Below, one piece after another: positions 1-46,654 of a DNA stretch of 46,654 nt. Below the pieces are notes generated by a model that was given only the letters and a program-made list of their open reading frames with translations, had not been told where the DNA came from and did not search any database. Numbering within the stretch: the stretch's first letter is position 1; every line of letters begins with the position of its first letter. Source of the DNA: Terriglobales bacterium (GTDB lineage: Bacteria > Acidobacteriota > Terriglobia > Terriglobales > Acidobacteriaceae); the NCBI GenBank assembly GCA_035457425.1, contig DATIBR010000131.1:1-46654 (forward strand), written 5' to 3'. Position numbers and translations under genes: made by a program.

Positions 1-149
1 GGAGCTGCCGGTCGAGCTACGCGCGTTCTCGCCTGGGCAAAGATTCTGATGGGCGAACGAGCGAGCGCCGAAGTCGCGGTCGCCAATAGCCCGGCCCGGA
101 AGGGCTGGGAGGACAGGGCGACGAGGATTCGAGCCCCGAAGGGGCGGAG
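1..149. other. window edge, possible 3' end of a preceding + strand gene
   Basis: No complete gene fits here. Reading frame 2 on the + strand is open from the edge to a TGA at 47-49 and would give a C-terminus ending SPGQRF. Frame 1 is open to a TAG at 151-153. Either could be the tail of a gene that starts outside the window, and neither can be assigned to a family. The rest contains short G/C-rich inverted motifs, such as AGCCCCGAAGGGGC near 131-147, that could act as a terminator. Confidence 0.25.
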
Positions 150-1460
150 CTAGGCCGCGATCTCGGGCGCGGGAACCGCGGCCGGAGCGGCTTCCACCTT
201 CTCGTCCTTCAGCAGCGGCCAGCCCTTGCGCAGGACGTACTCCAGCCACGCGCCCGCGGCCTGCGAGGTGAGCACCGCCGACAGGACCAGCGTGGTGTAG
301 AAGGCCGCGTTGATGATGCCGGCGTCGTAGGCGACCGAGGCCAGCACGATGCCGGGGCCGCCGCGGGCGTTCGTGGCGACGGCGAGGTTCACGATGTCGA
401 GCCCGCGGAAGCCCGCGAGGCGCGCGCCCGCCGCGACCGAGACCAGCTTCAGCACGCAGCTCCCGACCAGGAACAGCGCCAGCATGCCGAAGGCGAACGA
501 CTTCGAGAGGTCGAGCCGCCAGCCGACGATGGCGAAGTAGATGGGGATGAAGACCGCGAAGCTGAACTTGCCGATGGCCTCAAGCGATTCCGCGAACAGC
601 CGGCGCTTCTTGTGGACGACGGCGAATCCGGCGAGGAAGGCGGCGAACACCAGGCTGACGCCGAGCGCGCCCGCGACGGCGCAGTAGGCCAGCAGGACGG
701 CCATCACGTAGCCGACCGGCGAGTTCGAGGCGAAGACGTTGAAGCGCGCCTTGTTGAAGCGCTTCACCAGGCGCGGCGCCACGGTGAGGCCGAGCAGGAA
801 GAAGGCCAGCGTCTTGGCGACGTGCGCGCCCATGCCGAGCGCGTCGAGCGCGGCCTGGCCGGCGAGCGCGGTGGCGACTCCCAGCGCCGCCCACAGCACG
901 ATGTCCTCGATCACCGCAACACCCAGCACGAGCCGCGCGAAGCGCGTGCCCAGGATCTTGAGGTCGGCGAAGATGCGCGAGATGACCGGGATGGACGTCA
1001 CGGCGACCGCGATGGCCAGCACCAGCACCACCGACCAGCGATTGCCGTTGGGTCCGCTGAGAGCGTCGAGCGCCAGGAACGGCGCGATGGCGAGGCCGAG
1101 CAGGAAGGGCGTGCCGGTCCCGACCGAGACCAGCCAGCCGACCTCCTTGCGCTCCTCGCGCGAGAACAGCTGGCGCGTCTCCGCGCCCGAGAGGAACATC
1201 AGCAGCAGCAGTCCGAGGTTGTAGACGAACCCGACGACGACCTGGTACTTCGCCCCGGCGGGCGTGCCGGTCTCGAACAGGCGCGCGAACAGGCCGGGGG
1301 CAAAATGTCCCAGCAGCGAGGGGCCGAGCAGCACGCCGGCCAAGATCTCGCCGACGACGCGCGGCTGGCGCAGGCGCACGAACAGCCACCCCAGCAGGTG
1401 TGCCAGGCCGAGGATCAACAGCAGGACGAGGGTAAGAGAGCCGATCTCGTGTTCCGACAT
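150..1460 (-). CDS. cation:proton antiporter (Kef/NapA-type, CPA2 family)
   Basis: 436-residue integral membrane protein. It should exchange Na+ or K+ for protons across the inner membrane. The N-terminus (LLLILGLAHLLGWLFVRLRQPRV, then a VGEILAGVLLGPSLLG motif at about 36-50) is typical of the Na_H_Exchanger domain, and about 12 hydrophobic segments follow. A conserved discontinuous-helix motif is seen as AVTSIPVISRIFADLKILGT at about 153-172, followed by VLGVAVIEDIVLWAALG. No C-terminal TrkA-N nucleotide-binding domain is present, so it is the short form and not a full KefB/KefC. The ATG at 1460 puts the first membrane helix directly at the N-terminus. It is transcribed divergently from the TonB-dependent receptor with about 100 bp between. 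Ion specificity cannot be read from the sequence. Confidence 0.9.
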   Translation of the reverse strand: MSEHEIGSLTLVLLLILGLAHLLGWLFVRLRQPRVVGEILAGVLLGPSLLGHFAPGLFARLFETGTPAGAKYQVVVGFVYNLGLLLLMFLSGAETRQLFSREERKEVGWLVSVGTGTPFLLGLAIAPFLALDALSGPNGNRWSVVLVLAIAVAVTSIPVISRIFADLKILGTRFARLVLGVAVIEDIVLWAALGVATALAGQAALDALGMGAHVAKTLAFFLLGLTVAPRLVKRFNKARFNVFASNSPVGYVMAVLLAYCAVAGALGVSLVFAAFLAGFAVVHKKRRLFAESLEAIGKFSFAVFIPIYFAIVGWRLDLSKSFAFGMLALFLVGSCVLKLVSVAAGARLAGFRGLDIVNLAVATNARGGPGIVLASVAYDAGIINAAFYTTLVLSAVLTSQAAGAWLEYVLRKGWPLLKDEKVEAAPAAVPAPEIAA

Positions 1461-1558
1461 GAGGGCAGGACCGCACCCAATCTGATGAGCAGAGCAGCAG
1501 CCATGCTGCCTCGCGGCGTTTGACCGCCGCGCGCCGGCTGGTTGACACTCTGAAGGCC

Positions 1559-4249
1559 ATGCTGCGACGCCTCTGTGCCGGCCTGTGGCTCTGCCTCGCC
1601 GCCCTGCCCGGGGCCTTCGCGGATGACGTGCAGGGCCGCGTGACCTCGGGCGAGGAGGCCCCGGTCGCGGGCGCGCGCGTGAGCCTGCTGTCCAGCACCG
1701 CCAAGGTCGCCGAAGCCTCGAGCGCGAGCGACGGACGCTTTCGCCTCACCGCCATCCACGCCGGCGACTACGTGCTGCAGGTAGAAGCGCCGGGATTCAG
1801 CGCGCAGCGGCTGGCGGTGCGCGTGCCGCAGGGGAAGGCGCTCGAGGTCCGGCTGACGATCGCGCCGGTCGCGCAGCAGGTCACGGTCACGGCGCTGGCC
1901 GGTGAGGTGGAGGAGATCTCCGCCGTCTCGCAGGCGACCAACGTCATCAGCGCGAGCCAGATGGAGCTGCGCGCGCCGCTGGTGCTGGTGCAGGCGGCGC
2001 AGGAGGAAGAGGGCCTGGCGATGCAGCGCACCGCGCCGGTGATGGGCGGCATCTTCGTGCGCGGGCTCACGGGCAACAAGGTCAACGTGTTCGTGGACGG
2101 CGTCCGCTACTCCACGGCGGCGGCGCGCGGCGGCGTCAACACCTTCCTCAACCTGAACAGCGTTTCGAACCTGGAGGCCATCGAGGTCCTGCGCGGCCCC
2201 AACAGCGCGCAGTACGGCTCGGACTCGCTCGGCGGCACCGTGCAGCTGCTCACGCTGGCGCCGCCGATCGGGACCGACGGGCTGCAGTTCCACGGCGCGT
2301 GGACCGCGCTGGCCAGCGTGGCCGACGCCGGCTACGGCTCGAGCGCGCAGGTCACGGCCGGCGGCAAGCGCGCCGGCGTGGTCGCGAACCTCGATGCGCG
2401 CCGCGCGAACCGCCTGCGTCCCGGGCAGGGCGTGGACTCGCACGCCGCCGTCACGCGCTTCTTCGGGCTGCCCTCGGACCTGTTCTTCGGCCCGCGCCTG
2501 CCCGACACCGCCTTCACCGCCTACGGCGGCATGGCCAAGCTCTACTGGACGCCCGCCACCGACTCCTACTTCACCGCGCACTACAGCCGCGGGCAGCAGG
2601 ACGGCGGCGAGCGCTACGACCAACTGCTGGGCGGCGACGGCAACCTGGTCGCCGACCTGCGCAACCTGATGGACGACTTCTTCTACGCGCGCTTCGAGCG
2701 GCTCAACGCCGGCTGGTTCACGCGCGCCAGCGTGGGCTACTCCTTCAACGCGCAGCGTGAGGAGCGCGTGAACCAGGGCGGGCAGGGCAATCCCAGCGGC
2801 GCCATCACGCACGAGCGCGAGCGGACCTCGGTGCACGGCGTCCACGGACTGCTCGACAAGAAGCTGGCGCGCCACGACCTGATCTTCGGGGCCGAGTACT
2901 ACCACGAGCGCGTGCGCGCGCCCGCCTACGCCTTCGACCCGGTCACGGGCACGGTCGCCGTCCGCCGCGGCCGCGTGCCGGACAACGCGCTCTACCGCAG
3001 CGGCGGCGCGTACCTGCAGGACGTGTGGCAGGCCATCCCGCAGAAGCTGCAGTTCGTGGGCGCGGTGCGCTACAGCGCGGCTTCGTACCGCGCGCGCGCG
3101 GCCGACAGCCCGCTGGCGCCGCCGCTCTGGCCCAACGACGCGCTGCGCACCAGCGACGTCACCTTCCGCGCCGCCGTGCTCGCGACGCCGGCGCCCTGGC
3201 TCAGCCTCTACGGCAACTTCAGCCGCGGCTTCCGCGCGCCGCACATCACCGACCTCGGCACGCTCGGCCTCACCGGCTCCGGCTTCGAGGTCGCCGCGCC
3301 CGAGGTCGCCGGCCTCGGCGCCACCATCGGCGACTCCGCCGCCGCCACCGCCCTCTCCACCGGGCGGCCGGTCGTGCAGGTGGAGCCGGAGACCAGCATG
3401 AGCTACGAGGGCGGCGTGCGCATCTCCACGCGCTGGCTCAACTCCTCGACCGCGGTGTTCGTCAACCAGATCGACGACAACATCACCAAGCAGGCGCTCA
3501 TCCTGCCGGCGGGCGCGGTCGGCACTGCGATCGGCGGCGAGACCATCACGGCGCAGACGCCGGGCGGCGCCGTCTTCGTCGCCGCCGCCACCAACCCGGT
3601 GCTGGTGCGCGCGAACTTCGACGACGCGCGCATCTGGGGTGTGGAGCACCGCACCGAGGTCACACTGAACGCGCGCTGGTCCTTCGGCGGGCTCGCCACG
3701 TACCTGCACGCTGCCGACGAGCGCACCGGATCGCCGCCCAACATCGAGGGCGGGACGCCTGCGCCCGACGGCTACTTCCACGTCCGCTACAGCGACGCCA
3801 AGTCGCGCTGGTGGGTCGAGCCCTACCTGCACGCCGCCGCGCGCCAGGACCGCCTCTCGACCCTCGACCTCGAGGACCGCCGCACCGGCGCGATGCGCAG
3901 CGCCGCACAGATCGCCAACTTCTTCCGCCGCGGGGCCACCGTGCGCGGCTGGACCGGCCCCGGCCCGGACCTCGCCTTCGGCACGCCCGACGACGTGCTG
4001 CTCGCGACCGGCGAGACGCTGGCGGAGGTGCAGCTCCGCGTGCTCGGGCCGGGCCTGCTCGCGGCGCCGCTCTATGCCGCGGTCCCCGGCTACGTGACGT
4101 TCAATCTCCGCGGCGGCGTGCGCCTGGGCGAGCGCCAGAGCCTGATGCTCGACTTCAGCAACATCGGCGACCGCACGTACCGCGGCATCAGCTGGGGGGT
4201 CGACGCCCCCGGGCGCTCCCTCACTGTGCTCTACCGCGTCAGCTTCTGA
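1559..4249 (+). CDS. TonB-dependent outer-membrane receptor with CarboxypepD_reg-like domain
   Basis: About 896 residues from the ATG at 1559. I chose this start over an upstream in-frame TTG at 1520 because it begins a clean signal peptide (MLRRLCAGLWLCLAALPGAFA). The mature protein opens with a carboxypeptidase-regulatory-like beta-sandwich (about 22-90: QGRVTSGEEAPVAGARV ... DGRFRLTAIHAGDYVLQVEAPGF). Next come a plug domain (about 105-235, with GIFVRGLTGNKVNVFVDGVR and the box EVLRGPNSAQYGSDSLGGTV) and a long beta-barrel ending in an aromatic residue (LYRVSF). Such receptors import scarce ligands such as siderophores, cobalamin, metals or glycans with energy from TonB/ExbBD, which are not in this window. 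The barrel resembles the broad CirA/FepA/heme-receptor group, but the ligand cannot be called. The next gene, a DedA protein, starts 39 bp downstream. Confidence 0.93.
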   Translation: MLRRLCAGLWLCLAALPGAFADDVQGRVTSGEEAPVAGARVSLLSSTAKVAEASSASDGRFRLTAIHAGDYVLQVEAPGFSAQRLAVRVPQGKALEVRLTIAPVAQQVTVTALAGEVEEISAVSQATNVISASQMELRAPLVLVQAAQEEEGLAMQRTAPVMGGIFVRGLTGNKVNVFVDGVRYSTAAARGGVNTFLNLNSVSNLEAIEVLRGPNSAQYGSDSLGGTVQLLTLAPPIGTDGLQFHGAWTALASVADAGYGSSAQVTAGGKRAGVVANLDARRANRLRPGQGVDSHAAVTRFFGLPSDLFFGPRLPDTAFTAYGGMAKLYWTPATDSYFTAHYSRGQQDGGERYDQLLGGDGNLVADLRNLMDDFFYARFERLNAGWFTRASVGYSFNAQREERVNQGGQGNPSGAITHERERTSVHGVHGLLDKKLARHDLIFGAEYYHERVRAPAYAFDPVTGTVAVRRGRVPDNALYRSGGAYLQDVWQAIPQKLQFVGAVRYSAASYRARAADSPLAPPLWPNDALRTSDVTFRAAVLATPAPWLSLYGNFSRGFRAPHITDLGTLGLTGSGFEVAAPEVAGLGATIGDSAAATALSTGRPVVQVEPETSMSYEGGVRISTRWLNSSTAVFVNQIDDNITKQALILPAGAVGTAIGGETITAQTPGGAVFVAAATNPVLVRANFDDARIWGVEHRTEVTLNARWSFGGLATYLHAADERTGSPPNIEGGTPAPDGYFHVRYSDAKSRWWVEPYLHAAARQDRLSTLDLEDRRTGAMRSAAQIANFFRRGATVRGWTGPGPDLAFGTPDDVLLATGETLAEVQLRVLGPGLLAAPLYAAVPGYVTFNLRGGVRLGERQSLMLDFSNIGDRTYRGISWGVDAPGRSLTVLYRVSF

Positions 4250-4288
4250 GCCGCCAACATCCCGCGCCCGGCGCACCTCTAAGCAGCC

Positions 4289-4942
4289 ATGTACTGGCTC
4301 GCGGCGGCAGGCACCGAAGCGGCGAAGAAGTCCGCCTGGGGATGGCTCGTCCACCTCGGCGGACCGGGGCTCATCCTGCTCGCCTTCCTCGATAACTCCG
4401 TCATCCCGATGCCGGGCAGCATGGACCTGCTGACGATCGTGCTCGCGGCCGGTCATCCCAGCTGGTGGTGGTACTACGCGATCATGGCGACCATCGGCGG
4501 GATGGCCGGCGCCTACCCGACGTATCGCCTTGGACGCAAGGGCGGCAAGGAAGGGCTGGAGAAGAAGGTATCGAAGGAGCGCCTGAAGAAGATCAACCAC
4601 AGCTTCGAGAAGCACGGGCCGTGGGCGCTGATCGTGCCGGCGCTCATCCCGCCGCCATTCCCGCTGTCACCCTTCCTGGCCGCCGCGGGTGCGCTCCAGC
4701 TGCCGCTGCGGCGCTTCTTCGCCTCGCTCGCCATCGGCCGCGGGATCCGCTACTTCCTCGTTGCCTGGCTGGGAGCGCACTACAGCAGGCAGCTGCTCGG
4801 GTTCTTCTCGCGCTACTACAAGCCCATCCTGTGGGCGGGCATCGCGCTGGCCGTGGTGAGCGCGCTGGCGGCGCTGGGAGCGTGGTGGTGGCACAAGCGG
4901 AAGCCGCGTCGCGGCGTGAGACCGGCGCGGCGCGCAGCATGA
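4289..4942 (+). CDS. DedA/VTT-domain membrane protein
   Basis: 217 residues, inner membrane. The VTT (formerly SNARE-associated) domain spans roughly residues 25-185. It shows the acidic motif FLDNSVIPMPGSMDLL, the central glycine-rich helix (MATIGGMAGAYPTYRLGRKGG), and the PALIPPPFPLSPFLAAAGALQLPLRRF segment followed by RGIRYF. DedA proteins contribute to phospholipid/undecaprenyl-phosphate translocation and membrane homeostasis. The specific substrate here is unknown. The C-terminus is a basic tail (KRKPRRGVRPARR), probably cytoplasmic. It lies just behind the TonB receptor and ahead of a perfect GC-rich hairpin. Confidence 0.88.
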   Translation: MYWLAAAGTEAAKKSAWGWLVHLGGPGLILLAFLDNSVIPMPGSMDLLTIVLAAGHPSWWWYYAIMATIGGMAGAYPTYRLGRKGGKEGLEKKVSKERLKKINHSFEKHGPWALIVPALIPPPFPLSPFLAAAGALQLPLRRFFASLAIGRGIRYFLVAWLGAHYSRQLLGFFSRYYKPILWAGIALAVVSALAALGAWWWHKRKPRRGVRPARRAA

Positions 4943-4949
4943 TGGGATA

Positions 4950-4971
4950 CCGCGGCCGCCCTCGGCCGCGG
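4950..4971 (+). terminator. GC-rich hairpin after the DedA gene, probable terminator
   Basis: Perfect 9-bp stem (CCGCGGCCG / CGGCCGCGG) with a CCCT loop, 8 nt after the DedA stop, followed by only a short T run (CCTTTG). The core GGCCGCCCTCGGCC recurs in the hairpin behind hslU at 35401-35422, so it may belong to a dispersed palindrome family that doubles as a terminator. Confidence 0.5.
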
Positions 4972-5013
4972 CCTTTGACGTTCGGCCGCGTTCCTGGGGT
5001 TCCTCAGCAGATT

Positions 5014-5988
5014 TCAGAAGCGGAATTCGGTTCCTGCGCGTGCAGTGAGCGCGCGCTCGTAGATCTGCGCTGCTGCCGCGGCGTCTTCGAGCGCGATGCC
5101 GGTGCTGTCGAACAGCGTGATCTCCTGGCCGGAGAGGCGTCCGCTCTTCTTTCCGGCAACGACCTCGGCGAGATCGGCGTGCACCGCGCCGGGGTGGATG
5201 GCGCCCGCGGCGAGGGCGTGATGCAGGTCGCCCATGCGGGCACATTGCGCGGCGCTGTCGCACACCACCTTGCTGCGCGAGAACAGGCGCGGCTCGATCT
5301 CCTGCTTGTGTTCGTTGTCGGCGCCCACGGCGGCGACGAAGGCGCCGGGGCGCACGTCGTCGGCGAGCAGGAAGAAGCGGCGGGCGGGGGTGCAGGTCAC
5401 GATGACGTCGGCGGACCGAACGGCCTCGTCCAACGGCGCGGCGCGCGCTTCGAGCTGCGTCTCGTGTCGCACGCGCTCGGCGAAGCGCTCGGCGGCGGCG
5501 GGGTCGGTGTCGAACGCGAAGACGCGCTCCAGCGGCAGCACGGCGCGCAGCGCCTGGAGCTGCCACCACGCCTGCTTGCCGCAGCCGCAGATGGCCGCGA
5601 CCCGCCCATCACGGCGCGCGAGATACTGCGCTGCGACCGCGGTGGCGGCGCCGGTGCGTAGCGCGGTCAGCGTGCTCGAGTCCATCAGCGCGAGCAGCTC
5701 GCCGGTGGCGGCGTCGCACAGCACGACGACGCCCTGGATCGCCGGCAGCCCGTGCTGCGCAGGATTACCGGGAAAGTTCGCGTTCGCCTTCACGACGAAG
5801 TAGCCCTGCCAGCGCGCGGCCTTCACGTGCATGCTGCCCTGCTCACTGTGGAGGGCGAGGACTTCCGAAGGCGGCGTGCGCCCTTCGCCGAGCGCGCGGA
5901 AACCCTCCTCGACCGCGGCGATGCAGGCGGCCATGTCGAGGGCCGCGGCGGTCTCGGCGGCGGAGAGCAACAGGGTCGGTCTCGCCAT
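5014..5988 (-). CDS. ornithine cyclodeaminase / mu-crystallin family protein
   Basis: 324 residues from the ATG at 5988. The open frame extends further upstream, but that part runs inside peptidase E and is not protein-like. This family uses NAD(P)(H) in reactions on amino acids: ornithine to proline, alanine dehydrogenase, or ketimine/delta1-pyrroline-2-carboxylate reduction. Seen here: the substrate-side lysine in YFVVKANANFPGN (K67), the conserved R111 in STLTALRTGAAT, and a Rossmann nucleotide loop CGCGKQA at 134-140, followed by an acidic beta-2 end in FAFDTD. The C-terminal half carries VIVTCTPA and GADNEHKQEIEP, which are usual for the family. It follows peptidase E with a 2-bp gap in the same direction, so the pair is probably co-transcribed. 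Substrate is not predictable from sequence. Confidence 0.9.
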   Translation of the reverse strand: MARPTLLLSAAETAAALDMAACIAAVEEGFRALGEGRTPPSEVLALHSEQGSMHVKAARWQGYFVVKANANFPGNPAQHGLPAIQGVVVLCDAATGELLALMDSSTLTALRTGAATAVAAQYLARRDGRVAAICGCGKQAWWQLQALRAVLPLERVFAFDTDPAAAERFAERVRHETQLEARAAPLDEAVRSADVIVTCTPARRFFLLADDVRPGAFVAAVGADNEHKQEIEPRLFSRSKVVCDSAAQCARMGDLHHALAAGAIHPGAVHADLAEVVAGKKSGRLSGQEITLFDSTGIALEDAAAAAQIYERALTARAGTEFRF

Positions 5989-5990
5989 GG

Positions 5991-6704
5991 TCAGCTCCGC
6001 AGCAGCCGCACCAGGTCCGTTCCGGGAGCGGCTTCGAACGGGTCGCGCCCGCGGCGGAAGGTGCGCGCCGGCAGCGGCCCGCGCAGCTCCGCCACCTCGC
6101 CGCACTGCACGATCCACGAGCCTTCGCGCAGCCCGACGACCGGCGTCGTGTTCTCTTCGAGGAACTGGATGATGCGCTCCTCCTGGGTCTCGCCCATGTG
6201 CCGGGAGTTCGGGTCGGGGTCGAGGAAGTGCGGGCTGATCTGGAAAGGGAAGAGGCCGAGCGCGTCGAAGGAAGGCGGCTGGACGATGGGCATGTCCTTG
6301 GTGGTCTTGATGGTGGGACCCGCGACGTTGGCGCCGGCGCTCGAGCCGACATACGGCATGCCCTGGGCGAAGCGTTCGCGGATGGGCACCAGCAGATCGT
6401 CGCAATAGAGCGCGTTGAGCAGGCGGAAGGTGTTGCCGCCGCCGATGAAGAGCGCTTCGGCCTGCTGAACGGCGGCGGGGCGGCGCTCGGGCGCGACGTC
6501 ATGGATGGAGTCGAGCGCGATGCCGAGCGCGGCGAAGCGCGCGCGGGCCTTGGCGGCGTAGGCGTCCATGTCGAACAGCGCGTAGGGAACGAACAGGACG
6601 CGGCGGACGCCGCGCAGCAGCTCGCGGAGCTCCTCGGCGACATGGTCGAGATATCCGCGGCCGAACACGGTGGAGTTGCTGACGAGGAGGAGCTGGGTCT
6701 GCAT
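5991..6704 (-). CDS. pepE: peptidase E (alpha-aspartyl dipeptidase, family S51)
   Basis: 237 residues, the normal PepE length. PepE hydrolyses dipeptides with an N-terminal aspartate in the cytoplasm. The nucleophile elbow GSSAGAN places Ser122, with Asp137 (TTKDMP) and His159 (QISPHFLD) at the same spacing as the Ser-Asp-His triad of Salmonella PepE. The conserved FIGGGNTFRLL segment is at 86-96 and the family signature PHFLDPDPNSRHMGETQEERI follows the histidine. A GGAG lies 7 nt before the ATG. It is the first gene of a two-gene unit with the ornithine cyclodeaminase homologue. An AT-rich divergent promoter region separates it from chrB. A role in recycling Asp- or isoAsp-containing peptides is the simplest inference. 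Confidence 0.93.
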   Translation of the reverse strand: MQTQLLLVSNSTVFGRGYLDHVAEELRELLRGVRRVLFVPYALFDMDAYAAKARARFAALGIALDSIHDVAPERRPAAVQQAEALFIGGGNTFRLLNALYCDDLLVPIRERFAQGMPYVGSSAGANVAGPTIKTTKDMPIVQPPSFDALGLFPFQISPHFLDPDPNSRHMGETQEERIIQFLEENTTPVVGLREGSWIVQCGEVAELRGPLPARTFRRGRDPFEAAPGTDLVRLLRS

Positions 6705-6760
6705 GGGCGGCTCCGTGAATGTTAGATATATAACACAAAACGATATAGTACTATCAGTCT
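6705..6760. promoter_or_regulatory. divergent AT-rich promoter/operator region between pepE and chrB
   Basis: 56 bp of strikingly AT-rich sequence in a GC-rich neighbourhood. It contains a perfect 10-bp palindrome ATAGTACTAT at 6745-6754 overlapping a -10-like TATAGT (6744-6749), only 11 nt before the chrB ATG. A second AT core, GATATATAAC, lies at 6725-6734. chrB has no Shine-Dalgarno sequence, so a very short leader is likely. The palindrome sits where an autoregulator would block the promoter. Confidence 0.55.
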
Positions 6761-7675
6761 ATGGCAGAGGCGATCCCGACCTGGCTGGTGCTGCTGTTTC
6801 GCCTGCCGAGCAAGCAGGCCAGCGGGCGCGTGGACGTGTGGCGGCGGCTGAAGCGCGCCGGCGCGCTGCCGCTCGGGCCCGGCGGCCACCTGCTGCCCGA
6901 CTCGCCGGAGAACCGCGAGCGCTTCGAGTGGCTGGCGGAGGCGGTGCGGCACTACCGCGGGGAGGCGTCGGTGCTGGGGGTGCGCACCGTCGGCGGCCTG
7001 GAGCCCGGGGCGCTGCGCGCGCGCTTTGTCGCGGCGCGGCGCGCCGACTACGCCCGCCTGCTCGGCGACGCGAAGGCGCTGGCGCGCGCCGACGCGCGTT
7101 CCCGCCAGGCGGGGCTGGCGCGGCTCCGCAAGCGCATGCAGGAGATCACCGACACCGACTACTTTGGAGGTCCGATGCGCGAACGTGCGGAAGCAGCGTT
7201 GCAGCAGTTGGCGGGCGGGGCGCCGGCCAGGGTGGCGCCGGGCAAGGCGTCCAGGAAAGGGTTTACCGGGCGCGTGTGGCTCACGCGTCCGCGGCCGGGC
7301 ATCGACCGCTGCTCGTCCGCCTGGCTGATCCGCAACTTCATCGACCCGAAGGCGCGCTTCCGCTTCGCGGGCGATGCGGCGGCCGTGCCGGAAGCCATCC
7401 CGTTCGACATGTACCAGCCGGGCGGGTTCGGCCATCGCGGCGACCACTGCACCTTCGAGACGCTGGTGAGCGGATTCAAGCTGCGCGGCCGGGGGCTGCG
7501 GCTGCTGGCCGAGATGGTCCACGACGCCGACCTGAAGGACGAGAAGTACGGCCGCACGGAAGCGATCACCATCGACCGCATCCTGAAGGGCTGGGCTACG
7601 GCCGGCATGCCGGACCAGGAGTTGCTCGACAAGGGCGCAGAGCTGATCGGCGGGCTCTACCGCTCGCTCGCGTAA
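6761..7675 (+). CDS. chrB: ChrB-domain protein (chromate resistance regulator family)
   Basis: 304 residues with both ChrB parts. The N-terminal region (WLVLLFRLPSKQASGRVDVWRRLKRAGALPL, about 8-38) resembles winged-helix/PadR-like regulators. The C-terminal ChrB domain (about 168-300) carries the signature IDRCSSAWLIRNFIDPKARF and a GDHCTFETL motif with Cys and His residues suited to metal or oxyanion sensing. ChrB proteins regulate or assist chromate-resistance operons, usually next to the ChrA transporter. No chrA is present; instead a half-length TSUP transporter follows after 12 bp. The start is supported by a -10-like hexamer 11 nt upstream. Either a regulatory or an enzymatic role is possible. 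DNA binding is inferred, not shown. Confidence 0.85.
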   Translation: MAEAIPTWLVLLFRLPSKQASGRVDVWRRLKRAGALPLGPGGHLLPDSPENRERFEWLAEAVRHYRGEASVLGVRTVGGLEPGALRARFVAARRADYARLLGDAKALARADARSRQAGLARLRKRMQEITDTDYFGGPMRERAEAALQQLAGGAPARVAPGKASRKGFTGRVWLTRPRPGIDRCSSAWLIRNFIDPKARFRFAGDAAAVPEAIPFDMYQPGGFGHRGDHCTFETLVSGFKLRGRGLRLLAEMVHDADLKDEKYGRTEAITIDRILKGWATAGMPDQELLDKGAELIGGLYRSLA

Positions 7676-7687
7676 AGGAGGAAAGAC

Positions 7688-8050
7688 ATGCTGCTCATCG
7701 TGATGGCATTGCTCACAGGGCTGGGCGTGGGAATGTTCGCCGGGCTGATCGGCGTGGGTGGCGGCGTCATCGCCGTCCCCCTCCTGGTGTACGCCTTCGG
7801 CATGGACCAGAAGATGGCGCAGGGGACGTCGCTGGTGATGCTGCTCGGCCCCAGCGGGATCTTTGCCATCATGGAGTACTATCGCGCGGGCAACGTGAAC
7901 CTGAAAGTCGGGTTGCTGATGGCCGTCGGGGTGCTCATCGGGGCCTACTTCGGCGGGCACTGGGCGCAGACGCTCTCCAACGTCGCGCTGCGGCGCACCT
8001 TCGCGGTGGTGCTGGCCGCGGTCGCGGTGAAGATGTTCTTCCAAAAATAA
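7688..8050 (+). CDS. half-size TSUP (TauE/SafE) anion transporter
   Basis: 120 residues with about four membrane helices. It matches one repeat of the TauE/SafE family: AGLIGVGGGVIAVPLLVYAFGMDQKMAQGTSLVMLL, then a second part GVLIGAYFGGHWAQTLSNVALRRTFAVVLAAVAVKMFF. Full TSUP proteins contain two such repeats (about 240-260 residues), so this one must dimerise to form a pore. TSUP members move sulfite, thiosulfate, sulfoacetate and related sulfur oxyanions. A strong ribosome site (AAAGGAGGAAAG) overlaps the end of chrB and the gap is 12 bp, so the two genes form an operon. Chromate is a sulfate analogue, so this protein could replace ChrA as the transport partner; that is inference. Confidence 0.85.
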   Translation: MLLIVMALLTGLGVGMFAGLIGVGGGVIAVPLLVYAFGMDQKMAQGTSLVMLLGPSGIFAIMEYYRAGNVNLKVGLLMAVGVLIGAYFGGHWAQTLSNVALRRTFAVVLAAVAVKMFFQK

Positions 8051-8137
8051 GTCTTCCGACGTCAGACTTCAGGCTTCAGCCGAAGACCGCTCACAGCCGC
8101 GGCCATCGCTCTAGCGGAAGACTGAGGTCTGAAGTCT
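8051..8137. repeat. interleaved inverted repeats between convergent genes
   Basis: Two arm pairs alternate. GTCTTCCG (8051-8058) pairs with CGGAAGAC (8115-8122), and AGACTTCAG (8064-8072) pairs with CTGAAGTCT (8129-8137). The order A-B-A'-B' permits either hairpin or a pseudoknot-like fold. It lies between the convergent TSUP and ATPase genes and may act as a bidirectional terminator or be a decayed repeat. Confidence 0.5.
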
Positions 8138-8142
8138 TCTTT

Positions 8143-8631
8143 CTAGCTCTTCTCGAAGACGTCGGCTTCGGCGCACGGCTTGCCGCCTTTGACGAGCATG
8201 CGGATCTCGGTGCCGCCGGCGTGGTGCGAGACGCGGTCCATGAGGCGGTTGACCATGAAGATGCCGCGGCCGTGGTCGGCGAAGATGTTCTCGGCCTGGG
8301 TGGGATTGGGAAGCTGCGCCGGGTCGAAGCCCTCGCCGGGATCGCGCACCACGATGAGCATGCCGCGCTCCTCGTCGCACGCGATCGTGCACTGCACGCT
8401 CTTGCCAGGATCGTTCTTGCATCCGTGGATGATGGCGTTGGCGAGCGATTCGCGCAGCGCGGTCTCGACCTCGAACTCCTTGCCGCAGCCGCACTGCATG
8501 GCGCGCATCATGCCGAGCACGCCGTCGACCACGTCGTTGACGTGCTCCAGGTCCGCGGCGACGGTCACGTCGACCTTCACCCGCAGGCTGTCGGGATCGA
8601 ACTCCCACTCGGGAAAGCGCTCGTCGGGCAT
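8143..8631 (-). CDS. HATPase_c anti-sigma factor-like ATP-binding protein (RsbW/SpoIIAB type)
   Basis: 162 residues, consisting of a single GHKL ATPase domain. The N box is E61-x3-N65-A-x2-H69 (ESLANAIIHGC), the G1 box is RDPGEGFDP (97-105), and the G2 box is HGRGIFMV (120-127). This layout is that of stand-alone serine-kinase anti-sigma factors that phosphorylate an anti-anti-sigma protein, not of a two-component histidine kinase, since no dimerisation/phosphoacceptor domain is present. A Cys-rich patch CGCGKEFEVE precedes the N box. No partner sigma or STAS gene is adjacent. It follows the epimerase with a 10-bp gap, and GGAG precedes the ATG. Confidence 0.82.
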   Translation of the reverse strand: MPDERFPEWEFDPDSLRVKVDVTVAADLEHVNDVVDGVLGMMRAMQCGCGKEFEVETALRESLANAIIHGCKNDPGKSVQCTIACDEERGMLIVVRDPGEGFDPAQLPNPTQAENIFADHGRGIFMVNRLMDRVSHHAGGTEIRMLVKGGKPCAEADVFEKS

Positions 8632-8641
8632 GGCCGCTCCT

Positions 8642-9535
8642 TCAAGCGCTCAGGATACGCGCCAGCGCCTCGTCCAGTCGAGGATGCTGGGGCTGAAATC
8701 CTGCGGCCGCGAGCTTGGCCGGCACGACTCGCTGGCTAGCGAGCAGCAGCGCTTCGGCCATCTCGCCGAGCGCGAGCCGCGCCGCGAAGGCGGGCATGGG
8801 AAAGATGGTGGGGCGATGGAGCGCCTTGCCGAGCGCTTGCGTGAAGTCGGCGTTGCGCGCGGGCTCGGGCGCGACGACATTCACCGGGCCGCGCAGCGCT
8901 TCCGTCGCGAGCGCGAAGCGGAAGGCGGCAACCACGTCTGCGAGCGTGACCCAGCTCCAGTACTGGCGGCCGCTGCCGATGTTGCCGCCCAGGCCGAGTT
9001 TGAAGGGCGTGAGCATGCGCGGCAGCGCGCCGCCGTGCTTCGCCAGCACGACGCCGAGCCGCAGCTTGACCACGCGGATGCCGGCGCGCTCCGCCGGCTC
9101 CGCCGCCGCTTCCCATCCCTGCACGACCTGCGCCAGGAAGTCCTTGCCCGGCGCGCTCTGCTCGGTCAGCGCTTCGTCGCCGCGATCGCCGTAGTAGCCG
9201 ATGGCGGAGGCCATCACCAGCACGCGCGGGGGCTTCACCATCTCGGCGAGCGACTCGGCGACCTGGCGCGTGCCGGTGACGCGGCTCTCATAGATGCGCC
9301 GCTTCTTCTCGCTCGTCCAGCGGCCGGCGATGTTCTCCCCCGCGAGGTGAATGACGGCGTCGAAGCCCTCGAAGAGCGAGGGCAGCGGCCCCGCGGCGGG
9401 GTCCCAGTAGACCTCGGGCGCGCCGGGGGCGGGGGGCTCGCGGCGCAGTCGGATGAGCTGGTGGCCGTCGCACACCAGCGCCGGCACCAGGGCCGACCCT
9501 ACGAATCCCGCAGCTCCCGTCACGGCGATATGCAT
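8642..9535 (-). CDS. TIGR01777 family NAD(P)-dependent epimerase/oxidoreductase
   Basis: 297 residues, the usual length for the YfcH/SDR39U1 group of atypical short-chain dehydrogenases. The N-terminal Rossmann loop is TGAAGFVGSALVPAL (6-20). Family hallmarks are VIHLAGENIAGRWTSEKKRRIYESRVTGTR (about 61-90), the catalytic-region YYGDRGDEALTE, and RLGVVL. The C-terminal DUF1731-like part ends with the diagnostic helix RVVPAKLAAAGFQPQHPRLDEAL. Substrate is unknown, although in cyanobacteria and plants a relative affects cell division and chloroplast morphology. It is upstream of and probably co-transcribed with the ATPase gene. Confidence 0.92.
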   Translation of the reverse strand: MHIAVTGAAGFVGSALVPALVCDGHQLIRLRREPPAPGAPEVYWDPAAGPLPSLFEGFDAVIHLAGENIAGRWTSEKKRRIYESRVTGTRQVAESLAEMVKPPRVLVMASAIGYYGDRGDEALTEQSAPGKDFLAQVVQGWEAAAEPAERAGIRVVKLRLGVVLAKHGGALPRMLTPFKLGLGGNIGSGRQYWSWVTLADVVAAFRFALATEALRGPVNVVAPEPARNADFTQALGKALHRPTIFPMPAFAARLALGEMAEALLLASQRVVPAKLAAAGFQPQHPRLDEALARILSA

Positions 9536-9619
9536 GAGCTATTGTCGAACGCGGCGCGCCCCGCGCGCAAAGAGTTGAACGCGCGCTTGGAGCGCGCCTC
9601 CAGAAGTTGAACCCCTGCG

Positions 9620-10213
9620 CTACCGGCCTGCGCCGGCGGTCTGGGGCTGCATCTCGACGTACTGCAGGAACGCCGGGCTCACGCCGCCGTACGTACCAGC
9701 AACGTCGGTGATCACCTTCGGCGCCATCACGCGCGAGCCAAGGACGAACAGCACCAGCGAGGCGAAGAATGCGCCAAAGCCGACCAGCATTCCCCAACCG
9801 TCCATGTCCGGGCCGCTGGTGCCGACCCAGATGCCCGCCGGGATGCAGCCCAGGAACAGGAGCCAGCCGATGCCGAGGTACATGCGGCGCCGCTGACGAT
9901 GCGGGTCGCAGAGCGGCACCTGGATCTTCTGGCGCTTCATCACGATGGTGGCCACGATGGCGTAGATCAGCAGTCCGGGGAAGAGGATGAGCAGATACAG
10001 CCAGGGCTGGTGCCAGCCAAAGTTCCTGTTCACGACGCCGGCGGAGGGCTGGCCGCACTTCACGCAATAGGGCGGCAGCGAGGCGCCGATAGGGATGACG
10101 AGGTTGTCTCCCTCGCGGCGCAGCGCCAAAACGGGCCGGGCCAGCGTATTGCCGCAGGTCGTGCACGTCGCGGCAGAATCGGCGTTCTTCGTTCCACAGT
10201 TCGCGCAGAACAT
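9620..10213 (-). CDS. zinc-ribbon membrane protein of unknown function
   Basis: 197 residues. The N-terminal zinc ribbon has two CxxC pairs (MFCANCGTKNADSAATCTTCGN, Cys at 3, 6, 17 and 20). A further CVKCG occurs at about 51-55 (PPYCVKCGQPSAG). Three or four hydrophobic segments follow (LYLLILFPGLLIYAIVATIVM, YLGIGWLLFLGCIPAGIWVG, LVGFGAFFASLVLFVLGSRVMAPK). A short cytoplasmic loop CDPHRQRRR lies between helices. The overall design matches many uncharacterised double-zinc-ribbon membrane proteins of Acidobacteria. GGAGGAT stands 8 nt ahead of the ATG. No function can be assigned. Confidence 0.8.
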   Translation of the reverse strand: MFCANCGTKNADSAATCTTCGNTLARPVLALRREGDNLVIPIGASLPPYCVKCGQPSAGVVNRNFGWHQPWLYLLILFPGLLIYAIVATIVMKRQKIQVPLCDPHRQRRRMYLGIGWLLFLGCIPAGIWVGTSGPDMDGWGMLVGFGAFFASLVLFVLGSRVMAPKVITDVAGTYGGVSPAFLQYVEMQPQTAGAGR

Positions 10214-10304
10214 AGGGCGGATCCTCCCCCGGGAGCGGCGGGATTATCCGTGCTGTGGGCGGTTCCGGCAAGAGGGAATCGCGGGGAGCCGCAGATTTAC
10301 TCGC

Positions 10305-10310
10305 TATAAT
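10305..10310 (+). promoter_or_regulatory. consensus -10 hexamer in front of the rel leader ORF
   Basis: A perfect TATAAT, 5 nt before the ATG of the short ORF at 10316. Transcription would start at or within one or two bases of that ATG. No convincing -35 sequence is visible at 16-18 bp upstream. Confidence 0.5.
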
Positions 10311-10315
10311 CCAGT

Positions 10316-10456
10316 ATGGCCACGTTGCGACATCCGATCGCGGCTTCTTTTTCCTTAGAACCGCTGAGCGATCTCGCGGCGCGAGCTGCCCTTCGGCCTT
10401 TGGGCAGGCGGCTCGGCGGGCAAGCCGGCCTCGCCGCCTCGGTGGAGATCTTCTAG
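10316..10456 (+). CDS. short leader ORF (46 codons) abutting rel
   Basis: An open frame of 46 codons starting MATLRHPIA and ending with TAG at 10454-10456. It touches the ATG of rel at 10457 with no gap and lies in the same frame. Rel itself begins MATLRHQIA: eight of nine residues match, and 21 of the first 26 bases are identical. A consensus TATAAT lies 5 nt upstream, so the leader would be translated from a leaderless mRNA. The remaining peptide (about 37 residues rich in Ala, Leu and Arg) resembles no known family. It could be a translational-coupling leader, an attenuating peptide, or the scar of a duplication of the rel 5' end. Expression is unproven. Confidence 0.4.
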   Translation: MATLRHPIAASFSLEPLSDLAARAALRPLGRRLGGQAGLAASVEIF

Positions 10457-12670
<2,214 letters not shown>

Positions 12671-12674
12671 TGGA

Positions 12675-12744
12675 AGCAATAAGCGATAGGCAATAAGCGT
12701 GGAGCGCGCTCGCCCCCGGAACGCGCGTAATAGAATCCCTTCCA
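12675..12744 (+). promoter_or_regulatory. short direct repeat and -10-like element before the polysaccharide deacetylase
   Basis: The 9-mer GCAATAAGC occurs twice, 15 bp apart (12675-12683 and 12690-12698), separated by GATAG-containing sequence. A -10-like TAGAAT at 12731-12736 lies 8 nt before the GTG start at 12745, with no Shine-Dalgarno sequence between. Confidence 0.4.
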
Positions 12745-13464
12745 GTGCTTTCCGAACTGATCACCGGAGTCGCAGCGGCGGGCGCCGCCGCGGGTGTGTT
12801 CGCCTACGGGGCGCGGGCGCCGCAGTCGCAGCTGTTCGGTCCGGCTTTCTGCGGGACGCCGGGAAGGGGGAAGCAGCTCGCGCTCACTTACGACGACGGC
12901 CCCAACGATCCGTGGACGCAGAAGCTGCTGGACGTGCTCGACCGCCATGGCGTGAAAGCGACGTTCTTCCTGATCGGGCGGTACGTGGAGCTGCGCCCGG
13001 AGATCGCGCGCGAGGTCGCGGCGCGCGGGCACGTGGTCGGCAACCACACCTGGTCGCACCCCGACCTGGTGTTCACCTCGAAAGCGACGCTCGAGTCGGA
13101 GCTGAAGAAGACGGAAGCCGCGCTCACGCAGGCCGTGGGCGCGCACTCGAGGTTGTTCCGGCCGCCGTTCGGCGCGCGGCGGCCAGCGACGCTGAAGACC
13201 GCGCGCGCGCTGGGCCTCGAGCCCATCCTGTGGTCGGTGACCTGTTGGGACTGGTCGGCGAAGAGCCCGGAGGCCATCGTGAAGAAGGCCGCGCGGCGGA
13301 TCCGCGGCGGCGACGTCATCCTGCTGCACGATGGCGGGCATTTGGCGTTCGGGGCCGACCGAGTGCACACGGTGGCGGCGACGGATGAACTCATCCGGCG
13401 CTACCAGGGCGAGGGGTTCGAGTTCGTGACGGTGCCGGAGATGCGGGCGTCACCAGACTCTTAG
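12745..13464 (+). CDS. polysaccharide deacetylase (NodB domain, CE4)
   Basis: 239 residues from a GTG start. The N-terminal hydrophobic stretch (LITGVAAAGAAAGVFAYGA) is a signal anchor, placing the catalytic domain outside the inner membrane. The NodB/CE4 motifs are complete. MT1 is TYDDGP with the catalytic-base/metal Asp50-Asp51. MT2 is HTWSHPD with His101 and His105. MT3 is RPPFGAR at 139-145, MT4 is CWDWSAKSP with Asp169, and MT5 is VILLHDGG with His195. Such enzymes remove N- or O-acetyl groups from peptidoglycan, chitooligosaccharides or other cell-surface glycans. The exact substrate cannot be told. A -10-like hexamer 8 nt ahead of the GTG supports this start. Confidence 0.92.
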   Translation: MLSELITGVAAAGAAAGVFAYGARAPQSQLFGPAFCGTPGRGKQLALTYDDGPNDPWTQKLLDVLDRHGVKATFFLIGRYVELRPEIAREVAARGHVVGNHTWSHPDLVFTSKATLESELKKTEAALTQAVGAHSRLFRPPFGARRPATLKTARALGLEPILWSVTCWDWSAKSPEAIVKKAARRIRGGDVILLHDGGHLAFGADRVHTVAATDELIRRYQGEGFEFVTVPEMRASPDS

Positions 13465-13465
13465 G

Positions 13466-13549
13466 CTTGTCATTCCGAGCGAAGCGAGGAATCTGCTTTT
13501 CGTGACGAAGAAGCAGATTCCTCGTCGCTACGCTCCTCGGAATGACAAG
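13466..13549. repeat. long palindromic intergenic repeat (TCATTCCGAG family, copy 1)
   Basis: The outer 14-bp arms CTTGTCATTCCGAG (13466-13479) and CTCGGAATGACAAG (13536-13549) are perfect. An inner pairing of GAGGAATCTGCTT with AAGCAGATTCCTC extends the stem to about 33 bp with small interruptions. It ends exactly at the hemL stop codon and lies between convergent genes, so it can terminate both. Related copies are at 27027, 27694 and 37494. Confidence 0.85.
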
Positions 13550-14842
13550 TCATAGGGAAGGAAACGCTTCCCGCGCCGCTTCTACCGTGAGCCGCACCTC
13601 GTCTTCGGTGTGCGCGCCGGAGAGGAACGCCGCCTCGAATTGCGAGGGCGGCAGGTAGACGCCGCGCTCCAGCATCGCGCGATGCCACTTGCCGAAGGCG
13701 GCGGTGTCGGACTTCGCCGCCGAATCCCAGTCCGTGACTTTCCCCGGCTGGAAGAACCAGGTGAACATCGAGCGGACGCGGTTGGCCATCAGCTTCACGC
13801 CCGCTTCTTCTGCCGCGGCGCAGACCTTCTCGACCAGCACGCCGGCGAGCGATTCCAGGCGCGTGTAAAGCTCGGGGTGCGCCTTCAGGTGCTTCAGGGT
13901 CGCGAGGCCGGCGGCCATGGCGAGCGGGTTGCCGCTGAGCGTGCCCGCCTGGTAGACGGGGCCGAGGGGCGCGACCGTGTTCATGATCTCGGCGCGGCCG
14001 CCGTAGGCGCCCACCGGCAGCCCGCCGCCGATGATCTTGCCGAGCGTCGTCATGTCGGGCTTGATGCGGTAGAGCTGCTGCGCGCCGCCGTAGGAGACGC
14101 GGAAGCCGGTCATCACCTCGTCGAAGATGAGCACCGCGCCGTCGCGCCGCGTGATCTCGCGCAGCGCTTCGAGGTACCCCGGCGCGGGCGGGACGCAGCC
14201 CATGTTGCCGACCACCGGCTCCACGATGACGCACGCGATCTGCCCCTTGAACCTCGTGAACGCCTGCTCGACCGCGGTGACGGAGTTGTAGGGGAGCGCG
14301 AGGGTGAACTGCGCGAGTTCGTCGAGCACGCCGGCGGAGCCGGCGATGCCGAGCGTCGCCACGCCGGAGCCGGCCTTGACCAGCAGGGAATCGGCGTGGC
14401 CGTGGTAGCAGCCTTCGAACTTGACCAGGTATTTGCGTTCGGTGAAGCCGCGCGCCAGGCGGATGGCCGACATCGTCGCCTCGGTGCCGGACGAGACGAA
14501 GCGGACTTTTTCGCACGACGGGAAGGCGTCGAGCACCGCCTCGGCGAGCTCGAGTTCGAGCGGGGTGGAAGCGCCGAAGCTCGCGCCCGAGCGCGCGCCC
14601 GCCTCGATCACGCGCGTCACTTCCGGATGGCAGTGGCCGAGGATGAGCGGACCCCAAGAGCCGACGTAGTCGATGTACTCGTTGCCGTCGGCGTCCCACA
14701 TGTGCGAGCCGGAGCCGCGGACGATCCACGGCGGGTCGCCGCCCACGGCGCGGAAGGCGCGCACCGGGGAATCGACGCCGCCGGGGATCACGCGCTCGGC
14801 GCGCTCTTGCAGCTTGCGGGAGAGGTCGGTCTTGCGGGGCAT
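13550..14842 (-). CDS. hemL: glutamate-1-semialdehyde 2,1-aminomutase
   Basis: 430 residues, the normal length. This PLP enzyme converts glutamate-1-semialdehyde to 5-aminolevulinate in the C5 route to heme, siroheme and cobalamin. Clear hallmarks are the N-terminal [17 protein letters not shown], the [13 protein letters not shown] phosphate-binding region (119-131), [10 protein letters not shown], and [11 protein letters not shown] with the cofactor aspartate Asp241. The Schiff-base lysine is Lys269 in [19 protein letters not shown] -10-like TATAGT (complement of 14855-14860) stands 12 nt before the ATG without a Shine-Dalgarno sequence. The gene is monocistronic and ends in a long palindromic repeat. 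Confidence 0.97.
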
Positions 14843-14869
14843 GGGGAACGGAACACTATAGCAGCGCGA

Positions 14870-15679
14870 TCAGCGCGTGAAGGCATGGCGGGCGAGGACC
14901 GCTGCTACCGTGTAATAGAGCGGGGAGAGAATCACCCAAGACCAGAATGAGGCGGCGGGAAACGGCTCAGCATGAGCGGCTGCATCGGCCTTAAGGGTGC
15001 GATAGAGCAGCACGTCAAGGCCGGCGAGTATGGCCGCTCCACAAGCCGCCACGGTTCCGGGGTTCGGAAAGAGAGATGAAATAAGGAACCCTCCTACCCA
15101 AGGCAATGCAGCAGAAGACAGCGCGACGAGCTTACGTCCGATCGGGGTGGGAGGCGGCGCATTCCAAGGTCTGTCAACCTCTCCGGTTCCGGTGTCGCGG
15201 ACTACGAGCCGCGTTGGAACTCCGAGGGCATCGGAGAGTTCGCTCGCCACAGCCGGCAAGTCGTGCAGCAGCGGATAGTAGCTGGTGTGAGACAAGACCC
15301 TTTCATCGCCGCCGTGGGATACCGTCACTATCTCGAGTGCTTCCCTACTGCCGAAGTTTTCCACGAACCTGAATGCCAGGGAGACAAGCCCGGCACGGCC
15401 TACAGCCAGCGAACTAGTACCGAACAAGGACGGACGCACGAATCTCAGTTCTTGCGCGTCTACCTCGAACCTGCCAAAGCCGGATCGCCGAATGATCCAG
15501 CGCCCCAAGACGGCTGCGGTCACTATGAGGAAACCAACGATGTCCCACTGAACACTCTCGCCGAAGCGCGTCCGCCGCCAAACTTCGTAGCCGGCGAGTG
15601 CTACCGAGGGGCTTGCCACGACCAATGCCCATACCCAGCCGGGGATGGTGCTGGAGCGGATTCTAATGACGCGTTTCAC
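14870..15679 (-). CDS. hypothetical membrane protein, lower GC than neighbours
   Basis: 269 residues from a GTG start. I do not recognise a family. Visible features are two N-terminal membrane segments (VWALVVASPSVALAGYEVW and WDIVGFLIVTAAVLGRWII) and a central soluble stretch of about 120 residues with a PH-like pattern (FGRFEVDAQELRFVRPSLFGTSSLAVGRAGLVSLAFRFV). Two or three C-terminal membrane segments follow. The coding sequence is noticeably less GC-rich and uses more AT-ending codons than hemL and mfd on either side, which suggests recent acquisition or weak selection. A degenerate -10-like TAAGAT lies 9 nt before the start. Confidence 0.65.
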   Translation of the reverse strand: MKRVIRIRSSTIPGWVWALVVASPSVALAGYEVWRRTRFGESVQWDIVGFLIVTAAVLGRWIIRRSGFGRFEVDAQELRFVRPSLFGTSSLAVGRAGLVSLAFRFVENFGSREALEIVTVSHGGDERVLSHTSYYPLLHDLPAVASELSDALGVPTRLVVRDTGTGEVDRPWNAPPPTPIGRKLVALSSAALPWVGGFLISSLFPNPGTVAACGAAILAGLDVLLYRTLKADAAAHAEPFPAASFWSWVILSPLYYTVAAVLARHAFTR

Positions 15680-15743
15680 GCGGCCGCATCTTAAACCCTA
15701 CAGGCGTCGTCGTGCGCCACACTGGTAGAATCAAAGCTGAGTC

Positions 15744-18700
15744 ATGGTCCAGCCATTCGTCCGCGAACTGTTCGTGGACGTGGAAAAGTCTGACGCCCTC
15801 AAGCGTGCGATACCCCCTCTGAAGGGTCGCGCGGGGCGGATACGTGTCGCTGGACTCACCCCGACTGCCAAAGCCCTGCATCTTCCGCTGCTGCGGCGCG
15901 CGGGGCAGAAGCCGCTGCTGGTCGTCGTCCGGAACAACAAGGCGGCGGAGGCGCTGCTGCCGGTAGTGCGCGCGTTCTGCGAGCTGACCGGCGCGGCGGA
16001 GCCGGAGGCCGCCATCGCGCTGCCGGCCTACGACGTGCTGCCGTTCGAGAACCAGTCGCCGCATCCCGAGATCCAGGAAGAGCGCGCGGCGACGCTGTGG
16101 AAGATCGCCACGGGGGCGGCGGAGATCGTGCTTGCGCCGCTGGAGTCGGCGCTCATGCGGATGCGGCCGGCGGAGGCTTACGCGGCGCTGGCGCGCACGC
16201 TGCGCAAAGGCGAGAGCGTCGACAGCGACCTCCTGGTCGAGCACCTGAACCTGGTCGGCTACGTGAAGGTGGACGTGGTCGAGATGCCGGGGCAGTACGC
16301 CGTGCGCGGCGGCATCCTGGACGTGTACTCGCCCGAGATGGATCGGCCGGTGCGCGCGGAGTTCTTCGGCGACGAGCTCGAGTCGCTGCGGAAGTTCGAT
16401 CCGGCGTCGCAGCGCTCGCAGAACCCGCTGGACGAGGCGGTGCTGCTGCCGCTGACCGAGACCGCCGTGAGCGAAGCGACGCTGGCCGCCATCCACGCGC
16501 GCCTCTCGGGCGGGCGCATCACGGGCGCGCAGGCCACGGTGGAAGAGGCCGTGGTCGCGACCGGCGTGAGCGTCTTTCCCGGCTGGGAGCTGTACGCGCC
16601 GGTCGCGGGCGCTCCGGCGACGCTGCTCGACCTGCTGCCGGAAGCGGTCGTCTTCGTGGACGAGCCAAGCGAAGTGACTGCCGAGATCGACGTCTTCTGG
16701 GAGAAACTGGAGCGCGCGCACGAGCAGTCGGGCGTCGGGAACCTGGTGAAGCCGGAGGAGCTGTTTCTCTCCGCCGAGGAGTGGCAGGCCGCGCTCGCGC
16801 AGCGCGCCGGCGGGGCGCTGGAACATCTCGGTATCGAGACCGGCGACACCGAGACCATCACGCTGCAATCGCAGCCCACGCCGCGCTTTCATGGCGCCGT
16901 GCCGGCGCTGGTGGAAGAGGTGCAGCGGCTGACGGCGGACGGGCGCCGCGTGCTGTTCTGCGCCGGCTCCACCGGCGAGATGGAGCGGCTGGCCGACATC
17001 TTCACCGAATACAACGTGCCGTTCCGCATGGGGATGCGCACCGGCACCGCCGGCGGCGAGACTTTCCTCGACGAAGCCGCGTACTTCACCGAAGACGTGT
17101 TCGCGACGGTGCTGGTGCGCGCGTATGTGCCCGACGGCGTCCAGCTGCCCGAAGCGAAGCTCACCGTGTTCGGGTCGCGCGACCTGTTCGACGAATCGGA
17201 AGCTGCCGCCGCGCGGCCGCTGAAGCAGAAGTCGAAGACCGCGGCGTTCATGTCGGACTTTCGCGACCTCGCCGTCGGCGACTACGTGGTGCACGTGGAG
17301 CACGGCATCGGCCAGTACGTGGGGCTGCGCGAGATCGACCAGGAGGGCGCGAAGGCCGAGTTCATGGTGCTGGAGTACGCCGAGGGCGCGAAGCTCTACG
17401 TGCCGCTCACGCGCCTCGACCTGATCCAGAAATATCGCTCGGCGGAGGGCGCGAAGCCGGCGCTGAGCCGCCTGGGCACGGCGGCGTGGCAGAAGACCAA
17501 GGCGCGCGTGAAGAAGGCCATGAAAGACATGGCCGACGAGCTGCTGAAGCTCTACGCCGCGCGCAAGACCGCGCAAGGCCACGCCTTCCCCGCCGACACC
17601 GAGTGGCAGAAGGAATTCGAGGACGCGTTCGAGTTCGCCGAGACCGAGGACCAGGACCTGGCCATCGCCGACATCAAGCGCGACATGCAGTCGCCGCAGC
17701 CCATGGACCGCCTGCTGTGCGGCGACGTGGGGTACGGCAAGACCGAGGTCGCGATGCGCGCGGCCTTCAAGGCGGTGAGCGACGGCAAGCAGGTCGCGGT
17801 GCTCGCGCCCACCACCATCCTCGCCTTCCAGCACTACGAGACGTTCCAAGACCGCTTCAAGCAGTTCCCGCTGACGGTCGAGATGATCTCGCGCTTCCGC
17901 TCGCCCAAGCAGCAGAAGGAGATCGTGGAGCGCGTGGCGCAGGGCAAGGTCGACGTGCTCATCGGCACGCACCGCCTGCTCTCGAAGGACATCGTGTTCC
18001 AGGACCTCGGGCTGCTGATCGTGGACGAGGAGCAGCGCTTCGGCGTCCGGCACAAAGAGCGGCTGAAGCAGATGCGCAAGGAGGTGGACGTGCTGACGAT
18101 GAGCGCGACGCCCATCCCGCGCACGCTGCACATGGCGGTGGTCGGGCTCCGGGACATGAGCGTGATCGAGACGCCGCCGCGGGACCGCATCGCCATCCAG
18201 ACGGTCGTGGCTGCGTTCGACGAGAAGCTGATCAAGAATGCCATCGAGCAGGAGCTCGACCGCGGCGGCCAGGTCTACTTCGTCCACAACCGCGTGGATT
18301 CCATCTACGAGATCGCAGAGAAGATCCGCGAGCTGGCGCCGAAGGCGCGCATCCTCGTCGGGCACGGACAGATGAGCGAGCACGAACTGGAGAAGGTGAT
18401 GTATGCGTTCGTGCGCCACCAGGCCGACGTGCTGATCGCCACCACCATCATCGAGAACGGGCTCGACATCCCCCTGTGCAACACCATCCTCATCAACCGC
18501 GCCGACCGGCACGGGCTCTCGGAGCTCTACCAGCTGCGCGGGCGCGTGGGGCGCTCGAACCGCCGCGCGTATGCGTATTTGCTGGTGCCGCCGGAGCAGG
18601 AGCTGACCGCCATCGCGCGCCGCCGGCTGGCCGCGCTCAAGGAATTCTCGGACCTCGGCGCCGGCTTCAAGATCGCCGCGCTCGACCTGGAGCTAAGAGG

Positions 18701-19274
18701 CGCCGGGAACCTGCTGGGCGGAGAGCAGAGCGGGCACATCGACGCCGTCGGCTTCGAGCTCTACACCTCGATGCTGGAGCGCACCATCCGCGAGCTGAAG
18801 GGCGAGGTGAGCGAGGAAGCGGCCGAGACGCAGCTGAACCTCGGCCTCAACATCCGCATCCCGCCGGAGTACATCGCGGAGGAGAACCAGCGGCTGCGGA
18901 TGTACAAGCGCGTGGCGGCGGTCGAGACCGCGCAGCAGCTCGGCGACGTGCGCGACGAGCTCGCCGACCGCTACGGCGAGATGCCGGCCGCGGTCCGCAA
19001 CCTGCTAGCCTACGCCGAGCTGAAGCTCGCGGCCGAGCGCGTGGGCGTGGCCGGCATCGACCGCCGGCGCGACGTCGTGAACGTGAAGTTCACCGAGAAG
19101 GCGAACATCGACGCCGACAAGCTCGCGCACTTCGTGGCGCAGGAGCGCGGCGCGCAGTTCACGCCGGCAGGGATCCTGAAATTCCAGCTCAAATCGACGC
19201 GGCCCGAAGATGTGCTCACGCGGCTGAAAGAGTTGCTGAGCGACCTGGCTGCGGAAGAAGTCAGGGTCGCCTGA
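15744..19274 (+). CDS. mfd: transcription-repair coupling factor Mfd
   Basis: 1176 residues, full length. Mfd displaces RNA polymerase stalled at DNA lesions and recruits UvrA. The N-terminal UvrB-like module (about 30-330) is followed by the RNA-polymerase-interaction domain (about 505-570: GDYVVHVEHGIGQYVGLREI). The RecG-like helicase motor has Walker A GDVGYGKTE at 660-668 and the DEEQ box with RFG at 761-767. Also seen are the SATPIPRTLHMA motif, the TRG region (LRGRVGRSNRRAYAYLLVP) and the C-terminal D7 TRCF domain (about 1010-1150). A -10-like TAGAAT at 15726-15731, 12 nt before the ATG, supports this start. It is directly followed by the inverted-repeat-bounded IVP gene. Confidence 0.97.
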   Translation: MVQPFVRELFVDVEKSDALKRAIPPLKGRAGRIRVAGLTPTAKALHLPLLRRAGQKPLLVVVRNNKAAEALLPVVRAFCELTGAAEPEAAIALPAYDVLPFENQSPHPEIQEERAATLWKIATGAAEIVLAPLESALMRMRPAEAYAALARTLRKGESVDSDLLVEHLNLVGYVKVDVVEMPGQYAVRGGILDVYSPEMDRPVRAEFFGDELESLRKFDPASQRSQNPLDEAVLLPLTETAVSEATLAAIHARLSGGRITGAQATVEEAVVATGVSVFPGWELYAPVAGAPATLLDLLPEAVVFVDEPSEVTAEIDVFWEKLERAHEQSGVGNLVKPEELFLSAEEWQAALAQRAGGALEHLGIETGDTETITLQSQPTPRFHGAVPALVEEVQRLTADGRRVLFCAGSTGEMERLADIFTEYNVPFRMGMRTGTAGGETFLDEAAYFTEDVFATVLVRAYVPDGVQLPEAKLTVFGSRDLFDESEAAAARPLKQKSKTAAFMSDFRDLAVGDYVVHVEHGIGQYVGLREIDQEGAKAEFMVLEYAEGAKLYVPLTRLDLIQKYRSAEGAKPALSRLGTAAWQKTKARVKKAMKDMADELLKLYAARKTAQGHAFPADTEWQKEFEDAFEFAETEDQDLAIADIKRDMQSPQPMDRLLCGDVGYGKTEVAMRAAFKAVSDGKQVAVLAPTTILAFQHYETFQDRFKQFPLTVEMISRFRSPKQQKEIVERVAQGKVDVLIGTHRLLSKDIVFQDLGLLIVDEEQRFGVRHKERLKQMRKEVDVLTMSATPIPRTLHMAVVGLRDMSVIETPPRDRIAIQTVVAAFDEKLIKNAIEQELDRGGQVYFVHNRVDSIYEIAEKIRELAPKARILVGHGQMSEHELEKVMYAFVRHQADVLIATTIIENGLDIPLCNTILINRADRHGLSELYQLRGRVGRSNRRAYAYLLVPPEQELTAIARRRLAALKEFSDLGAGFKIAALDLELRGAGNLLGGEQSGHIDAVGFELYTSMLERTIRELKGEVSEEAAETQLNLGLNIRIPPEYIAEENQRLRMYKRVAAVETAQQLGDVRDELADRYGEMPAAVRNLLAYAELKLAAERVGVAGIDRRRDVVNVKFTEKANIDADKLAHFVAQERGAQFTPAGILKFQLKSTRPEDVLTRLKELLSDLAAEEVRVA

Positions 19275-19304
19275 TTGCCGATTGCCAATCGCCGATTGCC
19301 GATT
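19274..19304 (+). repeat. left 31-bp inverted repeat of the IVP cassette
   Basis: Begins on the last base of the mfd stop codon. It is built from ATTGCCG/CAATCG units and is the inverse of 19687-19717 at 29 of 31 positions; the differences are T/C at positions 10 and 31. Confidence 0.85.
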
Positions 19305-19335
19305 GGGTGGGCCCCAGGACTAGAATGGCCGCGCC

Positions 19336-19719
19336 ATGGATCCAGCCGAGTTGAAGCAAAGAACCAGGAAGTTTGCCGTGCGGGTGTTCAAGATGGCCGA
19401 TGCGCTTCCGCGCTCCGCCGCATCGCAGGTGATTGCTCGACAAGTGCTCCGATCGAGCAGTTCGGTGGCCGCGAACTATCGCTCGGCATGTCGCGCGCGT
19501 TCGCACGCAGAGTTCATCGCGCGCCTCGGCGTCGCCGAAGACGAAGCCGATGAGACCGTATTCTGGCTGGAGATGATCATTGAGGCCGGATTGCTGCCTG
19601 CGGCCAAGCTCGTCAAGCTGATGGACGAAGCTCGCCAACTCACGGCCATTCTGGTCGCATCTCGTAAGACTTCCAAGCGCCGTGAAGATCGGCAATCGGC
19701 GATTGGCGATCGGCAATGA
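19336..19719 (+). CDS. four-helix-bundle protein (23S rRNA intervening-sequence protein family)
   Basis: 127 residues. The fold signature is clear: an N-terminal helix (ELKQRTRKFAVRVFKMADALP), the conserved QVIARQVLRSSSSVAANYRSACRARSHAEFIARLGVAEDEADETVFWLEMI segment, and a last helix (LVKLMDEARQLTAILVASRKT). Relatives are encoded in intervening sequences of 23S rRNA genes and at many loci between ordinary genes. Their biochemical role is unsettled. A -10-like TAGAAT (19321-19326) lies 9 nt before the ATG. The last ten codons (EDRQSAIGDRQ) are encoded by the right inverted repeat. The stop overlaps the galU start by 4 bp (ATGA). Composition is less GC-rich than mfd and galU, consistent with insertion. 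Confidence 0.9.
   Translation: MDPAELKQRTRKFAVRVFKMADALPRSAASQVIARQVLRSSSSVAANYRSACRARSHAEFIARLGVAEDEADETVFWLEMIIEAGLLPAAKLVKLMDEARQLTAILVASRKTSKRREDRQSAIGDRQ
19687..19717 (-). repeat. right 31-bp inverted repeat of the IVP cassette
   Basis: Inverse copy of 19274-19304 with 29 of 31 bases matching. It encodes the C-terminus of the four-helix-bundle protein and supplies the first two bases of the galU ATG, so the repeat ends inside the start codon of the next gene. Confidence 0.85.
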
Positions 19720-20594
19720 AGAAGATTCGCAAGGCGGTGTTTCCGGCGGCCGGTCTGGGCACGCGCTTTCTCCCCGCGACGAAAGCGCAGCCGAAAGAGA
19801 TGCTGCCGCTGGTCGACAAGCCCATCATCCAGTACGGCGTGGAAGAAGCGCTGGCGGCGGGCTGCGACCAGATCATCATCGTCACCGGGCGCGGCAAGTC
19901 GGCCATCGAAGACCACTTCGACGTCAGCTACGAGCTGGAGAAGATGCTGGAGGAGCGCGGCAAGCACGACCTGCTGACCATCGTGCGGCAGATCAGCGAC
20001 ATGATCCACGTCGCGTACGTGCGCCAGAAGGAAGCCATGGGGCTCGGCCACGCGGTGCTGATGGCGCGCGAACTGGTGGGCGACGAGCCCTTCGCCGTGC
20101 TGCTCGCCGACGACGTGATCGACGCGCGCACGCCCTGCCTCAAGCAGATGGCCGAGGTCTACGAGCAGACCGGCTCGGCCGTCATCGCGACACAGCAGGT
20201 GGATGGGCCGGGCATCTCGGCGTACGGCGTGCTCGACGCGCAACCGGTGCCGGGGAAGTTCGGCGGGCGGCTGTACGAGATCAGGGACCTGGTCGAGAAA
20301 CCCAAGCCGCAGGATGCGCCGTCGAACCTGGCCGTCATCGGGCGGTACATCCTGACGCCCGACGTCTTCGAATATCTCGAGAAGACGCCGCTGGGCGCCG
20401 GCGGCGAGCTGCAGCTCACCGACGGCCTGCGTGGGCTGGCGAAAAAGGGGAAGCTGCTGGGCTATCGCTTCGAGGGCGTGCGGCACGATACCGGCGACAA
20501 GCTCGGCTTCCTGAAAGCGACGGTGGAGTTCGCGCTCAAGCGGCCGGACCTGGGTGACGGGCTGCGGGAGTACCTGAAGAACCTCAAGCTGTAA
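19716..20594 (+). CDS. galU: UTP--glucose-1-phosphate uridylyltransferase
   Basis: 292 residues, the standard GalU length. It makes UDP-glucose from UTP and glucose-1-phosphate for surface polysaccharides, trehalose and galactose metabolism. The nucleotide-binding signature AAGLGTRFLPATKAQPKEMLPLVDKPIIQY is at 11-40, the substrate region GLGHAVLMAREL at about 108-119, and the metal-binding ADD at 125-127 (LLADDVIDA). Further conserved parts are LVEKPKPQDAPSNLAVIGRYILTPDVFEYL and GGELQLTDGL. The start overlaps the upstream stop by 4 bp within the right inverted repeat, so translation is probably coupled to the IVP gene. A better Shine-Dalgarno sequence is absent. Confidence 0.97.
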   Translation: MKKIRKAVFPAAGLGTRFLPATKAQPKEMLPLVDKPIIQYGVEEALAAGCDQIIIVTGRGKSAIEDHFDVSYELEKMLEERGKHDLLTIVRQISDMIHVAYVRQKEAMGLGHAVLMARELVGDEPFAVLLADDVIDARTPCLKQMAEVYEQTGSAVIATQQVDGPGISAYGVLDAQPVPGKFGGRLYEIRDLVEKPKPQDAPSNLAVIGRYILTPDVFEYLEKTPLGAGGELQLTDGLRGLAKKGKLLGYRFEGVRHDTGDKLGFLKATVEFALKRPDLGDGLREYLKNLKL

Positions 20595-20637
20595 CGCCCT
20601 GAACCGTTCATCGTGGTCTCACGATTGTTCATGCCGG

Positions 20638-21123
20638 CTATCGGACCGCGGGGCTCATGATCCAATCGTGCATCCAGTCGGTGGGGTAGCCGGCGCGGCG
20701 GAGGTCGGTGGCGAGCTGCGCCCAGTGGCGCATGCCGTGCGTCAGCGCCTGCCCCAGCATCTTGCGCTTGCTGACCTGGCCGGCGGGACCGAAGGGCGCC
20801 TGTTCCGCGAGTTCCTTCTCGCCCGCTTGCGCGATGAAGTCACGCATCTTCTTGCGCGCGGCTTCGCCGATGGCGAAGACCTCGTCCACGGTCGACTGCG
20901 GCAGCTGCTCGAGATCCGGGCGCGGCTCGCCCAGCGCCGCGCAGCCGAAGATAAGCTCGGCGATGAAGATGTGCGCGACCAGTTCGCGCACGTTCTTCGC
21001 GCCGCGGACATCGGTGGCGAGCTCGAACGCCGCGGGGTTCTTCTGGAAGTATTCCTTCCAGCGGCGCGACTCGGCGTCGGTGTAGTCGAGCAGCTCGCGG
21101 AAGCTGAGGCCGGGCTCGCTCAT
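20638..21123 (-). CDS. DinB-like protein downstream of purE
   Basis: 161 residues, one four-helix DinB/YfiT-type bundle. The likely metal ligands are His52 (ELVAHIFIAELIF), His129 and His132 (GQALTHGMRHWAQLATDLRRAGYP), the usual three-histidine arrangement. Members of this superfamily include bacillithiol- or mycothiol-dependent S-transferases and hydrolases, but most are uncharacterised. It overlaps the purE stop by 4 bp (ATGA) and is therefore translationally coupled to it. This is not the DNA polymerase IV also called DinB. Confidence 0.82.
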   Translation of the reverse strand: MSEPGLSFRELLDYTDAESRRWKEYFQKNPAAFELATDVRGAKNVRELVAHIFIAELIFGCAALGEPRPDLEQLPQSTVDEVFAIGEAARKKMRDFIAQAGEKELAEQAPFGPAGQVSKRKMLGQALTHGMRHWAQLATDLRRAGYPTDWMHDWIMSPAVR

Positions 21124-21626
21124 TTTCCGCGCGCGGCCTTGAGCTTGGCGGATTTCTCCTCCACGCCCTTGGCCAGCTTCTCCTTGTGCGCCTTCATCTT
21201 CTCGGCGATGGCCTGGTCGCCGAGCGCGATGATCTGCGCGGCCAGGATGCCGGCGTTGGTGGCGCCCGCCTTGCCGATGGCGACGGTCGCGACCGGGATG
21301 CCGGCGGGCATCTGCACGGTCGAGAGCAGCGAATCGAGGCCGTTCAGGACGCTCGGGATAGGCACGCCGATGACCGGCAGGGTGCTCTCGGCGGCGATGA
21401 CGCCGGCGAGGTGGGCGGCGCCGCCCGCGCCCGCGATGATGACCTTGATGCCGCGGCCGGCGGCCGAGCGCGCGAAGTCGCCCGTCTTGCGCGGCGCGCG
21501 GTGCGCCGAGGTCACGTCGATCTCGTACGCGATGCCGAAGCCCTCGAGGGCCTTGGCGGCCTCGTTCATGATCTCCAGGTCGGAGTCGCTGCCCATCACA
21601 ATCGCTACTTGCGGCTTATCTGACAT
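21120..21626 (-). CDS. purE: N5-carboxyaminoimidazole ribonucleotide mutase
   Basis: 168 residues. Class I PurE moves the carboxyl group from N5-CAIR to CAIR in de novo purine synthesis. The active-site loops MGSDSDLEIM (11-20) and TSAHRAPRKT (about 39-48) are intact, as is AGAGGAAHLAGVIAAESTLPVIGVP. The typical VQMPAGIPVATVAIGKAGATNAGILAAQII segment follows. A lysine-rich C-terminal tail (KMKAHKEKLAKGVEEKSAKLKAARGK) is normal for the family. GAGAGGAA precedes the ATG. The usual partner purK is not adjacent; purD lies upstream in the same direction. Confidence 0.96.
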   Translation of the reverse strand: MSDKPQVAIVMGSDSDLEIMNEAAKALEGFGIAYEIDVTSAHRAPRKTGDFARSAAGRGIKVIIAGAGGAAHLAGVIAAESTLPVIGVPIPSVLNGLDSLLSTVQMPAGIPVATVAIGKAGATNAGILAAQIIALGDQAIAEKMKAHKEKLAKGVEEKSAKLKAARGK

Positions 21627-21648
21627 TCGTTCCTCTCTCTAGTTTTTC

Positions 21649-21722
21649 TTCAACGCCGAGGCGCGGAGTTCGCCGAGGCCTTTCTTCCTTATCCTCGGCG
21701 CGCTTTGCGCTTCTGCGTTGAA
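21649..21722. repeat. imperfect palindromic repeat between purD and purE (AACGC..GAGG family)
   Basis: The outer arms TTCAACGC (21649-21656) and GCGTTGAA (21715-21722) pair, as do the inner arms CGCCGAGG (21671-21678) and CCTCGGCG (21693-21700). It ends directly at the purD stop codon. The unit resembles the CACGGAG-type palindrome at 38801. Confidence 0.7.
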
Positions 21723-23009
21723 TCATTTCTTCGCGGCCGGTTGCAACATTCGCGCCGCAATGTCTTTTCGATAATGCATGCCGTCGAACTTGATGAGCGC
21801 GGAGGCTTCGTAGGCCCGCGCGACGGCCTGCTCGAGCGAGGCGCCGCGCGCGGTGACGCCCAGGACGCGTCCGCCGGCGGTGACCACGTCGCCGGCAGCG
21901 TTCCTCGCGGTCCCGGCGTGGAAGACCATGGCGCCTGCGACCTGAGCGGCGGCGTCGAGCCCGGTGATGACCTTGCCCTTGGCGAAGTCGCCGGGGTATC
22001 CGCCGGAGGCGAGCACGACGCAGCAGGTCGCGTCCGGCGACCACTTGAAGTCGCCGTCGGAGACGCGGCCGTCGACCGAGGCCTCGAAGGCGTCGACGAG
22101 ATCGGACTCCAGCCGCATCAGGATGGGCTGCGTCTCGGGGTCGCCGAAGCGGCAATTGAACTCCAGCACCATCGGGCCGCGCGGCGTCATCATCAGGCCG
22201 CAATAAAGGATGCCGCGATACTCCGCGCCTTCCGCCTTCATGCCGCTGACCACCGGTTGCGCGACGTGGTGGATGAGCCAGTCGCGCATCGCGGGCTCGA
22301 GCAGGGAATCGGTGGAGTAGGCGCCCATGCCGCCGGTGTTGGGGCCGGTATCGCCGTCGCCGACGCGCTTGTGGTCCTGCGCGGCGACCAGCGGCGCCAC
22401 GCGCTCGCCGTCGCTCATCACCAGGAAGGAAAGCTCCTCGCCCTCGAGAAACTCTTCCAGCACGACGCGCGCGCCGGCGGCGCCGAGCAGCTTTCCGGAG
22501 AGCATCTCGCGCGCGGTGGCGGCGGCCTCGTCCTTGGTCTGCGCGATGACCACGCCCTTGCCGGCCGCCAGGCCGTCGGCCTTCACCACGATGGGCGCGG
22601 AGAAGTGCGCCAGCGCGTCCTTCAGCTCCTTCTCGTCCGGGATGACCGCGTAGTGGGCGGTCGGGATGTTGTGCCGCCGCATGAACTCCTTGGCGAAGCT
22701 CTTCGACGATTCGAGCTGCGCGGCGGCGCGCGTGGGTCCAAAGATGCGCAAGCCGCGCGCGAGGAAGGCGTCGACCACGCCGGCGGTCAGCGGCACCTCC
22801 GGGCCGACCACGGTGAGGTCCGGCTGGAGCTGCTGCGCGAGCGCCAGCGCCGCGTCCACGCTCGCCACGTCGAGCGGCACGCATTCGGCGTCCTGCGCGA
22901 TGCCGGCGTTGCCGGGCGCGCACCATACCTGCTCGACGCGCGGAGACTTGCGGATCGCCCACGCCAGCGCGTGTTCGCGGCCGCCTCCGCCGATGACCAG
23001 CACCTTCAC
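21723..23009 (-). CDS. purD: phosphoribosylamine--glycine ligase
   Basis: 428 residues from a GTG start with GAGGGA 5 nt upstream. The open frame runs on to 23081, but the extra residues (GPGSPQPKSRAERGNS) are not part of the family. PurD (GAR synthetase) joins 5-phosphoribosylamine and glycine in purine synthesis. Seen: the N-domain loop VLVIGGGGREHALAWAI, the GPE motif VVGPEVPL, the ATP-grasp domain (about 105-330, with KADGLAAGKGVVIAQT and VVLEEFLEGEELSFL), and the metal/ATP site LEFNCRFGDPETQPIL. It is followed by purE after a 96-bp spacer containing a palindromic repeat. Confidence 0.97.
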   Translation of the reverse strand: MKVLVIGGGGREHALAWAIRKSPRVEQVWCAPGNAGIAQDAECVPLDVASVDAALALAQQLQPDLTVVGPEVPLTAGVVDAFLARGLRIFGPTRAAAQLESSKSFAKEFMRRHNIPTAHYAVIPDEKELKDALAHFSAPIVVKADGLAAGKGVVIAQTKDEAAATAREMLSGKLLGAAGARVVLEEFLEGEELSFLVMSDGERVAPLVAAQDHKRVGDGDTGPNTGGMGAYSTDSLLEPAMRDWLIHHVAQPVVSGMKAEGAEYRGILYCGLMMTPRGPMVLEFNCRFGDPETQPILMRLESDLVDAFEASVDGRVSDGDFKWSPDATCCVVLASGGYPGDFAKGKVITGLDAAAQVAGAMVFHAGTARNAAGDVVTAGGRVLGVTARGASLEQAVARAYEASALIKFDGMHYRKDIAARMLQPAAKK

Positions 23010-23127
23010 TGAGTTCCCTCGCTCCGCCCGGGACTTCGGCTGCGGGCTCCCGGGCCCCATGCCCGCAAGACGCCTCAACATGGAAGCGACTAGGCTATTG
23101 GGCGGCGCGCCGGAGTGTCAATCGCCG

Positions 23128-23156
23128 TTAACCGTGCTTAAGGTGGGGGCTATAAT
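23128..23156 (+). promoter_or_regulatory. promoter of the MntR-type repressor gene
   Basis: TTAACC (23128-23133), a 17-bp spacer and a perfect TATAAT (23151-23156). Transcription should begin near 23163, only about three bases before the GTG at 23166. With no ribosome-binding site visible, this is a leaderless mRNA candidate. Confidence 0.65.
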
Positions 23157-23165
23157 GCTCGCACC

Positions 23166-23852
23166 GTGCCGCGTATCACCATCTCGAAAGAGGACTACCT
23201 CAAGGCGATCATGGAAGCCGAGAGCGAAGGGCTGAGCGTGATCTCGGCGACGCTGGCGCACTGGCTGAGCGTCTCGCCGCCGGCGGTGACGATGGCGCTG
23301 CGCCGCCTGAAGAAAGACGGCCTGGTCTCGGTGGCGCGCGACGGCCGGGTGCAGCTCACCGCGCAGGGGCGCCGCATCGCGCAAGGGACCATCCGGCGGC
23401 ACCACCTCATCGAGCGCATGCTCTCGGAGATCTTCGGGATGGAGTGGTTCAAGGTGCACGACGAAGCCGAGCGGCTGGAGCACGCCGTCTCGGCGGCCTT
23501 CGAGCAGAAGCTGGCGGAAAAGCTTGGGCCGGGAGGCCTGTGCCCGCACGGCAACCTGACGGTGCCGGAAAGCGCGCCCGCGCGGCGCAAGCGCGGGCTC
23601 ATCCCGCTGGCGGAGGCGGAAGCGGGCCGCACCTACCGCATCGGGAGCGTGTACGAGCGCGACCGCAAGCTGCTGGAGTTCCTGGAGCACCGCAAGCTGC
23701 GGCCGGGCAGCCGGCTGCGCGTGGTGGCCACCAACTACGACCAGACGGTCACGGTGGCGACCGACTCGGGGCAGGTCTCGGTGGGCAAGCCGGTGGCGGA
23801 GAAGGTGTGGGTGGCCGGCCCGGCGGAGAACGGCGCCCGCACGCGCCGCTAG
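23166..23852 (+). CDS. mntR: DtxR/MntR-family metal-dependent transcriptional repressor
   Basis: 228 residues from GTG. The N-terminal winged helix (about 1-65) holds DYLKAIMEAESEGLSVISATLAHWLSVSPPAVTMALRRLKKDGLVS. The dimerisation/metal domain (about 70-140) shows the HHLIERMLSEIFGMEW and VHDEAERLEHAVS motifs with the expected Glu/His ligands and CPHGN. The C-terminal SH3/FeoA-like domain is about residues 150-220. This architecture is the long iron/manganese-sensing repressor. The NRAMP transporter gene begins 60 bp downstream with a dyad operator between, so manganese control is the likely job. Whether Mn or Fe is the physiological corepressor cannot be read directly. Confidence 0.9.
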   Translation: MPRITISKEDYLKAIMEAESEGLSVISATLAHWLSVSPPAVTMALRRLKKDGLVSVARDGRVQLTAQGRRIAQGTIRRHHLIERMLSEIFGMEWFKVHDEAERLEHAVSAAFEQKLAEKLGPGGLCPHGNLTVPESAPARRKRGLIPLAEAEAGRTYRIGSVYERDRKLLEFLEHRKLRPGSRLRVVATNYDQTVTVATDSGQVSVGKPVAEKVWVAGPAENGARTRR

Positions 23853-23868
23853 TTAACTATAGTTTACT
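23851..23868. promoter_or_regulatory. operator-like dyad upstream of mntH
   Basis: AGTTAACTATAGTTTACT is an 18-bp dyad with a perfect 10-bp core (AACTATAGTT) and only one mismatched pair outside it. It begins inside the mntR stop codon in the AT-rich 60-bp gap before mntH. A -10-like TACTAT follows at 23874-23879. Position, size and symmetry fit a DtxR/MntR binding site. Confidence 0.65.
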
Positions 23869-23912
23869 CGTGTTACTATACCCAGCCTAAGCTGCTGCAC
23901 GTTCCCGATCTC

Positions 23913-25262
23913 ATGAGCACACCCGCGGCCCGCATCAACGGATGGCGTTACCCGGCGGCCTCGCCGTCGCTGCCGGAGGTCTACGCCTCCATGCCGATCC
24001 CGAAGGACGCGCGCTTCTGGCGCAAGATGCTCGCGTTCGCGGGCCCGGGGTTCCTGGTGGCGGTCGGCTACATGGACCCGGGCAACTGGGCCACCGACCT
24101 GGCGGCGGGCTCGCGCTACAACTACTCGCTGCTGTTCGTGATCATGCTGTCGAACCTGATGGCGATCCTGCTGCAGAGCCTGTCGGTGAAGCTGGGGGTG
24201 GTGAGCGGGCGCGACCTGGCGCAGGCCTGCCGCGACCACTACTCCAAGCCGGTCTCGTTCGGCCTGTGGGTGCTGTGCGAGGTCGCGATCGCGGCGTGCG
24301 ACCTGGCGGAGGTCATCGGCTCGGCCATCGCGCTGCAGCTGCTGTTCGACATCCCGCTGATCGTGGGCGTGTGCCTGACGGCGCTCGACGTGATGATCAT
24401 CCTGTTCCTGCAGAACAAGGGGTTTCGGTACATCGAGGCGTTCGTGATCGCGCTGACCGCGATCATCGGGACGTGCTTCGCGCTGGAGATCTTCTTCTCG
24501 CGGCCGGAGCTGGCGGGCATCGCGCGCGGCTTCCTGGTGCCGACGCCGGAGATCTTCTCCAACCGCGAGATGCTGTACATCGCCATCGGCATCCTGGGGG
24601 CGACGGTGATGCCGCATAACCTCTACCTGCACTCCGCGGTGGTGCAGACGCGGCAGGTGCTGCCGGACGACGAATCGAAGCGCGAGGCCATCAAGTTCCA
24701 CAACATCGACTCGGCGGTCGCGCTCACCTTCGCGCTGTTCGTGAACGCCGCCATCCTCATCCTGTCCGCGGCGGTCTTCCACCGCGGCGGGCACAACGAG
24801 GTGGCCGAGATCCAGGAGGCCTACCAGTTGCTGACGCCGCTGCTGGGGGTGACGGGCGCGAGCGCGCTGTTCGCCATCGCGCTGCTCGCCTCCGGGCAGA
24901 ACTCCACGCTCACCGGCACGCTCGCCGGCCAGGTGGTGATGGAAGGCTTCCTGAACATCCGGCTGAAGCCGTGGGCACGGCGGCTGATCACGCGCGGCAT
25001 CGCCATCGTGCCGGCGGTGATCGTGACCGCGCTCTACGGGCAGAGCGGCACCGCCAAGCTGCTGATCCTGAGCCAGGTCATCCTGAGCATGCAGCTGAGC
25101 TTCGCGGTCTTCCCGCTGGTGATGTTCACCAGCGACAAGGAGAAGATGGGCCGCTTCGTGAACCCGGCCTGGATCAAGGCGCTGGCGTGGACGGTCGCGG
25201 TGTTCATCGCGTCGCTGAACGTGTGGCTGCTGGCGCAGACGTTCCGCGACTGGATGAGCTAG
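23913..25262 (+). CDS. mntH: NRAMP-family divalent metal (Mn2+) transporter
   Basis: 449 residues, 11-12 membrane helices, proton-coupled uptake of Mn2+ and Fe2+. The metal-site motif DPGN is at 55-58 (GYMDPGNWATDLAAGSRYNYSLL) on the unwound first helix. The second site MPHNLYLHSAVVQTRQ is on helix 6 (about 232-247). The helix-8/9 transport signature GQNSTLTGTLAGQVVMEGFL is present. The hydrophilic N-terminal 35 residues precede helix 1. It is preceded by the mntR gene and the AT-rich dyad. No Shine-Dalgarno sequence is obvious; this ATG was chosen because of its distance from the operator and the first helix. Confidence 0.95.
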   Translation: MSTPAARINGWRYPAASPSLPEVYASMPIPKDARFWRKMLAFAGPGFLVAVGYMDPGNWATDLAAGSRYNYSLLFVIMLSNLMAILLQSLSVKLGVVSGRDLAQACRDHYSKPVSFGLWVLCEVAIAACDLAEVIGSAIALQLLFDIPLIVGVCLTALDVMIILFLQNKGFRYIEAFVIALTAIIGTCFALEIFFSRPELAGIARGFLVPTPEIFSNREMLYIAIGILGATVMPHNLYLHSAVVQTRQVLPDDESKREAIKFHNIDSAVALTFALFVNAAILILSAAVFHRGGHNEVAEIQEAYQLLTPLLGVTGASALFAIALLASGQNSTLTGTLAGQVVMEGFLNIRLKPWARRLITRGIAIVPAVIVTALYGQSGTAKLLILSQVILSMQLSFAVFPLVMFTSDKEKMGRFVNPAWIKALAWTVAVFIASLNVWLLAQTFRDWMS

Positions 25263-25296
25263 GCCGCGCCGCGCGCTCGAGGGCGAGCGCGCCACA

Positions 25297-26565
25297 TCAT
25301 TCGGAGCTGTAGAGGCTGCTTTTCCAGATGGGGAACGCTTCTTCGCGGAAGACGGTATAGAGGGCGTAGCGGTAGCCGGCGTCGGAGACGAGGCGGAAGA
25401 GCAGCTCGGCGCGGCCGCGGCCCTCGGCGTCGATGGGGCCGACCAGCTCCATGCGCGGGACGGCGTCGAGGTGGTCCTTGTCGGTGACGTTGGCGAAGAC
25501 CTTCTGCGGCACGAAGCTGAGGTCGGTGCGCGCGATGAAGGTCACGTAGGTGTCGCCGGAGACGCCGGTCACGACCAGCTCGGCGTTGTTGTCGAGGTTC
25601 AAGTCGTAGGCGGCGACCTCGACGCGCGAGAAATGGGCAGCGCGGGCGCCCGCGCCCGCGGCCTTTGACTTCGGGTTCTTTATCGCCTTCGCCGCCGGCG
25701 CGCGCGCTGCCAGGTACTTGTTCAGCTCGGCTTCGGCGAGCGTGACGGCCTTGGCCTTGAGCGCCTTCTCTTCCTCGGGCTTCCATGGGAAGCGGTAGTC
25801 GCGGGTGTTGCCGGTGCCGTCGGGGTCGGAGACGCCGATGAGGACTTCGCGGGCCGGGGCATTCGGGGCACCGGCTGTGCTCGCCGGGGTTTGGGCGGGA
25901 AGCTCGAGCGTCTGCCTGGCGGAGCTGGAGCCACCGCGGCGCAGCGTGGGGCGGTCGGGGTCGAGATCGTGCGGCGTGATGGGCTGCTCGGGCTGCACCG
26001 GGTGGACGCGCTCGGCCTCGGCGCGCGGCGAGCTGGGCTTGCCGCCGGGCTCGCTGGAAACGGGCGCTTCCGGCGCGGGCTTCGCCGTGTCGGAGGAGCC
26101 GGGCTTGCGGAGCCTGGGCGGGCCGTCGTCGTCGTTGAGCGTGCGGGTGCGCTCGCGCTCGGCGGCGGAGCGCGCCTTTTCCGCGGCCTCGAGCTGCGCG
26201 CGCGACTCCCACTTTCCCAGTCCGTACCACTCGCCCTTCTGCTGCTTGGCGGCGCCGACGGTGAAGAAGCCTTCCGGCGTGCCGTCGCGCAGCGCCTCGT
26301 AGACGGTGCCGTAGTCGAGCGCCAGCGGACGCGGCGTCGCGCTGTACGTGCCGGCGTCGTACCACTTGTCGCCCACCAGGATGGCGACCGGGATGAGGCG
26401 GCCGCCGGTCGGGCTGGCCTTCGGCCCGTAGAGCTCGACGATGGCGAGCGCGCGCAGCTGGTGCGAGCGCTTCATCTGGGCGCACGCGGCCGTAAGAAGC
26501 GCGCCGCAGATGACGGCGACGGCGGCTTTGCGGTATAACCGGCGAGCTGAGGAGAAACCAGTCAT
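25297..26565 (-). CDS. hypothetical lipoprotein with low-complexity linker
   Basis: About 422 residues from the ATG at 26565. The N-terminus (SSARRLYRKAAVAVICGALLTAAC) is a lipoprotein signal with the lipobox Cys28. The first ordered part (about 40-130: LRALAIVELYGPKASPTGGRLIPVAILVGDKWYDAGTYSATPRPLALDYGTVYE) is a compact domain seen in acidobacterial hypotheticals. A charged coil, then a long Pro/Ser/Glu-rich linker (about 150-255), lead to a C-terminal globular domain of mixed strands (VEVAAYDLNLDNNAELVVTGVSGDTYVTFIARTDL). I do not recognise a named family. The start codon overlaps the peroxiredoxin start on the other strand by 2 bp (CATG 26563-26566), so its promoter would lie inside that gene. 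A later start is possible but would cut the signal peptide. Confidence 0.75.
   Translation of the reverse strand: MTGFSSARRLYRKAAVAVICGALLTAACAQMKRSHQLRALAIVELYGPKASPTGGRLIPVAILVGDKWYDAGTYSATPRPLALDYGTVYEALRDGTPEGFFTVGAAKQQKGEWYGLGKWESRAQLEAAEKARSAAERERTRTLNDDDGPPRLRKPGSSDTAKPAPEAPVSSEPGGKPSSPRAEAERVHPVQPEQPITPHDLDPDRPTLRRGGSSSARQTLELPAQTPASTAGAPNAPAREVLIGVSDPDGTGNTRDYRFPWKPEEEKALKAKAVTLAEAELNKYLAARAPAAKAIKNPKSKAAGAGARAAHFSRVEVAAYDLNLDNNAELVVTGVSGDTYVTFIARTDLSFVPQKVFANVTDKDHLDAVPRMELVGPIDAEGRGRAELLFRLVSDAGYRYALYTVFREEAFPIWKSSLYSSE
26510..26538 (+). promoter_or_regulatory. promoter of the selenoperoxiredoxin gene
   Basis: ATGACG (26510-26515; 4 of 6 to TTGACA), a 17-bp spacer and TATAAC (26533-26538). 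A good ribosome site GAGGAG (26549-26554) stands 9 nt before the ATG at 26564. Intact expression signals argue against a decayed gene. Confidence 0.55.
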
Positions 26566-27022
26566 GCTGGAAGCGGGCGACAAGGCTCCTGATTTTACCG
26601 TGCCGGACGAGACCGGCGCTGACGTACGCCTGAAAGACCTGAAAGGGAAGAACGTGGTGCTGTTCTTCTACCCCAAGGCCGACACCCCCGGTTGAACCAT
26701 CGAAGCGTGCGGGTTCCGCGACGCATTCCAAAAGCTCCAGAAGGCCGGGCTCACCGTGTACGGCATCTCCGGCGACACGCCGGCCGCGCAAATGAAATTC
26801 AAGCAGAAGTACGAGTTGAACTACCCGCTGCTCGCCGATTCCGACAAGAAGGTCGCGAACGCCTTCGGCGTGATCAAAGAGAAGAACATGTACGGCAAGA
26901 AGGTGAAGGGAATCGCGCGCACGACGTTCGTCATCGGACCCGACGGGAAGATCGTCCGAGTGTTCGAGAACGTGAAGGCCGACGGGCACGCGGAGGAAGT
27001 GCTGGCGGCGGTAAAACCCTGA
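26564..27022 (+). CDS. bcp: BCP-type peroxiredoxin with in-frame TGA at the peroxidatic residue: probable selenoprotein
   Basis: 152 residues when TGA codon 44 (26693-26695) is read as selenocysteine. It is a thiol peroxidase that reduces H2O2 and organic hydroperoxides with thioredoxin. The family sequence is uninterrupted on both sides: MLEAGDKAPDFTVPDETG, then VVLFFYPKADTPG, the TGA, then TIEACGFRDAF. In ordinary BCP the residue at this place is the peroxidatic Cys of PGCT. The resolving Cys49 is present, giving a U-x4-C pair. The rest (GISGDTPAAQMKFKQKYELNYPLLADSDKKVANAFGV ... RTTFVIGPDGKIVRVFENVKADGHAEEVLAAV) is full length with no other defect. A SECIS-like hairpin follows the TGA. Promoter and Shine-Dalgarno sequence are intact. 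A single-base error or nonsense mutation is the alternative. Sec in peroxiredoxins is known elsewhere, but no sel genes are in this window. Confidence 0.88.
26705..26724 (+). promoter_or_regulatory. SECIS-like stem-loop just after the TGA codon
   Basis: Stem arms GCGT-GCGG (26705-26712) and CCGC-G-ACGC (26716-26724): eight pairs with one bulged G (26720) and a GUU apical loop (26713-26715). The loop starts 17 nt after the TGA. Flanking GAA and TTC can extend the stem below a bulged A. Bacterial SECIS elements recognised by SelB have this design: a short stem with a bulge and a loop beginning with GU at about 16-37 nt from the UGA. Confidence 0.7.
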
Positions 27023-27026
27023 CCAG

Positions 27027-27104
27027 GTGTCATCCTGAGCCCGTCGCGGGCGAAGGATCTCAGCCGGTGAGATGCTTCGCGCCGGACGGCGCTCAGCATG
27101 ACAC
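27027..27104. repeat. palindromic repeat (TCATCCTGAG family, copy 2)
   Basis: The arms GTGTCATCCTGAGC (27027-27040) and GCTCAGCATGACAC (27091-27104) match at 13 of 14 positions, with an inner pairing GAAGGATCTCA / TGAGATGCTTC. It lies between the convergent peroxiredoxin and DinB-like genes. It is highly similar to the copy at 27694-27780 in the same orientation. Confidence 0.85.
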
Positions 27105-27107
27105 TCG

Positions 27108-27647
27108 TCAGTCGCTGTGCCCGGCGCAGCGCATCACGCCCATGTAAACCACCCACGGACCGATGGCCTCGCGGTACTGGTGCGCGAGGATGCGGGAGAG
27201 CTGGTGCAGGTGCGTGAGGTCGTGCACCGGCCAGCCCGCGATGAGCTGGCCGAGCGTGACCGGACCGAGCGCGGGATGCGTGCCGCGGCGCTCGAAGTCT
27301 TCCGGCTTCAGCTTCATCCCGCGCAACTTCTGGATGTTCTCGGCGCGCAGCGCGGCGAACTCGTCGAGCAGCTGCGCGAGCGGCTTGCCCTTGCTCTCGC
27401 GCTCCTGCGCGGTGCGGTCGAACTTGTCGAAGGGTCTGGACTCGCCGTGCTGGAGGATGCGCTGTGCGCGCGGGATCCAGTCGGTGCGCTCGCCGTGGAT
27501 CAGGTGGCCGACGACGTCGTAGGCGGTCCAGGTGTTGCCGCCTTCGTTGGCGTGGGTCCAGGGCTCGGGCAGGTCGCGCAGCAGGGCGTTGAGGGCAGCG
27601 GGCGTGCGGCAGATGACGGCGATGGTGAGCGAGAGGTCGTGTTCCAT
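27108..27647 (-). CDS. DinB superfamily protein (DUF664-like)
   Basis: 179 residues, four-helix metal-binding bundle. The histidines fitting the DinB metal site are His48 in TAYDVVGHLIHGE and the pair in PVHDLTHLHQLSRILAHQYREAIGPW. The segment WTHANEGGNTWTAYDVVGHLIHGERTDWIPRAQRIL is highly typical of acidobacterial DinB-like proteins. The activity is probably thiol-dependent transferase or hydrolase, but this is untested for the subgroup. The gene is bracketed by two directly oriented copies of the same palindromic repeat (27027-27104 and 27694-27780). Confidence 0.85.
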   Translation of the reverse strand: MEHDLSLTIAVICRTPAALNALLRDLPEPWTHANEGGNTWTAYDVVGHLIHGERTDWIPRAQRILQHGESRPFDKFDRTAQERESKGKPLAQLLDEFAALRAENIQKLRGMKLKPEDFERRGTHPALGPVTLGQLIAGWPVHDLTHLHQLSRILAHQYREAIGPWVVYMGVMRCAGHSD

Positions 27648-27693
27648 GCAGCGTTTGATTGGCAGGGTGCGATGGCGGATGCAGGAATGTTGC

Positions 27694-27780
27694 CCGTGTC
27701 ATCCTGACCCCGAGCGAAGTCGAGGGGAAGGATCTCACCGGTGAGATGCTTCGCGCCTGCGGGCGCTCAGCATGACACGG
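27694..27780. repeat. palindromic repeat (TCATCCTGAG family, copy 3)
   Basis: The arms CCGTGTCATCCTGA (27694-27707) and TCAGCATGACACGG (27767-27780) pair with one mismatch, with inner GAAGGATCTCACC / GGTGAGATGCTTC. It stops at the base before the rsmI stop codon. It shares most of its sequence with copy 2, on the other side of the DinB-like gene. Confidence 0.85.
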
Positions 27781-28641
27781 CTACTTGGTCCGTTGTAGTT
27801 CCCGGTACGCCTCGCTCTTGGAGACGCCGAACTCCCTGGCGGCGCGCTTGAGGGCGTCTTTCTCGTCGAGCTGCTCGGCCGACTGCAATTCGCGGACGCG
27901 CGCGGCGATGCTCTTCTTCTCCGGCAGGACGTCGACCACTTCGGACGCGCGACCGAGCATCAGGGTGATCTCGCCCTTCACGTCGCCCTTGGCGCGAAGC
28001 TGCTCGAGCACTTCGTCGGCGCGGCCGCGCAGGAACTCCTCGTGGAGCTTGGTGACCTCGCGGGCGACCACCACCGGGCGCGACGCGCCCAGCAGCTCGA
28101 CCACGTCGGCGAGCGTCTCGACGATGCGGTGCGGCGCCTCGTAGAAGACCTGCGTGCGCGGCGAGGCCTTGATCTCCTCCAGCAGCGAGCGCCGCTGTCC
28201 CTGCTTGGCCGGCAGGAAGCCGGAGAAGCGGAAAGAATCGGTGGGCAGGCCGCTCGCGGCGAGCGCGGCCACGAACGCCGACGCGCCCGGGATCGGGATG
28301 ACCGGGATGTGGTGCCGGATGGCGAGCGAGATCAGGCGATAGCCGGGATCGGAGATGCCGGGCATGCCGGCGTCGGAGACCACGGCGATGGACATGCCCT
28401 CTTCCAGGTCTTTGACCAGCTCGGCGGCGCGGGTCAGCTCGTTGTGCTCGTGGTAGCTGACCGTCTTCTTCTCGATGCCGTAGTGGTTGAGGAGCTTCTG
28501 AGTCTGGCGCGTGTCCTCGCAGGCGACCAGGTCGCACTCCTTGAGCACGCGGAGGGCGCGCAGGGTGATGTCCTCGAGGTTGCCGATGGGCGTGGCGACG
28601 ATGTAGAGCACGCCGCGGCCGTTGCTGGACGAAGCAGCCAT
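27781..28641 (-). CDS. rsmI: 16S rRNA (cytidine-1402-2'-O)-methyltransferase
   Basis: 286 residues from the ATG at 28641. A longer frame exists to 28689, but it adds a non-conserved Arg-rich stretch. RsmI methylates the ribose of C1402 in the ribosomal P site with SAM. Tetrapyrrole-methylase-fold motifs are present: [24 protein letters not shown] near the N-terminus, [33 protein letters not shown] with the SAM-binding loop, [27 protein letters not shown], and [11 protein letters not shown]. The C-terminal HTH-like extension ([24 protein letters not shown]) is usual for the family. It is bounded downstream by a palindromic repeat. Confidence 0.95.
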
Positions 28642-28660
28642 CGAGCGCAGGATACACCTT

Positions 28661-28681
28661 GCGCCGGCGAGTCGCCGGCGC
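28661..28681. repeat. perfect GC-rich hairpin between rsmI and fmdB
   Basis: GCGCCGGCG (28661-28669), loop AGT, CGCCGGCGC (28673-28681). It lies between divergent genes. The CGCCGGCG hairpin followed by CCCAC is shared with the module at 29137-29160. Confidence 0.65.
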
Positions 28682-28707
28682 CCACCCATGCTTTAAAATC
28701 CCATGCG

Positions 28708-29007
28708 ATGCCGATCTACGAATACCAGTGCAAGAAGTGCGGGCACCGCTTCGAGAAGATCCAGAAGTTCTCCGACCCTGCGATCAAGAAGTGCCCGGAA
28801 TGCGGCGGCGCGGTGGAGAAACTGCTTACGGCGCCCGCCGCGCACTTCAAGGGCGAGGGCTGGTACGTGACAGACTACGCGCGCAAGGGCGCGAAGGGCG
28901 GGGAGTCGTCCGCGGAATCGTCCAAAGAGACGAAGGGCGAGGCGAAGCTTGACTCGAAGCCGGACGCCAAGCCCGACCACAAGCCGGAGAAGAAGCACAA
29001 GAAATAG
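28708..29007 (+). CDS. FmdB/CxxC zinc-ribbon protein
   Basis: 99 residues. The N-terminal FmdB-type zinc ribbon ([33 protein letters not shown]) has four cysteines as two CxxC pairs at 8, 11, 28 and 31. [11 protein letters not shown] motif follows, which is typical of the full FmdB family. The C-terminal 35 residues are a low-complexity Lys/Asp/Ser/Pro tail ([16 protein letters not shown]). Function is unknown; a regulatory role was proposed for the founding member near formamidase. A -10-like TAAAAT (28694-28699) lies 8 nt before this ATG and supports it over the ATG-containing sequence 5 nt earlier. Confidence 0.88.
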
Positions 29008-29077
29008 CTTTCTCGGGTGCTCCTTCGCGTCCGCGGCGGGCGCTCGGTCGCGCCCTGTCTTCTTTTGCGGGCTGGAA

Positions 29078-29152
29078 GGCGGCGCTGAACGCCGCCCCTC
29101 CGAAAACAGAAGCGGCGGCAAGATGCCGCCGCTCCTGCCGGCTGAAGCCGGC
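29078..29152. repeat. array of three GC-rich hairpins (GCGGCGGCAAGATGCCGCCGC family)
   Basis: GGCGGCG-CTGAA-CGCCGCC (29078-29096), AGCGGCGGCA-AGA-TGCCGCCGCT (29111-29133, perfect 10-bp stem) and GCCGGC-TGAA-GCCGGC (29137-29152). It lies between the convergent fmdB and DUF4382 genes, where it can act as a terminator. The second and third hairpins recur at 31118-31159. Confidence 0.75.
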
Positions 29153-29163
29153 GCTCCCACAGA

Positions 29164-30606
29164 CTACGAACAGCCGGTGAAGGCGAGGGTCGCTGCCGTC
29201 ACGCTGCTGCCGGCGGTGACCGCGAGCGCGCCTCCGCCCTGGAGCGTGTTGACCTGTACGTCAGACGGCGAGCAGTCAGGCGTCGAGCCGGAGAGCGGCA
29301 CGAACGCCAGCGCGTCCATCGTGTAGTTCACCGGGTTGGCGGTGTCCTGCGTGTAGGTGGTGCCGCCGGCGCTGAAGGCGCCGACGTTCGGGTTCGCCGC
29401 CGGCACGCTGACGGTGTAGGTGGCGCAGAACGTGCCTGCGGGGCAGGCCGCGTCGCTCGCCGTCGTCAAGGTTGCGGTGGACGACGACTGCTGCACCAGC
29501 GGGATGGTGACGAGCGTCGAGGAGCCGCCGATGGTCAGCGGCTGGGTGGCCGCGAGCGTGATGTCGGCCGCCACGCCGCCCGATGCGCCCGCCGTGCTGA
29601 CCTGGCCGGTGATCGAGCCCTGCGTGGTGTTCGCTCCTGTCTGCGCGACCATGGGAATATTCCCCATCGCAGTGCCGACCGTGACGCCGGTCGTGACCGT
29701 GGCCGCGTAGGCGACGCCGGTGTCGCTGATGGAGACGGCGACAAGGTCGTAGGCGCCTTCCGGCACGGGGCAGAAGCTGAAGTTGCCCTGGGCGTCGGCG
29801 AGCGTCTGCATGATGACGCGGTCGACGCCGGTGGCGGCGTCACGCTGCTCGAGCGCGACGATGGTGGTGCCGGTGATGGGCTGCGACGTCGCGGAGTCCA
29901 CCACCTTGCCGCTAATGATGTTGGTCTGCAACGAGACCTCGCCCGCATGCAGCACCGGCTTCAGCCGGAACTGCCCGTTGGGCTGCGCCACGATGGAAGC
30001 GCAGGCGTCGAAATCGACGTTGAGGTCGACCACGCCGCCGTCCGGAACGGTGAAGCGCCCGCCGGCGATCTGGCCCGACGGGATCTTGATGCCAGTATTG
30101 GCTTCGCTCGAAAGCTGCAGCGGCTGCACCGAGCCGCTCGGGTTCAGCACCACGCAGTTCGCCGCGTTCGCTCCGCAGGCGTTGGTGGTGAGCTGGCTGG
30201 CCTGGTTGTTGCCCAGCAGGATGATGCGGATCTGCTGGTAGCTGCCGGCCGCGATCTGCTGCGCGCCGAGCTGCGCCAGGAAACACTGGTTCGAAGGATT
30301 GCCGAGCAGGTCGATCTGCCTGGGCGCGTTCGCCAGGCCGGGGGCCAACTCCTGCCAGCCGCCGGCGTTCGCATCGGCGGTCGCGCTCTGGTGCACCATC
30401 ACGGAACGGACGGTGACATAGACGTGCTGGTAGGGGCCGCCGCTTGCGCTCGAGCAGGTCGGCGGGTCGCTGATGCTGGTGTTGACGGTGCCCATGGGGA
30501 GCGAGCCGTTGACGGTGGCCTTGCCGCCGCCGCAGCCGGCAAGCACCAGCGCGGCGGTGATAAGAGTCACTACAGAAACGAACAGAGATCTGTTGCGGGA
30601 CTGCAT
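29164..30606 (-). CDS. DUF4382 lipoprotein with carboxypeptidase-regulatory-like domain
   Basis: 480 residues. The N-terminus is a lipoprotein signal (SLFVSVVTLITAALVLAGC, lipobox Cys25). A DUF4382 domain occupies about 40-225 (VNTSISDPPTC ... VYVTVRSVMVHQSA ... LAQLGAQQIAAGSYQQIRIILLGNNQ ... GRFTVPDGGVVDLNVDFDACASIV ... FRLKPVLHAGEV). A CarboxypepD_reg-like sandwich (about 230-310: IISGKVVDSATSQPITGTTIVALEQ ... GNFSFCPVPEGAYDLVAVS) follows, and then a Ser/Thr-rich beta domain to a terminal Cys. About twelve cysteines suggest disulfides in an exported protein. DUF4382 proteins are common in Acidobacteria and have no known function. A GGAGGAG ribosome site precedes the ATG. Confidence 0.88.
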   Translation of the reverse strand: MQSRNRSLFVSVVTLITAALVLAGCGGGKATVNGSLPMGTVNTSISDPPTCSSASGGPYQHVYVTVRSVMVHQSATADANAGGWQELAPGLANAPRQIDLLGNPSNQCFLAQLGAQQIAAGSYQQIRIILLGNNQASQLTTNACGANAANCVVLNPSGSVQPLQLSSEANTGIKIPSGQIAGGRFTVPDGGVVDLNVDFDACASIVAQPNGQFRLKPVLHAGEVSLQTNIISGKVVDSATSQPITGTTIVALEQRDAATGVDRVIMQTLADAQGNFSFCPVPEGAYDLVAVSISDTGVAYAATVTTGVTVGTAMGNIPMVAQTGANTTQGSITGQVSTAGASGGVAADITLAATQPLTIGGSSTLVTIPLVQQSSSTATLTTASDAACPAGTFCATYTVSVPAANPNVGAFSAGGTTYTQDTANPVNYTMDALAFVPLSGSTPDCSPSDVQVNTLQGGGALAVTAGSSVTAATLAFTGCS

Positions 30607-30786
30607 GGTTCTCCTCCGCTACCGGAAGACATGAAGTTGCCCTGGGGTCCGTAGGAAGAGGAGCAGCTTGGGTTCCAATCGTAAGTAGCTGGAAAGTGGC
30701 GGGTTATCGAGGCCGGCCGGCGAGCCGCACCCGTCAAAAGGAATGAGAGCAGGTAAGAATTGCGGCGTTACTTTGGGAGGTGACCG
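30607..30786. other. intergenic region upstream of the DUF4382 gene
   Basis: About 180 bp, less GC-rich than average, holding the 5' region of the DUF4382 gene (read leftwards). I see no ORF with family resemblance, no tRNA and no strong palindrome apart from the terminator that begins at 30787. Confidence 0.5.
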
Positions 30787-30818
30787 AAAAAAACAAGCGC
30801 CCTCGGGTCGAGGGCGCT
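30787..30818 (-). terminator. rho-independent terminator of the DUF6496 gene
   Basis: On the minus strand, a perfect 10-bp stem (AGCGCCCTCG / CGAGGGCGCT) with a 3-nt loop is followed by TTGTTTTTTT. It lies 23 bp after the stop of the small basic protein. This is the clearest intrinsic terminator in the window. Confidence 0.9.
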
Positions 30819-30841
30819 ACACATCCGAATGATGTAGAAGC

Positions 30842-31030
30842 CTAGGCCGCCTTCTTGCGCGGGACCTTGGCGCCCTTCTTGCGCGCCTTGGAGAGACCGA
30901 TCGCGATGGCCTGCTTGCGGCTCTTTACGCGGCTGCCATGCTTGCCGCGCTTGTAGTGGCGCATCTCGGTGCGCACCTCGCTCGCGGCCTTCTTGCCATA
31001 CCTGCGGCTGCTGCCTTTCTTGCGTGCCAT
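30842..31030 (-). CDS. small basic DUF6496 protein
   Basis: 62 residues, about 40 % Lys/Arg. The conserved core is MARKKGSSRRYGKKAASEV followed by RHYKRGKHGSRVKSRKQAIAIGLSKARKKGAKVP, which matches the DUF6496 family of tiny bacterial proteins. Basic charge suggests nucleic-acid binding, which is only an inference. An AGGAGG site stands 4 nt ahead of the ATG, and a strong terminator follows. It is therefore a stand-alone, probably well expressed transcript. Confidence 0.85.
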   Translation of the reverse strand: MARKKGSSRRYGKKAASEVRTEMRHYKRGKHGSRVKSRKQAIAIGLSKARKKGAKVPRKKAA

Positions 31031-31117
31031 GGAACCTCCTGTGGGAGTCCTCCCTGTAACTAGAGACGCCCCGCGCGTGGTGCAGGTTGGCGACCAATCG
31101 CGCAGCTCGGGATGCGA

Positions 31118-31159
31118 GCGGCGGCAGGATGCCGCCGCCCTGCCGGCGAGACGCCGGCA
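31118..31159. repeat. two GC-rich hairpins (second locus of the GCGGCGGCA family)
   Basis: GCGGCGGCA-GGA-TGCCGCCGC (31118-31138) and TGCCGGCG-AGA-CGCCGGCA (31141-31159), both perfect. Same two-hairpin order and spacing as 29111-29152, about 2 kb away. It lies behind the gene at 31180-31599. Confidence 0.75.
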
Positions 31160-31179
31160 ATCCGGTGGCGTCGAGGGCG

Positions 31180-31599
31180 CTACACGCCGCGGGGGGAGGC
31201 GGCGGCGTTGCGCAGGCCGCTCCAGCTCTCCGCGATGACGATGGAGTTGCCGGGGTTCTGCGGGTCGTACTTCACCGATGCGGGCACGCCGATGCGGCAG
31301 GTGTGAAGGTCGACGAAGGGACGGAGGTGCGTGACGTCCTGCGAGGCTTCATACGACACGCCGGCCACGTCGTACTGGTAGATGAGCAACTGGAGCGCGC
31401 CGGAGCCGTTGTGCTGGAGTTCGCTGACGTCGATCACGGTGCCGTCGGTGATGCGGCCGAGCTGCGCGATGCGCGTGCGGCGCTCGCGCTCGCGCTGTTC
31501 CGGCGTCTTGCGCCGCATGCGCGCGATGGTGTAGCCGGCGATGGCCGCGATCGCGGCGGCGCCGCCGAGGTAATAGGGAAGCAGACGAAGGGAGGTCAT
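31180..31599 (-). CDS. hypothetical membrane-anchored protein (DUF3592-like)
   Basis: 139 residues. One N-terminal membrane segment (LLPYYLGGAAAIAAIAGYTIA) is followed by an Arg-rich stretch (RMRRKTPEQRERERRTR). A beta-rich domain comes next (GTVIDVSELQHNGSGALQLLIYQYDVAGVSYEASQDVTHL ... GVPASVKYDPQNPGNSIV). The pattern of GxV-x-YxYxVxGxxYxxxxxV and YDPxNPxxS is that of DUF3592-type proteins. These sit with the sheet domain on one side of the membrane; their role is not known. GGGAGG precedes the ATG. Confidence 0.72.
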   Translation of the reverse strand: MTSLRLLPYYLGGAAAIAAIAGYTIARMRRKTPEQRERERRTRIAQLGRITDGTVIDVSELQHNGSGALQLLIYQYDVAGVSYEASQDVTHLRPFVDLHTCRIGVPASVKYDPQNPGNSIVIAESWSGLRNAAASPRGV

Positions 31600-31666
31600 A
31601 GCTGCCAGGTGCTGGGGCCCAGAAACTGTATGCGAGACGCCGGTCGGCTGGTATCCGGCGATAACC

Positions 31667-32314
31667 CTACTTCTTCACTTTCTCATAATCCTTCAAGAAC
31701 GCCGCCAGCCCCTTATCGGTCAAGGGATGGTTGAACATCATGTCGAGCACCTTGAAGGGGATGGTGGCGACGTGCGCGCCGGCCATGGCCGACTCGACCA
31801 CGTGCATGGGATGGCGGATGCTGGCGGCCAGGACCTCGGTCTGGAAGCCGTAGTTGCGGTAGATGGTGAGGATCTGGCGGATGAGCTCCATGCCGTTCTC
31901 GCTGATGTCGTCGAGGCGGCCGATGAAGGGGCTGACGTAGGCCGCGCCCGCTTTCGCGACGATGAGCGCCTGGTTGGGCGAGAAGCAGAGCGTCATGTTG
32001 ACCTTGATGCCCTGGCCGGCGAGGCACTTGCACGCCTTCACGCCGTCCTTGGTCGTGGGGAGCTTCACGACGACGTGCTTGTGCCACGAGGCGTACTCCT
32101 GGCCCTCGCGGCACATCGCGCCGGAGTCGGTGGCGAGGACCTCGACCGAGACGGGCCCGCCGACGACCTCGCAGATCTCGCGGATGGTTTCCTTGTTGTT
32201 GGGCTTGCCTTCCTTGGCCATCAGCGACGGGTTGGTGGTCACGCCGTCGAGGATGCCCATGGCGGCGGCATTCCGGATCTCGTCCAGGTTGGCGGTGTCG
32301 ATGAAGAATTTCAT
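31667..32314 (-). CDS. fsa: fructose-6-phosphate aldolase / small transaldolase (TalC/Fsa type)
   Basis: 215 residues, the length of the short TalC/FSA subfamily. Class I aldolase: it either cleaves fructose-6-phosphate to dihydroxyacetone and glyceraldehyde-3-phosphate or acts as a transaldolase in the pentose phosphate pathway. The Schiff-base lysine is Lys84 (VVVKLPTTKDG). MKFFIDTANLDEI, GVTTNPSLMAKEG, VNMTLCFSPNQALIVAKAGAAYVSPFIGRLDD and ASIRHPMHVVESAMAGAHVATIPFKVLDMMFNHPLTDKGL are all canonical. Distinguishing aldolase from transaldolase needs biochemical data. The name transaldolase would serve equally well. Confidence 0.93.
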   Translation of the reverse strand: MKFFIDTANLDEIRNAAAMGILDGVTTNPSLMAKEGKPNNKETIREICEVVGGPVSVEVLATDSGAMCREGQEYASWHKHVVVKLPTTKDGVKACKCLAGQGIKVNMTLCFSPNQALIVAKAGAAYVSPFIGRLDDISENGMELIRQILTIYRNYGFQTEVLAASIRHPMHVVESAMAGAHVATIPFKVLDMMFNHPLTDKGLAAFLKDYEKVKK

Positions 32315-32353
32315 GGGAGTGCCCTTATTGTCGCACGACTCGCGCGCGGCGCT

Positions 32354-33148
32354 TCACTCGGCGGCGACGGGATTTTTCAGCGTCCCGACGCCCGGGATGG
32401 TGACCTCGACCACGTCGCCGGGCTTCATGGGGCCGACGCCGGCGGGCGTGCCGGTGGTGATGAGATCGCCGGGGAGCAGCGTCATCACGCGGCTGACGGC
32501 GCGGATCACGAGCGCGACCGGGAAGATGAAATCTTTCGTGTTTCCGGACTGTTTAGTCTCGCCGTTCAGCTTGGTAGTGACTTGGACGGCGGTGGGGTCG
32601 AGGTCGTCGGTGACGATGGGGCCGACCGGACAGAAGGTGTCGAAGCCCTTGGCGCGGGTCCACTGCGCGTCCTTGTGCTGGAGGTCGCGGGCGGTGACGT
32701 CGTTCACGCAGGTGTAGCCGCGGATGTAGGGCTTCACGTCCTCGTCGTCGGCGAGGTTGCGGCAGCGGCGGCCGATGATCACCCCCAGCTCGCCTTCGTA
32801 GTCCACGCGCTCCGATATTTTCGGCAGCACGATGGTGGCGCCCGGCGCGATCACGGTCGAGGGCGCCTTGAGGAACGTCAGCAGCTCGGCGGGCGGTTCG
32901 TTGCCGAGCTCCTTGGCGTGGTCTTTGTAATTGCGGCCCACGCCGATGATCTTCGACGGCATGACGGGCGCGAGCAGCCTGGCCTGGTCGAGCGGGATGG
33001 CGGTGAGGTGGGCGCCGTTGGTGGCCACGCTGAAGCTCGCCACGTCTTCCGGCATGGTGAGCAGGCGTGTGATGACGTCCTTGCCTTCGAGGCGCTCGAT
33101 CATCCCCCAGGCGGGGCCACTCGGCGATTGGAAACGACAGTATCTCAT
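32354..33148 (-). CDS. fumarylacetoacetate hydrolase family protein
   Basis: 264 residues from the ATG at 33148. The frame remains open upstream to 33559, but that part is an artefact inside the fibronectin-type gene. FAH-fold enzymes hydrolyse, decarboxylate or isomerise acyl-pyruvates and other catabolic ring-cleavage products. Present are KIIGVGRNYKDHAKELG, FLKAPSTVIAPGATIVLP, the acidic metal motif YEGELGVIIGR with two Glu, and GYTCVNDVTARDLQ with the third acidic ligand. The TGTPAGVGPMKPGDVVEVTIPGVGTL terminus is canonical. Substrate is unknown. Its start overlaps the stop of the upstream lipoprotein gene by 4 bp, so the two are coupled. Confidence 0.93.
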   Translation of the reverse strand: MRYCRFQSPSGPAWGMIERLEGKDVITRLLTMPEDVASFSVATNGAHLTAIPLDQARLLAPVMPSKIIGVGRNYKDHAKELGNEPPAELLTFLKAPSTVIAPGATIVLPKISERVDYEGELGVIIGRRCRNLADDEDVKPYIRGYTCVNDVTARDLQHKDAQWTRAKGFDTFCPVGPIVTDDLDPTAVQVTTKLNGETKQSGNTKDFIFPVALVIRAVSRVMTLLPGDLITTGTPAGVGPMKPGDVVEVTIPGVGTLKNPVAAE

Positions 33149-34215
33149 TGCGGAACCTGCTCGCTCGCCTCCGGCGACTTCGCGCTCTCGTTGCCGCGCA
33201 GGTCGACCGCGGTCACGCTGTAGAAGTAGGTGCGGCCGGGCTGGAGGTCGCCGTCGCGGAAGGCGGGCGTCTTCACCACCTCGGTCGAGATCTTCCGGAG
33301 CTGGCCGCCTTCCTCGCGGCGATAGACGTGATAGCCGGCGAGGTCGGGGTCGGTGTTGGGCGCCCAGGTCAGGTCGATGAACTTCTGCTGTGCCAGGCCG
33401 GAGTAGACGGCCTGCACGCCCGAGGGCGCCGCTGGCGGGAAGCTGTCGTGCGCGAAGACCTCGACCGGCTGCGAGTCCTCGCCTTCCACCTCGACCGCGC
33501 CCGAGGACTGCTGGACGCGCGTGATGGGCGTGACGCGGTAGACGTAGGTCTTCTCCCACTCGGCGAGCTGGTCGGTGAGCTTGAGGTCGTAGTCGACGTC
33601 GGGCCGCGAGTCCGCGCGCCGGTCTTCGACGTCGGTGAGCACGGCTTCCTTCGCGGGCGGATCATCCTTCAGGCGGCGGCGGACGCGGAAGACGCAATCA
33701 GGCGCGGCGCAGCCCTGCATCGGGCGCCAGCGCAGCTCGGGGCCGTCGGGCGTGACGCGGCCACTTACCTGCGGCGCCGGGAAGGTGCGCGCGAGCGGCA
33801 CGCGGACCTGGTTGGAGAGGCCGGCGGAGCGGCCGCGGGAGTTCAGGACTTCGACCGCGTAGGTGGCGAAGGCCTCGCTCTGCTGGTCGGGCGCGAGCGT
33901 GTGGATGTAGGAGGCCTCCGCGCCGGGCTTGAAGAAGCCGGGCTGCAGGTCGCCGACGGCTTCGGAGCACTTGTCCATCGCGGGCTGGAGCGAGCGGCAG
34001 ACCTTGATCTCGCCGACGTGCTTCACCAGGGCGCCGTCGGTGGTCTTGGCGGGCGCGGTCCAGGTGAGCGTGACCTTGTCGCCCTTGCGCGTGGCCTTGA
34101 GGTCGGCGGGCGGCTGGGGCAGGTCGAGCGAGGGCGGCAGCGGCGCGCCCGGCACGCCGCATCCGGCGAGCAGCGCAGCAGCAGCGAGCATGAGGACGAC
34201 GACAGAGACTCGCAT
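33145..34215 (-). CDS. lipoprotein with fibronectin type III domains
   Basis: 356 residues. Lipoprotein signal peptide MRVSVVVLMLAAAALLAGC with Cys19. At least two fibronectin type III modules are visible: the first about 35-135 (PPADLKATRKGDKVTLTWTAPAK ... YAVEVLNSRGRSAGLSN) and the last about 262-352 (APSGVQAVYSGLAQQKFIDLTWAPNTDPDLAGYHVYRREE ... GRTYFYSVTAVDLRGNESAKS). A less typical middle module lies at about 145-255. Fn3 lipoproteins usually serve in surface binding or as assembly scaffolds, and no enzymatic domain is seen. It is the first gene of a coupled pair with the FAH hydrolase. Confidence 0.88.
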   Translation of the reverse strand: MRVSVVVLMLAAAALLAGCGVPGAPLPPSLDLPQPPADLKATRKGDKVTLTWTAPAKTTDGALVKHVGEIKVCRSLQPAMDKCSEAVGDLQPGFFKPGAEASYIHTLAPDQQSEAFATYAVEVLNSRGRSAGLSNQVRVPLARTFPAPQVSGRVTPDGPELRWRPMQGCAAPDCVFRVRRRLKDDPPAKEAVLTDVEDRRADSRPDVDYDLKLTDQLAEWEKTYVYRVTPITRVQQSSGAVEVEGEDSQPVEVFAHDSFPPAAPSGVQAVYSGLAQQKFIDLTWAPNTDPDLAGYHVYRREEGGQLRKISTEVVKTPAFRDGDLQPGRTYFYSVTAVDLRGNESAKSPEASEQVPQ

Positions 34216-34297
34216 GGGAAGCGCAACAGCGTATCAGAAGCGCCGCGTGAGACGAAGTATGGGCGCGGGACAGCTTCCGCGCCCACACGACCCGGAA

Positions 34298-35242
34298 TCA
34301 CGCCGCCGCAGGCGCGGGAGCCGCCGGGCCGAAGAAGCGCCGCCACGCCCAGCGCACGAGGCGCCACGCCACCCAGCCAGCCAGCAGCCACGTGCCGAGC
34401 CACAGCAGGATCGCCGGCAGGCGGAAGAGGATGGCGATCATCGTGTCGGCGTATCCCGCCAAGCCCTCGAGGCCGTCGTAGAACGACTCCTTCACGACCT
34501 GAAGCGGATGCCAGCGAAAAGCGCGCTCCATGATGGGCAGCTCGGGGCGCAGCGAGACCGAGATAGTCGCCATCTCGACGCGTTTCGAAAGCAATGCCAG
34601 CTCCGCCTGGGTGCGCTCGATGCGGCCACGCACGTCGGCGAGCTGTTGGGCCACTGCGAGCGTGTCCTTGATAGCGCCCGAACGCTGCATGATGGTGCGG
34701 TAGCTTTCCTCCTCCGCGCGGAAGTTGCGCAGCGAGGCTTCGAGGTCGACGTATTGCGCGGTGACGTCCGTGCTCTGGACGCTCTCGCTCTCAACGCGCA
34801 GACCGAGCGCGCGCAGGCTGCGCCGCATCGCATCGAGCCGCGCCGCGGGCACGCGGAGGACGACGTTGGCGCTGCGAGCGCTCGATTCCCAGCCGAGCAG
34901 CTCCGACTTCTCGATGTACCCGCCGGCCGAGGCCACCAGTTCCTCGATGCGGTCGAGGGTCCTGGCCGGGTCCTCCACCCGCATGTCGAGCGAGACCGTT
35001 TGGATGACTTTCCTGAATTCGGCCCTTCCGGCGCTCGGCAGGTCGGCAGCCGCCATTTCTTGTGTCGTGCGCATGCGCCCCAAGGCGAACGAGGAATTGG
35101 CTGAATGGCGCGCGCTGAGCAGGTTCGGTACTGAGATGGCGACCAGGACCGCCAGCAAGGCGAGCCCGACAAGAGCTCCGACGAGATAGTTCCGTTTGTG
35201 CGGGACAGGGGGATTCACTGCTGCTTGCGGAATGCTTTCCAC
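34298..35242 (-). CDS. DUF4349 domain-containing membrane protein
   Basis: 314 residues from a GTG with GGAGGAG just upstream. One N-terminal membrane helix (YLVGALVGLALLAVLVAISVPNL, 19-41) precedes an extracytoplasmic DUF4349 domain (about 75-245). That domain has VIQTVSLDMRVEDPARTLDRIEELVASAGGYIEKSE and the coiled-coil segment YVDLEASLRNFRAEEESYRTIMQRSGAIKDTLAVAQQLADVRGRIERTQAELALLSKRVEMATISVSL. A second membrane region lies near 270-300. DUF4349 proteins are widespread putative lipoproteins/membrane proteins without a known function. The C-terminal tail is Ala/Pro-rich. Confidence 0.87.
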   Translation of the reverse strand: MESIPQAAVNPPVPHKRNYLVGALVGLALLAVLVAISVPNLLSARHSANSSFALGRMRTTQEMAAADLPSAGRAEFRKVIQTVSLDMRVEDPARTLDRIEELVASAGGYIEKSELLGWESSARSANVVLRVPAARLDAMRRSLRALGLRVESESVQSTDVTAQYVDLEASLRNFRAEEESYRTIMQRSGAIKDTLAVAQQLADVRGRIERTQAELALLSKRVEMATISVSLRPELPIMERAFRWHPLQVVKESFYDGLEGLAGYADTMIAILFRLPAILLWLGTWLLAGWVAWRLVRWAWRRFFGPAAPAPAAA

Positions 35243-35397
35243 TTTCTCCTCCGTGCCGGTTTGCGCAGCCGGCCCTGTCTAAGAACGAGGGAGGCAGGGG
35301 AATTTGCACGCGAGCGCAGCCAAAAAATGGAGAGGTTGGAGGAGAGGCGCACCGACGGGCGCAGCCTTGGGAGACGGTTGCATTGTAACCCGAAACA

Positions 35398-35422
35398 AAT
35401 GCCCGGCCGAGGGCGGCCGGGC
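35398..35422 (-). terminator. terminator behind hslU
   Basis: On the minus strand, a perfect 9-bp stem GCCCGGCCG / CGGCCGGGC with a 4-nt CCCT loop is followed by ATTTGTTT. It lies 17 bp after the hslU stop. Its central GGCCGCCCTCGGCC is identical to the hairpin at 4950-4971. Confidence 0.7.
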
Positions 35423-35439
35423 GACAACTTCGTTGGGCG

Positions 35440-36837
<1,398 letters not shown>

Positions 36838-36841
36838 GCTT

Positions 36842-36869
36842 AGTCCACAGTCCACAGTCCACGGTCCAC
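36842..36869. repeat. four tandem 7-bp repeats between hslV and hslU
   Basis: AGTCCAC three times and GGTCCAC once, in a row, immediately 5' of the hslU ATG (4 bp away on the minus strand). The array replaces the normal ribosome-binding region and reads GTGGACT repeatedly on the coding strand. Confidence 0.8.
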
Positions 36870-36931
36870 AGTGGCCGGGCTCAAGAGAGTGTAATAAAAA
36901 TCAGGCGGCGCCGTTGGTCACGGCGTTCAAC

Positions 36932-37474
36932 TCACAGCTCCTCCACCGTCAGCGTGTCGTTGGTGTAGATGCAGATCTTGCCGGCGATGCGCATGGCCTC
37001 TTCGGCGATCTTGCGGGCGGGGAGGTCGGTGTTGTCGAGCAGGGCGCGGGCGGCGGCGAGCGCGTACTGCCCGCCGGAGCCGATGGCCGAGGCGTCGGAG
37101 TCGGGCTCGATGACGTCGCCCTGGCCCGAGACCAGGTACATGGATTCCTTGTCGGCGATGAGCAGCAGCGCCTCGAGATGGCGCAGCACCTTGTCAGTGC
37201 GCCACTCCTTGGCGAGCTCGACGGCGGCGCGGCCGAGGTTGCCGTGGTACTGGTCGAGCTTGCTCTCGAAGCGGGCGAAGAGCGAGAAGGCGTCGGCGGT
37301 GGAGCCGGCGAAGCCGGCGATGATCTTCTCGTTGTGCAACCGGCGGATCTTCTTGGCGGAGTGCTTGATGACGCTGTCGCCGAGCGTGACCTGGCCGTCG
37401 GCGGCCATGACGACGCTGCCGTTGCGGCGCACCGCCAGCACGGTGGTGGAGCGGACTAGACGGTTCGTTCGCAT
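36932..37474 (-). CDS. hslV: ATP-dependent protease subunit HslV
   Basis: 180 residues. HslV (ClpQ) is the threonine protease double ring of HslUV and degrades misfolded and short-lived proteins in the cytoplasm. The proteasome-beta fold signature [37 protein letters not shown] is at 10-46. Thr10 aligns with the catalytic N-terminal threonine, so the first nine residues (MRTNRLVRS) form a propeptide that must be removed. E. coli HslV loses only Met. [17 protein letters not shown] and the [17 protein letters not shown] motif are canonical. A perfect TATAAT on the coding strand (complement of 37489-37494) stands 14 nt ahead of the ATG. Confidence 0.97.
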
Positions 37475-37488
37475 GAGGACAATCCGCG

Positions 37489-37494
37489 ATTATA
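37489..37494 (-). promoter_or_regulatory. -10 element of the hslVU operon
   Basis: A perfect TATAAT on the minus strand, 14 nt before the hslV ATG; no good -35 is visible. Its last base lies on the edge of the palindromic repeat at 37494-37612, which places the repeat directly upstream of the core promoter. Confidence 0.5.
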
Positions 37495-37612
37495 TAGGGC
37501 TTCCTCCGCTCACGCTCATCCCGCCCTGCGGGACTCGCGTGTCGGTCGGAATGACAGTTCAATCGGGTTGTCATTCCGAGCGAGCGCGAAGCGCGAGTCG
37601 AGGAAGCCCTAT
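37494..37612. repeat. long palindromic repeat (TCATTCCGAG family, copy 4)
   Basis: The outer arms ATAGGGCTTCCTC (37494-37506) and GAGGAAGCCCTAT (37600-37612) are perfect over 13 bp. The inner arms CGGAATGACA (37547-37556) and TGTCATTCCG (37569-37578) are perfect over 10 bp. It runs from the hslV promoter into the stop codon of the UvrC-like gene. It shares the GTCATTCCGAGCGA motif with copy 1. Confidence 0.85.
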
Positions 37613-38793
37613 TGCGGCTCTTCCAGCGTCGGCTCGATGCGGAGCTGGCCGGCGGGCACCGACCACGAGCCTTCCTTCTCGCCACGAAACACGCGCGAGA
37701 CGCCGCGAACGATGCGCCGCATGGGCAGCTCGCCGGAGTCGTCGGCGAGGAAGAGTTCGCCGACGCGCTGCGTGCGGAAGACCCAGCGCTTGAGCAACGC
37801 GAGGTGCTCGACCAGTTCGCTCGCCGGGCCGGCGGCGGGATGCGGCGCGGCGTCGAGCGCGGCGAGGATGCGCGACTCCATCGAGAGGTGCTTGCCCTCG
37901 CCCTGGTCCTGCACGGGGAACGGCGTCGGGCCGGCCAGGCGTCCGGCTTCGAGCAGGAAGAACGCGACGCAGCCGCTTTCCGACGACGGCTGGATGATGA
38001 GGCCGCGAAGCAGGTCGAGGCGGCGTGCGATCTCGGGGCGCTGGTGCGCGGCGGCGTGGACTTTCTCGAGCCTGGCGTGGAGCGCGGCGGCCTGCTCGAA
38101 GGCCAGCTCGGCCGAGGCTTTCTCGCGCTCGGCCTCGAGTTCGCGAGTGAGCGACTCGCCGGCGGTATCGAGGAACCGGCGCACGCGCGCGACCTCTTCC
38201 ACGTAGGCCTCGTCGGTGCAACCCTGGAAGCAGGGCGCCAGGCACATCTTCATCTCGGAATAAATGCAGCCGGGGAACTGCGGGTCGGGGTTGAGGTCGA
38301 AGTCGCAGCGGCGCATCTTGAAGAGGTCGAGCGAGTCGTTGAGGAACTTCTCGGCGGCGGCGCGCGACTGGAACGGCCCGTAGAACTGCGACTTGCCTTT
38401 CAGGTTGGTGATGCGGCGCGTGACATAGGCGCGCGGGTAGGGGTTGTCGAGGTTCAGCTTCACCAGCGGTGCGGGGCGCAGCTTCAGCCGGTCGGCGTAG
38501 TCCTTGGGGAACTCGCGGCGCAGCGCCTGGTAGAGCGCCCAGCGCGACTCGAAATCGGAGCCGGTGAGCTGGTAGTCGATCGTCCGGACGCGGTCGCGCA
38601 GGTTCAGGCGCTTGGACTGGCCTTCGGGCGGAGCAAGCAAGCGCTTGAGGCGGCGGCGCAGGTCGGCGGTCTTCGAGACGTAGGGCTCGCTCCCTTCCTC
38701 GCCGCGCAGCGTGAAGACGGCGGGCTTGGCGGGCAGCGCCTCGAAGATGGCGGCGTCGCGCTCGGGCGAGAACTCGATGTGGACGGCTTCCAC
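37609..38793 (-). CDS. truncated UvrC-like protein (GIY-YIG-like and UVR domains only)
   Basis: 394 residues from a GTG. UvrC itself is about 600 residues. The N-terminal GIY-YIG-like domain (about 20-100) is degenerate: the GVY motif reads AVF (25-27), while YVSKTADLRRRL (38-49) keeps the second Tyr, the Lys and an Arg. A cysteine cluster, C-x12-C-x7-C-x3-C (MRRC ... PGC ... MKMC-LAPC), resembles the [4Fe-4S] ligands of UvrC. A UVR helical hairpin (ELEAEREKASAELAFEQAAALHARLEKVHA) follows at about 213-242. The RNase-H-type endonuclease and HhH2 domains of UvrC, needed for the 5' incision and DNA binding, are absent; the last 150 residues are unrelated. It is therefore a UvrC paralogue like Cho at most, or an accessory protein. 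The stop lies inside a palindromic repeat. Confidence 0.85.
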   Translation of the reverse strand: MEAVHIEFSPERDAAIFEALPAKPAVFTLRGEEGSEPYVSKTADLRRRLKRLLAPPEGQSKRLNLRDRVRTIDYQLTGSDFESRWALYQALRREFPKDYADRLKLRPAPLVKLNLDNPYPRAYVTRRITNLKGKSQFYGPFQSRAAAEKFLNDSLDLFKMRRCDFDLNPDPQFPGCIYSEMKMCLAPCFQGCTDEAYVEEVARVRRFLDTAGESLTRELEAEREKASAELAFEQAAALHARLEKVHAAAHQRPEIARRLDLLRGLIIQPSSESGCVAFFLLEAGRLAGPTPFPVQDQGEGKHLSMESRILAALDAAPHPAAGPASELVEHLALLKRWVFRTQRVGELFLADDSGELPMRRIVRGVSRVFRGEKEGSWSVPAGQLRIEPTLEEPQ

Positions 38794-38800
38794 GGCCTCA

Positions 38801-38879
38801 TTTCACCACGGAGGCACGGAGATCCACGGAGAAATGCGAAAAGAAAAATCTCCGTGTTCTCCGTGTCTCCGTGGTGAAA
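38801..38879. repeat. palindromic CACGGAG-type intergenic repeat
   Basis: The arms TTTCACCACGGAG (38801-38813) and CTCCGTGGTGAAA (38867-38879) are perfect over 13 bp. Internal CACGGAG units are repeated (GCACGGAGATCCACGGAGAAA against TCTCCGTGTTCTCCGTGTCTCC). It lies between the DnaC-like and UvrC-like genes, which share a strand, and is 8 bp ahead of the UvrC-like start. Confidence 0.85.
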
Positions 38880-38885
38880 AAGGGG

Positions 38886-39659
38886 TTACCGGAAGCTGGC
38901 GGACTTCACCTTCACGCGGAAGTCGTCGCCGTGCATCTCGACCAGCTTGCACATCTCGTGCAGGCGGGAGCGCATGCGCTCGGTGATGCGGTCGCCCAGG
39001 GTCTCGCGGCGGGCGGCGCGCTCGGCGGCGGAGCGGCCGCGCAGGTCGTGGCTGCCGCTGATGCCGGACTCGGCCTCGTCGGGGAAGTTGGTGGTGAAGA
39101 GCGTGGTCTTCTGCGCGTTGTAGCGGCGGTTGATGATGTCGGAGATGGTGTCCCACTTCCAGTCGGTGGGCTTGACGGCGCCGAGCTCGTCGATCAGCAG
39201 CACCTCGGTCTCGAACACCGGGCGGAGGATGTCCATCTCGGTCTCGGCGACGGAGGGGTTGAACGAGTTCTGGATGTCCTTGAGCAGCTCGCGGTAGTCG
39301 TAGAACAGGCAGCCGATGCTCTTGTCGCGCATGAGCAGCTTCAAGATGCCGACGGCGAGGTGCGTCTTGCCGACGCCGATGTCGCCGACGATCAGCAGGC
39401 CCTCGCGATGCACGGGGTACTCTTCGACGAAGCGGCGCGCGGCGAGCAGCCCGGAGGCGAGGGGCTGGCGGCCGAGCGTCTCGAAGTTCTCGAGCTCGCA
39501 GTGCTCGTAGCGCGCCGGGATGTGCGCGGCGGCAAGCAGGCGCTCGGCGCGGGCGGCGGTCTGGCAGTCGCAGCGCGCGACCTTGCGGGCGCCACCGTTG
39601 GCCACCGGCTTCCAGCCGGTGCCCTGGCAGAGCGGGCAGGTTTGTGGGCTTGCGCTCAC
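38886..39659 (-). CDS. DnaC/DnaI-like helicase-loader ATPase
   Basis: 257 residues from a GTG. The N-terminal zinc-binding motif has Cys8, Cys11, Cys30 and Cys32 (TCPLCQGTGWKPV ... ARCDCQ), as in DnaI-type loaders. The AAA+ domain has Walker A GDIGVGKTH at 92-100 and Walker B VLLIDELG at 153-160. Sensor-1 is TTNFPDE, and the arginine-finger region is GDRITERMRSRLHEMC. DnaC/DnaI proteins place the replicative helicase DnaB on DNA. Relatives such as IstB do this for transposases, but no transposase is nearby, so a chromosomal loader or a helper of unknown partner is preferred. No clear ribosome site precedes the start. Confidence 0.85.
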   Translation of the reverse strand: MSASPQTCPLCQGTGWKPVANGGARKVARCDCQTAARAERLLAAAHIPARYEHCELENFETLGRQPLASGLLAARRFVEEYPVHREGLLIVGDIGVGKTHLAVGILKLLMRDKSIGCLFYDYRELLKDIQNSFNPSVAETEMDILRPVFETEVLLIDELGAVKPTDWKWDTISDIINRRYNAQKTTLFTTNFPDEAESGISGSHDLRGRSAAERAARRETLGDRITERMRSRLHEMCKLVEMHGDDFRVKVKSASFR

Positions 39660-40014
39660 GAGAGTGTCTGCTTCGGACTGTACCGCCGCCGGGCGGAGGA
39701 AGCAATCGGGTGAATCCGCGAGGCCCTGTGCGATTCGGGGATTTGTTGTGGATGAGGTGGAAAACAGGGCCCAGTGCGGGGATGCATAGGTCCCTTCGCG
39801 GGCCGAAGCCCGCTCAGGACAGGTCGTCGGCAGGGGTCGGAAGGCCGCGGCCGAGGGCGGCGCGCCACAGGTTTATACCTTCAGGAGCTCAGGCCGGAGC
39901 TGCTGGAAAGGGGCATTCCGGCTGCCAAACCCCGCCCGGGGAGAGGCATCCAAGCAGCCGTAGTCCCGGATTCCAGCGGCGGACGCCGCGGCATGGGGAA
40001 AGGGTGCATTGGAC
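39660..40014. other. 355-bp intergenic region with DnaA-box-like sequence
   Basis: No ORF here resembles a protein family. The region separates divergent genes (DnaC-like and SYLF) and must hold both promoters. At 39747-39755 TGTGGATGA differs from the DnaA box TGTGGATAA at one base and is followed by GAGGTGGAAAACAGG. A small perfect hairpin GCGGGC-CGAA-GCCCGC is at 39798-39813. A weak -10-like TTTATACC lies near 39871. Nothing else is recognised. Confidence 0.5.
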
Positions 40015-40770
40015 ATGAAGAAACTGGTGGCAATTCTCATTTTGGCCGGCCTGCTCGCGGTCGCGGGCTGCTCGCAGCGCGAGAACAGCGCCTCGACGGG
40101 TGGCGCGGCGGCGCAGGGTGTGGCGCAGGGGCCGAAGGCGGAGGCGATCGACCGCCTCAACGACTCGGCGCAGATCCTCAAAGAGCTCACCGGAGCCCAG
40201 GACGCCGAGATCCCGGAGAGCGTGCTGAAAGACGCGAAGTGCGTGGCCATCGTGCCTTCGATGATCAAGGGCGGGTTCGTCTTCGGCGGCCAGCACGGGC
40301 GCGGCGTGGCGACTTGCCGCAACGGCAACTCCTGGAGCGCGCCGGCGTTCTTCACGCTGTCGGGCGGAAGCTGGGGCGCGCAGATCGGCGCCGAAGCGGT
40401 CGACGTCGTGATGCTGGTCATGAACGACCAAGGCATGAAGGACCTGATGAGCTCGAAGTTCAAGCTGGGCGCGTCGGGTTCGGTCGCGGCCGGACCGGTC
40501 GGCCGTGAGGCCTCCGCGAACACCGACATCTCCATGAAGTCGGGCATCCTGACCTACTCGCGTTCGCGCGGGCTGTTCGCGGGCTTGGACCTGAACGGCG
40601 CGGTCGTGCAGCAGGACGACGAGTCGCAGGACGCCTTCTATGGGAAGAACGTGAGCTTCGGCTCGATCCTGCAGGGCGCCAAGCCGGTGCCGGCGGACGC
40701 GCAGCCGTTCCTGGCCAGCGTGCGGCAGAGCTTCCGCGAAGCCAACGTGCAGGCGGGCGAGAAGCCGTAG
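40015..40770 (+). CDS. SYLF-domain lipoprotein
   Basis: 251 residues from the ATG at 40015; an in-frame TTG 6 bp earlier is less likely. Lipoprotein signal [19 protein letters not shown] with Cys19. The SYLF (DUF500/Ysc84) domain spans about 75-250: [117 protein letters not shown], and [15 protein letters not shown] domains bind phosphoinositides or membranes in eukaryotes; bacterial versions are exported lipoproteins of uncertain role. It ends in a strong terminator and appears monocistronic. Confidence 0.92.
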
Positions 40771-40785
40771 CCGGTCAGTCGTTTC

Positions 40786-40818
40786 AAGCGGCGAGCCTCG
40801 GCTCGCCGCTTTTCTTTT
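40786..40818 (+). terminator. rho-independent terminator of the SYLF gene
   Basis: An 11- to 12-bp perfect stem (AAGCGGCGAGC / GCTCGCCGCTT) with a 4-nt loop and a TTTCTTTT tract, 15 bp after the stop. The tract merges into the -35 element of the next gene. Confidence 0.9.
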
Positions 40819-40845
40819 GAGGCGCGCTTCCGCCGCGACTACAAT
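40817..40845 (+). promoter_or_regulatory. promoter of the ridA-like gene
   Basis: TTGAGG (40817-40822), a 17-bp spacer and TACAAT (40840-40845). The predicted start of transcription is near 40852, four bases before the ATG at 40856; there is no Shine-Dalgarno sequence. Confidence 0.65.
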
Positions 40846-40855
40846 CGGCAGCCTC

Positions 40856-41242
40856 ATGACACGCCAGAACATCTCCAGCGGAACTCCGTGGGAGCCGGTG
40901 GTCGGATATTCGCGCGCGGTGCGCGTCGGCAACATGGTGTGGGTCTCGGGGACGACCGCGACCGGCAAGGACGGCAAGCTGGTGCGCGGCGACGCCTACC
41001 GCCAGACCGTCCAGGCGCTGCGCAACATCCAGGACGCGCTCGAAAAAGCTGGCGCCACGCTGGCGGACGTGGTGCGCACGCGCATGTACGTGACCGACAT
41101 CTCGCAGTGGGAAGATGTCGGGCGCGCGCACGGCGAGTTCTTCGGCCAGATCCGCCCCGCGACCTCGATGGTCGAGGTCCAAGCGCTCATCGACCCCGCG
41201 ATGCTGGTGGAGATCGAGGCCGACGCGTACATCCAGGACTAG
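40856..41242 (+). CDS. RidA family (YjgF/YER057c/UK114) protein
   Basis: 128 residues from the ATG at 40856; the frame is open further upstream, but that part includes the promoter. RidA-type enzymes hydrolyse reactive enamine/imine intermediates such as 2-aminoacrylate; other subfamilies have different or unknown activities. Visible family features are [31 protein letters not shown] at the N-terminus, [47 protein letters not shown], and the signature [27 protein letters not shown] with the substrate-binding Arg. The amidohydrolase gene follows after 23 bp and is probably co-transcribed. Confidence 0.92.
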
Positions 41243-41245
41243 AAC

Positions 41246-41264
41246 CCAACACAGAGGCACAGAG
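41246..41264 (+). repeat. half-unit of a CACAGAG-type repeat in the 23-bp spacer before the amidohydrolase
   Basis: AACACAGAGGCACAGAGAA carries two CACAGAG units 10 bp apart, and the repeat runs up to the start codon at 41266. It resembles one arm of the palindrome at 38801 but has no inverted partner nearby. GAGA/AGAGA could serve as a weak ribosome site. Confidence 0.5.
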
Positions 41265-41265
41265 A

Positions 41266-42576
41266 ATGCGCAAGTTCCTGATCTCTTTTCTACTGCTGCT
41301 CGGCTGCGCGGCGGCACAGACCGCGACGGTCGACGTCGCGCCGCTGACCGTGATCACGGCGGCGAACCTGTTCGACGGTAAGGCGGTCACGCACAACCGC
41401 GCCATCCTCATCCGCGGCAACAAGATCGTGGCGGTCGCCGGGCTCGACCATCCCGACGTGAAGGGCGCAAAGACGCGCATCGCCTTCGGGCCCGAGGTCA
41501 CGGTGATGCCCGGCATGATCGAGTCGCATACCCACATCTTTTTGCAGGGCGAGGCGCCGGAAGACGGCGGCTACGACGCGAACCTGCTGTACGGCGGGCT
41601 GTACTACCGCGCGGCGCGCGCGACCATGTCGCTGCGGCGCGCGCTCGACCAGGGGTTCACCACCATCCGCGACGTCGAGACCGAAGGCGCCGGCTACGGC
41701 GACGCCGAGCTGAAGCTCGCGGTGGAGAAGGGATACATTCCCGGGCCGCGCATTTTCGCGTCGACGCGCGCGATCTCGACCACCGGCGGCTACAACCTGG
41801 AGGGCTACGCGCCGGAGATCCAGCCTGGGCTGCCGAAGGGCGCGCAGATCATCGACGGGCCCGTTGAGGCGCGCAAGGCGGTGCGCGAGCAGCTGGAGAA
41901 CGGCGCTGACTGGATCAAGGTCTACATGACGCACCGCTCGTGGCTCGACCGCGACGGCAACCTGTTCTCGCAGCCCACGCTCACGGTCGAGGAGCTGGCG
42001 GCCATCGTGGACGAGGCGCACGGCTGGAGCAAGAAGGTGGCGTGCCACGCCTACAACGGCGTCGGGATGCAGCGCGCGCTCGACGGCAAGTGTGATTCCA
42101 TCGAGCACGGCTTGGAGCTCACCGACGCCAACATCGCGCAGATGGTGCGGCAGGGAACCTGGTATTGCCCGACGCTCAGCGTCTACTACGGGCACTGGGC
42201 GCCGGCGAACACCCCGGCCGGCATGCGCGACCGCAAGCGCGTGGAGCTGCACGGTCCGAGCTTCACCAGGGCCCTGAAGGCGGGGGTGAAGATCGTGTTC
42301 GGCACCGACGTCGGAGGCTTCGACTGGAAGGAGCCCATCGCGCAGGAGTTCCCGCGCATGGTGGAGTTCGGGATGTCGCCGCAGGAGGCGATGGTGTCGG
42401 CGACCTCGCGGCCGGCGGAGATGCTCGACATGCAGGGGCTGATCGGCGTGGTCGCGCCGGGGGCGTACGCGGACGTCGTCGCGGTGGCGGGCGATCCGAC
42501 CAAGGACGTGAAAGCGCTCGGCAACGTGAAGTTCGTGATGAAAGACGGGAAGGTGTGGCGGAACGAGCAGCGCTAG
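41266..42576 (+). CDS. exported metal-dependent amidohydrolase
   Basis: 436 residues from the ATG at 41266; the frame is open upstream through ridA. A signal peptide (MRKFLISFLLLLGCAAAQT) sends it out of the cytoplasm. Amidohydrolase-superfamily TIM barrel: the metal motif HTH is in GMIESHTHIF (about 87), the bridging-residue region is ADWIKVYMTHRS with a Lys, further His ligands occur in KKVACHAYNG and CDSIEHGLEL, and the catalytic Asp is in VFGTDVGGFDWKEP. It belongs with imidazolonepropionase/prolidase-like exported amidohydrolases that hydrolyse peptides or cyclic amides; the substrate is not defined. It follows the ridA-like gene, and its stop overlaps the stop of the convergent MFS gene (CTAG). 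Confidence 0.92.
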   Translation: MRKFLISFLLLLGCAAAQTATVDVAPLTVITAANLFDGKAVTHNRAILIRGNKIVAVAGLDHPDVKGAKTRIAFGPEVTVMPGMIESHTHIFLQGEAPEDGGYDANLLYGGLYYRAARATMSLRRALDQGFTTIRDVETEGAGYGDAELKLAVEKGYIPGPRIFASTRAISTTGGYNLEGYAPEIQPGLPKGAQIIDGPVEARKAVREQLENGADWIKVYMTHRSWLDRDGNLFSQPTLTVEELAAIVDEAHGWSKKVACHAYNGVGMQRALDGKCDSIEHGLELTDANIAQMVRQGTWYCPTLSVYYGHWAPANTPAGMRDRKRVELHGPSFTRALKAGVKIVFGTDVGGFDWKEPIAQEFPRMVEFGMSPQEAMVSATSRPAEMLDMQGLIGVVAPGAYADVVAVAGDPTKDVKALGNVKFVMKDGKVWRNEQR

Positions 42577-43793
42577 GCTGAGGTCTCAGCGGCGCTGAGC
42601 TGTTTGAGCCGCCACATCGCCCAGATGCCGACGACGGGGCCGAGGGCGAGCGAGGCGATGGCCTCGCGAATGTGCCCGCGGCCGAGCATCCAACCGAAAG
42701 CTTGCAGCGATACGGCGGTCAGCGCGAAGCCGGTGGCGGTCTGCATGGTGAGCGCGGTGCCGACGTAGCGCGGGTCGGAGACCTCGCTCACGATGGCCGA
42801 GAACTGGGCGGAGTCGGCGACGACGCTGAAGCCCCAGACCAGGGCCACGGCCGCGAACCAATCGGTGCGGTGCACCAGCGCGGCGCCTACCAGACAGCAC
42901 AAGCCGCTGATCACCATCGCTGCAATGGTGACGTTGGAGCGTTGTCTCAGCCGGGAAATGGCGTCGCGGTCAGCCCACACTCCCGCCGCCAGGCAGCCGA
43001 AGGCGCCCATCGCGATCGCGGCAAAGGCCCACCATTGCGTCCGACTCAGGAGTTCGATGAATCCGGAGTGAGACGCATCGTAACGCGGGACCATCAGGAT
43101 CCCCAGGTACGCCCACATCGCGTAGAGCTCCCACATGTGTCCCCAGTAGCCGGCGTTAGCGAGCAGGAGGCGGCGGTTGCGGAAGGTCTCGCCGGCCTGG
43201 TGGATGTCGAAGCGCGCGGCGGGCGCGGCGAACGGGCCTTCCTTGATGAACAGCGCGATGATGGCAGCGCCCAGCAGAGTCCCCACGGTCGACGACTGGA
43301 TGACGGGCTGCCACGGCAGCCGCTCACCGGCGGCGAGCGCGCGCAGCGCGTAGGGCGAGGCGGTGCCGATGGTCAGCGCGCCGACCATCACGCCGAGCGC
43401 GGTGCCGCGCCCTTCGCGGAACCAGCCGGCGAGGATCTTCATGCCGGCCGGGTAGACGCCCGCCAGGAAGACGCCGGTGAAGAAACGGGCGGTGAGCGCG
43501 GCGGCCGGGCCGTGCGCGACCAGCGCGCCGAAGCTCCAGTTGGCCGCGGCAGCGAGCAGCGCGGAGACGAGCATCACGCGCGGCGCGGGGAAGACGTCGG
43601 AAAGATTGCACCAGGCGGAAACCAGCGCGCCGGCCACGAATCCGAGCTGCACGGCGACGGTGATCCAGGAGGCGCGCAGCGGGTCCCACCCCCAGAGCAG
43701 GCGCAGCTCAGAAGCGGCCGCCGTCCCGCTGAACCAGGGCGAGATGGCGAGCAGCTCGGCCAGGGCGAGAGCGAGGAGGATGCGCCAGCGCAT
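42573..43793 (-). CDS. MFS transporter
   Basis: 406 residues from the ATG at 43793. The frame is open 21 codons further, but a TACAAT (complement of 43803-43808) just 9 nt before this ATG and the absence of membrane character upstream favour the shorter form. About 12 membrane helices. The first is ILLALALAELLAISPWFSGTAA, with MFS-like features including an Arg/Asp-containing loop ARFFTGVFLAGVYPAGMKILAGWFREGRGTALGVMVGALTIGTASPYALRA. The central loop (KEGPFAAPAARFDIHQAGETFRNRRLLL) joins the two halves. Substrate cannot be inferred. Confidence 0.88.
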   Translation of the reverse strand: MRWRILLALALAELLAISPWFSGTAAASELRLLWGWDPLRASWITVAVQLGFVAGALVSAWCNLSDVFPAPRVMLVSALLAAAANWSFGALVAHGPAAALTARFFTGVFLAGVYPAGMKILAGWFREGRGTALGVMVGALTIGTASPYALRALAAGERLPWQPVIQSSTVGTLLGAAIIALFIKEGPFAAPAARFDIHQAGETFRNRRLLLANAGYWGHMWELYAMWAYLGILMVPRYDASHSGFIELLSRTQWWAFAAIAMGAFGCLAAGVWADRDAISRLRQRSNVTIAAMVISGLCCLVGAALVHRTDWFAAVALVWGFSVVADSAQFSAIVSEVSDPRYVGTALTMQTATGFALTAVSLQAFGWMLGRGHIREAIASLALGPVVGIWAMWRLKQLSAAETSA

Positions 43794-43802
43794 GCTCCGA
43801 GG

Positions 43803-43808
43803 ATTGTA
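43803..43808 (-). promoter_or_regulatory. -10-like element of the MFS gene
   Basis: TACAAT on the minus strand, 9 nt before the MFS ATG. It lies between that ATG and the opposing CBS-gene promoter, so the two divergent transcripts start within about 60 bp of each other. Confidence 0.45.
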
Positions 43809-43818
43809 CCGATAGGGG

Positions 43819-43846
43819 TTGACATCGTTCGTCCGGCGTACATAAT
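43819..43846 (+). promoter_or_regulatory. promoter of the CBS-domain gene
   Basis: A perfect TTGACA (43819-43824), a 16-bp spacer and CATAAT (43841-43846). A GCAGGAG ribosome site precedes the ATG at 43903. This is the strongest sigma-70-type promoter in the window. Confidence 0.75.
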
Positions 43847-43902
43847 GGCGGGCCATTCCGCAGGCCGCCGGCTATCGGAGCGGGCCGGCGCAGGAGCGAG
43901 CG

Positions 43903-44340
43903 ATGAGCATTCTGCACCTTTGCGACGAAGTTCCGGCCAAGGTCAATCCCGAGACCACCATCGCCGACGCCATCAACCTGATGATCGCGAGCCGCGTGGG
44001 CGCGGTCGCGGTAGTCGACAGGGACAACAAGGTCGCCGGCATCTTCACCGAGCGCGACGTCCTGAAGAAGTTCGCGCTCAGCGGGAAGAACCCGCAGAAG
44101 ACCGAGATCCGCGAGTTCATGAACACCCCGGTGATGATGGCCACGGTGCACACCTCGGCGGGCGAGGCGCTGGAGGTGATGGTCGATAAGCACATCCGGC
44201 ACCTGCCGGTGGTCGACGACCAGACGCGCCTGCTGGGCATCCTGTCGATCCGCAACCTGCTGCAGTCGCAGGTGGACGAGCTGCGCCAGGAACTCGATTC
44301 GCTCGAGACCGCGCTGACCAACGACGCCGCGGGGGGATAG
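43903..44340 (+). CDS. CBS-domain pair protein
   Basis: 145 residues: two CBS domains (about 5-65 and 72-128) forming a single Bateman module, with no attached enzyme. Typical segments are TIADAINLMIASRVGAVAVVDRDNKVAGIFTERDVLKKF in the first domain and TSAGEALEVMVDKHIRHLPVVDDQTRLLGILSIRNLLQSQ in the second, followed by a short coiled coil. Such proteins bind adenine nucleotides and tune partner proteins in response to energy state. No partner is evident nearby. It is convergent with the next gene, with 9 bp between the stops. Confidence 0.93.
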   Translation: MSILHLCDEVPAKVNPETTIADAINLMIASRVGAVAVVDRDNKVAGIFTERDVLKKFALSGKNPQKTEIREFMNTPVMMATVHTSAGEALEVMVDKHIRHLPVVDDQTRLLGILSIRNLLQSQVDELRQELDSLETALTNDAAGG

Positions 44341-44349
44341 GGAGCCGCG

Positions 44350-45879
44350 CTACAGAGGTTGCGGCCGCTTCCGGAACACGACCTTCAACTCCTCGCGCCA
44401 GCGTTCGTCGATGCCCAGCAGCTCGCATTCGATCTCCGGCGAGATGTAGCGGAGCAGGGCGTCGGTGGCGGGATGGACGCGCAGCGCGGGCGCGACCAGC
44501 AGCAGCAGCGGCGGTTCCGCGGAGAGCTCACAGCCGGCGAAGTAGCCGAACTGGCGGAACTCGCGGCGCTGGTGGTGCCACGCCACGCGCGCCCAGTAGT
44601 CGATCCCCTGCAGCGGCAGGTGGATGTCTTCGTCGGCCTTCAGTTCGATGACGGCCAGGCGCTTGTCATGCGTGAGGCCGAGGACGTCGATCATGGCGCG
44701 GTCGCTGGCGGAGAATGCCGGCACCTGCGAGTAGACCGGCGCGGGCAGCAGGCGGTGGTCGAGCCGCGAGAGGTCCTGGATGACGAGCGATTCCAGCCAG
44801 CGCTCGGGATGCATGCGGAAGAGCGCGTTGGATTGGTCGGCGCCGGAACAGCGCGCGGCGCTCAACATGCGGGCGAACGCGCGGAAGTCGCCGAGGTTCT
44901 CTTCGCTGACGACGGTCTCCTGGGGCGGCGCGCCGAAGACGAGCTGCGCCGGGTTGCGGAAGGCATGCGGGTCGGCGGCGAGGCGCGCGCAGGCGAACTC
45001 CAGGCCGCGCAGCCGGAACGAGAGCTCGTAGGAGCTGAGGACGGCGACCTCGCAGTCCGGCACGATGGCGCGCACCTGCTCGATCTGCGCGCCGAAGCGG
45101 TCGCGCACCGCCACCTGGTCGGGACAGCGCACCAGCCGGGTGGCGATGTTGCCGCGGTCGCGGCAGTCGAGCTCTTCGAGCGCGAGGTCGCCCTCGTGGA
45201 ATTCGTAGAGGCGGAACTTGGCGGCGGCGTGGTCGAGCTGCGCCATGCGCTCGCGCAGCACGGCCGAGCTTTGCGGGGGAACGAACAGCGCGAGTCCCTC
45301 GACGAGCGCGCGCGCGTCGCGGCGGCAGTGGTCGAGCCACAGCAGCCCGAAGGTGAGCGAGGCGTCCACCGCAGCCTGCATCTCGCCGGCGTTGACGCCC
45401 AGCACGGCGAACGACGAGTTGCCGTGGCGCAGCAGGCCGCGCGTGTGGATGGGGCCGAACGAGCGCTCCAGGTCCATCGCGGTGGTGAAGCGCTCCGGCC
45501 TGGCGCCGGGGAAATGCCTCAGCAAGGCGCGCTCGAGCAGCTTCTGGTAGCGGGTGCGGGCGGCGCGGCGGGCGCTGGGGGTGCGCTCGTCGCGGTCGCG
45601 GCAGAGCTCGAGCCGGTCGGGCGCCGAGCGGCCAAAGCGCAGGACCTCGAGTCGTAGCGTGCCCTCCTTTTGCTCGGCGTCGAGCACGCGCCGGACGGCG
45701 TTGCGCTCCTGCGACCAGAGGTGCAGCACGCACTTGCCGTGCTCGGTGGAGAGCGAGTAGCGGGCGCTCGCGAAGTCGAAGACGACCTCGCCGTCCTCGC
45801 GCACCACGGCCCGCGGGGCTTCTCCGAGGAAGTCCTGGATCAGCTTGGCGACTGTTTCGGGAGCTGCCGCCGCCGGCAC
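44350..45879 (-). CDS. uncharacterised protein with C-terminal PD-(D/E)XK nuclease signature
   Basis: 509 residues; no named family recognised. The N-terminal 340 residues have no clear catalytic motif: alpha/beta character, Arg- and Leu-rich, with SLSTEHGKCVLHLWSQERNAVRRVLD near the start. Residues 396-428 read AMIDVLGLTHDKRLAVIELKADEDIHLPLQGIDYW. Asp398, the Glu412-x-Lys414 pair on a hydrophobic strand, and Gln424-x3-Tyr428 match the D ... ExK ... QxxxY pattern of RecB-like PD-(D/E)XK nucleases, and AMIDVLGLTHDKRLAVIELK fits the strand-turn-strand core. A role in DNA or RNA cleavage, or a nuclease-fold protein in repair or restriction, is inferred. It is not in an obvious defence island. 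Confidence 0.7.
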   Translation of the reverse strand: MPAAAAPETVAKLIQDFLGEAPRAVVREDGEVVFDFASARYSLSTEHGKCVLHLWSQERNAVRRVLDAEQKEGTLRLEVLRFGRSAPDRLELCRDRDERTPSARRAARTRYQKLLERALLRHFPGARPERFTTAMDLERSFGPIHTRGLLRHGNSSFAVLGVNAGEMQAAVDASLTFGLLWLDHCRRDARALVEGLALFVPPQSSAVLRERMAQLDHAAAKFRLYEFHEGDLALEELDCRDRGNIATRLVRCPDQVAVRDRFGAQIEQVRAIVPDCEVAVLSSYELSFRLRGLEFACARLAADPHAFRNPAQLVFGAPPQETVVSEENLGDFRAFARMLSAARCSGADQSNALFRMHPERWLESLVIQDLSRLDHRLLPAPVYSQVPAFSASDRAMIDVLGLTHDKRLAVIELKADEDIHLPLQGIDYWARVAWHHQRREFRQFGYFAGCELSAEPPLLLLVAPALRVHPATDALLRYISPEIECELLGIDERWREELKVVFRKRPQPL

Positions 45880-45962
45880 GGGCCGACCTCAAGACGGCTG
45901 GGGAGCGACACCACAATCTTCAACTCCCATTTCCGCCGGCGCAACCGAAATCTGCCAGTGAC

Positions 45963-46055
45963 AACAGGAGGAGAGAGGAGCGCCATCCACCCGCGGAACG
46001 AAGAGGGAAGTGAGGGAAAGAACAAGAATCCCTCCTCTCCTCCCCTCCTCCTGTT
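45963..46055. repeat. polypurine/polypyrimidine inverted repeat
   Basis: AACAGGAGGAG (45963-45973) and CTCCTCCTGTT (46045-46055) are perfect 11-bp arms around a 70-bp centre. The left side continues as purine-rich AGAGGAG and AGAGGGAAGTGAGGG, the right side as CCCTCCTCTCCTCCCC. It lies between the nuclease-fold and deoxynucleoside-kinase genes (200-bp gap with no ORF). The strand bias also permits triplex-type structure. Confidence 0.6.
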
Positions 46056-46076
46056 TTCATTTCGTGGGCGGTGGCG

Positions 46077-46654
46077 TTACGCGCTGGCGGCGTCGGCGCC
46101 GAGTGGCAGGAAGTACTGCGTCCCCTTGATGGGCTCGGAGACGCGCCGCAGCAGCTCCTGCAGGTCTTCGTGGCGGTCGACGAAGTCGATCTCGTTGGTG
46201 TTCACGATCAGCAGGTCGCTCGAGGTGTAGTGAAAGAAGAAGTGCTCGTAGGCCTTGGCGACTTCCTCGATGTAATCCTCCGAGATCTGCACTTCGTTGG
46301 CCGCGCCTTTTTTCTTCAGCCGCTTCTTCAGGACCTCGGGCGTCGCTTGCAGGTAGATGACGAGGTCGGGCGTTGGGAGCTGCGAGCGGAAGTAGCGGTA
46401 GTACTGGTCGTAGACGCGCAGCTCCTCGTCCGAGAGGTTGATGTTGGCGAACAGCTTGTCCTTCTCGATGATGTAGTCGGCGACCACGACCTTGCGGGTG
46501 TTGGGGCCGACCTCGAGCGCGCGCAGCTGCTCGAAACGCTGGATGAGGAAGGAAAACTGCGCCTGGAAGGCCGCGCCGGGCTCGCCGTCGTAGAACGCGC
46601 CCAGGAAGGGGTTGTCTTCCGGCTCGGTGACGCGCTGCGCGTTGAGGCGCTCCG
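46077..46654 (-). CDS. deoxynucleoside kinase, 5' end outside the window
   Basis: At least 192 codons are visible; the start and the P-loop lie beyond the edge. The readable part begins ERLNAQRVTEPEDNPFLGAFYDGEPGAAFQAQFSFLIQRFEQL and continues VVVADYIIEKDKLFANINLSDEELRVYDQYYRYF. The dNK signature ENPFL-x-FY, the DY(I/L)-x-EKD-x-(L/I)FA motif and the LID-region Arg/Lys cluster (LQATPEVLKKRLKKKGAANEVQISEDYIEEVAKAYEHFFF) are those of bacterial deoxyadenosine/deoxyguanosine kinases. These salvage deoxynucleosides for dNTP synthesis. Base preference is not predictable. Confidence 0.9.
   Translation of the reverse strand, partial: ERLNAQRVTEPEDNPFLGAFYDGEPGAAFQAQFSFLIQRFEQLRALEVGPNTRKVVVADYIIEKDKLFANINLSDEELRVYDQYYRYFRSQLPTPDLVIYLQATPEVLKKRLKKKGAANEVQISEDYIEEVAKAYEHFFFHYTSSDLLIVNTNEIDFVDRHEDLQELLRRVSEPIKGTQYFLPLGADAASA

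Follow-up and report, generated by a model that had tools for sequence, protein, structure and literature searches.

The short open reading frame (ORF) that precedes rel in the window, i.e., in the whole analysed stretch of 46,654 nucleotides from a soil acidobacterium, copies the start of rel and ends at the rel start codon. Comparison with related genomes makes it likely that this ORF is leaderless and translationally coupled to rel, and that it arose upon displacement of rel from a leaderless promoter.

Layout of the rel leader in the window

The layout described in an earlier note was read directly from the sequence: TATAAT is followed by five bases and an ATG, which opens 46 codons closed by a TAG abutting the rel ATG in the same frame (Table 1). 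The first bases of the upstream ORF are identical to the rel start at 21 of 26 positions, as previously counted. The ORF translates as MATLRHPIAASFSLEPLSDLAARAALRPLGRRLGGQAGLAASVEIF, and the GGAG which may serve rel sits inside its end. The window Rel is a RelA/SpoT-family protein (TIGR00691, E=3e-238) with HD, RelA_SpoT, TGS, and ACT domains. Since the -10 element ends 5 nt before the ATG at 10316, the transcript likely starts at or next to this ATG, and the upstream ORF itself is therefore likely leaderless. The product of the divergent neighbour of rel (9620-10213, minus strand) is a 197-aa protein that has a zinc ribbon at its N-terminus.

Table 1. Features of the rel leader and their positions in the window.
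Feature	Position	Strand	Remark
-10 element TATAAT	10305..10310	+	in most relatives located 5 nt ahead of the ATG of rel itself
Upstream ORF, 46 codons and TAG	10316..10456	+	ATG 10316-10318, TAG 10454-10456; mRNA probably leaderless
Copy of the rel start (MATLRHPIA)	10316..10342	+	homologue of the leaderless start that rel has in relatives
Weak terminator-like hairpin, then TTCTTTTTCC, inside the upstream ORF	10324..10344	+	1 found, 0.4 expected
Predicted hairpin holding GGAG, TAG, and rel ATG	10442..10485	+	start codon unpaired probability 0.00
GGAG, possible Shine-Dalgarno for rel	10444..10447	+	9 nt before rel ATG; suggested by sequence
TAG-ATG junction, upstream ORF abutting rel	10454..10459	+	read directly
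rel, RelA/SpoT-family (p)ppGpp synthetase/hydrolase, 737 aa	10457..12670	+	ATG 10457-10459

Probable leaderless rel in the relatives

The rel loci for comparison were gathered from the same GTDB family and beyond, and most of the genomes were metagenome-assembled. In 133 distinct loci (among L006-L279) a -10 element of the form TATAAT, TAAAAT, or TAGAAT stands exactly 5 nt before an ATG in the rel frame, and only 17 rel loci were displaced without an ATG at this position. The sequence logo of the rel starts reads TATAATC-N4-ATGGCGAC, and no conserved -35 element was seen in it. Outside the family, several loci from other families of the order and class had TATAAT 5-8 nt before the rel ATG and others had not. 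In a 581-kb sample of the window genome, ORFs with 100 codons or more were surveyed for -10-like sites, which were several-fold more frequent per position at 6-12 nt before the ATG than at 13-30 nt.

Leaderless genes are common in Acidobacteria, comprising 13.3% of genes in three acidobacteria, and in bacterial leaderless genes a TANNNT precedes the start by about 12 nt (Zheng et al. 2011, PMC3160421). Given the position of the -10 element before the ATG and this frequency of leaderless genes, the translated rel mRNA is probably leaderless across much of the class Terriglobia, its -10-only promoter being directly joined to the ATG. The probable leaderless rel in most relatives, which the earlier note had missed, is the key to the structure in the window. 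There, the -10 resembles that of the leaderless genes in PMC3160421 in form and in its distance from the ATG, but the probable leaderless start belongs to the upstream ORF and not to rel.

Besides the element at -11, a further TATAAT lies 60-125 nt ahead of rel in many relatives (L017, L035, L039, L041, L043, L051, L056, L061, L066, L068, L075, L084, and L260) and possibly gives a second, leadered rel transcript. In other clades (L026, L031, L138, L151, and L167) Rel has, after the leaderless start MAT and in place of the conserved MATLRHQIATNVLTVT, a variable N-terminal extension of low complexity and up to about 80 aa.

Upstream ORFs in six genomes

In six genomes, the arrangement TATAAT, 5 nt, and ATG is the beginning of a short ORF, 18-65 codons long; the six represent five lineages, L011 and L182 being from one genus (Table 2). 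Between these two, the ORF and its stop were retained despite a 60-nt (20-codon) indel. In the Rel tree the five lineages are scattered inside one 18-row clade (SH-aLRT 94), and the distribution needs a minimum of five changes. Repeated origins and a single origin followed by many losses are both possible histories, direct repeats being able to delete precisely. The conservation of the leader frame, which the earlier note had proposed as a check, was thus found in part: five other genomes have the ORF, but it is absent from the only congener, G001 (L006, 90% Rel identity), where TATAAT stands 17 nt before the rel ATG. Neither was there an upstream ORF in G084 (L115), which has an odd -10 spacing of 10 nt.

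Table 2. Upstream ORFs of the six genomes; ends are given in nt relative to the rel start.
Genome	Start of peptide	Length (aa)	End	Frame relative to rel
L005 (window)	MATLRHPIAAS...	46	0	in frame
L007	MGSPRHRM...	35	+13	out of frame
L010	MASLRRQP...	18	-3	in frame
L011	MACLRHPK...	45	+14	out of frame
L182	MACLRHPR...	65	+14	out of frame
L118	MASTRRAS...	27	+13	out of frame

Resemblance of the ORF starts to rel

Over nucleotides 4-27 the window ORF matches its own rel start at 18/24 positions, and none of 20,000 leader shuffles was as good. This match at the DNA level supports, for the window, the tandem duplication of the rel 5' end that had been considered earlier. For L010 the corresponding match was 14/24 (P=0.0012), and for L118 and L007 it was not significant. 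The ORF starts were also scored on a profile built from 88 leaderless rel starts, on which 4,325 control ATGs inside rel genes reached a maximum of -5.8. The window ORF start scored 19.2 (0/20,000 shuffles), and five of the six ORF starts scored above their shuffles (P from <5e-5 to 0.0009), with L118 as the exception (P=0.08). Most simply, these comparisons suggest that the original rel start stayed with the promoter, and that a duplication or insertion of DNA shifted the functional start of rel downstream.

Several other accounts of the leader were considered and set aside. By eye, the leader was not convincing as a decayed copy that reaches past the ninth Rel codon. A search for a dispersed repeat as source of the insert gave no family and, elsewhere in the genome, two weak matches, one of 76% over 72 nt and one of 93% over 28 nt. 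An assembly artefact is unlikely: the differences between the two starts are scattered and mostly silent, and the same arrangement is present in other genomes.

Placement of the stops and recoding of Rel codons

Counted from the first base of rel, all six ORFs terminate between -3 and +14 nt. Those of the window and L010 stop just before rel, in its frame, and the other four (L007, L011, L182, and L118) enter rel out of frame and are stopped at Rel codons 4-5. Codon 5 of Rel is CGN in all 107 other comparable relatives, including 16/16 with a displaced rel and no upstream ORF. In the out-of-frame genomes codons 4 and 5 read CTT-AGG, CTT-AGA, CTA-AGA (the pair of L118), and CTG-AAG, and the stops made by these pairs are TAG, TAG, TAA, and TGA, respectively; they lie in two different frames, each being the ORF's own. 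In L118 the AGA at codon 5 and the CTA at codon 4 are the sole AGA and CTA among 733 rel codons. At control rel starts an out-of-frame stop by +15 occurred in 4/214 frames. The stop position has been maintained in evolution, codon 5 being recoded to suit the ORF frame in 4/4 genomes vs 0/107; counted as three independent lineages, the recoding vs 0/107 gives Fisher p=4.6e-6, a descriptive value for a pattern noticed by inspection. Relaxed constraint was rejected as the cause of the codon-5 changes, since CGN is retained in 16/16 displaced rel genes that lack an upstream ORF.

Geometry, ORF architecture, stop placement, and recoding are direct readings, and the last two argue strongly for selection in related species for an ORF stop at the rel start, which in turn points to a translational relay feeding ribosomes into rel. 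As a comparative signature, synonymous or conservative recoding of codons 4-5 of a conserved enzyme to give a stop in an overlapping frame would mark a bacterial upstream ORF as translated and bound to end at the next start, and this has apparently been repeated in several lineages.

The rel start codon and the predicted hairpin

The rel start codon is GTG in three of the six upstream-ORF genomes vs ATG in 91/91 leaderless ones, as expected if rel no longer needs a 5'-terminal AUG. In five of the six, all but L007, it is predicted to be paired (unpaired probability at most 0.01), and among the displaced controls such pairing was predicted in 1/17 (unpaired 0.03). The difference between upstream-ORF and displaced genomes (Mann-Whitney p=0.003) is an in silico one and includes L007 without a hairpin. 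In the window, a ribosome arriving at the TAG would melt the predicted hairpin.

Proposed relay

We infer the transcript start, translation, and coupling as follows. In at least five lineages, that of the window included, rel would have been parted from its promoter by DNA that was duplicated or inserted, and the promoter would have retained an ATG with rel-derived first codons as the start of a new short leaderless ORF. Ribosomes would load at the 5'-terminal AUG, translate 18-65 codons, and terminate at the rel start. Termination would open the hairpin hiding this start and leave a ribosome there, so that rel could be translated either through reinitiation after termination or because ribosomes newly initiate on the opened site. 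The upstream ORF may thus act as a relay for ribosome delivery, the peptide probably being unimportant.

Coupling at overlapping stop and start codons is experimentally established in bacteria and takes two forms, reinitiation and new initiation at a start that has been unfolded (Huber et al. 2019, PMC6728339). The termination coupling which the earlier note had suggested is well supported by the stops at -3 to +14 in six genomes, and further by the recoding of Rel codons 4-5 in the exact ORF frame. Against the relay count the overlaps of 13-14 nt, which exceed typical reinitiation junctions and may favour new initiation on the opened site over reinitiation. Counting against it as well are the absence of the ORF from the sole congener and its presence in five lineages only, the 17 displaced rel genes that manage without one, and the in silico nature of the hairpins together with their lack in L007.

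Alternative explanations

Absence from the congener and a scattered distribution (minimum five tree changes) would also fit a non-functional relic, i.e., a duplication of the rel 5' end that displaced rel and left an inconsequential start, with rel initiating on its own GGAG, which in the window lies 9 nt before the ATG. The peptide body points the same way, as the differences between L011 and L182 by codon position (6/4/9 over 33 leader codons vs 4/2/32 over 111 rel codons) suggest that it is weakly constrained. Nevertheless, we regard a relic as unlikely, since the stops fall within -3 to +14 in 6/6 genomes with codon 5 recoded in the exact ORF frame, and the predicted hairpin buries the start codon in 5/6.

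A regulatory leader peptide or attenuator, which would sense amino acid or ribosome state by its sequence and switch rel, appears quite improbable. Its architecture would resemble the leaderless short ORFs that are cysteine-responsive attenuators in mycobacteria, rel would be a logical target, and the window leader contains a weak terminator-like hairpin with a T tract; T tracts are present also in L011 and L182. However, the six peptides have only about their first six residues in common, so that conservation does not extend over the whole ORF, their total length ranges from 18 to 65 aa, and no run of one regulatory amino acid was found in any of the six. This, along with the weak amino-acid constraint, speaks against the amino-acid sensing proposed in the earlier note. 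Weak terminator-like hairpins were found in L005, L011, and L182 only and none in L007, L010, and L118, so a transcription attenuator common to the upstream-ORF genomes was rejected. An Rfam search of 9500-11000 gave only chance matches and no family, and a protein family search with the leader peptide gave no match. The idea of TAG readthrough to a second Rel, extended N-terminally by 47 residues, draws on the in-frame ORFs of the window and L010 and on the in-frame extensions from the same leaderless ATG in L167, L138, L026, and L031. It is not supported and very improbable, as the ORF is out of the rel frame in L007, L011, L182, and L118, i.e., in 4/6 genomes, and the frame is closed by a stop in all six.

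Relation to known systems

Polycysteine attenuators formed by leaderless short ORFs have reportedly been described by Canestrari et al. in 2020, as cited in PMC9031893. Like these, the ORFs discussed here are probably leaderless and precede the gene that would be regulated, but a run of regulatory codons is lacking in all six.

The closest system to the proposed relay is that of the mycobacterial leaderless upstream ORFs coupled to downstream genes, for which ribosome delivery has been proposed, with peptide sequence secondary (Shell et al. 2015, PMC4633059). In both cases a short ORF stands at the 5' end of a leaderless transcript, for rel a probable one, and its stop meets the start of the downstream gene. 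Unlike in mycobacteria, where the overlap is RTGA, the ORFs described here abut rel or overlap it by 13-14 nt; they occur in a different phylum, the ORF start resembles that of the downstream gene, and this gene is rel. The evidence for the rel ORF is comparative only. With the coupling described in PMC6728339 the rel ORF shares a stop adjoining a start, a downstream start that is here predicted to be hidden in structure, and a possible Shine-Dalgarno in the upstream ORF, but the upstream partner there is a full gene and here a mini-ORF that would be loaded leaderlessly.

For E. coli only, (p)ppGpp has been reported to activate leaderless and to inhibit canonical translation (review PMC9031893). 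It is conceivable, though rather doubtful, that Terriglobia keep rel on leaderless loading, directly or via the mini-ORF, because (p)ppGpp favours leaderless initiation. If so, Rel would be made preferentially at high (p)ppGpp, and the stringent response would feed back positively on itself at the level of translation. The upstream ORF would then serve to restore the leaderless route after displacement of rel. The probable leaderless rel across a bacterial class makes such a link between the stringent response and leaderless translation directly testable.

One clade with displaced rel (L019, L064, L072, and L091) has neither an upstream ORF nor an ATG after the -10. Its codon 2 has changed from GCN to ACN, and this change produces an ATGA (or TGATGA) at the rel start, which is a typical coupling junction.
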